In this document: one piece after another, positions 1-30,118 of the stretch
Position numbering within the stretch: the first letter of the stretch is position 1
Layout: each line of letters starts with the position of its first letter
Source of the DNA: a virus
DNA length: 30,118 nt
Virus record (IMG/VR): IMGVR_UViG_3300023174_000490
Span: 1-30,118 of that record
Direction: 5' to 3' (one strand)
Notes under the pieces: generated by a model
Told to the model about the DNA's origin: nothing
What the model saw: the letters and a program-made list of their open reading frames with translations, nothing else
Databases searched by the model: none
Position numbers and translations under genes: made by a program

Positions 1-393
1 TAAGCCTGTGTCACCTTTAATACCCGTTTGCTGTTTCACTGCTGTTAAGCTACTGGTAATAACTGTGCCGTCTGTAATAGTAGCTGTTACTTGAACTGCA
101 GGATTAGTACCAAAGTCTGCTACTCGTAGGTATACCACAGTTTCTGTGGTTGCTGCTGCACCGCCGGTTGCAGCGTTATACAGTGCTACACTGGGAATTG
201 TTGACCAAGTAATTGCGTTGGTGGTTCGAACTGGTGAGGCAGTAAATGCAATTACTTGACCGGCAGGGCTAACAGCTCCTGCACTATCAAAAGTAAAAGC
301 CAGCTTATCCGCAGTTAATCCAATTGATTTGGAATTATCTGCAATACGTGTGCCAGATAATATTGTGTTACGTGTATTGACAACGGTTGCCAT
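1..393 (-). CDS. Tail fibre/tail-tip protein, N-terminal part (cut by window edge)
   Basis: Open reading frame that starts with ATG at 393-391 and runs off the left end of the window (about 131 codons visible). The ATG shares one base with the TAA of the upstream tail-tip gene, which indicates translational coupling. The visible protein is Thr/Ala/Val-rich and beta-like, without cysteine. Its last visible residues are GIKGDTG, a collagen-like Gly-X-Y start that is common in phage tail fibres and central tip proteins. The position, last in the tail block after the tape measure and a tip protein, supports a distal tail or receptor-binding role. The function is inferred from context and composition; no specific family is recognised. 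Confidence 0.7.
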   Translation of the reverse strand, partial: MATVVNTRNTILSGTRIADNSKSIGLTADKLAFTFDSAGAVSPAGQVIAFTASPVRTTNAITWSTIPSVALYNAATGGAAATTETVVYLRVADFGTNPAVQVTATITDGTVITSSLTAVKQQTGIKGDTGL

Positions 394-2462
394 TAAATAA
401 TTACCTCTACTTCTACTCTACCTGTACTCCAATTAGGAGCTAAAGATACTACTTGCCCTGTACGCCCACTGCCAGAATTGTACAAATCAAATCGGCTGTG
501 GATTAAAGTTACTGTTTGACCTAGTTCTAGCCCCAGCAGCCGTGCAGTACCCGTAAACTTATAAATTGTTTTTTGCGTGCTGTAGTAGTCTAAACGTACT
601 TGTGCTTCCACACTAGCATCGCTGGAGACTATTAAGTTTGTAGTTTGTGGTGCTACGTCTTGGCTCAGTTTATACTGTGCAATTTTTGCTGAATTAATCA
701 CAGTGTTTGTAAGCCATTCTTCTGCCAGGGTGTCTTTGTGTGCAGACACTATACTGGTCAGCAAACCTGTTTGCACAGTGTAGTTTTTGGCATATGCTAA
801 TTTAACACAACCAACAAGCGCTGGTTTTTGAGATATGCTTAAACTGTTGTAAATTACGTCTGCTTCGGTAATTTGATTTACTGCACTTCCTGTAAATCCA
901 GCTCCGTAGGTTAACAACTTTAGCTTTCCTGCACGAGTCATAAATATTCCAGCGCTCACACTGCTGGCCAAAGCTCTGCACACAGCTAAAATGTTTATGT
1001 TGTCTGTTATGTATGCTCCTACAGGTTGTGGGTACGCAGTGCTAAACGTGTTAAAGTTACTTAAATCAATGTCTGTAACCGCATTAAAGCGATTAGCAGA
1101 TACACCATACTGTGTGGCTACTAAAGCAATAATGTTTGCTATGTTGTTGGTATAAGTTCCGGATACTAAAGCACCTGTAGTTAAGTTCATGCTGTATTTC
1201 ATGCCTTGCACAGAGCATGTAATGGTACCTGAAGGTTGATTTGCCAGCATGAATATTCCAACTCTGGAGTCAACTACATTCGTTTTTCTTGTGGTAGCAA
1301 TACCAAAAATGCCTGTTGTTTTTAAGCCTGCAGTATACCCACTGCCGCCGGTTAATACGGTTCCAGAGGTAACCGCTCCACTGCTAACCCCATCTACTCT
1401 GTAAGTAGCTACAGCATTTAAACCTTCCATGCTCAGGGCTGTGCCAGGAGTGGTTGCCGAAGCACTAAGTGTGTAGGCTTGTGCACCGCCGCCTACCACA
1501 GCTGTGGTAATAGTTGTACCTGCAGGAATGCCTGTAGCTGTTATGGTCATACCAGTACTTATACTTCCAGATAGTACCTCTGTTACTGTTAAAGTTGTAC
1601 CTGATACATTAGCTGTAAACTTAGCCTTGGCTGTAAGACTGCTGTTTAATGTACTGGCGTTTTCTATGTATACTACATCACCCACCACAAATCCAGAACC
1701 GCCGCTGGTTATGGTAGGTGTGCCAGTAATCACACCGTTGGTAACTGCAACAGTTAAAGTTAGCCCTGTTACTTCTGTGGCAGTGGGCAGCGGCATTCCG
1801 TTGTCTCGTATTTCCAGTAAACTTTCTGTGGTGCCGTTGTTGAAAAGGTACTTTAGTTTAGCTGGATCGATTAACAGCGGACTTGTGTTAAATGTTTCAC
1901 CAAACACAATAGGCTTGATAGAATCTTGATTTTGCTGACCGCCTGTTTCAGAAGTTCCGTAAGTGCCTAACTTATCTTCTGAAACAGGTGCATTTAAGCG
2001 TTCCAGTTTGTCTCTGATTATCAGGTTGAGTGTATTTCTGGCTCTGGACAGCACAACGTCGGTGACACCATTGAATATAGTTAAACCTTTGGTGTCTAAC
2101 TCACTTACATTAGCCAAAACCCACTGAGGGTCTATGTAGTAAACTTTAAGGCTGCGATTACTCCAGATGTACTTTGTTGGATCCAGCCAGCTGTCCAAGT
2201 CTCCGTTGGAGTTATCAATTTCCAAATCACCAAAAGTCATGGCTCCGGAGCCATCTGCGTTTAAGTTTTCTGACAGGGTTATGTTTCTGCGCAGCAGTGG
2301 ACTAAAAGTTACGTTGTCTGTGGTGGTGTATGAGGCATTGCTTAAGTACACGAACTTTTCTGTGGCAGCTACCACGTCATAGTAGCCTGCTACTACCAAG
2401 ACTATTCTAATAGACTCGTTGTCTTCTAACCATGCTTGTGAATATTGCGAATAAGCTGCCAT
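393..2462 (-). CDS. Tail-tip / baseplate hub-like structural protein with inserted Gly/Thr-rich module
   Basis: A 689-residue protein directly downstream of the tape measure, where siphophages encode distal tail and hub proteins. ATG at 2462 is preceded by AAGGA about 10 bases upstream. The N-terminal 220 residues and the C-terminal 340 residues look like one folded protein (W/Y-rich, with several aspartate-rich turns). Residues about 228-345 differ: a run of GGSGF/GGSGY and SGTTLTVTEVLSG-type beta segments rich in Gly, Thr and Val. That resembles repeat modules scattered through virion proteins of environmental phages. I read it as an inserted decoration domain. The exact role (distal tail protein, hub or tip) cannot be assigned from sequence. 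The gene overlaps the next fibre gene by one base. Confidence 0.7.
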   Translation of the reverse strand: MAAYSQYSQAWLEDNESIRIVLVVAGYYDVVAATEKFVYLSNASYTTTDNVTFSPLLRRNITLSENLNADGSGAMTFGDLEIDNSNGDLDSWLDPTKYIWSNRSLKVYYIDPQWVLANVSELDTKGLTIFNGVTDVVLSRARNTLNLIIRDKLERLNAPVSEDKLGTYGTSETGGQQNQDSIKPIVFGETFNTSPLLIDPAKLKYLFNNGTTESLLEIRDNGMPLPTATEVTGLTLTVAVTNGVITGTPTITSGGSGFVVGDVVYIENASTLNSSLTAKAKFTANVSGTTLTVTEVLSGSISTGMTITATGIPAGTTITTAVVGGGAQAYTLSASATTPGTALSMEGLNAVATYRVDGVSSGAVTSGTVLTGGSGYTAGLKTTGIFGIATTRKTNVVDSRVGIFMLANQPSGTITCSVQGMKYSMNLTTGALVSGTYTNNIANIIALVATQYGVSANRFNAVTDIDLSNFNTFSTAYPQPVGAYITDNINILAVCRALASSVSAGIFMTRAGKLKLLTYGAGFTGSAVNQITEADVIYNSLSISQKPALVGCVKLAYAKNYTVQTGLLTSIVSAHKDTLAEEWLTNTVINSAKIAQYKLSQDVAPQTTNLIVSSDASVEAQVRLDYYSTQKTIYKFTGTARLLGLELGQTVTLIHSRFDLYNSGSGRTGQVVSLAPNWSTGRVEVEVII

Positions 2463-2480
2463 AGTTTGGGGTTCCTTTTT

Positions 2481-2520
2481 GGTGTACTAACACTAGTAGT
2501 GTTACTAGTGTTAGTACACC
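2481..2520 (-). repeat. Perfect 18-bp hairpin in the leader of the tail-tip gene
   Basis: Arms 2481-2498 and 2503-2520 are perfect reverse complements around a 4-base loop (GTGT on the plus strand). On the transcribed minus strand the stem is followed by AAAAAGGAACC, not by a T tract, so it is not a standard intrinsic terminator. It ends about 18 bases upstream of the ATG at 2462, right next to the ribosome binding site. A smaller hairpin (GGTAG, ATTA loop, CTACC) lies just upstream. RNA processing, mRNA stabilisation or translational control are possible. Confidence 0.75.
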
Positions 2521-2556
2521 AGTACTAACAGGTAGATTACTACCATTTTTGGCTAA

Positions 2557-5500
2557 TTAGGGTCCGCCTTCGCCACTACCAACAGTGTTTAAGTTGGCTA
2601 ACCAAGCTGCTCTTTCTGTTTCCAGTTGAGCTGCTTTTTCCAGTGCTGCAGTTTGTGCGGCTACTGCTGCTGCGTTGGCTCTGATAGTTGCTTGAGTTGC
2701 TTCACGGGCTTCTTCTAGTTGTTTTAATAGTAGTCGGTTATTTTCTTGAGCTAAAGCTGTTTGTGTTTCTAGTTCTACGCGTTGACGTTCTGCAGCTGCT
2801 GTAGCCACCGGATCTGCCACAGGAGGTGGTGGAGGGGGCGGAAGCATAATTTTAGCTGCAGGTTCTGCTCCAGCTGCTGCCAGTGACCCGCCGGCAACTG
2901 CAGCATCTTTAGCTGCTGCGGATGTTTTGGCTGATATAAAATACTCTTTTAAGTATTCTGCAGTGGTTTTGCTGCTCACATCAATGCTTTGTAGAACTCC
3001 GGTTTGATTTTGTATTTCTGTTAGTTGTGTTTTTGCAAGTGATTCAGTACCTTGTAAATTAGTAATGGTATCACTAACTCCAGTTTGTACTAAGCTTAAA
3101 GCATTAGTGTATCCTTCGCCGCTTGCAAATAGTGTTTTAGCTGTATCAAGTAAGGCATTGCCAACTTGTGGAAGTTTAGCTGCTGCTTCAGAAGCTGCTT
3201 TACGTTCAACATCATTGGTTTGAGGGCCTTGCGCTGCAGCCAATAAATTAGAGAACTCTGTTTGCTGTGCAGCAAAACGTTGTTCTGGAGTTAAAGCAGC
3301 TTGAGGTCCAGTATTTAAACTGCTAGAATACTCAGACAGAGTTTTAATCGAGCCTTGTACAGCAGTAATAGTAGCCTGTACTGATTTAGTAGCTGCATCG
3401 CGTGCTGTGGCTTCGTCTTCCAGTGCATAAATGTACCGTTGACTTGCCTTTTGCGCTTCAGTCATGCCGTCTAGTTCTTTTTGACGTGTTAACTGAGTTG
3501 CGTAGGCAGTTTTACCAAGCAGTTGATATATCTTTATTTCTTGAGTGTTCTTTGCATCTACCAAAGCTTTTTCATCATTTAAAATATCGATTCTGCGTTG
3601 TAGAGCTGCATCAGTATCAGTCATAGCTGCGTATTCGATCTCTCTGCGAGCTGCTGTTGCCCCCACAGAATCGCCTTCTGCTTCCATTAAACTAATTCTT
3701 AGGTTTGCTGTTTTTTCCAAGCCTGTTGCATACCGATCAAAATCTTCTTGAACATCAAATAATTGTTGTTTTAAGTTTACACTTGCCTGGTCAGTTCCAG
3801 TGATAGAATCCATTAACGCTGTGAATCCTGCACGAGACTTGGGAAGCTCTCGGCCCATTGCAGCAAATCTGGTGGTTAAGTTAGTGGTAGTTGCATTGAC
3901 ACGAGTATTTTCACTTACAAAATGTTCACGGAAGAAAGCCATTTGATCTAAGAACTTACTTAAACCGCCTGCAGCTTCAACCATGGAATTGGATATAGCA
4001 ATACTAGAATCAGTTAATTGCCCTTCAGCATTTAGGGCTGACAACCCAATACTTTCCAAGGACAAGTTGACTTTTTCGTTTTGGTCAATTACACGGGTAA
4101 CTGTTACCACAGAAGTTTCACCAAACTTGTGGTATTTTTGTACCAAGTCACCAAACACGGCACTGCCTGCTTTGTCTACAATAGAGCTTACTACTGCGTC
4201 TAGAGCATCTGTTAGTGCTTGACCTGTTAAACCACGAAGTGAGGCCTCATCTTTGTCTGATAGCTTTACCTTGGACAAAATACCAATTACGTCTTCTTGA
4301 GTTTTGCCTAGTTTCTTGCCCATTGTAACAATTAATTGGCCGGATCCATCAAAAACTTCTGTTAAAGCTCTTCTTGCTGTATCGTCTAACTCTTTTAAAT
4401 TTTTACCAATATCTACGGTTACATCATCACTCCAGAAAAAACTATCAGTATAAGTATTTTTTACAGTTTCAAATTGCTGGAAAGCCTCACTAACTCCAGT
4501 CATTAAGTCTGTGAAACTACCCACAAATTTAACGCCTGAATCTAAGATTTCTGTTGAAGTACTACTTCCAAACAACCCGCCTAGAATACTGTCACCGCTG
4601 CTGCCTTCTACAGTACCAAAGCCACTGTCTCCTCTGATACCTTTAATGCCATAAAGCTGAACAGCTGCTTTGCCGATGTTTTGCTCAATGCTGGTTAATA
4701 AGCGTACCATTTTATCGCTGTAGCTCATGCCTTCAACACTGGTTTCTTGGATGATTTCCAGGGAACGGCGAATAGAATCAGATTTTGCAGAGGTGTCGCC
4801 GAATACGCCACCACCGTTTTCTACTTTTTTGCCATTTTCCCAGGACATGCCAGTGCCTTGAGTTTCTTGTTTGTCTGCAAAAGTCATGCCTGCCGTAGAC
4901 ACAGAAGTGCCTCCGCCGCCACCCATGCCTGCAATTGCCGCAACGACGGCCGCTGCTGCTGCCCAGCCCCAAGGTCCCATTATTTCACTAAACTTAGCAA
5001 AAATTCCAGGTGTTGCTGTTGCAGTGGTTTGTACCATTAAACCTTCGTTGATGGCCATTTCTGAGGCAGCGGCTGTTGCAGTTGCTGCAACGCCTGATTC
5101 TGCTGTAAAGATTTTGGCAAATAACTTTTTACCTTCAGTATATAAAGTACTGATTAGTTCTTTGTTGTTTTCATAAATTCTGCGAACGTGCTGAACTTTT
5201 TCAATTGCGTCCAGAGCTTTGTAAGCTGCAGTCTTTTGACTAAACATTTTCTTTGAGGAATTTAATACAGCTATATCATTGTTTAACTTATCTTTTGCTG
5301 ATTTTTTGTCTTGGTCGGCTATGTTCTTTTCTGCTTTAATAATATCTTCAGGTTTATCGCTTTTTCTTGCATTAACTAAGTCTTCCTGTAGTTTGATTCT
5401 TGTTAAAGCATTATTCTTTTCTGAATCTGCTGCTTTTTGCATGGCTTGTGCTGCTGTGCCAATAGCTGTGCCTATATTACCAAACTCATTTTTTACATTC

Positions 5501-8500
5501 GCAAAAATTTCACTTAAAGAATCAGTAGTACTTACAAGCAGGTCCATTGCTTTTTTCTGCTCAGCTAGTGCTACGTTCTGTTCAGTAATAGACTTTGTAA
5601 TAACGCCTTGTGTAATGGCTGTTTCTTTTGCGGTTTCTAAAGCAGATTTTGCTGCTGCAACTCTACCTTCTAGATTCTGATCTCTGGCGGAAGTATCATT
5701 TATATTGATGCCTAGTTCGCCTAGGCCTAAAGGAGCAATTTCTGTTTGTACTTTTTTGTCGCGTTCTAGATTGTTGGCACGCTCGCGTTCCAAGGCATCT
5801 AGTGCTTGTTGGGCTTGTAATACTGCTAAGGCATTTGTACGTTCTTGGCGTTTTAACTCAATGCTTTCTTTTAAACGTAAAAACACTACTTCGTCAATAG
5901 CATTTAAAGCTTGAGCAGCAGTTAAACGTTGTTCGTCTAAACCTTCTGTCGCTGTTAGTAAAGTATTTTTATCTTGTTGTAGCTTTAAACTTACGGCATC
6001 CGCTTCTGCACGAACTTTTTGTGCTTCTGCAAAGCTAGTCATATCAAATGCAGTTTCTACGCCAGACTTAGCTGCTGTAAATTTACGCTCTTGAATAAAA
6101 CGAGTTCTATCCAAGTCACTTTGCATCTTCTTTTTCTTACCAGTATCACTCTCTTTGTCAATTAAGTCTTGTTGTCGCTGATTAGCACTTTGTTCAAGTC
6201 TGTACGCATTTTCCAGATTCAATAACTCTACTCGTTTCTTTTCTGCTGCAATGGACTGTGTATAAATGCCTAAAAACTTTTCTCTGTTGGATAATTCTGA
6301 CAGAATTAAATCATTGCCAGATCTTTCTAGATTTAACTTTTGATCTCGCAGTTTTTGATCTTCTGCTGCTAAATCTACGATAAGTTTATCTTTGTTTGCT
6401 TCTCGATCTGCTCTAGACTGCGCTCGTTTCGCATCTTTTTGCATTCTTATAATATTTTCACGCTCTAATACCACTGCAACTTGTTTATCTGTATCATCTG
6501 TTAGTACTTCGCCGCGTTTGGTTTTTTCTTCTATAGCTTTTCTGCGGGTAGGGTCATCTACTGTATTCAACTTAGCTAAAGTTTTAGCTGCATTAATAAG
6601 TGCTTGTTCAACAGCAAATCTTTCAGCGGTATCTCCAACTTTATTTTTATCTAATTCAGCTAATTTTTTTGTATTAAAATCAAGAGCATAAGTTGCAGAT
6701 ACTCTTTCTAGTTCACGAGTATTCCTTTCCACACTAAGGGCTGATTGAAAACTTGCCTCGATTAGTCTTTCTTGTATACTAATTTCTTGATTTCGAAGAT
6801 TATACTCCTCTTTGGCTACAGGACCCCCTGCTGCAGCTGTAATAGCCAGCTTGCTTCTAGCAATAGATATATTAGCCATCTCATCAGTAAACTTTAGAGA
6901 AGTTTTAATTTGCTCTAAACCTGCTTTAGTTAATTCGAGTACTACATTATTAGCTTTAGCTTGATTGGCAATGATTGAAGCTTTCATTGCATCAAAGGTA
7001 TCTTGAGCTGGTTTTAAAGATTCTAAAACTTCTGCTTGAGCTCTTCCCTTGCTGCCTTCAGCTCTTTCTGCTGCTAAAGGTATTCTTTTGCCAAACATAT
7101 TAGTTGCTTGGCCTGTTGTTGCATATTCTTGTTTCTGTTTCTCAGATATATTACTCATCTGGGAAATCTTAGTTTTTGTATCAATAAGCGTTTTGCCTAA
7201 AGTTTCAAATTCATCTTTTGCTTTTTTTAATTCTGGTATAACTTTAATTAAGTCATCTCGTGCACTAGTTGGCAATAAACTCAAAGTTTTAGCGTCAGTA
7301 GCTAGTTTATATAGCGCTTCCATGCCTTTGATAGGGTCTTCTAAAGCTTGGGCTAAAGAACGTGCTCCATCTATTAGTCCTAGCCCCAGCTTACCCTGTG
7401 AGTCTGTAAATGCTAACTTGTTATTTAAATTATCTACCTCTTTTCCAACTGTAGACAATGCAGCCTCAAATCCTTGCAAAGCTGCAGTAGAATTTTGATT
7501 ATTTTTATTGGCTTCTATTAATACAGCATTTAATTGTCTGCCTATTTTTTCTCGTTCTGTGTCTGATTTTAATGCAGCTAAGGCATTTTTAACTGTGGTT
7601 TCTGAAATATCTTGCGGATTTATCTTTAGTATTTTTGCAAATTTTTCACTTGTTTCTTTTAACTTAGGATCTAAAATCATTGCCGATAGTGCTGCAGGAA
7701 TATCTTTACTAATAGAATCAATTAATTTGCTGTAATTTCCTCGGCCAATGCGATCCCAAGATTTATCCCAGGATTTTTCCCAGTCGCCTTGAGCTTTTTG
7801 CAGTTTGTTGTATGCGTCTAGTTGATTAGTTAAAGATTCAGTTACGCCATTTAGTGCATTAGATAAAGCAGTAATAGACTCTGTTCCAAAAACATCCGTT
7901 TTCTTTTTTCCAATAAATTCAAGAGTATCGCTTACTGTTTTGGCTGCTTCATTTCCTGTTTTTAAAGTAGCAGTAAATTTATCTTGCTCTTCTTGTGCTT
8001 TACTTAACCAACTGTCTAAAGCTTCAAAAGCCATAATCACAGCAGTAATTACTGCTACATAAGGAGCAATTACTGCTAAAGTTTCGCTGATAGCTACACC
8101 GGCGATTCTAATAGTGCCTGAAGCTAAAGTAGTTGCAGCTGCAAACCCTGTTAAACCTTTAGTAGTGCGTGCAGTTACTTCTCCAAATTCATTGTAAACA
8201 GCGGCACCTTTTTTAACTTCATCACTTAATCTAGCCAAAGCAGCAGAACTTCCTACTTCTTGAGCATTTTTTCCTACATTTGCTAGTACGCCTAGACTTG
8301 ACGCTTTGGTTTCTGCACGTTTAGCTAAAGCTTCTTTACGCTTACCTTCTAGAGTTTGTTTCTCTATGCTATTCATGTAGTTGGCTGCTTCTACACTTTG
8401 TTTCTGACCCTCTATGGCTGCTTTATTTTCTTCGGCAGCTTTCTTACGGCTGTCATAAAGTTTTTGCTCTTTTTGAATCTTTTTATCAATTAAATCTAGC

Positions 8501-9858
8501 TCAGTTTGTCCTGCATATTTAACTAAATCTAGTCGTTCTTTTTCTAGGTCTTTTACTCTCTTTGCTGAGGTTTCTACTAATTTATCAATTTTTGCTTGAT
8601 TGGCGGCAGGATCATAAGCAGGATCTTTTGTAGCTTTGAAAGCACCTGTTCTAGTAGAACCTTCTGCTAGAGCTTTTTGCACATTTTCTATGTGGGCTGC
8701 TGTTTTAGTTGCGGCATCTTGAACAGCTTTCATGCCTTTTTCGGTTTTCTTGCTGATGTCAAAATCATCATAAGCAGAACTAATGCGCTTTGAAGTTTCT
8801 GCAGCTGTTGCTGCAGCTTTCACCATGGAAGCTTGCCACTCACCAATAGCAGGAATAGCACGCTTTACTAGAGATAAACCTATTGCTCCAATGGATAAGG
8901 CCAAAGCTGTAGGGCTTTCTGAAAGCATGCGTACTAGGGGGCCTAAAAAAGTATTTATTAAACTCAATCCAGATTGAGCTAAGTTTTGAATACTGGCCAG
9001 TAGCTTGTCGTATGGATTAGCGTCCATTTTTATGTTTGAAAACTTGTCTGTGCCTTCTTTTAGCACTGCGTTAGCAAACGCTTGACGTTTTTCAAAATCA
9101 GTTAAAGATCCTGCAGTCTTACCCACTGAACGTGCATAATCCTGTGTAGACTTATCTAGTTTTGTAAAGATACCTAGTTCATCTAGTAATTCAGGCTCCA
9201 GCTTTGTAATACCACGGCTTAAACGGCTAATGGCATCAGGCATGCTAATACCCAAAGCTTGTGAAGCTTTTTTAGCTACTTCACCCATTTGTAGTATTGA
9301 AGCACCACTCATGCCTGCTGAGCTAGCTTGTGCTACAGCTTTCATGGAGTCTCGCATACTGATGGCGCCATCTGAAACATCTGCTAGTTGACGAGCTAAA
9401 CCCCCCAAACTTCTGCCACTGGCGGCACCCAGTTGGTCTAAACCTTTGACCATGTTTGTGGTATCCATGGTTTCGCCCAAAATTTTGAAAGCCGCGGCAG
9501 CTGCATAGGTATTGGCAGCAACAGTAGCGTATAAACGCACTAATCCACCTAAACCTTGCGACTCAGCTGCAAAATTTCTAGCTGACGCACCTGTGGTGCC
9601 CGCCACTGCGCGTTGTGCTGCATACTCTTGGCCAGCTGCTTTTTCTGAGACTGCTCGGCTACCTGGAGTACCCACTGCGGGTACCGTTGCAGCTGTTCTA
9701 CTTCCAGCCGTGCTTGTTACTCCAGCTGCTGATACTTTACCCATGGCTGAGCCAGCAGCGGTTAAATTATCTTTGATTGTTTGACTTTTCTGAACTGCAG
9801 GGTCCATACCCTGTGAGGCTACCTGCAGTTCAATTTTTACTGTGTTATTTCCTGCCAT
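2557..9858 (-). CDS. Tape measure protein
   Basis: A 2433-residue protein that sets tail length and helps DNA ejection. It has long Lys/Glu/Ala/Gln-rich coiled-coil stretches interrupted by hydrophobic segments near residues 319, 599 and 1628 (the last is GWAAAAAVVAAIAGMGGGGG), which is typical of tape measures. Near residue 2339 there is a run of seven prolines, followed by a C-terminal Ala/Glu/Gln coiled coil. I chose ATG at 9858 (MAGNNTVK) because AGGAGA lies 5 bases upstream. The 36-codon upstream extension of the frame crosses a consensus sigma-70 promoter, so it cannot be translated from that transcript. By the usual 0.15-0.17 nm per residue this predicts a tail of roughly 360-420 nm, about 2.5 times that of lambda (inference). 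The gene follows the two tail assembly chaperones, the standard order. Confidence 0.95.
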   Translation of the reverse strand: MAGNNTVKIELQVASQGMDPAVQKSQTIKDNLTAAGSAMGKVSAAGVTSTAGSRTAATVPAVGTPGSRAVSEKAAGQEYAAQRAVAGTTGASARNFAAESQGLGGLVRLYATVAANTYAAAAAFKILGETMDTTNMVKGLDQLGAASGRSLGGLARQLADVSDGAISMRDSMKAVAQASSAGMSGASILQMGEVAKKASQALGISMPDAISRLSRGITKLEPELLDELGIFTKLDKSTQDYARSVGKTAGSLTDFEKRQAFANAVLKEGTDKFSNIKMDANPYDKLLASIQNLAQSGLSLINTFLGPLVRMLSESPTALALSIGAIGLSLVKRAIPAIGEWQASMVKAAATAAETSKRISSAYDDFDISKKTEKGMKAVQDAATKTAAHIENVQKALAEGSTRTGAFKATKDPAYDPAANQAKIDKLVETSAKRVKDLEKERLDLVKYAGQTELDLIDKKIQKEQKLYDSRKKAAEENKAAIEGQKQSVEAANYMNSIEKQTLEGKRKEALAKRAETKASSLGVLANVGKNAQEVGSSAALARLSDEVKKGAAVYNEFGEVTARTTKGLTGFAAATTLASGTIRIAGVAISETLAVIAPYVAVITAVIMAFEALDSWLSKAQEEQDKFTATLKTGNEAAKTVSDTLEFIGKKKTDVFGTESITALSNALNGVTESLTNQLDAYNKLQKAQGDWEKSWDKSWDRIGRGNYSKLIDSISKDIPAALSAMILDPKLKETSEKFAKILKINPQDISETTVKNALAALKSDTEREKIGRQLNAVLIEANKNNQNSTAALQGFEAALSTVGKEVDNLNNKLAFTDSQGKLGLGLIDGARSLAQALEDPIKGMEALYKLATDAKTLSLLPTSARDDLIKVIPELKKAKDEFETLGKTLIDTKTKISQMSNISEKQKQEYATTGQATNMFGKRIPLAAERAEGSKGRAQAEVLESLKPAQDTFDAMKASIIANQAKANNVVLELTKAGLEQIKTSLKFTDEMANISIARSKLAITAAAGGPVAKEEYNLRNQEISIQERLIEASFQSALSVERNTRELERVSATYALDFNTKKLAELDKNKVGDTAERFAVEQALINAAKTLAKLNTVDDPTRRKAIEEKTKRGEVLTDDTDKQVAVVLERENIIRMQKDAKRAQSRADREANKDKLIVDLAAEDQKLRDQKLNLERSGNDLILSELSNREKFLGIYTQSIAAEKKRVELLNLENAYRLEQSANQRQQDLIDKESDTGKKKKMQSDLDRTRFIQERKFTAAKSGVETAFDMTSFAEAQKVRAEADAVSLKLQQDKNTLLTATEGLDEQRLTAAQALNAIDEVVFLRLKESIELKRQERTNALAVLQAQQALDALERERANNLERDKKVQTEIAPLGLGELGININDTSARDQNLEGRVAAAKSALETAKETAITQGVITKSITEQNVALAEQKKAMDLLVSTTDSLSEIFANVKNEFGNIGTAIGTAAQAMQKAADSEKNNALTRIKLQEDLVNARKSDKPEDIIKAEKNIADQDKKSAKDKLNNDIAVLNSSKKMFSQKTAAYKALDAIEKVQHVRRIYENNKELISTLYTEGKKLFAKIFTAESGVAATATAAASEMAINEGLMVQTTATATPGIFAKFSEIMGPWGWAAAAAVVAAIAGMGGGGGTSVSTAGMTFADKQETQGTGMSWENGKKVENGGGVFGDTSAKSDSIRRSLEIIQETSVEGMSYSDKMVRLLTSIEQNIGKAAVQLYGIKGIRGDSGFGTVEGSSGDSILGGLFGSSTSTEILDSGVKFVGSFTDLMTGVSEAFQQFETVKNTYTDSFFWSDDVTVDIGKNLKELDDTARRALTEVFDGSGQLIVTMGKKLGKTQEDVIGILSKVKLSDKDEASLRGLTGQALTDALDAVVSSIVDKAGSAVFGDLVQKYHKFGETSVVTVTRVIDQNEKVNLSLESIGLSALNAEGQLTDSSIAISNSMVEAAGGLSKFLDQMAFFREHFVSENTRVNATTTNLTTRFAAMGRELPKSRAGFTALMDSITGTDQASVNLKQQLFDVQEDFDRYATGLEKTANLRISLMEAEGDSVGATAARREIEYAAMTDTDAALQRRIDILNDEKALVDAKNTQEIKIYQLLGKTAYATQLTRQKELDGMTEAQKASQRYIYALEDEATARDAATKSVQATITAVQGSIKTLSEYSSSLNTGPQAALTPEQRFAAQQTEFSNLLAAAQGPQTNDVERKAASEAAAKLPQVGNALLDTAKTLFASGEGYTNALSLVQTGVSDTITNLQGTESLAKTQLTEIQNQTGVLQSIDVSSKTTAEYLKEYFISAKTSAAAKDAAVAGGSLAAAGAEPAAKIMLPPPPPPPVADPVATAAAERQRVELETQTALAQENNRLLLKQLEEAREATQATIRANAAAVAAQTAALEKAAQLETERAAWLANLNTVGSGEGGP

Positions 9859-9912
9859 AAGTTCTCCTGGCTTTTTGGTACCGGAATTCGTGTACTCTTT
9901 GCTGACCCCACT

Positions 9913-9941
9913 ATTATAACACTTGAGCGTTTTTTGGTCAA
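9913..9941 (-). promoter_or_regulatory. Sigma-70 promoter for the tape measure gene
   Basis: Minus strand: -35 TTGACC (9941-9936), 17-base spacer, -10 TATAAT (9918-9913). The -10 is a perfect match, the -35 matches 5 of 6, and the spacing is ideal. Transcription would start near 9906, about 48 bases before the ATG at 9858. It lies just downstream of a terminator, so the tape measure is a separate transcription unit. Confidence 0.85.
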
Positions 9942-9964
9942 CGTTATATTTTTCATGCAGGCAC

Positions 9965-9991
9965 AAAAAAGCCTCCTTGCGGAGGCTTTTT
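9965..9991 (-). terminator. Intrinsic terminator after the tail assembly chaperones
   Basis: GCCTCC (9971-9976) and GGAGGC (9981-9986) form a GC-rich stem with a 4-base loop. On the minus strand it is followed by TTTTTT (9970-9965). The plus strand also has a T tract, so it may act in both directions. It starts inside or next to the stop codon of the upstream gene (9990-9992). Confidence 0.85.
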
Positions 9992-10295
9992 ATTTTTTGG
10001 GTTTTTGGTCTTGTAGCTGCTTAGCTCTTATGCGGTCTATGCTGCAGATAAATTCGTAAAACATTCGGTGATCTTGGCGTTCTACGTCATACATGTCAAG
10101 AATATCACGGATATTTTGCAGGTTTTTACCTATGTAGTTTCCACCCATGTAGTCCCACATGTCAGATAAATTGTTGTATATCTGCAAGACTTCTTGCGCT
10201 TCTAGCGGTAGATCATCGTATTCTACTGGAATTTCAGAATCTAAGGGTTCTGACCCCATCATTTCACACATTTCAAAATACTGTTCACGGGTCAT
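9990..10295 (-). CDS. Tail assembly chaperone, second (T-like) protein
   Basis: A protein of about 101 residues, acidic and aromatic, starting MTREQYFEMCEMMG. This start is typical of small phage proteins encoded just before the tape measure. Its place between the G-like chaperone and the tape measure matches lambda gpT, which is made as a G-T frameshift fusion and helps tube assembly around the tape measure. An upstream GTG at 10301 adds two residues. There is no good AGGAG before either start, only a weak GGTG. The frame stays open upstream and overlaps the end of the G-like gene in the -1 frame, from a TGA near 10386. Expression could therefore be by -1 frameshift, but no textbook heptamer is present. 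Function is from context and family resemblance. Confidence 0.7.
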   Translation of the reverse strand: MTREQYFEMCEMMGSEPLDSEIPVEYDDLPLEAQEVLQIYNNLSDMWDYMGGNYIGKNLQNIRDILDMYDVERQDHRMFYEFICSIDRIRAKQLQDQKPKK

Positions 10296-10336
10296 GCCCA
10301 CACCACTATTCTGAAAGTATGATTTGAGTTGTTCGT

Positions 10337-10762
10337 TTACTTGCTGCCGCTGGCTTTCTGAAAATTGCTTAAGTCAGTAACCTGCTCCGATACCCACGAA
10401 TCAAAGTTGGCTGACGACTTCATCAAGAAAAGAGCATTGTCTTCTGAATATTCCAGTTCAGCTTCCATGTCTTTTTGTGCTGATAGATCAACAGGAGCCA
10501 GTTGCTCTAGGTATGAGAGTTTAAAACCACTCCAGCCCTTGATACATGCCTGAACATACAGCTGCAGAAATAGCTCGTCGTTGAGTTCTTCTGTGGATTG
10601 ACGGTTCTTGAACGAAGTTTTGGTGGCCTTCTTGCGAATTGAGACCAGAGTTTCACGGCTTAGGAAACTTAGTTCTACTGTGAATCCTGGAAAACCTGGA
10701 AACTCGGCGTCAACTGTTTTGCTGGGTACTAACAGTGACTTTAGTGATAGGGAAACTGACAT
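10337..10762 (-). CDS. Tail assembly chaperone, first (G-like) protein
   Basis: A 141-residue protein between the tail-tube genes and the tape measure, the usual place of the abundant G-type chaperone. ATG at 10762 has AAAGGA about 8 bases upstream. The N-terminus has a beta-rich segment with FPGFPGFTVELSFLSRE; the rest is helical and charged, ending NFQKASGSK. It acts in the cytoplasm, coating the tape measure and recruiting tail-tube subunits (family knowledge). A terminator just upstream (10795-10818) should lower its expression relative to the tail-tube proteins. Its last codons overlap the open -1 frame of the T-like protein. Confidence 0.75.
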   Translation of the reverse strand: MSVSLSLKSLLVPSKTVDAEFPGFPGFTVELSFLSRETLVSIRKKATKTSFKNRQSTEELNDELFLQLYVQACIKGWSGFKLSYLEQLAPVDLSAQKDMEAELEYSEDNALFLMKSSANFDSWVSEQVTDLSNFQKASGSK

Positions 10763-10789
10763 GGATTTTATCCTTTTGTATTAGTGAGA

Positions 10790-10818
10790 AAAAGAGGAGG
10801 GGAGATCAAACCCCTCCT
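10790..10818 (-). terminator. Intrinsic terminator after the second tail-tube gene
   Basis: On the minus strand AGGAGGGG (10818-10811) pairs with CCCCTCCT (10802-10795) across an 8-base loop. It is followed by CTTTTTC. It lies 10 bases beyond the stop codon of the tail-tube gene at 10828. Strong GC stem plus T tract. Confidence 0.8.
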
Positions 10819-10827
10819 GGAAAACAA

Positions 10828-12777
10828 TTATACTGCAAAGTACTTTAAGTTTGCATCATTGGTTTTTGTTACATCGTAAGTTGCAACAGACGATGTAGTT
10901 GAAGTACCTTGTGCTGTAAAATTAATTGTACTAGATACAACTTGTTGAACATCAATTGTGGGTACTTGCAAGAACACTGTTGGCAGGGTTAGCTGAATAT
11001 AAGGTGCTGTGGTAGAGCCAATTGCACCACCAATACCAGCTTTGTATAAAAACATAGGCTCAGTACTTGTATCTGTACAGTCTAAAATAGCGTCCAGTAA
11101 ATAACCAATGTCATCATTAGTGCCTGCACCTGTTCTTAAGTAAGCAGTAACACTACCAGTAATTGCACGCGTACCAGTGAAATAAGTAGCAGGAGTATTA
11201 ACAACACTTACAACAGTTGGAGTTAAATAAGTAATGTTGTTGTTGATGGTAAAGTTACCGCCTGTAACTGCAATACTAAATTCTTTACCTGCTGTTACTG
11301 CTGTTGTACCGTCTACAGATCTCTTTAAAGCTTTAAGAGAAGTTAGCTTAACGTTTGTTAGTCTGTTTGCTAAAAACGGTGCTGAAGTATTTTTTGCTTT
11401 ATATGCTCCGGCTAGCTTGGCATTGGTTGTGGTTCCAGAAAAATAACCAGGCTTAACAGTACTAAAAATAGCTGAACTAGTAGCTGTTGAAGTATCTGTG
11501 GATATTTGTCGTAGCGCAGTACCTTGACCACTCCACTGAGCCATAGTAATCTGATCAATACCGTAATCTACAGTCACTTGAGTTAACGCGCAGTTATCAA
11601 CAGCATATGCTACGTTGTCAACCAAGAATAGCATACCAAATTTTTGTAACTGGCTTTGATCACTGCCTGCTGTGCTTACGTAAGCATTAAGCAAGTTTTC
11701 GGCGTAGCCGGCTTTTGCCAAAGATACTGTTGTAATGCTGGCATTTGTTGTATTATCCCAAGCCATTGCAGTATACCGATCTTCAGGACTGTAAAAAGTC
11801 AGTTTTAAACTGCTTGTAGTACTATCACCACTGGCTGCTAGATACACTGCAACGTTTAAGTTGCTGGCCACTGCTGTACCAGGAGCTCCAGGAGCAGTAG
11901 CAAGTCCAGGTGTAACTGTGTAAGTTTTAGGAGCATCTACAATACCTGTGAGTACATAAGGTACATTTACGCTTGAAGCACCCAAAGCTGTGAAAGTGGT
12001 TCCACTACTGGTAAATGTAATAGTACCAATGCCGGTAGCTGGATCATACGCATAGGCAGTAGATGCAATACCTGTTAAAACACTTGCAAAATCTACTTGA
12101 GCACCAGTAGCTATATTAGCTACTTTGGTTACTTTTAAGCTGGTACAAGCAAGTGTGATACTGGCAAGGTTTGGGTTGTTTACTAGTGTAAACGTCATAC
12201 CCGTAACAGTTATTGTGGCATCTAGAGTTGCCAAGGCATTAAACTGCGATTGATGTGAACCAGTACCTGTGGGAGTAATACCTGATAACACAACAGTATC
12301 ACCGGCTGAAATAGTTCCGGGAACTGTGAAACCAGTGCCTGTAACAGTGATTTTTCCAGTGGCCTGTGTATATGCAAGAGCACCACCAGTAATCGATCCA
12401 CTGCCGCTTGTACCAAAAATAACTGAAACTGGTGTTGTGTCAATTGGTTTTGAGCTCAGCAGGGCATTCCACAGTACGTTTTCTTCTGCAGTTACTTTTG
12501 CACCGCTGGCTTTGTAAGGGCGCAGATATGTAGAAAAAGAAAAATCAACTGGAGCCAAACTAGTATTAAAACTACGTTGTGATCTTACTGGTGAAGTTCC
12601 ACCCTCTGACACTGTTACTGCTTCTGAGTTAGTGTTTTGAGAAAAGGTGAACCCGTCTAAAATTTGGAGTTCATACGTGTTGGTGGGAGTATACCCTGTA
12701 TCTTGCACAACTCCTGTTGTTGCGTCTATGTTAAGAGTAAAGAATACTTTACTATTTCTTGATAAATTAATAGCCAT
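10828..12777 (-). CDS. Major tail tube protein paralogue with large inserted domain
   Basis: A 649-residue protein. Residues 1-115 and about 335-649 align closely with the 379-residue protein encoded immediately upstream. Shared strings include LDGFTFSQNTN, SLAPVDFSFSTY, NNNITYLTP, YFTGTRAI and VPTIDVQQVV/IPSIDVQQVV. The main difference is an insertion at about residues 120-335: Gly/Thr/Ser/Ala-rich beta segments (GTISAGDTVVLSGITPTG, VLTGI) that look like an immunoglobulin-like or adhesion decoration domain. The shared part is the tail-tube fold by its place between the tail terminator and the chaperones. The start at ATG 12777 gives MAINLSRNSK, matching the paralogue's MALNLSRNSR; its SD is weaker than the paralogue's. 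It is followed by a strong terminator. Whether both proteins are in one tube, or one decorates or caps it, cannot be told. Confidence 0.85.
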   Translation of the reverse strand: MAINLSRNSKVFFTLNIDATTGVVQDTGYTPTNTYELQILDGFTFSQNTNSEAVTVSEGGTSPVRSQRSFNTSLAPVDFSFSTYLRPYKASGAKVTAEENVLWNALLSSKPIDTTPVSVIFGTSGSGSITGGALAYTQATGKITVTGTGFTVPGTISAGDTVVLSGITPTGTGSHQSQFNALATLDATITVTGMTFTLVNNPNLASITLACTSLKVTKVANIATGAQVDFASVLTGIASTAYAYDPATGIGTITFTSSGTTFTALGASSVNVPYVLTGIVDAPKTYTVTPGLATAPGAPGTAVASNLNVAVYLAASGDSTTSSLKLTFYSPEDRYTAMAWDNTTNASITTVSLAKAGYAENLLNAYVSTAGSDQSQLQKFGMLFLVDNVAYAVDNCALTQVTVDYGIDQITMAQWSGQGTALRQISTDTSTATSSAIFSTVKPGYFSGTTTNAKLAGAYKAKNTSAPFLANRLTNVKLTSLKALKRSVDGTTAVTAGKEFSIAVTGGNFTINNNITYLTPTVVSVVNTPATYFTGTRAITGSVTAYLRTGAGTNDDIGYLLDAILDCTDTSTEPMFLYKAGIGGAIGSTTAPYIQLTLPTVFLQVPTIDVQQVVSSTINFTAQGTSTTSSVATYDVTKTNDANLKYFAV

Positions 12778-12799
12778 TATACTCTGCTTTCTATTTTGG

Positions 12800-12833
12800 C
12801 TAAAACACAGCCAAGGTTGTCTTGGCTGTGTTT
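12800..12833 (-). terminator. Intrinsic terminator between the two tail-tube genes
   Basis: AAACACAGCCAAG (12803-12815) and CTTGGCTGTGTTT (12821-12833) are perfect 13-bp arms around a 5-base loop. On the minus strand the GC-rich part of the stem runs into TTTTAG. The T tract is short and partly inside the stem, so termination may be partial. Confidence 0.65.
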
Positions 12834-12849
12834 AGATTGTTATAGGAAA

Positions 12850-12879
12850 ATTATAGTGAGATTTTCCAAAGAATATTAA
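12850..12879 (-). promoter_or_regulatory. Possible weak sigma-70 promoter at the end of the first tail-tube gene
   Basis: Minus strand: TTAATA (12879-12874), 18-base spacer, TATAAT (12855-12850). The -10 is perfect and the -35 matches 4 of 6. The -10 lies inside a small GGAAAAT/ATTTTCC hairpin (12845-12867). It sits upstream of the terminator-like hairpin, so its use is uncertain. Confidence 0.4.
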
Positions 12880-14015
12880 GGGGCTGTATAAGTAATATCA
12901 AGATCAGAGGTAGCTGCCAGATCGTAACTAGAACCAGAATAACCTTGAGCTGTAAAGTTAATTGTGGTAGTCACAACTTGCTGAACATCAATGCTGGGAA
13001 TCTGTACGCTGCAGTGAGGCATGTTTAAAGTTACTTTGGTTGTAGCACTGGCTCCACCCACGTCAACTACTAAAGCAAAATCAGTTTCTGTGGTACTGGT
13101 GGCTGCCAACATTTGACTTAGCAGGTAGCCTGCATCTGAGGTACTACCCGTTCTTAAGTAAGCAGTGAAAGATCCTGAAATAGCTCTTGTACCTGTAAAA
13201 TAAGTGGTTGGTACGTTTACAACAGCTAAGTTACTTGGGGTCAAGTATGTAATATTGTTGTTGTAAGTTAAACTACCACCGGTAATAGGTAATGTAAACT
13301 GTGAGATACTAGGAGTATTACCTGTTATTTTAACTGTGCTCAGCTTGTTGGCAATAAAAGCTGCTGAAGTATTTTTCTGAGTGTAGTTACTGGTTCCAGT
13401 AACACCACCGCCGGTAAAAGTACCTGTGGTAGCCACTAAGTTAGCAGTCAGTTGACGAATAGCAGCTCCAAATCCACTCCACTGTAGGGTTGAGATTTGA
13501 TCAATTGAAAAATCAAGTACTGCTTGATTCATTGCACAGTTATCAATTACGTAGGTAACTTGGTCAATGATCATAATCATGCCAAATTTAGTTAACTGAT
13601 TGCTGTTGGTATTAGCAAGAGTAAATGTACTGTTGGTAGTACCCGAAGTATTAAAACCTGCGTTAGTAAACGAAGTTGAAGACGTAGGATTATTTAATAA
13701 AACACCCCACAGTACACTTTCTTCGGCTAATACGTTTGTGGACTTTCTTGGGCGTACATAAGTGCTAAAAGAAAAGTCAACAGGTGCAAGACTGGTGTTG
13801 AAAGTACGCTGACCACGAACAGGTGTTGCACCTGCTTCATTTAAGGTAACAGCTTCGGTGTTTGTGTTCTGTGAAAAGGTAAACCCATCTAATACTTGAA
13901 TTTCATAAGTATTTGCTGCGGTGAACCCGTTGCTTGCTGTTTCTTGCACTTTACCCGCGCTATCTACGTTGGTGGTAAGAAATACTCTACTATTTCTAGA
14001 TAAATTTAATGCCAT
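12876..14015 (-). CDS. Major tail tube protein
   Basis: A 379-residue protein, Thr/Ser/Asn-rich and beta-like, with AAAGGA 7 bases before ATG 14015. It is the compact paralogue of the 649-residue protein downstream, matching it over both halves (SLAPVDFSFSTY, NNNITYLTP, IDVQQVV). Gene order is tail terminator, this gene, its paralogue, chaperones, tape measure. That makes it the best candidate for the principal tail tube subunit, which polymerises around the tape measure to form the DNA channel. Its stronger ribosome binding site and the terminator behind it fit high expression. The tail-tube assignment rests on position and paralogy, not on a catalytic motif. Confidence 0.85.
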   Translation of the reverse strand: MALNLSRNSRVFLTTNVDSAGKVQETASNGFTAANTYEIQVLDGFTFSQNTNTEAVTLNEAGATPVRGQRTFNTSLAPVDFSFSTYVRPRKSTNVLAEESVLWGVLLNNPTSSTSFTNAGFNTSGTTNSTFTLANTNSNQLTKFGMIMIIDQVTYVIDNCAMNQAVLDFSIDQISTLQWSGFGAAIRQLTANLVATTGTFTGGGVTGTSNYTQKNTSAAFIANKLSTVKITGNTPSISQFTLPITGGSLTYNNNITYLTPSNLAVVNVPTTYFTGTRAISGSFTAYLRTGSTSDAGYLLSQMLAATSTTETDFALVVDVGGASATTKVTLNMPHCSVQIPSIDVQQVVTTTINFTAQGYSGSSYDLAATSDLDITYTAP

Positions 14016-14089
14016 GGTGATTCCTTTAGGCTGAGTGATGTAATCTGCTCGGCGAGACTTTTATCTGCGTTTGCGATACTTCACGAATA

Positions 14090-14527
14090 TTAAGGTACTT
14101 GATAGCGTACCTGTAGGTTTATTTCTCCAACAGCGTAAGGTGCTAAAAGCCCTTCGTCTGTTGTAATTGAAGAGATTAAAATCTCTGTGGTTTCATAACC
14201 GTTTTCCGAATCGTATTTAAGTACACGATTTTGGTCTATGCTGGTTTCCAGGTCTTCCAGCAAGCTTTCTAAGAGCTGCTGGGAGTCTTCGCCTTTGCAG
14301 TATGCTTTGATGGAAACACCTAAATAACCCCAGGTAAAACCGCTGGGTAGGTACTCACGGGATTCTGAACCTGGTGACATGTACACTGCGGGCCACTGAT
14401 TAATTTCATCCCAGAACCGAAGTTGTGCGTAAGCATTGTTGTATAAGTTAGTCTTATAAACACCAGTACCGTCAATTAACTTAAACTTTTCAGCAAGGGC
14501 TTTTACAATTGATGTTCTTCTTGACAT
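14090..14527 (-). CDS. Tail terminator / tail completion protein
   Basis: A 145-residue protein (MSRRTSIVKALAEKF) with GGA 4 bases before ATG 14527. A TTG three codons further upstream is less likely. The composition is alpha/beta, with a run of short beta strands and the C-terminal strand INLQVRYQVP. This fits the small proteins that cap the head-proximal end of the tail tube (lambda gpU-like). It lies directly before the tail-tube genes, where such proteins are usually encoded. The start overlaps the 3' end of the GIY-YIG endonuclease gene by 25 bases, so the endonuclease gene appears to be inserted tightly against its reading frame. Function is by size, fold impression and context. Confidence 0.65.
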   Translation of the reverse strand: MSRRTSIVKALAEKFKLIDGTGVYKTNLYNNAYAQLRFWDEINQWPAVYMSPGSESREYLPSGFTWGYLGVSIKAYCKGEDSQQLLESLLEDLETSIDQNRVLKYDSENGYETTEILISSITTDEGLLAPYAVGEINLQVRYQVP

Positions 14528-15237
14528 AAAGTCCAACCTTTTACTTGTTTAGATTCTTTAGTTAGTACCCTATGTAAAGAACTTTTAGGAATATTGTGAT
14601 CTCGTGCAAATTGTTGCACATTGTGAACTCTGTATACATAACCATCAGGGGACTGTATAAGCGGGTATCTAATACCTTTTGCAGCAGCGCAATAGTTAAT
14701 TTTATTGTGTGATGCTGATTGAATAACTTGTGCTGCTTTTCGGTTGACGTTTTCTACTAGTATTTTACTGTACATTTCCGGAAATTCTTCTTGTAGCCAA
14801 TTATGGCTTAACCCGATAGAAATTTTATATATAGTACTCTTTTTTACACCAGTTAGCTCGCTGATTTCTACTAATGACTTAGAGGTAGTCAGCTGTTCAA
14901 AAACTTGAAGTAATTGAGTTTTACTATACTTACTATTGCCAGATTCCGTACCTTTGCCATAGGGCGCTTGATTAGCAGAAGTATAAGTATTAAAATTATC
15001 TTTGAAGATTTCCAAAGTTTCATCTTCAAAGTCATCTAACTCATCTGAAGAACATTCTGTTAGTATTTCAAGTTCAGGGGTTCCATACACTTTGTATGCA
15101 TTTAACAACTTTTCGGTTGCAATTGCAGTTTTGAAACTATATAAGTGCTCTTTAAACCGTTTTTCTATGTGCACAGACTGACCTATGTAACATTTATTGG
15201 TATTTTTGAATACCAATCTATAAATTCCAATTGTCAT
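14503..15237 (-). CDS. GIY-YIG homing endonuclease with C-terminal DNA-binding repeats
   Basis: A 244-residue free-standing endonuclease. The GIY half is in the N-terminal MTIGIYRLVF and the YIG half is CYIGQS near residue 17. A conserved Arg follows in EKRFKEH. The middle has an HTH-like segment (LVEISELTGVKKSTIYKIS). The C-terminus (VYRVHNVQQFARDHNIPKSS, then GW) matches the NUMOD1-type DNA-binding motif of homing enzymes. I chose ATG 15237 because the protein then starts at the GIY strand and AGGAA lies upstream. It is inserted between the neck gene and the tail terminator gene and is more AT-rich than the neighbouring structural genes. It is a paralogue of the enzyme at 21480-22175. Such genes spread by cutting phages that lack them. 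Confidence 0.9.
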   Translation of the reverse strand: MTIGIYRLVFKNTNKCYIGQSVHIEKRFKEHLYSFKTAIATEKLLNAYKVYGTPELEILTECSSDELDDFEDETLEIFKDNFNTYTSANQAPYGKGTESGNSKYSKTQLLQVFEQLTTSKSLVEISELTGVKKSTIYKISIGLSHNWLQEEFPEMYSKILVENVNRKAAQVIQSASHNKINYCAAAKGIRYPLIQSPDGYVYRVHNVQQFARDHNIPKSSLHRVLTKESKQVKGWTLCQEEHQL

Positions 15238-15312
15238 TTTCTTATTCCTGTAAATAAGGGAGGCCACTGTACAGGCAGTGTTAACGGGTAATTAGGCCGA
15301 TACCTCATAAGT

Positions 15313-17115
15313 TTAGGCTAATACAGCCCTCATACGATTGTTGACTTGTGTTGCTAAAACTTCACGAATGCTGCGGGAAATCAGGGTCTTGGGATCACGT
15401 GAGCGTGGACTGCTCTGAGCGCCGCCTTCGCTAAATGTTGCGTACGGGTTGCGCATGTAGGTGTAGTAGGCTGTGATCATGCCTTCGCGTGATTGTGACA
15501 TGCTGGTAACTTGGGCTGACTCAGCTAGTCTGCCGGTTCTGTAGTTCAACACATTTTTGCTGGTGCCGGTGCCCATGTTCTTTTGAATTTGCTGAGCCAG
15601 TGCCAAGTTCAGCATGGTCTGGAGACTGGCCAAGCTGGTGAATTTGCCTTGGTTAGTACGTAATCTTTGTGTAGTTTTGCGTACACCAATTTTAAAGTCA
15701 ATGCCAGTAAGTTTTGGTTTACTTAATACTGGTTTATTTATCTTAGGTTTAGTAACCGGTTTTGGTGTTTTATTACGTCCAGTTGCTTTTGAGTAGCCGC
15801 CAGACGGCAACTTTTCACCAGTCATAGTAGTAGTTAGTTTTTTACTAATAGCAGTTAATACGGAGTCAGAGCCTTCAGCCTTTAATAATATATCTCCAAA
15901 CTTATTTGAACTCTCAACTATTTTTTGAGCGTATTTTTTAACTATATCGTTTTCAGCAGTACTCAACTTAGTAGCTAGTTGTCTTGATACTTCGGCTAAT
16001 TTACCTATTTCACTAAATATACTTTCTAGCTGTTGTGCGAATTGAATAGACTTGGGATTTCTTACGGATACAGTACTGCCCGGTGGAGTTATAAAACTGA
16101 CATTTTTTGTATCAGAAATTAACTTTTCCAGCTTTTTTCCTGCTGATAGTAATAAACTTCCAATCTCACTATTATCAATAGCTACCTGTATTTCAGCAGC
16201 AGATTTTGGGTTTAAAGGGTCTGTATATACTTCTTTTGATAACTGTACAAAAATTTCAGGATTTGTTTTTAATGAAGACGATAAAAAATCTATGTACTCT
16301 AACGTATTAAATACTGCTGAAAATGTATTATTTAGTTTTTCTACTTTCTTTTTGTCTTCCTCTTCATTTATGTCTATATTTTTAAATATATCAACAGAAA
16401 GTTCGCCTAAATTATAGTCTGCTTCATTGGCATTTGCTCCAAAAGCTCTGAATAATTTTTGATTAAAAATTCCCAGTAAGTGTCCTGCATCGGTATTGGC
16501 AGAAATGAATTCAACTAGTGCTTTGCTATTTTTCTTAAAAATTAAATACTCACTAAACAAAGTATTTATTGTAGCATGTGGTAAACTTTTTATATAAAAT
16601 ACAGAATCACTGGGTTTTTCAACGGAGATATTCTTATCTGTAATAAATTTTAAAAAATTATCGTAAAGATCTGGATCTAATAAAACTTTTTCTGCTTCTG
16701 TTGCAAGTTCTACTACAGCTCGCTGTAAAGATGCTAGTTCATCCTGCAAACCCGAGTTCCTATCTTTTAGTATATGCGCTTTTAAATGCTTTTTAAGCTC
16801 AGCGTACCCTGCTTGTTTACTAATGTTACCATCTTTTCCTATAACACGATAGCCTACTTTGCTACTATCTTTAGATATACTAGCAAAACCTTTTGCTATA
16901 TCATTTAAACCTTCTTTACCAAAAATACCGTTTTGTTTGACGTTTGTTAGTATTCTAGTCATGTTTGTTGTAGTTACATCACTAGGTATAAACGTATTTC
17001 CAAACTGTTTACCAGGGTTCAACAGTTTGGCTTTTTGTATATCTTCATCTATATTTTTTACTAGGCTATCTAGTATTTTTTGTTGCAAAGTGGCACTAAG
17101 TTTACTAACGCTCAT
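15313..17115 (-). CDS. Neck / head-tail joining protein with long N-terminal extension
   Basis: A 600-residue protein between the gp6-like connector and the tail terminator, the position of gp10-like or neck type 1 proteins. Only the last 120 residues or so (from about residue 475) look like that class: a helix with NLALAQQIQ, then LNYRTGRLAESAQV, SREGMITAYYTYMRNPYATFSEGG and a charged C-terminus. The first 470 residues are Lys/Asp/Ser/Asn-rich and mostly helical with no motif I recognise. The DNA there (15.8-17.1 kb) is markedly AT-rich. The gene may be a fusion of a neck domain with a separate capsid-internal or ejected protein. The stop of the upstream connector gene (17118) and the ATG here (17115) are almost touching. 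Confidence 0.6.
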   Translation of the reverse strand: MSVSKLSATLQQKILDSLVKNIDEDIQKAKLLNPGKQFGNTFIPSDVTTTNMTRILTNVKQNGIFGKEGLNDIAKGFASISKDSSKVGYRVIGKDGNISKQAGYAELKKHLKAHILKDRNSGLQDELASLQRAVVELATEAEKVLLDPDLYDNFLKFITDKNISVEKPSDSVFYIKSLPHATINTLFSEYLIFKKNSKALVEFISANTDAGHLLGIFNQKLFRAFGANANEADYNLGELSVDIFKNIDINEEEDKKKVEKLNNTFSAVFNTLEYIDFLSSSLKTNPEIFVQLSKEVYTDPLNPKSAAEIQVAIDNSEIGSLLLSAGKKLEKLISDTKNVSFITPPGSTVSVRNPKSIQFAQQLESIFSEIGKLAEVSRQLATKLSTAENDIVKKYAQKIVESSNKFGDILLKAEGSDSVLTAISKKLTTTMTGEKLPSGGYSKATGRNKTPKPVTKPKINKPVLSKPKLTGIDFKIGVRKTTQRLRTNQGKFTSLASLQTMLNLALAQQIQKNMGTGTSKNVLNYRTGRLAESAQVTSMSQSREGMITAYYTYMRNPYATFSEGGAQSSPRSRDPKTLISRSIREVLATQVNNRMRAVLA

Positions 17116-17117
17116 AA

Positions 17118-17738
17118 TCAGTTATAGCTGGAGGTATACAAATCCAACACACGCTTGATGTGTGCAGGCAGGTTGGTGCTGGCAACGTACTCAATTTGCA
17201 TGGTATTTGGGCTAACAGGTCTTGTGCTGTGTACAGCAGAGTCATTGCGCATGTAGTAGTTGATCAAGTCCAGCACAGCCAGTTTCAAGTCTTCTGGTAA
17301 GGTTTCGTAACCTGCTGTGTATGTTACACGGTAACCGTTAACGCGTTTTGGGAATGTTGGAGTAACAGAGCGCTTTATGACTCCGTCCCAATAATCCGGC
17401 TGGTATCCTATTACCTGAAGCGGAACAATGCTGTCATTCTCTGTATCCAATGCGTAATCAGTGAACTCAGTCATTTCAGAGTATGTAGCACCGTAGTCTA
17501 AGCTGTACTCTACAAGCTGCACTTGCAACACAGGAGTTTCTTGCAGCACAAACTGGTCGCCGCCCTTAAAGTTTTCTACTTTTGAATCATCTACCCAATC
17601 CACAAAAGTTCTGCGGCAGATTGATTTTACCAGTGCGCTTACACGTGGAATTACAGCAGAGATAGCAGCATCTTGAGTGGTACTGGAAATTCCTGCATAG
17701 GCCTTATACTGTGCCAGAGTAACTAAGTCAATGCCCAT
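17118..17738 (-). CDS. Head-tail connector (gp6-like adaptor)
   Basis: A 206-residue protein of the gp6-like head-tail connector type. It has an N-terminal LVTLAQYKAYAGI and a helix with DAAISAVIPRVSALVKSICRRTF, a central beta domain (VYSLDYG, YRVTYTAGY) and the typical LPEDLKLAVLDLINYYMRN helix. It forms a ring under the portal that links it to the neck and tail. ATG 17738 has a strong AGGAG 6 bases upstream. The gene lies after the capsid and before the neck gene, as in HK97-like phages. A terminator and a second hairpin lie between the capsid stop and this ribosome binding site, so expression relies on read-through and is expected to be far below capsid. Confidence 0.85.
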   Translation of the reverse strand: MGIDLVTLAQYKAYAGISSTTQDAAISAVIPRVSALVKSICRRTFVDWVDDSKVENFKGGDQFVLQETPVLQVQLVEYSLDYGATYSEMTEFTDYALDTENDSIVPLQVIGYQPDYWDGVIKRSVTPTFPKRVNGYRVTYTAGYETLPEDLKLAVLDLINYYMRNDSAVHSTRPVSPNTMQIEYVASTNLPAHIKRVLDLYTSSYN

Positions 17739-17749
17739 GGTTTCTCCTT

Positions 17750-17783
17750 GTCTTTTTCTAAGAGTTGGCCCTTAGAAAAAGAC
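17750..17783 (-). repeat. Second hairpin between capsid terminator and connector gene
   Basis: GTCTTTTTCTAAG (17750-17762) and CTTAGAAAAAGAC (17771-17783) are perfect 13-base arms around an 8-base loop. On the minus strand the 5' arm of this hairpin contains the T tract of the preceding terminator, and the 3' arm ends next to the AGGAG of the connector gene. It shares three bases with the terminator stem, so the two structures stack or compete. Confidence 0.7.
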
Positions 17784-17802
17784 AGGAACCGAAGTTCCTG
17801 TC
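17776..17802 (-). terminator. Intrinsic terminator after the capsid gene (UUCG tetraloop)
   Basis: On the minus strand GACAGGAAC (17802-17794), a TTCG loop and GTTCCTGTC (17789-17781) form a 9-bp stem with the very stable UUCG tetraloop. It is followed by TTTTTCT. It lies 20 bases after the capsid stop codon at 17822. Confidence 0.9.
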
Positions 17803-17821
17803 AATTAAATTAAGCTAAATA

Positions 17822-19831
17822 TTAGCTTGCGTAGCGTAAGCTTACAACGCCGGCACCGTAAGCAGTGCTTAGTTGTGTGAAACCAGTACGCATACTGGCA
17901 ACCATTACACGACGCTGAGTCTCAACTAGCTCTTGAGTATCAACACGTAGACCACGCTGGCTACCAACTACGAAGTTGTTTGTGTAGATAGCGAAACCAC
18001 CTACGTTGGTGTCTGCGGCCCAAGCGCTTGATACAGCAGCAGTACCAGTAGCTGGCTTTTCTGGTAGTTCGCCAGAAACTAACACTGGTGAGTTACCAAT
18101 CTGACCGATTTGACCAGTTAGTAAGGTAGCCTGAGGACCAACCTGGTTCATAGTCTGGAATGTAGTATCTTCTAGTAGATCGTAGTACACAGAGCTATTA
18201 ACAACGAAGGTAACGTCAGCGGGATCAAGACCCATTACACCTAGCTTGGCACGCATAGCACGCATGTTAGCAACAGTGATTGCTGTACCAACTGCTGCTG
18301 ATACTGCGGTAGTTGTGGTGGCTGCATAACGGCTTAGGCCCTTAACTGGATCTGAACCTGAACCAGCACCTTGCACATAAGCGCGATCGATTGCACGAGC
18401 AATACGACGAACCATGGCTTCACGAATGAAAGGTAGAAGCACGATTAGTGAATCTTCTTCTTCTTCGTAGTTTAGATATTCCTTGGTTGCTACCTTGTAC
18501 GCGTTCAGGGTGATTTCCTTGATTGCGTGTGGGCTACCAACACCAACGGTACCAGTAGTAGTAGCAGTAGTACCACCAGCTGAAGCTGAAGCACCAAAGT
18601 CACTGTTCTGAGCCCATGAAGCTAAACCTGCATCTGGGTTTAGAGGAATGGTCATTACATTGGTTTTCATGTCGATTGAGCGGAATAGAGGCGCTACAAT
18701 CAGCTTGCGACGAATGTCTTGTTCCATGTTTAGTGAAACTTCTAGTTCCCAGGTAGCTGAGGGTAGGTGCTGACCATACTTCTGAACTAGTTCTTGACCA
18801 AACTTGGTGTCGGCAATAGTCTTACGTGTGAAGTTGGCTAGTAGAACTGCCTTTTCTTTTTCAGCGTAAGTTGGGCCTGCTTGGTTCTTGTTGTCGCCGA
18901 AGCTCATTTTTGAAGCTTGTAGCTTGGCAAGTTCGTCAGCCTTTTCCTTCAGAACAGCTTCTAGACCAGCTAGGGCTGACTTTGATTCTTGGCTTTGGGC
19001 TTCTAGACGCTGAGTAACTTCAGCTAGTAGACGCTCTGCACCGGTATCCACAGTCTTTACTGAGGCAGCAACAGCGGCCTTTACCTTGGCGTCAAATTCT
19101 TCTTGAGCCTTGGCTTCTGCTTCGGCTTGAGCAGCTTGCTCGGCTTGTGCAGCTAGTAGTGACTTGGTTGCTTGCTCAGCAGCGCTCTTTGCGGCGTCAG
19201 CTAGCATTTGCTTGATTTCTTCTGGATTCATGTTCCATTCCTTTGATGTTGTGCTGTTTGCCGTTGTGTTGGTTTCTAGCCCTTTAGCTACATTACCTGC
19301 AACTGCAAATTGCTTCTTAAACTCGTTGTACTCCTCGGCATGTGAGAACGCCTTGGCCAAACTAAAAATCGTATTTTGGTTGCAAGGAACCGACACAATC
19401 GAAATCTCGACTAGTTCCAGTTCTTTTACCATAAATATTTCGCTTGCAGCATTATATTCAGCGTCAATTACTCGGAATCCGATACTGAACGCTGTTAATA
19501 CTTTGTCTTTTACTAAATTAAAAATTTCAGCGGCTGCTGATACTCTTGCTTTAATCCATAAGCCCTTTGAGTCTACTCTGTAGTCAACCATGCGTCCAAC
19601 AGGGTCGTCATGGTCATGCTGAGCCAGAATAATAGGGTTCTTAAGATAGTTTTGAATTCCTTTTTCCCATACTTGAGTACTCACCACGTCGCCTGCGCGG
19701 TCTACGTCGTTTGTACTAGCATAGCCTTCGATGAAGATTGAGTCAATCACATCTGTAGCTGAGGGTAAGGCATCTTTTGTATCTTTTATGGAAAAAGCAC
19801 TATTTAAGTATAGTACTTTTGTTTTATCCAT
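17822..19831 (-). CDS. Prohead protease - scaffold - major capsid protein fusion
   Basis: A 669-residue polyprotein. Residues about 30-170 are an HK97-type prohead protease: FIEGYAST, the catalytic His in QHDHDDPVG (about residue 72), the catalytic Ser in TAFSIGF (about residue 114), and VEISIVSVPCNQN. Residues about 205-320 are an Ala/Glu/Lys coiled coil typical of the delta scaffold domain. The rest is an HK97-fold capsid protein (IREAMVRRIARAIDRAYVQG, NPDAGLASW, NSPVLVSGELP). ATG 19831 has AAAGGA 7 bases upstream and lies 10 bases after the portal stop. A GTG 17 codons earlier overlaps the portal gene and is less likely. A second in-frame start with its own SD at 19231 would give scaffold plus capsid without the protease. 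A strong terminator follows. Protease and capsid are usually separate genes; fusions occur in some phages and prophages. Confidence 0.93.
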   Translation of the reverse strand: MDKTKVLYLNSAFSIKDTKDALPSATDVIDSIFIEGYASTNDVDRAGDVVSTQVWEKGIQNYLKNPIILAQHDHDDPVGRMVDYRVDSKGLWIKARVSAAAEIFNLVKDKVLTAFSIGFRVIDAEYNAASEIFMVKELELVEISIVSVPCNQNTIFSLAKAFSHAEEYNEFKKQFAVAGNVAKGLETNTTANSTTSKEWNMNPEEIKQMLADAAKSAAEQATKSLLAAQAEQAAQAEAEAKAQEEFDAKVKAAVAASVKTVDTGAERLLAEVTQRLEAQSQESKSALAGLEAVLKEKADELAKLQASKMSFGDNKNQAGPTYAEKEKAVLLANFTRKTIADTKFGQELVQKYGQHLPSATWELEVSLNMEQDIRRKLIVAPLFRSIDMKTNVMTIPLNPDAGLASWAQNSDFGASASAGGTTATTTGTVGVGSPHAIKEITLNAYKVATKEYLNYEEEEDSLIVLLPFIREAMVRRIARAIDRAYVQGAGSGSDPVKGLSRYAATTTTAVSAAVGTAITVANMRAMRAKLGVMGLDPADVTFVVNSSVYYDLLEDTTFQTMNQVGPQATLLTGQIGQIGNSPVLVSGELPEKPATGTAAVSSAWAADTNVGGFAIYTNNFVVGSQRGLRVDTQELVETQRRVMVASMRTGFTQLSTAYGAGVVSLRYAS
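19229..19244 (-). promoter_or_regulatory. Internal ribosome binding site and start codon for scaffold-capsid protein
   Basis: Inside the fusion gene, AAAGGA (19244-19239) lies 7 bases before an in-frame ATG (19231-19229) encoding MNPEEIKQML. This is exactly where the protease ends and the coiled-coil scaffold begins. The predicted product is 469 residues (17822-19231), the usual size of an HK97-type delta-plus-capsid protein. This would allow a large excess of capsid over protease, similar in principle to the lambda C/Nu3 internal start. Confidence 0.7.
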
Positions 19832-19841
19832 AATTTTCCTT

Positions 19842-21044
19842 TCACGCAGCCTCGTCAGCTGCTGGGGGTTTCTTGGGCGCACCCCCTACACCTGGATCTA
19901 CTGCAGACCCAGCAATATTAGCTGGAATTCTCAAGTCATCGGCTCCGGGTTTTGGGTCGTATCGTAGTTCAACACGCGCTTCGTTTGGTGATAAAATACC
20001 ACCGTTTACTAAAGTTGTGTGATACGATGCAATGTCTTTTAAGTCTGGTTGCAAGGCACTGACATTTGCTGTAATAGGCTGAATGTCATAACCAAAATAG
20101 CGTTCAACTGCTGAAGTAAACTTCACTGCAATTGGCATTACTGTTTCTAAGTAAAACAAACGCAGGTTAGGATTAATATTGGCATTGTTGCCGCCGTCTA
20201 ATAAAATAGGCGGCACACCTAAAGCCTTTAAAATCTTTGCATCGTGTGTTTTAATGGAGTTGTCAAAATCCATTTCAGAAAACGACTGCGTCATACTTGA
20301 AAACGGCTTCAAACCCGAGTCCAAGATCATGGGCTTGCGAGCACCATTTTTAGGACTGTAACGAGTTTGCCAGTTTTGAATTGTTTTGTCTTTTGCAACC
20401 TGGCTCAGTGTATTTTCTGAGGTTAAGATCAAACCTGTAACAGCACCATTTTCAAAGAACTGTTCTTGGAATGTTTGCATTTTGTACATGATCTTGATGT
20501 TGCGATCTGCACTTTGCAATCTGCTGATGCCTCGGTAAATGCTTTGAGAATTCAAGTCTTTTATGTGTAAAACTTCATCAGGCTTGAACATTATCTGACC
20601 CATGTAACGGTAACCGCTTACAAAGGTTTTTGTGTCTGTTTCAATTGTTACTCGTGAAGCTGGCAAGTGGTATAAATGCACACCGTCCCAGTACAAGAAT
20701 ATGTTGCCTTCTAGTAAGAAGTCTGTGAATATGTTGTTTCGGAAGTCTTGAGCACTTTGATAGGGGTTGGCTGTAAAATTAAGCAAGTTATTTAACTGCT
20801 TTTGTCGTACACCTTGTACCACTCCGTCAATTTTCTTGTCTTTTACGTCGTAGTCTAAACTACTGCAGGCGCTAACAATCATGTTAACACCGCGGTTCAC
20901 ACACTCTAAATTGTCAAAAGCCTGTGCATAAGTTATTTGATAGCCGGAACCAATAAAAGTTCCTTCTTGGCGTGCGATAACTTCTTGAGCAGGGTTTAGC
21001 TTTTCAGACGGTGTGAACCAAGTTCTGGGATCATACCAGCTCAT
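19842..21044 (-). CDS. Portal protein (HK97-like)
   Basis: A 400-residue portal protein, which forms the ring at the capsid vertex through which DNA is packaged and ejected. HK97-type features in order are VNRGVNMIVSACSSLDYDV, NIFTDFLLEGNIFLYW, YHLPASRVTIE, DEVLHIKDLN, YRGISRLQSA, FFENGAVTGLIL, KALGVPPILLDGG and GGILSPNEARVELRYDP. The C-terminus is Pro/Ala-rich. The length is in the normal range. ATG 21044 overlaps the TGA of the HNH gene as ATGA, so translation is coupled. Ten bases separate its stop from the ATG of the protease-capsid fusion. Confidence 0.95.
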   Translation of the reverse strand: MSWYDPRTWFTPSEKLNPAQEVIARQEGTFIGSGYQITYAQAFDNLECVNRGVNMIVSACSSLDYDVKDKKIDGVVQGVRQKQLNNLLNFTANPYQSAQDFRNNIFTDFLLEGNIFLYWDGVHLYHLPASRVTIETDTKTFVSGYRYMGQIMFKPDEVLHIKDLNSQSIYRGISRLQSADRNIKIMYKMQTFQEQFFENGAVTGLILTSENTLSQVAKDKTIQNWQTRYSPKNGARKPMILDSGLKPFSSMTQSFSEMDFDNSIKTHDAKILKALGVPPILLDGGNNANINPNLRLFYLETVMPIAVKFTSAVERYFGYDIQPITANVSALQPDLKDIASYHTTLVNGGILSPNEARVELRYDPKPGADDLRIPANIAGSAVDPGVGGAPKKPPAADEAA

Positions 21045-21487
21045 GATTTTCCTTTGTAAAATCGTGCAAAGGAACTCAAGCTCGTCCCAGGCTTTTTCTC
21101 CTGTGGTTCACCTAGAGCTTTTGCGCGTTGTTTTTCAATCCATGTACCTTGCTTGCTGGCGCTAGAAAGAGCTGGAGCTTTACCGTAGACACTGTGTAAA
21201 GCTACGTGGTGAGGGTTACACAGTGTAAACACATCATCGTAGATTTCCTTGCGGTGTTGTTCGATAAATTCATCTCGTACAGCTAAGATTCCTGAATCCG
21301 TGGAAATGTCATAGTGCATTTTTTCGGCCCAGTTGTTCAGCAGCAGAGTAATGGAGTGGGTGTGGTGTAATTCTAGGTCTTCTGTGGTATTGCAAATTGC
21401 ACAGTGGTCTTTTTTATCATAGGCTGACTTAGCCTTGTCTCGAATCCATTTAACTGCAATTCTGTTGTTACCTGTATTCTTAGCCAT
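21041..21487 (-). CDS. HNH endonuclease
   Basis: A 148-residue HNH protein with zinc-type pairs CAIC (about residue 31) and CNPHH, and LELHHTHSIT between them. The HH in ELHHTHS and the later N-P-H-H form the beta-beta-alpha metal core. Small HNH proteins next to terminase and portal genes are common; in HK97 (gp74) and relatives they are needed for genome packaging with terminase. That role is possible here, but a homing-type origin is also possible because it is adjacent to a GIY-YIG gene. The start at ATG 21487 overlaps the end of the GIY-YIG gene by 8 bases, and the stop overlaps the portal start by 4. Confidence 0.85.
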   Translation of the reverse strand: MAKNTGNNRIAVKWIRDKAKSAYDKKDHCAICNTTEDLELHHTHSITLLLNNWAEKMHYDISTDSGILAVRDEFIEQHRKEIYDDVFTLCNPHHVALHSVYGKAPALSSASKQGTWIEKQRAKALGEPQEKKPGTSLSSFARFYKGKS

Positions 21488-22175
21488 TTGTAAGTAACTT
21501 CCATCCTTGGCAAATCTTACTCTGGCCTTTTAGCATACGCCTAAAGTTTGATCTGTCTAGAGAATGTTCTTCGCAAAATACTTTTAAATTAGTTATATTA
21601 TAAGTATTTTGTTTCGGACAAACTACAGTAGGATACTCTATACCCCTATCCTGAACGGTTTTTGGATTTTTTCTAGCTCCTTTTAAGGACACTAGTTTAT
21701 CATATAATTCAGAATTTACATCTTTAATCCAGCCATGGGCTTTTAGACTAGCTATATCTTGTACTACGTGAAAAGATACTCCGGTTTTATCAGAAATATC
21801 TTTTGCTTTATTTGTACTAATACTTAATAGTTTGGCTACTTCAAGGATTTTTTCATTTGAGTAGATACAACGAGGATGTTGCTCTCCACTACTACTGGGG
21901 GTAGTAGTAGCTATCATATTAAATCCGTTATTCACGCAATCAAATATTTCTATAGCGTCTATTTCTAAAGCATCTAATTCTGATTCTGTACATTCACAGA
22001 GTATATCTAACACAGGAAGTCCAAAACTCCTGTATGCATCTAGCATTTTAATATTACAAGTACCTGATACTAAACTAGCTATATGCTGACGAAATCTAGT
22101 TTCTATATTTATACTTTGTCCTACATAACAGCTAGTAGTGCCTTCAAATATTAGTCTGTATATACCGATTGTCAT
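21480..22175 (-). CDS. GIY-YIG homing endonuclease (second copy)
   Basis: A 231-residue protein beginning MTIGIYRLIF with CYVGQS and an Arg in ETRFRQH, the GIY-YIG nuclease core. It is related over its whole length to the enzyme at 14503-15237 (shared DAYRSFGLPVLDILCECTE-type block, an HTH segment, and a C-terminal ITNLKVFCEEHSLDRSNFRR motif ending in GW). The DNA is AT-rich compared with the flanking terminase and portal genes. It is the first gene after the promoter at 22203-22231 and overlaps the HNH gene by 8 bases. Its position separates large terminase from HNH and portal, so it is likely a mobile insertion that carries, or has landed downstream of, a promoter. Confidence 0.9.
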   Translation of the reverse strand: MTIGIYRLIFEGTTSCYVGQSINIETRFRQHIASLVSGTCNIKMLDAYRSFGLPVLDILCECTESELDALEIDAIEIFDCVNNGFNMIATTTPSSSGEQHPRCIYSNEKILEVAKLLSISTNKAKDISDKTGVSFHVVQDIASLKAHGWIKDVNSELYDKLVSLKGARKNPKTVQDRGIEYPTVVCPKQNTYNITNLKVFCEEHSLDRSNFRRMLKGQSKICQGWKLLTNG

Positions 22176-22202
22176 TTCTTTGCCAATTTTTTAAACTTTC
22201 TT

Positions 22203-22231
22203 ATTATAGCACCTAGGCAACAAACAGTCAA
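22203..22231 (-). promoter_or_regulatory. Sigma-70 promoter for the GIY-YIG / HNH / portal / capsid block
   Basis: Minus strand: TTGACT (22231-22226), 17-base spacer, TATAAT (22208-22203). The -10 is perfect, the -35 matches 5 of 6, and the spacing is ideal. It lies in the gap between the large terminase stop (22276) and the GIY-YIG start (22175), with a predicted +1 near 22196. Confidence 0.85.
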
Positions 22232-22275
22232 CCTGAAAATTTTTTCAACCACAAAGCCCAAACATGTTAAAACTT

Positions 22276-23577
22276 TTACAGGGTGTAGGTGTACAGTGCG
22301 TATCTGAGTGCATCTGCCATGTGCGAGTGTTCGTCATGTTTGGGTTTTTCTTGTGTGAGCGTTTCACGGTCGTCCCATTTGTACTGGTCCAGCATTTGCA
22401 AGGTCACAGCACAGTGGGGAGCTACTTTGAGCCGGTTTTGAGCTACCAGAGTCTGCACATAAGCAATGCCTGGCAGCCTGTCCTTTTTGGCCCGGATAGT
22501 AGCAATGTCGTAGGTGTATGCCAAGTCAGCTGCAAACTGTGCGGCGGCTGAGTCAATGAAGATGGTTTCCAGCCCGTACTTCTGCACAAACTCTGATAAC
22601 TTCTCTGCGTGCTTTGCGGTCACAGCCTGTGCGTCTTGATACTCGTCTACTACCCAGAATGCATCTTCCAGGGGCGAATACGCCAGCACACAAAATGCAG
22701 TGGGGTCCCTGTAGCCGGGATCTAAACCTGCAAAGTACTCGCAACCGTCGTGATGTGTAAACTCTTGCACTGAAGTTTCTTGGAAGTCAAAGATCTGACC
22801 TTCAAAGGTGTTAAAGCTGGCCATGTACTCTTGGTCAAATTCAGCAGGCGACATGGCTCTGCGTGCTTCTAATACATCTGACTCTTGCATTCGTGTATTC
22901 TCTGTGTAGTCTGCATGCAAAGAAATCCACTCGGGATAATCTGAACTGAACCCACGCTGAAAGAACTTTGAAAACCAGTTGTTCTTTCCGCGAGGGGTGG
23001 AAATGAAAATGGCTTTTGATCCGGGCCGGTCTAGGGTAGGACGCAAACTCACGTTGAAAGCGTTTTCTGCGTCTGAGCCTAGGGCAGCTTCGTCGAATAT
23101 AATCAAGTCGTACGAGCGGCCCACGCATGAATCTACTGTGCTGATACTACCCATGCGGATGGTGGAACCATTTTCCAGTTCAATCACCTTGTCTTTCAGA
23201 TTGTCCTTGGCTACTTCTAGGTCAAAGTGCTTTATAAATCTACGTTGCAGCTCAAACGAGATCGAACTCAGGTTGTAGTTCGGCGACATGATCAAGACGT
23301 TTGAGCCTGGGATCAAGGTAACCAGCTGTCCGATTACGTTGGCAATGAAAGTTTTGCCCAGTCGTCGTGATAAGGCAGCGCAGATGAAACGGTATTGCGG
23401 TGAATTAGCTGCGTTGATTAGGGCAATTTGCGGACGGTTTAACTCATCATAGACGTTCTGACCGTTGAAGTTTAAAAGCTTCAAGTATCCTGCAATAGGC
23501 AATTTAATGAATCGCTGATCTGCTGGATACTCCGTGATCAGCTCTGCGGAAATGTCTGAGCGTGAAACTTTAAGCAT
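22276..23577 (-). CDS. terL: Terminase large subunit
   Basis: A 433-residue packaging motor. The ATPase has a Walker A-like SRRLGKT at residues 70-76 and Walker B LIIFDE with Asp near 162, followed by ISTPRG (coupling motif). The C-terminal RNase H-like nuclease has its acidic residues in FAGLDPG (about 286), IFIDSAA (about 342) and SHMADALRY (about 422). I chose ATG 23577, which overlaps the small terminase stop by 8 bases, a usual coupling. An upstream in-frame ATG at 23631 would add 18 residues inside the small terminase gene and has no visible SD. It acts with the portal at the prohead vertex. Confidence 0.96.
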   Translation of the reverse strand: MLKVSRSDISAELITEYPADQRFIKLPIAGYLKLLNFNGQNVYDELNRPQIALINAANSPQYRFICAALSRRLGKTFIANVIGQLVTLIPGSNVLIMSPNYNLSSISFELQRRFIKHFDLEVAKDNLKDKVIELENGSTIRMGSISTVDSCVGRSYDLIIFDEAALGSDAENAFNVSLRPTLDRPGSKAIFISTPRGKNNWFSKFFQRGFSSDYPEWISLHADYTENTRMQESDVLEARRAMSPAEFDQEYMASFNTFEGQIFDFQETSVQEFTHHDGCEYFAGLDPGYRDPTAFCVLAYSPLEDAFWVVDEYQDAQAVTAKHAEKLSEFVQKYGLETIFIDSAAAQFAADLAYTYDIATIRAKKDRLPGIAYVQTLVAQNRLKVAPHCAVTLQMLDQYKWDDRETLTQEKPKHDEHSHMADALRYALYTYTL

Positions 23578-24043
23578 TGGACTTGACCAACCGTTCAATG
23601 AGTTGGTGATAATTTGAGCCACCAGTTTCATTGATTTGAATGTTGGTTTGAGTGCGCAAGTTTGACCCTTTTAACTTTTCCAGTTGAATCTGGCGGTCTA
23701 GGGTTTCCATGGTCATTTTGTGGGACAGTGCCAAGATTTCTAGGATATCCTTTGACGAGCCTACATCGGCTTCGTCTAGTTCTTGAAACTTCTTTTGTAT
23801 GATGGCGTCCATGGCATCACGCATGCGGAATCGGTTGTTGAAGCCTGTGTCAAAAAACACCTGATCGATGTAGGCTTTGACTTCTCTGCGTGCTAGTATG
23901 TTTGTGACTAGCTCAGTGGACACTGAGAGTTCATCAGCGACTTCTTGTGCTGACTGTTTTACCAGGTAACAGTTGGCAATTTCCAATGCTTCAGGTGAGA
24001 TCTCAAGCACTTCCGCGGGGTGTTGACTCGGTAGGTTTTTCAT
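23570..24043 (-). CDS. terS: Terminase small subunit
   Basis: A 157-residue protein directly upstream of the large terminase. The N-terminal HTH (ANCYLVKQSAQEVADELSVS, then ELVTNILARREVKAYID) is typical of small terminases that bind the packaging site. Central helices follow (FRMRDAMDAIIQKKFQELDE), then a C-terminal tail. ATG 24043 overlaps the TGA of the HNH/AP2 gene by 4 bases. Small and large terminase form the DNA-recognition and motor complex. The packaging site is usually in or near this gene. Confidence 0.85.
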   Translation of the reverse strand: MKNLPSQHPAEVLEISPEALEIANCYLVKQSAQEVADELSVSTELVTNILARREVKAYIDQVFFDTGFNNRFRMRDAMDAIIQKKFQELDEADVGSSKDILEILALSHKMTMETLDRQIQLEKLKGSNLRTQTNIQINETGGSNYHQLIERLVKSNA

Positions 24044-24492
24044 AATTGTTCTTTAAATAAGAAGCTACTTCTAAGTTCTGTTGATTTTGTACTATAGGCG
24101 TTACCTGCCTCTTCTGCGGTTTTAAACCTACCTAGATAAATCTCTTTATTGTTGAAGCGTATTCTGGCTTCAAAACATCCTCGGTGCTTTCGAACTCCTA
24201 CGGGTAAATTACTAGTTTTCTTAAAAACTCTGTTATTAGAATTAAGAACATGCGTACATACCCGCAAGTTTTCTATTCTATTATTTAATTTATCGCCATC
24301 TATATGATCTATAATCATGCCTTCAGGTACAGGACCGTTAAACATTTCCCAGATTATGCGATGTGCTCTATATTCTTTTTTATCTATAACTACTCTGTTA
24401 TACCCATCTTTGTTAATACTTGAATATATAAAATTAGTATTTTTCTTATACAGCAATCCGTCGTCATATGTAAACAATTCATGCAAGTTCAT
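24040..24492 (-). CDS. HNH homing endonuclease with AP2-type DNA-binding domain
   Basis: A 150-residue protein with an HNH core: the first His in YRAHRIIWEMFNGPVPEGM, then IIDHIDGDKLNNRIENLR. The C-terminus GVRKHRGCFEARIRFNNKEI with LGRFKTAEEAGNAY is a canonical AP2 DNA-binding domain. This HNH-AP2 layout is common in free-standing phage homing endonucleases. ATG 24492 has GGAGGAA about 5 bases upstream, one of the strongest ribosome binding sites here. It is the first gene after the late promoter at 24514-24542 and overlaps the small terminase start by 4 bases. The DNA is AT-rich. Confidence 0.93.
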   Translation of the reverse strand: MNLHELFTYDDGLLYKKNTNFIYSSINKDGYNRVVIDKKEYRAHRIIWEMFNGPVPEGMIIDHIDGDKLNNRIENLRVCTHVLNSNNRVFKKTSNLPVGVRKHRGCFEARIRFNNKEIYLGRFKTAEEAGNAYSTKSTELRSSFLFKEQL

Positions 24493-24513
24493 AAAATTTC
24501 CTCCATTTTTTGT

Positions 24514-24542
24514 ATTTTACATGATTCTAGAAAATTTATCAA
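24514..24542 (-). promoter_or_regulatory. Sigma-70 promoter for the late (terminase) operon
   Basis: Minus strand: TTGATA (24542-24537), 17-base spacer, TAAAAT (24519-24514); each box matches 5 of 6. It is about 20 bases upstream of the HNH/AP2 start, and the predicted +1 near 24507 leaves a short leader with GGAGGAA. Confidence 0.75.
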
Positions 24543-24708
24543 GTATATTTTTAAGGTGCCGGTAGGTGCTTTGGCACCCAAAAATTTTGTGAAAAATTTC
24601 AAAAATTACACGTGTGGGTGGGCCCCAGACCTTAGGGTAAACCCGGTGTCCGATAACCGGCCCTGGTAGGGTAAGTCCTAATAGGGCCAACCCTATTAGG
24701 GTTTCTAC
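24543..24708. other. Non-coding structured region upstream of the late promoter
   Basis: No convincing gene here. It holds an AT-rich block (AAAAATTTT and GAAAAATTTC near 24579-24603), a hairpin GGTGC/GCACC (loop TTTG) near 24569, a GC block with CACGTG and GGGCCCC, and the 24665-24709 hairpin. The site lies upstream of the small terminase, where cos or pac sites are often found, but no such site can be recognised by eye. Confidence 0.4.
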
Positions 24709-24709
24709 C
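24665..24709 (-). repeat. Hairpin downstream of the 33-residue minus-strand ORF
   Basis: CCTAATAGGG (24677-24686) and CCCTATTAGG (24691-24700) are perfect arms with a 4-base loop. They are flanked by a further GGTAG/CTACC pair (24665-24669 and 24705-24709). It follows the stop codon of the small ORF at 24709. There is no T tract, so terminator activity is uncertain. Confidence 0.55.
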
Positions 24710-24810
24710 TATTGCGCACTCTGCGCAACGCGATGCGCTGCGTAGGCTTTGAACAACGCGATGGCGAGAGCCTGGGCGGCCAGCTTTGTGGTGAGTGCTT
24801 GTGATGTCAT
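24709..24810 (-). CDS. Small helical protein, unknown (33 residues)
   Basis: ATG at 24810 and TAG at 24709-24711 encode 33 residues, MTSQALTTKLAAQALAIALF and onward, an amphipathic or hydrophobic Ala-rich helix with a basic C-terminal part. It follows the 53-residue gene in the same direction and lies neatly between two hairpins (24843-24864 and 24665-24709), which supports a real gene. The ribosome binding site is weak (GAGA about 10 bases upstream). No function can be assigned. Confidence 0.4.
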   Translation of the reverse strand: MTSQALTTKLAAQALAIALFKAYAAHRVAQSAQ

Positions 24811-24842
24811 GAGATGATTCTCGTTGATTGTGTGAAGGGCAA

Positions 24843-24864
24843 CCATAGGGGTTTCCCCCTATGG
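24843..24864 (-). repeat. Hairpin between two small minus-strand genes
   Basis: CCATAGGGG (24843-24851) and CCCCTATGG (24856-24864) form a perfect 9-bp stem with a 4-base loop (GAAA on the minus strand). It begins 3 bases after the stop of the 53-residue gene. It could be a weak terminator or RNA-processing site. It resembles the CCATAGG/CCTATGG hairpin at 28714-28732. Confidence 0.6.
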
Positions 24865-24867
24865 CAT

Positions 24868-25029
24868 TCAATCAATAATTACACAGGTGATATGATCGCC
24901 TTCAAAGAACACGTAATAGCTAACACGCCCACACACAACGACCCAGCATCGATTAGCCGGGTAAACGTCGATGTTGTTGCCGAAGCGCGTGGTGATGGCT
25001 TGAAACTGAGCGGTGGTAAGGTCAGGCAT
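24868..25029 (-). CDS. Small protein, unknown (53 residues)
   Basis: ATG at 25029 with AGGAA 8 bases upstream encodes 53 residues: MPDLTTAQFQAITTRFGNNI, then a beta-like NRCWVVVCGRVSYYVFFEGDHITCVIID. It reads as a compact helix-plus-beta-sheet protein. It is transcribed divergently from the HTH gene at 25170. A promoter-like TATACT with an upstream TTGCCA lies just before it, next to a perfect operator-like dyad. The frame is open further upstream, but that extension crosses the promoter. The function is unknown; position suggests an early or regulatory protein. Confidence 0.65.
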   Translation of the reverse strand: MPDLTTAQFQAITTRFGNNIDVYPANRCWVVVCGRVSYYVFFEGDHITCVIID

Positions 25030-25056
25030 GGTGCGTTCCTGTGTTGGTGTGAACAG

Positions 25057-25087
25057 AGTATAGCGCATGCTGTGACCGATCTGGCAA
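25057..25087 (-). promoter_or_regulatory. Probable divergent promoter for the 53-residue gene
   Basis: Minus strand: TTGCCA (25087-25082), 19-base spacer, TATACT (25062-25057). The -10 matches 5 of 6. The spacer is long, so the promoter may need an activator. Its -35 box directly abuts the AAGACC/GGTCTT dyad at 25088-25111. Confidence 0.5.
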
Positions 25088-25111
25088 AAGACCACACAAA
25101 ATGTAGGTCTT
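25088..25111. promoter_or_regulatory. Operator-like dyad, copy 1 (perfectly symmetric)
   Basis: AAGACC (25088-25093), 12 bases, GGTCTT (25106-25111). The arms are perfect reverse complements. It sits between the -35 boxes of two divergent promoters. The last TT is the start of the plus-strand -35 box. The same arrangement recurs at three other promoters in the window. Confidence 0.65.
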
Positions 25112-25139
25112 GACGTGACTGGTTTTTGTGCTTTATACT
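25110..25139 (+). promoter_or_regulatory. Sigma-70-like promoter for the small HTH gene
   Basis: TTGACG (25110-25115), 18-base spacer, TATACT (25134-25139); each box matches 5 of 6. The predicted +1 near 25146 leaves a leader of about 24 bases with AAAGGA before ATG 25170. The operator-like dyad copy 1 overlaps the -35 by two bases. Confidence 0.75.
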
Positions 25140-25169
25140 ACGTCATCGGATCAACAAAGGAACCTTGAT

Positions 25170-25346
25170 ATGTCAAAACTCAGTGATCTTAGCGTGCAAA
25201 TTCAGGAAATGCTGGAATCAGGCATGGAACCCGAAACTATTGCACGCGTGCTGGAAGTGCCGGTATCGTGGGTGTTTGTGGAACTGGACCTGGAACAGGA
25301 AGATTCTGCAAATTGGTATAACCCTAATCCCCGATTTGATTGGTAA
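25170..25346 (+). CDS. Small HTH-type DNA-binding protein (58 residues)
   Basis: ATG at 25170, with AAAGGA about 9 bases upstream, encodes 58 residues. A short helix pair (LSVQIQEMLESGMEPETIAR) is followed by VLEVPVSWVFVEL, which has the spacing of a helix-turn-helix (ETIARVLEVPVSWV). The C-terminus is acidic with NWYNPNPRFDW. Such small HTH proteins are frequent in environmental phages, but no specific function is known to me. It is the first plus-strand gene from the divergent control region and may be a regulator. Confidence 0.75.
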   Translation: MSKLSDLSVQIQEMLESGMEPETIARVLEVPVSWVFVELDLEQEDSANWYNPNPRFDW

Positions 25347-25351
25347 CTAAC

Positions 25352-25564
25352 ATGGACTATACTCTGCTGCAAACCCGTGAACTGGCGGGCATCTTCTCAG
25401 ACTACTACAAAGACGTGCACGGCATCCGCCCTCGTTGGGTTGACCACACGGACCGTGGGGTTTTGATGGCAGGGTTGACGGCGCTGGATGATTACATGGC
25501 ACACATGCGCAGTACACCCGAGGGGCGTGAGCAATTGCAGGAGGATGGCTGGATTCTGGATTAA
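25352..25564 (+). CDS. Conserved-looking small phage protein, unknown (70 residues)
   Basis: ATG at 25352, five bases after the stop of the HTH gene, encodes MDYTLLQTRELAGIFSDYYK, then DVHGIRPRWVDHTD and a helical C-terminus. The YYKDVHGIRPRW pattern is like that of small uncharacterised proteins I associate with many tailed phages. An upstream TTG start would overlap the previous gene. The ribosome binding site is weak, so it is probably translated by coupling. An intrinsic terminator follows directly. Function unknown. Confidence 0.75.
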   Translation: MDYTLLQTRELAGIFSDYYKDVHGIRPRWVDHTDRGVLMAGLTALDDYMAHMRSTPEGREQLQEDGWILD

Positions 25565-25569
25565 GCAAA

Positions 25570-25594
25570 AGCCCCACCAACTGTGGGGCTTTTT
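25570..25594 (+). terminator. Intrinsic terminator after the first early operon
   Basis: AGCCCCAC (25570-25577) and GTGGGGCT (25583-25590) form an 8-bp stem with a 5-base loop. It is followed by TTTT on the plus strand and preceded by AAAA. It lies 5 bases after the TAA at 25564. Confidence 0.9.
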
Positions 25595-25620
25595 AGCGCC
25601 AAAATTATATCATATAATTT
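25595..25620. repeat. Intergenic cassette copy A: (A/G)GCGCC box plus AT-rich inverted repeat
   Basis: AGCGCC (25595-25600) is followed by AAATTATAT (25602-25610), a central C, and ATATAATTT (25612-25620), perfect 9-base arms. Directly before it is a hairpin (the terminator), as in the other copies. Beyond it, TAGGTG/CACCTA with a TTTT loop near 25648 echoes the TAGGTGCTTT block of later copies. Confidence 0.6.
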
Positions 25621-25694
25621 CGGGCCAGCGCAAGAACTTTTTTCTAGGTGTTTTCACCTATGGCAACCTGGCAGGCACTAGGCGAGAATACCGC

Positions 25695-26075
25695 ATGGAT
25701 CAAAAAACACTTCTCGCACTGGCCCACAAAACCGTGGCCACCACCTGGGCGAACCTGGCTAGGGTTTACCCGGGGTTGACCGAACCCTGCCCCATAGTGA
25801 TGCTTAACTCACGTTTGAAGACTACCGCAGGCCGCAGCTTTTACACTCAGAGAAAAATTGACCTGTCAACACAATTGTTTACAGAACATCCGTTTCACTT
25901 TGTGCAGGACACAATTCCGCATGAGGTTTGCCACCAAGCGGCATGGGATCTTTTTCAAGAAAAAGGCCACGGCGAGCCGTGGCGGCGTGTTATGATCTCA
26001 CTTGGCATCCAGCCTAGTCGATGCCATCAAATGACTAACACACTTTGGGAAGCTCAAAAAGCTAACCGCCGATAA
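25695..26075 (+). CDS. SprT-like zinc metalloprotein (first copy)
   Basis: A 126-residue protein from ATG 25695 (MDQKTLLALAHKT). The zinc-binding HExxH is HEVCH at about residue 77, in DTIPHEVCHQAAWDLF. It is followed by GHGEPWRRVM, giving the third His ligand as in SprT/Spartan-type domains. The length is that of a bare SprT-like core. The C-terminal CHQMTN lacks a full zinc ribbon. The frame is open upstream to 25488, but that extension runs through the terminator and repeat. SD near the ATG is weak (AGGCGAG further upstream). SprT-like domains cleave DNA-bound proteins in Spartan; the role in phages is not established. A second, distinct copy lies at 28087-28419. Confidence 0.8.
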   Translation: MDQKTLLALAHKTVATTWANLARVYPGLTEPCPIVMLNSRLKTTAGRSFYTQRKIDLSTQLFTEHPFHFVQDTIPHEVCHQAAWDLFQEKGHGEPWRRVMISLGIQPSRCHQMTNTLWEAQKANRR

Positions 26076-26076
26076 T

Positions 26077-26262
26077 ATGGAAAATTTCCCTTCACTCTTG
26101 GCAGTCGGTGGCGCGTGGTTTTGTGCCCTGGGTTTTGTGCTGCCTGGCATCATATGTTTTTTGGCCAGCTCATTCTGGAGCATATTCTGTGATGATGATT
26201 GCAGCGTATATTCTCTGGCGTTTCTGTGTGCTAACTTGGTTGCATTTTTCAGGCTGACGTAA
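26077..26262 (+). CDS. Small membrane protein, unknown (61 residues)
   Basis: ATG 26077 follows the SprT stop (TAA 26073-26075) after one base. The protein has a hydrophobic stretch at residues about 7-35 (LLAVGGAWFCALGFVLPGII) and another near 44-58, with CDDDC between. It could be a two-pass membrane protein. There is no clear ribosome binding site, so coupling is needed. Other short frames cross the second half, so this reading is uncertain. TAA at 26260-26262 is followed by the next ATG after one base. Function unknown. Confidence 0.45.
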   Translation: MENFPSLLAVGGAWFCALGFVLPGIICFLASSFWSIFCDDDCSVYSLAFLCANLVAFFRLT

Positions 26263-26263
26263 T

Positions 26264-26347
26264 ATGATCTGGAGTATGATTCTGGTTTCCATGCTGGCCA
26301 GCACGCCGCTGGTGCTTGTGATGATTATGGTAAAGGAAACACAATGA
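26264..26347 (+). CDS. Tiny membrane peptide, unknown (27 residues)
   Basis: ATG 26264 to TGA 26345-26347 encodes MIWSMILVSMLASTPLVLVM followed by a short polar end (IMVKETQ), a single hydrophobic span. It begins one base after the previous stop and ends as ATGA with the next gene, so it fits an operon of coupled genes. There is no clear SD. No function can be given. Confidence 0.45.
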   Translation: MIWSMILVSMLASTPLVLVMIMVKETQ

Positions 26348-26577
26348 AAAACTCTCGTGTACGCTTGCGGTATGAAATTCTGGAAACTCCGGGCTTGAAA
26401 CCCAGCACTGTATCTGCGGAAGAATTCCGCAGAAAGTTTCAAGGATCTACTGCAAAAGTAAATCCAAAACAATATACCGGTGATCAAATGCTGGGCGTGG
26501 CCACCATGCACAAATCAAATGCGGTTCCTGTGTTTAACCAGGACGCTGCCCGAGATATTTCAAACATGCGCAGATAA
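26344..26577 (+). CDS. Small basic protein, unknown (77 residues)
   Basis: ATG 26344 with AAAGGAAAC upstream encodes 77 residues: MKNSRVRLRYEILETPGLKP, a helix with EEFRRKFQGST, and a C-terminus DAARDISNMRR. It is basic, with no cysteine and no membrane span. It overlaps the preceding tiny peptide by 4 bases, and the repeated hairpin cassette follows its stop almost directly. I do not recognise a family. Confidence 0.7.
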   Translation: MKNSRVRLRYEILETPGLKPSTVSAEEFRRKFQGSTAKVNPKQYTGDQMLGVATMHKSNAVPVFNQDAARDISNMRR

Positions 26578-26578
26578 T

Positions 26579-26625
26579 AATAAGGGGAAACCCTTATTGG
26601 CGCCAAAAATTTGTAGGCGCACCCC
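26579..26625. repeat. Intergenic cassette copy B: AATAAGGG hairpin and GGCGCC box
   Basis: AATAAGGG (26579-26586), loop GAAA, CCCTTATT (26591-26598), then GGCGCC (26599-26604) and AAAAATTT; a second GGCGC follows near 26616. It begins two bases after the stop codon of the upstream gene. Same order as copies C and E. Confidence 0.75.
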
Positions 26626-26683
26626 GCACTGTTAGTATACCCTAAAAAACAGCTGAATCCGGCCTGGGTGGCAAAAATATCTC

Positions 26684-26735
26684 TAGGTGCTTTCCCTAGC
26701 TAGTGGGCCTGGCCGACCTGTGCTAGCACAAGACC
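26684..26735 (+). repeat. Direct repeat upstream of operator copy 2
   Basis: Positions 26684-26712 are identical over 29 bases to 28795-28823 (beginning TAGGTGCTTTCCCTAG and ending GGGCCTGG). The similarity continues through TGTGCTAGC to AAGACC at 26730-26735. The block contains CTAGG/CCTAG and GTGCTAGCAC palindromes. Confidence 0.85.
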
Positions 26736-26754
26736 CTGCCTGGTGTAGGGTGTT
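26730..26754 (+). promoter_or_regulatory. Operator-like dyad, copy 2
   Basis: AAGACC (26730-26735), 13 bases, GGTGTT (26749-26754). One base longer than the other copies. The last TT overlaps the start of the -35 box at 26753, as in copies 1, 3 and 4. Confidence 0.55.
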
Positions 26755-26781
26755 GCCCGCCTGGTCAACCTGTGCTATTAT
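26753..26781 (+). promoter_or_regulatory. Sigma-70-like promoter for the HAD phosphatase gene
   Basis: TTGCCC (26753-26758), 17-base spacer, TATTAT (26776-26781). The -10 matches 5 of 6 and the -35 4 of 6. Predicted +1 near 26788, about 22 bases before ATG 26810. Confidence 0.65.
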
Positions 26782-26809
26782 CGGTGCTTCACACAAACAA
26801 GGCTACAGC

Positions 26810-27283
26810 ATGAAAACAGTTTCTCGGGTTCAGGTTTATGACATGGACGGCACTATTGTTTGCAGTTTGCATCGGTATCGTACCATTATTGGCCCAGATA
26901 ATATCGAACGCATTGACCTGCCATACTGGCGCGAGAATGAGTATCGTGCAGGCGACGATAGTCTGCTGCCCCTTGCCATGCAATATAAGCAGGATTTGCA
27001 GGATGAAAACTGCTATGTAATCGTCGCCACTGCGCGAGTATTGAATTCACCCGATCGCAAATTTATTCGGGAAATTTTGGGTCTGCCGGATGCCATCGTC
27101 TCGCGTCCCGCAAACGATTCACGTTCGGGTGGTTTGCTCAAAGTATTGGGTTTGCGCAAGTATTATCAAGCATTCCAGTCTGCGGATTGGTGCTTTTATG
27201 AGGATAATGCAACCTATCTCAAAACGGTTTGCGACTATTTCAATATCCGGGGCGTTTACGTTCCCAGCAAACAGGGTCATTAA
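26810..27283 (+). CDS. HAD-superfamily phosphatase, possibly polynucleotide phosphatase-like
   Basis: A 157-residue protein from ATG 26810 (MKTVSRVQVYDMDGTIVCSL), with AAGG about 10 bases upstream. HAD motif I is DMDGT at about residues 11-15, motif II is IVATAR, a Lys is in LLKVLGLRK, and the acidic motif IV is FYEDN. The order and spacing are complete for a small cap-less HAD phosphatase. Single-domain HADs of this type in phages resemble the 3'-phosphatase half of polynucleotide kinase, but no kinase domain is present, so the substrate is unknown. It has its own promoter with operator copy 2. The upstream extension of the frame lies in that promoter and is not translated. Confidence 0.8.
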   Translation: MKTVSRVQVYDMDGTIVCSLHRYRTIIGPDNIERIDLPYWRENEYRAGDDSLLPLAMQYKQDLQDENCYVIVATARVLNSPDRKFIREILGLPDAIVSRPANDSRSGGLLKVLGLRKYYQAFQSADWCFYEDNATYLKTVCDYFNIRGVYVPSKQGH

Positions 27284-27291
27284 CTCTACAC

Positions 27292-27320
27292 TTTACAGGG
27301 GCTTTGTTCCCTGCTAGAAT
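27292..27320 (+). promoter_or_regulatory. Sigma-70 promoter for the exonuclease operon
   Basis: TTTACA (27292-27297), 17-base spacer, TAGAAT (27315-27320); each box matches 5 of 6. It lies between the HAD gene stop and the exonuclease ATG at 27387, with no AAGACC dyad upstream. The leader of about 60 bases contains GC-rich inverted repeats (GTTGCTCAAC, CGCGGTGGCGG). Confidence 0.7.
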
Positions 27321-27386
27321 CTGTTTTGTTGGGCGTGTTGCTCAACCCGCGGTGGCGGTTCCACCAGGCAACCTAGGGTAAACCTC

Positions 27387-28085
27387 ATGGCCAAAAAGCA
27401 ATACTTCGCAATTCTCGATACTGAAACCACCATGGAAAATACCGTGGCTGATTTGGGTATTATTATCTGTGACCGTCAAGGCAAGATTTATAATCAAATG
27501 GCAGTTTTGATTAACGGTCATTATGGCACGCATGAATTGTTCCACGACAAACATGCTAATGACATTTGGGGTTATGGTGGACTGGAAAAGCGGAAAACCG
27601 CTTATTGCAATATGCTGGATTCTGGCACTCGCATGCTGGCATCGGTTAATGCCATCAACCGTTGGATTCAGCAGGCCATCGGCAAATATAATCCCCAATT
27701 GACGGCATATAATCTGAGTTTCGACAAGGATAAGTGTGTGAATACTGAGATTGATTTGTCGGGGTTTTCTAGCTCATTCTGTTTGTGGCAAGCTGCCGTT
27801 GGTAACATCTGCAATACCAAACAGTATAAACAGTTTGTGCTTGACAATCACGGTTTCAACACTCCCACGGGTCACGGCAATATGTCGATGAAAACTACCG
27901 CAGAAATGGTGGCAGGGTTTATCGGTGGCGAGTTTAAGGCAGAACCACATACTGCGCTGGAGGATGCCCGAGATTTTGAGCTGCCAATTCTGGTGGAGAT
28001 TCTGAAGAAAAAGAAATGGCAAGATAAAATCACCCCTTATGTGTGGCGTGATTTTCAGGTGAAGAATCATTACTCGGTGAAATAA
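27387..28085 (+). CDS. DnaQ-like DEDDh 3'-5' exonuclease
   Basis: A 232-residue protein with all exonuclease motifs of the DEDDh family: ExoI ILDTETT (Asp and Glu, residues about 10-12), ExoII TAYNLSFDKDK (Asp near 112), and ExoIII HTALEDARD (His near 193, Asp near 198). It would remove nucleotides 3' to 5' from DNA or RNA in the cytoplasm. There is no polymerase domain. ATG 27387 has AGGG about 10 bases upstream, and the frame begins cleanly there. One base separates its stop from the next gene, a second SprT-like protein, so they are one operon. The role in phage replication, repair or host nucleic acid turnover is open. Confidence 0.9.
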   Translation: MAKKQYFAILDTETTMENTVADLGIIICDRQGKIYNQMAVLINGHYGTHELFHDKHANDIWGYGGLEKRKTAYCNMLDSGTRMLASVNAINRWIQQAIGKYNPQLTAYNLSFDKDKCVNTEIDLSGFSSSFCLWQAAVGNICNTKQYKQFVLDNHGFNTPTGHGNMSMKTTAEMVAGFIGGEFKAEPHTALEDARDFELPILVEILKKKKWQDKITPYVWRDFQVKNHYSVK

Positions 28086-28086
28086 T

Positions 28087-28419
28087 ATGCACGACCTTAT
28101 CCGTCAAACGATAGGGCTTCTCCAGCTGGAGAAGCCCTATAAAATAGTATTGAAGCCCAGGTTAAAGGGTAATGCTGCCGAGTATTATCAAATGGTCAGG
28201 CAGGGCAAACTGGTTTCGCATTTAATCCGGGTTAGCGTGGACAATCTGCACACTGATTCCCGGTGTTTGAATACCCTGATAGTTCACGAGTTTATTCATG
28301 CTTGGCAGGCCGAGAATGGTATTGTGGAGATTCACGGCCGAGAATTCAGGAAACAGGCTAAAGCATTGGGCAACGTATTAAACCTGGAAAACATTTATAT
28401 TAAAGGGGTTGACAAATGA
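28087..28419 (+). CDS. SprT-like zinc metalloprotein (second copy)
   Basis: A 110-residue protein with HEFIH at about residue 67 (TLIVHEFIHAWQAENG) and a third ligand in EIHGREFRKQ, the SprT pattern HExxH with a later HGxxF. Upstream helices and a strand (LIRVSVDNL) match the fold. It differs in sequence from the copy at 25695-26075 and is not a recent duplicate. It begins one base after the exonuclease stop and ends in a 4-base overlap with the next gene. It could cleave proteins bound to DNA during phage replication, but this is inference from Spartan. Confidence 0.8.
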   Translation: MHDLIRQTIGLLQLEKPYKIVLKPRLKGNAAEYYQMVRQGKLVSHLIRVSVDNLHTDSRCLNTLIVHEFIHAWQAENGIVEIHGREFRKQAKALGNVLNLENIYIKGVDK

Positions 28420-28601
28420 CTGTTACTTATGAAATTGTGTGGACAGAATCCGGTTCCGATATTATCGAGGATGTATATGTGGATGGTATCGAAGATATTA
28501 AAACTGCCCAAGGCTTGCTTCACAAGATTAATACTAATGCAATATACGATGGCCAAGATTGGATTCCGCGGATTCTAAAAGTAACCGAGGAATTTATTTA
28601 A
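28416..28601 (+). CDS. Small acidic protein, unknown (61 residues)
   Basis: ATG 28416 overlaps the TGA of the SprT-like gene as ATGA. The 61-residue product (MTVTYEIVWTESGSDIIEDV, then IKTAQGLLHKINTN, ending VTEEFI) is acidic with an alternating beta-alpha-beta look. It ends the exonuclease operon, and the next sequence is the large hairpin array. No family recognised; it may work with the SprT-like protein by operon pairing. Confidence 0.7.
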   Translation: MTVTYEIVWTESGSDIIEDVYVDGIEDIKTAQGLLHKINTNAIYDGQDWIPRILKVTEEFI

Positions 28602-28614
28602 TATTAACCAGGCG

Positions 28615-28732
28615 AATAAGGGTTTACCCTTATTCGGGCGCCAATTTTACCAGTAAAATTGGGGCCGCGTCAAGCGGCCTGGCCATTGTTTTTTCCAATG
28701 GCCGCCTGGCAGACCATAGGCACAGCCTATGG
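28615..28732 (+). repeat. Five consecutive hairpins, including intergenic cassette copy C
   Basis: In order: AATAAGGG (28615-28622) with CCCTTATT (28627-28634); then GGCGCC at 28637; CCAATTTTAC (28641-28650) with GTAAAATTGG (28653-28662); GGCCGC (28663-28668) with GCGGCC (28674-28679); GGCCATTG (28681-28688) with CAATGGCC (28696-28703); CCATAGG (28714-28720) with CCTATGG (28726-28732). All arms are perfect complements. It starts 14 bases after the stop at 28601. Confidence 0.85.
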
Positions 28733-28736
28733 GCCG

Positions 28737-28757
28737 GGCGCCAAAATTATACACTGT
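28737..28757. repeat. Intergenic cassette copy D: GGCGCC and AT-rich half repeat
   Basis: GGCGCC (28737-28742) followed by AAAATTATACACTGTAAA, close to the start of copy A (GCGCCAAAATTATA). The preceding CCATAGG/CCTATGG hairpin stands where copies B, C and E have the AATAAGGG hairpin. Confidence 0.55.
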
Positions 28758-28794
28758 AAAACCGCAGAATCTGGCCCGGGCCAAAAATAAAGCA

Positions 28795-28846
28795 TAGGTG
28801 CTTTCCCTAGCTAGTGGGCCTGGTCGAATTGTGCTAGCGAAAGACC
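28795..28846 (+). repeat. Direct repeat upstream of operator copy 3
   Basis: The first 29 bases are identical to 26684-26712; the next 23 are similar (TGTGCTAGC, then AAGACC). With copy 2 this shows that the whole promoter-upstream unit was duplicated, not just the short dyad. Confidence 0.85.
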
Positions 28847-28864
28847 CCACAAAAAATAGGTGTT
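28841..28864 (+). promoter_or_regulatory. Operator-like dyad, copy 3
   Basis: AAGACC (28841-28846), 12 bases with an A-tract, GGTGTT (28859-28864). The final TT overlaps the -35 box at 28863. The arms match at 5 of 6 positions. Confidence 0.6.
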
Positions 28865-28891
28865 GCCTGGCGCGCTGGAATCGGTTATTAT
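28863..28891 (+). promoter_or_regulatory. Sigma-70-like promoter, first of a tandem pair
   Basis: TTGCCT (28863-28868), 17-base spacer, TATTAT (28886-28891). The -10 matches 5 of 6, the -35 3-4 of 6. Predicted +1 near 28898. Confidence 0.6.
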
Positions 28892-28962
28892 TCTTTTGTC
28901 GGTTGTTCAGACAGTTCTTTAAAAACACGCACGATTCAGGCCACGTCGGGATGACGCTGCCA

Positions 28963-28986
28963 AAGACCCCTAAAAAAGTAGGTGTT
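28963..28986 (+). promoter_or_regulatory. Operator-like dyad, copy 4
   Basis: AAGACC (28963-28968), 12 bases with an A-tract, GGTGTT (28981-28986). The final TT overlaps the -35 box at 28985, the same phase as the other three copies. Confidence 0.6.
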
Positions 28987-29013
28987 GACACAGAATCAAA
29001 AGTGACTGATAAT
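28985..29013 (+). promoter_or_regulatory. Sigma-70 promoter directly before the 112-residue HTH gene
   Basis: TTGACA (28985-28990), 17-base spacer, GATAAT (29008-29013). The -35 is perfect and the -10 matches 5 of 6, making it the strongest of the four dyad promoters. Predicted +1 near 29020, 65 bases before ATG 29085. Confidence 0.85.
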
Positions 29014-29084
29014 AGATTCATCGGTTCAGGAAACGCCGAGCAATCGCAAAAGTTTCCGTTTGTTCCCTAAAAGGATACTGAAAA

Positions 29085-29423
29085 ATGGCTCAAGCTAAAA
29101 CCGTGGTTGTGAACTACACTGCCGAACAAACCGCCCAGGTGGTTGCCGACTATCAAGCCGGTGTCACCGTGGAAACCATCGCGGAAAACATGGGCAAAAC
29201 CGCCCGTTCGATTATCGCGAAACTGTCTCGCGAAGGTGTTTACAAGGCTAAGGTTTACAAAACCAAGACCGGCGAAACCGTGGAAAAGAAGGATCAAACC
29301 GCCGATGCCATCGGCGCAGTGTTGAAAATGTCGGAATCGGAGATTGAATCTCTCACCAAGGCAAATAAAACTGCCTTGCGCAAGATTTTTGCCGCTCTGG
29401 CCAATAGCAAGCCGGTTTTATAA
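29085..29423 (+). CDS. HTH DNA-binding protein, candidate early regulator
   Basis: A 112-residue protein from ATG 29085, with AAAAGGA 10 bases upstream. The N-terminal half holds an HTH: TAEQTAQVVADYQAGVTVET, then IAENMGKTARSIIAKLSREG, whose second helix has the Arg/Ser/Lys pattern of a recognition helix. A basic linker (VYKAKVYKTKTGETVEKK) and a helical C-terminus (SESEIESLTKANKTALRKIF) follow. The HTH resembles small phage proteins related to sigma-factor region 4 or resolvase-type HTHs. Two tandem dyad-promoters (copies 3 and 4) drive it, which suggests strong, controlled expression and possible autoregulation (inference). Confidence 0.8.
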   Translation: MAQAKTVVVNYTAEQTAQVVADYQAGVTVETIAENMGKTARSIIAKLSREGVYKAKVYKTKTGETVEKKDQTADAIGAVLKMSESEIESLTKANKTALRKIFAALANSKPVL

Positions 29424-29460
29424 CGGCAAACTGCTGCGAGGTCGTGCCAGCAAACATAAA

Positions 29461-29482
29461 ACCCGCAGCGGGTGTATTTTTC
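29461..29482 (+). terminator. Weak terminator-like hairpin after the HTH gene
   Basis: ACCCG (29461-29465), 3-base loop, CGGGT (29469-29473), followed by GTATTTTT. Short stem with a moderate T tract; it may end part of the HTH transcript before the next gene at 29504. Confidence 0.35.
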
Positions 29483-29503
29483 GCAAATTCTTGAGGATGA
29501 AAC

Positions 29504-29713
29504 ATGTCGGGGTTTGACCGTGATTACTTGGTGGCGGTTGGTGCTTACGGGCGTGATGCCACTGAAAAGGATTGGCAGGCCGGAAAAGATTTTCAAGTAA
29601 AGGGCGGCCCGTACTTTTCAATCCGTGATTGCGAAACCATCAAGCAGGAGGGGGTTTCGCAAATCATTTTCTATAACCGCCAGGGTTATCTGGCTTTTGT
29701 AAAGGACCTGTAA
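29504..29713 (+). CDS. Small protein, unknown (69 residues)
   Basis: ATG 29504 has GAGGA about 8 bases upstream and encodes MSGFDRDYLVAVGAYGRDAT and onward. The pattern is beta-rich: DYLVAVGAYGR, FQVKGGPYFSIRD, SQIIFYNRQGYLAFV. The stop shares a base with the next ATG at 29713 (TAATG), so the two are coupled. No family recognised. Confidence 0.75.
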   Translation: MSGFDRDYLVAVGAYGRDATEKDWQAGKDFQVKGGPYFSIRDCETIKQEGVSQIIFYNRQGYLAFVKDL

Positions 29714-29937
29714 TGCTTACATTTGACGATGGTTTTTTGAACCCGAGTTTTGCCGATGCGGTATGCCGCGATACTAACAGGCTTTCCACCCGGGACGTGC
29801 GAGAATTGCAGGATGCACATAATGTGAATCTGTGCGATGGTAATGACGAAACCTGGTTCGATTCAGACGACGTTCCCCAGGATCAGAACCTGACCATACT
29901 GTCAGAAACCGAGTTTCTGGAAACTTACATACTCTAA
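29713..29937 (+). CDS. Small acidic protein, unknown (74 residues)
   Basis: ATG 29713 overlaps the previous stop by one base. The product is strongly acidic (Asp and Glu throughout, with DGNDETWFDSDDVPQD). It starts MLTFDDGFLNPSFADAVCRD and has a helix-like STRDVRELQDAHN. Highly acidic small phage proteins sometimes mimic DNA to inhibit host enzymes, but nothing here proves that. It is the middle gene of a three-gene operon with the membrane protein at 29948. Confidence 0.7.
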   Translation: MLTFDDGFLNPSFADAVCRDTNRLSTRDVRELQDAHNVNLCDGNDETWFDSDDVPQDQNLTILSETEFLETYIL

Positions 29938-29947
29938 AGGAAAGATT

Positions 29948-30067
29948 ATGGAAACCATTTTGATTTGGCTTGCAGGCGGAGTTATTACCTGGCTGGCCTT
30001 GGTGTTTTTGTTTCATGCGGTTGTAATTGCGGGTGCATTTTATTTTATTTACAAAATTTGTAAATAA
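29948..30067 (+). CDS. Small single-span membrane protein (39 residues)
   Basis: ATG 29948 with AAAGGAAAG about 8 bases upstream encodes 39 residues. METILIWLAGGVITWLALVF continues into a second hydrophobic stretch ending FYFIYKICK, so most of it is membrane-embedded with a basic C-terminus. The SD is good and spacing from the previous stop is 10 bases, so I believe it is real although very short. A cassette copy follows 9 bases after the stop. Function unknown; a lysis or superinfection role would be guesswork. Confidence 0.65.
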   Translation: METILIWLAGGVITWLALVFLFHAVVIAGAFYFIYKICK

Positions 30068-30075
30068 CCAATACC

Positions 30076-30118
30076 AATAAGGGTAAACCCTTATTTGGCG
30101 CCATTTTACCACGTAAAA
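30076..30118. repeat. Intergenic cassette copy E (runs off the window)
   Basis: AATAAGGG (30076-30083), loop TAAA, CCCTTATT (30088-30095), GGCGCC (30097-30102), then ATTTTAC and GTAAAA, the beginning of the AT-rich inverted repeat. Same order as copies B and C; the rest lies beyond the window end. Confidence 0.75.

Follow-up and report, generated by a model that had tools for sequence, protein, structure and literature searches.

A conserved upstream element at sigma70-type promoters of T5-like phages, found in two helical phases relative to the -35 box

What is the dyad that recurs directly upstream of the rightward promoters of this phage, and does it help or hinder transcription from them? 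The window, that is, the whole stretch of DNA analysed here, is a 30,118-base record that probably represents part of the genome of an uncultivated T5-like phage. Its leftward genes encode the large and small terminase, the major tail protein and the tape measure, and the large terminase shares 46% identity with its counterparts in T5-like Vibrio phages. The initial annotation had described four plus-strand dyads with 6-bp arms, each locked in a single phase to a -35 box, and had taken them for binding sites of either a repressor blocking the -35 box or an activator placed beside it.

A search of the window with AAGACC-N10-16-GGTSTT indeed returned four sites, all on the plus strand and all of the form AAGACC-N12/13-GGTSTT, at the TTG boxes starting at 25110, 26753, 28863 and 28985. 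Five strand-hits were obtained, with copy 1 matching itself on both strands; the chance expectation is 0.04, and none of 100 shuffles gave five. As had been claimed, the final TT of each copy is also the first TT of the TTG of a -35 box (four of four), with a plausible -10 box 17-18 bp further on. Copy 1 (AAAGACCACACAAAATGTAGGTCTTG, 25087..25112, plus strand; dyad pattern 25088-25111) ends in the TTG at 25110 and has the perfect outer dyad ascribed to it, and its promoter (25110..25139, plus strand) consists of TTGACG, 18 bp and TATACT (25134-25139). Copy 2 (CAAGACCCTGCCTGGTGTAGGGTGTTG, 26729..26755, plus strand; dyad pattern 26730-26754) has the N13 spacing and leads into TTGCCC, 17 bp and TATTAT (26776-26781; promoter 26753..26781, plus strand). 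Copy 3 (AAAGACCCCACAAAAAATAGGTGTTG, 28840..28865, plus strand; dyad pattern 28841-28864), the nearest of the four to the family consensus, precedes TTGCCT, 17 bp and TATTAT (28886-28891; promoter 28863..28891, plus strand). Copy 4 (AAAGACCCCTAAAAAAGTAGGTGTTG, 28962..28987, plus strand; dyad pattern 28963-28986), recognised by a sequence model and by alignment with the nearest relative, G001, precedes TTGACA, 17 bp and GATAAT (29008-29013) followed by AGATTCAT (promoter 28985..29013, plus strand). Promoters 1, 2 and 3 were recognised from their sequence and are conserved in G001; promoter 4 was recognised from its sequence. The A-tracts reported for copies 3 and 4 are present and long, while copy 1 has AAAA and copy 2 has none. 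On the divergent side of copy 1, a minus-strand TTGCCA (25087-25082) and TATACT (25062-25057) face the dyad (25057..25087); this promoter-like site is weak, with a 19-bp spacer, and stands in another phase relative to the dyad. When a model of the element built from 30 copies was scanned over the window, three copies scored at E<=2e-5 (copy 3, E 3.8e-8; copy 4, E 2e-5) and copy 2 scored weakly (E 0.08); no further good copy was found in the window, including its 24 kb of late genes, and the next best match had E 0.17.

The genes that follow these promoters bear on when they may be used. A 58-aa open reading frame downstream of copy 1 (25170..25346, plus strand) looks helix-turn-helix-like by eye only, and a search for a family match to it gave none. 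Copy 2 is followed by P0004, a 157-aa phosphatase-like gene (26810..27283, plus strand) distantly related to the deoxynucleoside-5'-monophosphatase gene dmp of T5, which lies in the T5 left terminal repeat among the pre-early genes. Further to the right lies P0001 (29085..29423, plus strand), a 112-aa small D5-like helix-turn-helix protein that matches phrog_323, 'transcriptional regulator, D5-like' (E 1.7e-5). Since the dmp-like gene and P0001 both lie in the rightward region after 25,000, the four promoters are probably pre-early or early.

We then asked how widely the element is shared. In G001 (93.8 kb), all four sites recur together with a fifth, within ~7 kb of the early region, and all five are at promoters. 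Copy 1 is 100% identical there (29545-29571), and an orthologous copy 2 is present. When the window was aligned with G001, the conserved block at copies 1 and 4 was seen to begin near the left end of the element and to continue into the promoter, the bases immediately before it being more divergent; for copies 2 and 3, the similarity reaches somewhat further upstream. A more distant relative, L339 (the same as L213 and G029; terminase identity 73%), carries six copies. Each stands before a TTG with its -10 box, and among them are counterparts of the phosphatase-gene promoter and of the P0001 promoter; the model gives up to seven matches in this genome, six of them at promoters, and most other carriers have one or two. 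The loose pattern AAGACC-N-AGGTGTTG yielded mostly single chance matches over IMG/VR, and the longer consensus was therefore used instead. When the whole of IMG/VR was scanned with the core consensus, only 24 contigs were found, 20 of them with promoters of the same kind. The same scan over 257 Gb of bacterial genomes gave 20 matches, several of which represent one repeated Prochlorococcus stretch, and none of the 20 had a recognisable promoter, and the idea of a host regulon was rejected. Among 50,697 phage records there was no nucleotide match to the region, and a 75-nt query with the element retrieved only short chance matches, so that the element has no nucleotide-level counterpart among these records; nor did we find a published description of it, the initial annotation having known of no phage operator with this sequence. 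Many protein relatives of the genes in the window are, on the other hand, present in IMG/VR. Because it recurs at promoters in IMG/VR relatives and lacks promoters in bacterial genomes, the element is, judged by its distribution, specific to this T5-like phage family. Two of the observations that had been named as grounds for discarding the site, a lack of conservation at the equivalent promoters of relatives and many copies at random positions, were looked for, and neither was found.

The conserved unit is larger than the two 6-bp arms originally proposed. Over 38 distinct copies it reads AAWRACCYYACAAAAAATARG, with the supposed spacer included, and the strongest positions of AAWRACCYYACAAAAAATARG-NN-TTG are A2, A5 C6 C7, C11, A13-A15, T18 A19, G21 and T25, so that the most conserved bases (ACC, C11, the A-tract, TA and G) include those of the 'spacer'. 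The flank bases A5 C6 C7 and G21 rank among the most conserved at 1.8-2.0 bits, values that are upper bounds because the copies were partly picked by their likeness to the consensus. The flanks AAWRACC/GG also persist where the A-tract has been lost (copy 2, G001 35651, L156, L164 and L177). The two-fold symmetry, perfect in copy 1, shows no pairwise excess in the class adjacent to the -35 box: an arm-shuffle test over the 38 copies counted 154 pairs against 154.7 expected (p 0.64). Such chance-level pairing is compatible with binding by a dimeric protein, as each of its half-sites may vary on its own. In a second class of sites, shifted upstream, the -35 box no longer overlaps the right arm, which reads GTTATT as a mirror image of the left one; positions 22-26 agree with this mirror in 36 of 40 cells, where 18 would be expected, among sites that are related by descent. 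It is likely, from these sequences, that the dyad symmetry is partly real.

The shifted class also bears on how the element might act. At loci of the family, the distance from the core 13-mer to TTG is 0-4 or 11-15 bp and hardly ever anything else. With the aim of reducing bias, we scanned IMG/VR for the bare 13-mer followed by TTGACA at 0-30 bp and removed near-identical sites. Among the matches listed, those with a -10 box comprised at least 25 sites at 0-3 bp and at least 21 at 13-15 bp from TTGACA, against about 15 spread over the other 24 positions (~0.6 per position); listed matches without a -10 box had a flat distance distribution. The reversed control gave four sites, none at a promoter. 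The upper class consists almost wholly of leftward promoters of one family (TTGACACGGGCC...GGCGCC; TTGACACGGGCC...TATAATTTTGGCGCC) and often retains a AATAACCC flank; its members, nearly all from this one promoter family, cannot count as independent, and common descent may account for their GTTAT flank. The 0-3 bp class among the listed matches includes unrelated phages without the flanks, as is expected of a general UP-type A-tract. The centre of the A-tract falls near -45 in the four copies and near -56, one helical turn higher, in relatives. Because the two positions are one helical turn apart, a contact with RNA polymerase on the same face of the DNA, by an UP element or an activator, fits better than repression, and the two phases suggest that the element would help RNA polymerase rather than block it. 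The claim of a real, phase-locked, protein-binding type of site survives in modified form: the sites are genuine, located at early promoters and conserved in relatives, but the phase is not single, as the core also occurs 11-13 bp further upstream.

Several explanations have to be weighed against these observations. If only the A-tract mattered, as a contact for the alpha C-terminal domain, the flanks AAWRACC/GG would have been inherited with copied promoter cassettes. Copying of this kind is visible within the genome, where a 53-nt repeat precedes copies 2 and 3; the A-tract is placed as in T5 early promoters, and, among the matches listed, the flankless phages mentioned above have bare cores 0-3 bp before TTGACA at sites with a -10 box. 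We nevertheless regard this explanation as rather unlikely, as it leaves unexplained both the strength of A5 C6 C7 and G21 and their retention in copies devoid of an A-tract. A repressor operator, at which a dimeric phage protein, perhaps the small D5-like one, would sit on the dyad and shut off early promoters including its own, accords with the overlap of dyad and -35 box in all four copies, with the mirror symmetry of the shifted class and with autoregulation of the D5-like gene next to the element in 14 of 20 contigs. However, the shifted class lies wholly upstream of the -35 box and would leave it uncovered, so that the position does not block polymerase at all of its promoters, and blocking does not need a strict choice between two phases. 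The repressor blocking the -35 box, one of the two options of the initial annotation, is thus a poor fit to this second position, and we consider an operator improbable.

An RNA or DNA hairpin formed by the arms, as a remnant of the family terminators AAAGACCCCAC...GTGGGGTCTTTT, was suggested by co-varying dyads with different arms at other promoters of the relatives, and the family terminators do share the 5' arm (L125 2294, L207 1006). Yet the arm-shuffle test rejects it for this element: arm complementarity is at the level of chance, which makes a hairpin maintained through compensatory changes unlikely. Nor does it have the U-tract that follows the arms of an intrinsic terminator, and its locations count against such an origin too, copy 4 being ~60 bp inside the predicted transcript from promoter 3 and copy 1 between divergent genes. 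A hairpin origin is largely refuted and highly improbable.

Which protein might bind the flanks? The bare pattern, which makes no reference to the D5-like gene, found 20 contigs with the element at promoters; in 14 of them such a gene lies next to the element, within 450 bp, although many of the 14 are near-identical and represent about six independent groups. By comparison, a genome of ~90 ORFs has a handful of these genes in all, and all large relatives searched have a full D5 as well as small ones. The match of P0001 to the D5 family covers the N-terminal part of D5 only. Its AlphaFold2 model contains three N-terminal helices (13-24, 29-36 and 40-49) in a helix-turn-helix-like arrangement, with low overall confidence (pTM 0.45), and a structure search with this model gave no significant PDB match. 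Co-variation of the recognition helix with the site was uninformative, because the helix-turn-helix, GK[ST][VA]RS[IV][VI]AKLSRE, is almost invariant, also where the P0001 promoter is without the element. Although this invariance and the small number of independent groups count against it, the small D5-like protein is, from the gene association, the favoured candidate binder. More speculatively, the small D5-like helix-turn-helix proteins could be the missing switch of T5-like phages, binding as dimers to the 26-bp dyad at either position and recruiting host RNA polymerase to pre-early promoters, their own included; we consider this bolder proposal doubtful.

Taken together, we propose that the four sites are copies of an upstream promoter element, specific to this family of T5-like phages, that acts positively through the alpha C-terminal domain and a dimeric flank-binding protein, an explanation that we hold to be evenly balanced between right and wrong. 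The element would comprise a core YACRAAAAATARG, whose A-tract resembles the one in T5 early promoters, a left flank AAWRACC and, where the -35 box leaves room, a right flank GGTYWTT as its mirror, always preceding a sigma70-type phage promoter. Its action is most likely positive: the alpha C-terminal domain of the host RNA polymerase would contact the A-tract as an UP-type site, and a dimeric protein, for which the small D5-like one whose gene most often follows the element is the candidate, would bind the flanks on the same DNA face and help to hold the polymerase. A second binder, probably dimeric, is proposed since copies that have lost the A-tract still retain the flanks. The location of the sites, their conservation, the association with promoters and with the D5-like gene, and the two phases are direct observations; the positive action, the alpha-CTD contact and the identity of the protein are what we infer from them. 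How T5 switches between gene classes with the host sigma70 polymerase has been described as unknown (PMC7472727). With an element defined at named promoters, occurring in two helical phases and linked to a gene for a small D5 relative, one part of this question becomes testable with one protein and a short piece of DNA; the element also serves as a promoter signature of these T5-like phages, a large group that is still uncultivated.

How does the element compare with known systems? The early and pre-early promoters of T5 likewise combine sigma70-type boxes with an A-tract just upstream of TTG, as do three of the four copies here; A occupies positions -10..-7 from TTG in 26-33 of 38 T5 early promoters, and the pre-early promoter T5P1 (CTGCAAAAAATAGTTTGACA) has CAAAAAATAG directly before TTGACA. 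T5 N25, which reads TATAATAGATTCAT as located in T5 records, has AGATTCAT after its -10 box, as at copy 4, and a dmp gene is found among the T5 pre-early genes just as a dmp-like gene is found in the promoter region of the window. Over the first 80 kb of T5, a stretch with 38 annotated promoters and the left terminal repeat, the element model has no match, the flanks AAWRACC...GG are absent and no shifted position was seen. P0001 corresponds to the N-terminal part of T5 D5 without the rest of that protein; we know of no target site of D5. Dyads bound by dimers beside the -35 box include the lambda CI site at PRM and the P2 Ogr site, TTGT-N12-ACAA near -55, which likewise have N12 between their arms and lie upstream of or overlap the -35 box, but differ from the element in sequence. 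UP elements have subsites centred near -42 and -52 (PMC2412878), a separation about the same as that of the two positions of the element, which is A-rich too; here, however, each site uses one position or the other. The A-tract of copies 3 and 4 and of the consensus, at -12..-7 from TTG, falls in the A/T-rich zone of UP elements (about -38..-59), whereas copy 2 is without it. The sequence AAWRACCYYACAAAAAATARG departs from the UP consensus AAAWWTWTTTTNNNAAA in its conserved C/G and its missing T-tract, and neither the C/G bases of the flanks nor the dyad is part of AAAWWTWTTTTNNNAAA. The fixed lock of a dyad on the -35 box has dissolved, and the element would most resemble an UP-type or activator site at T5-type promoters.

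Beyond the window, the relatives in this family of uncultivated T5-like phages carry a conserved non-coding element consisting of GGGYGACAGCGG, a variable hairpin and CGTCTTAATTGTGG...CCGAGCCACAGCCC, as exemplified by the relatives' contigs L161 (11666-12075), L404 (130-280) and L195 (7575-7725). We found this element in at least 55 DNA stretches of the family, and its predicted helices are almost invariant. An Rfam search with the element returned nothing above threshold except the adjoining tRNA in L404. The element looks like an undescribed structured RNA, and its variable hairpin appears to co-vary.

The promoters preceding this non-coding region contain inverted repeats of 8-12 bp around the -35 box (L129:7330-7365, L132:7739-7775, L135:7297-7332, L161:11687-11722, L185:7579-7612 and L202:11833-11868, all in relatives). 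The complementarity of the arms is kept while their sequence is wholly different from relative to relative, with pairs such as GGGTCAGA/TCTGACCC, GGGGGCTGCAA/TTGCAGCCCCC and GGGGAGAAGAA/TTCTTCTCCCC. In contrast to the AAGACC upstream promoter element, these repeats look like a co-varying structure.

Copies of the AAGACC element without a -10 box occur in two further contigs of relatives, where they adjoin tandem ACAGGACACAGGACACAGG repeats close to the early region's divergent start (L205:2035-2055 and L207:2325-2345). In the window, a 53-nt repeat with 91% identity (26684-26736 versus 28795-28847) extends into element copies 2 and 3, and the promoter spacers 3' of it differ between the two copies, a sign of promoter-cassette copying.

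A promoter-like palindrome that reads leftward, opposite to the early genes, is found between those genes (window 25593-25625 and 28636-28664). Its sequence is TTGACACGGGCC-AAAATTATATGATATAATTTTGG-CGCC; it is also common among relatives and has its -10 box inside an inverted repeat. Other palindromes, AATAAGGGTAAACCCTTATT, hairpin-like and without a U-tract, recur 3' of early genes (26579-26598, 28615-28634 and 30076-30095). The early region also encodes a small SprT-like metallopeptidase (28087-28419; Pfam PF10263, score exceeding the family cut-off).

The family genomes have one full homologue (~250 aa) of the T5 transcription regulator D5. Most additionally carry several small D5-like HTH genes grouped in the early region, for example at 34443-34769, 37178-37399 and 37677-37877 in G001, the nearest relative of the window, with a similar set in the related genomes G007-G023. 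These small genes are an expanded set of D5-like regulators.
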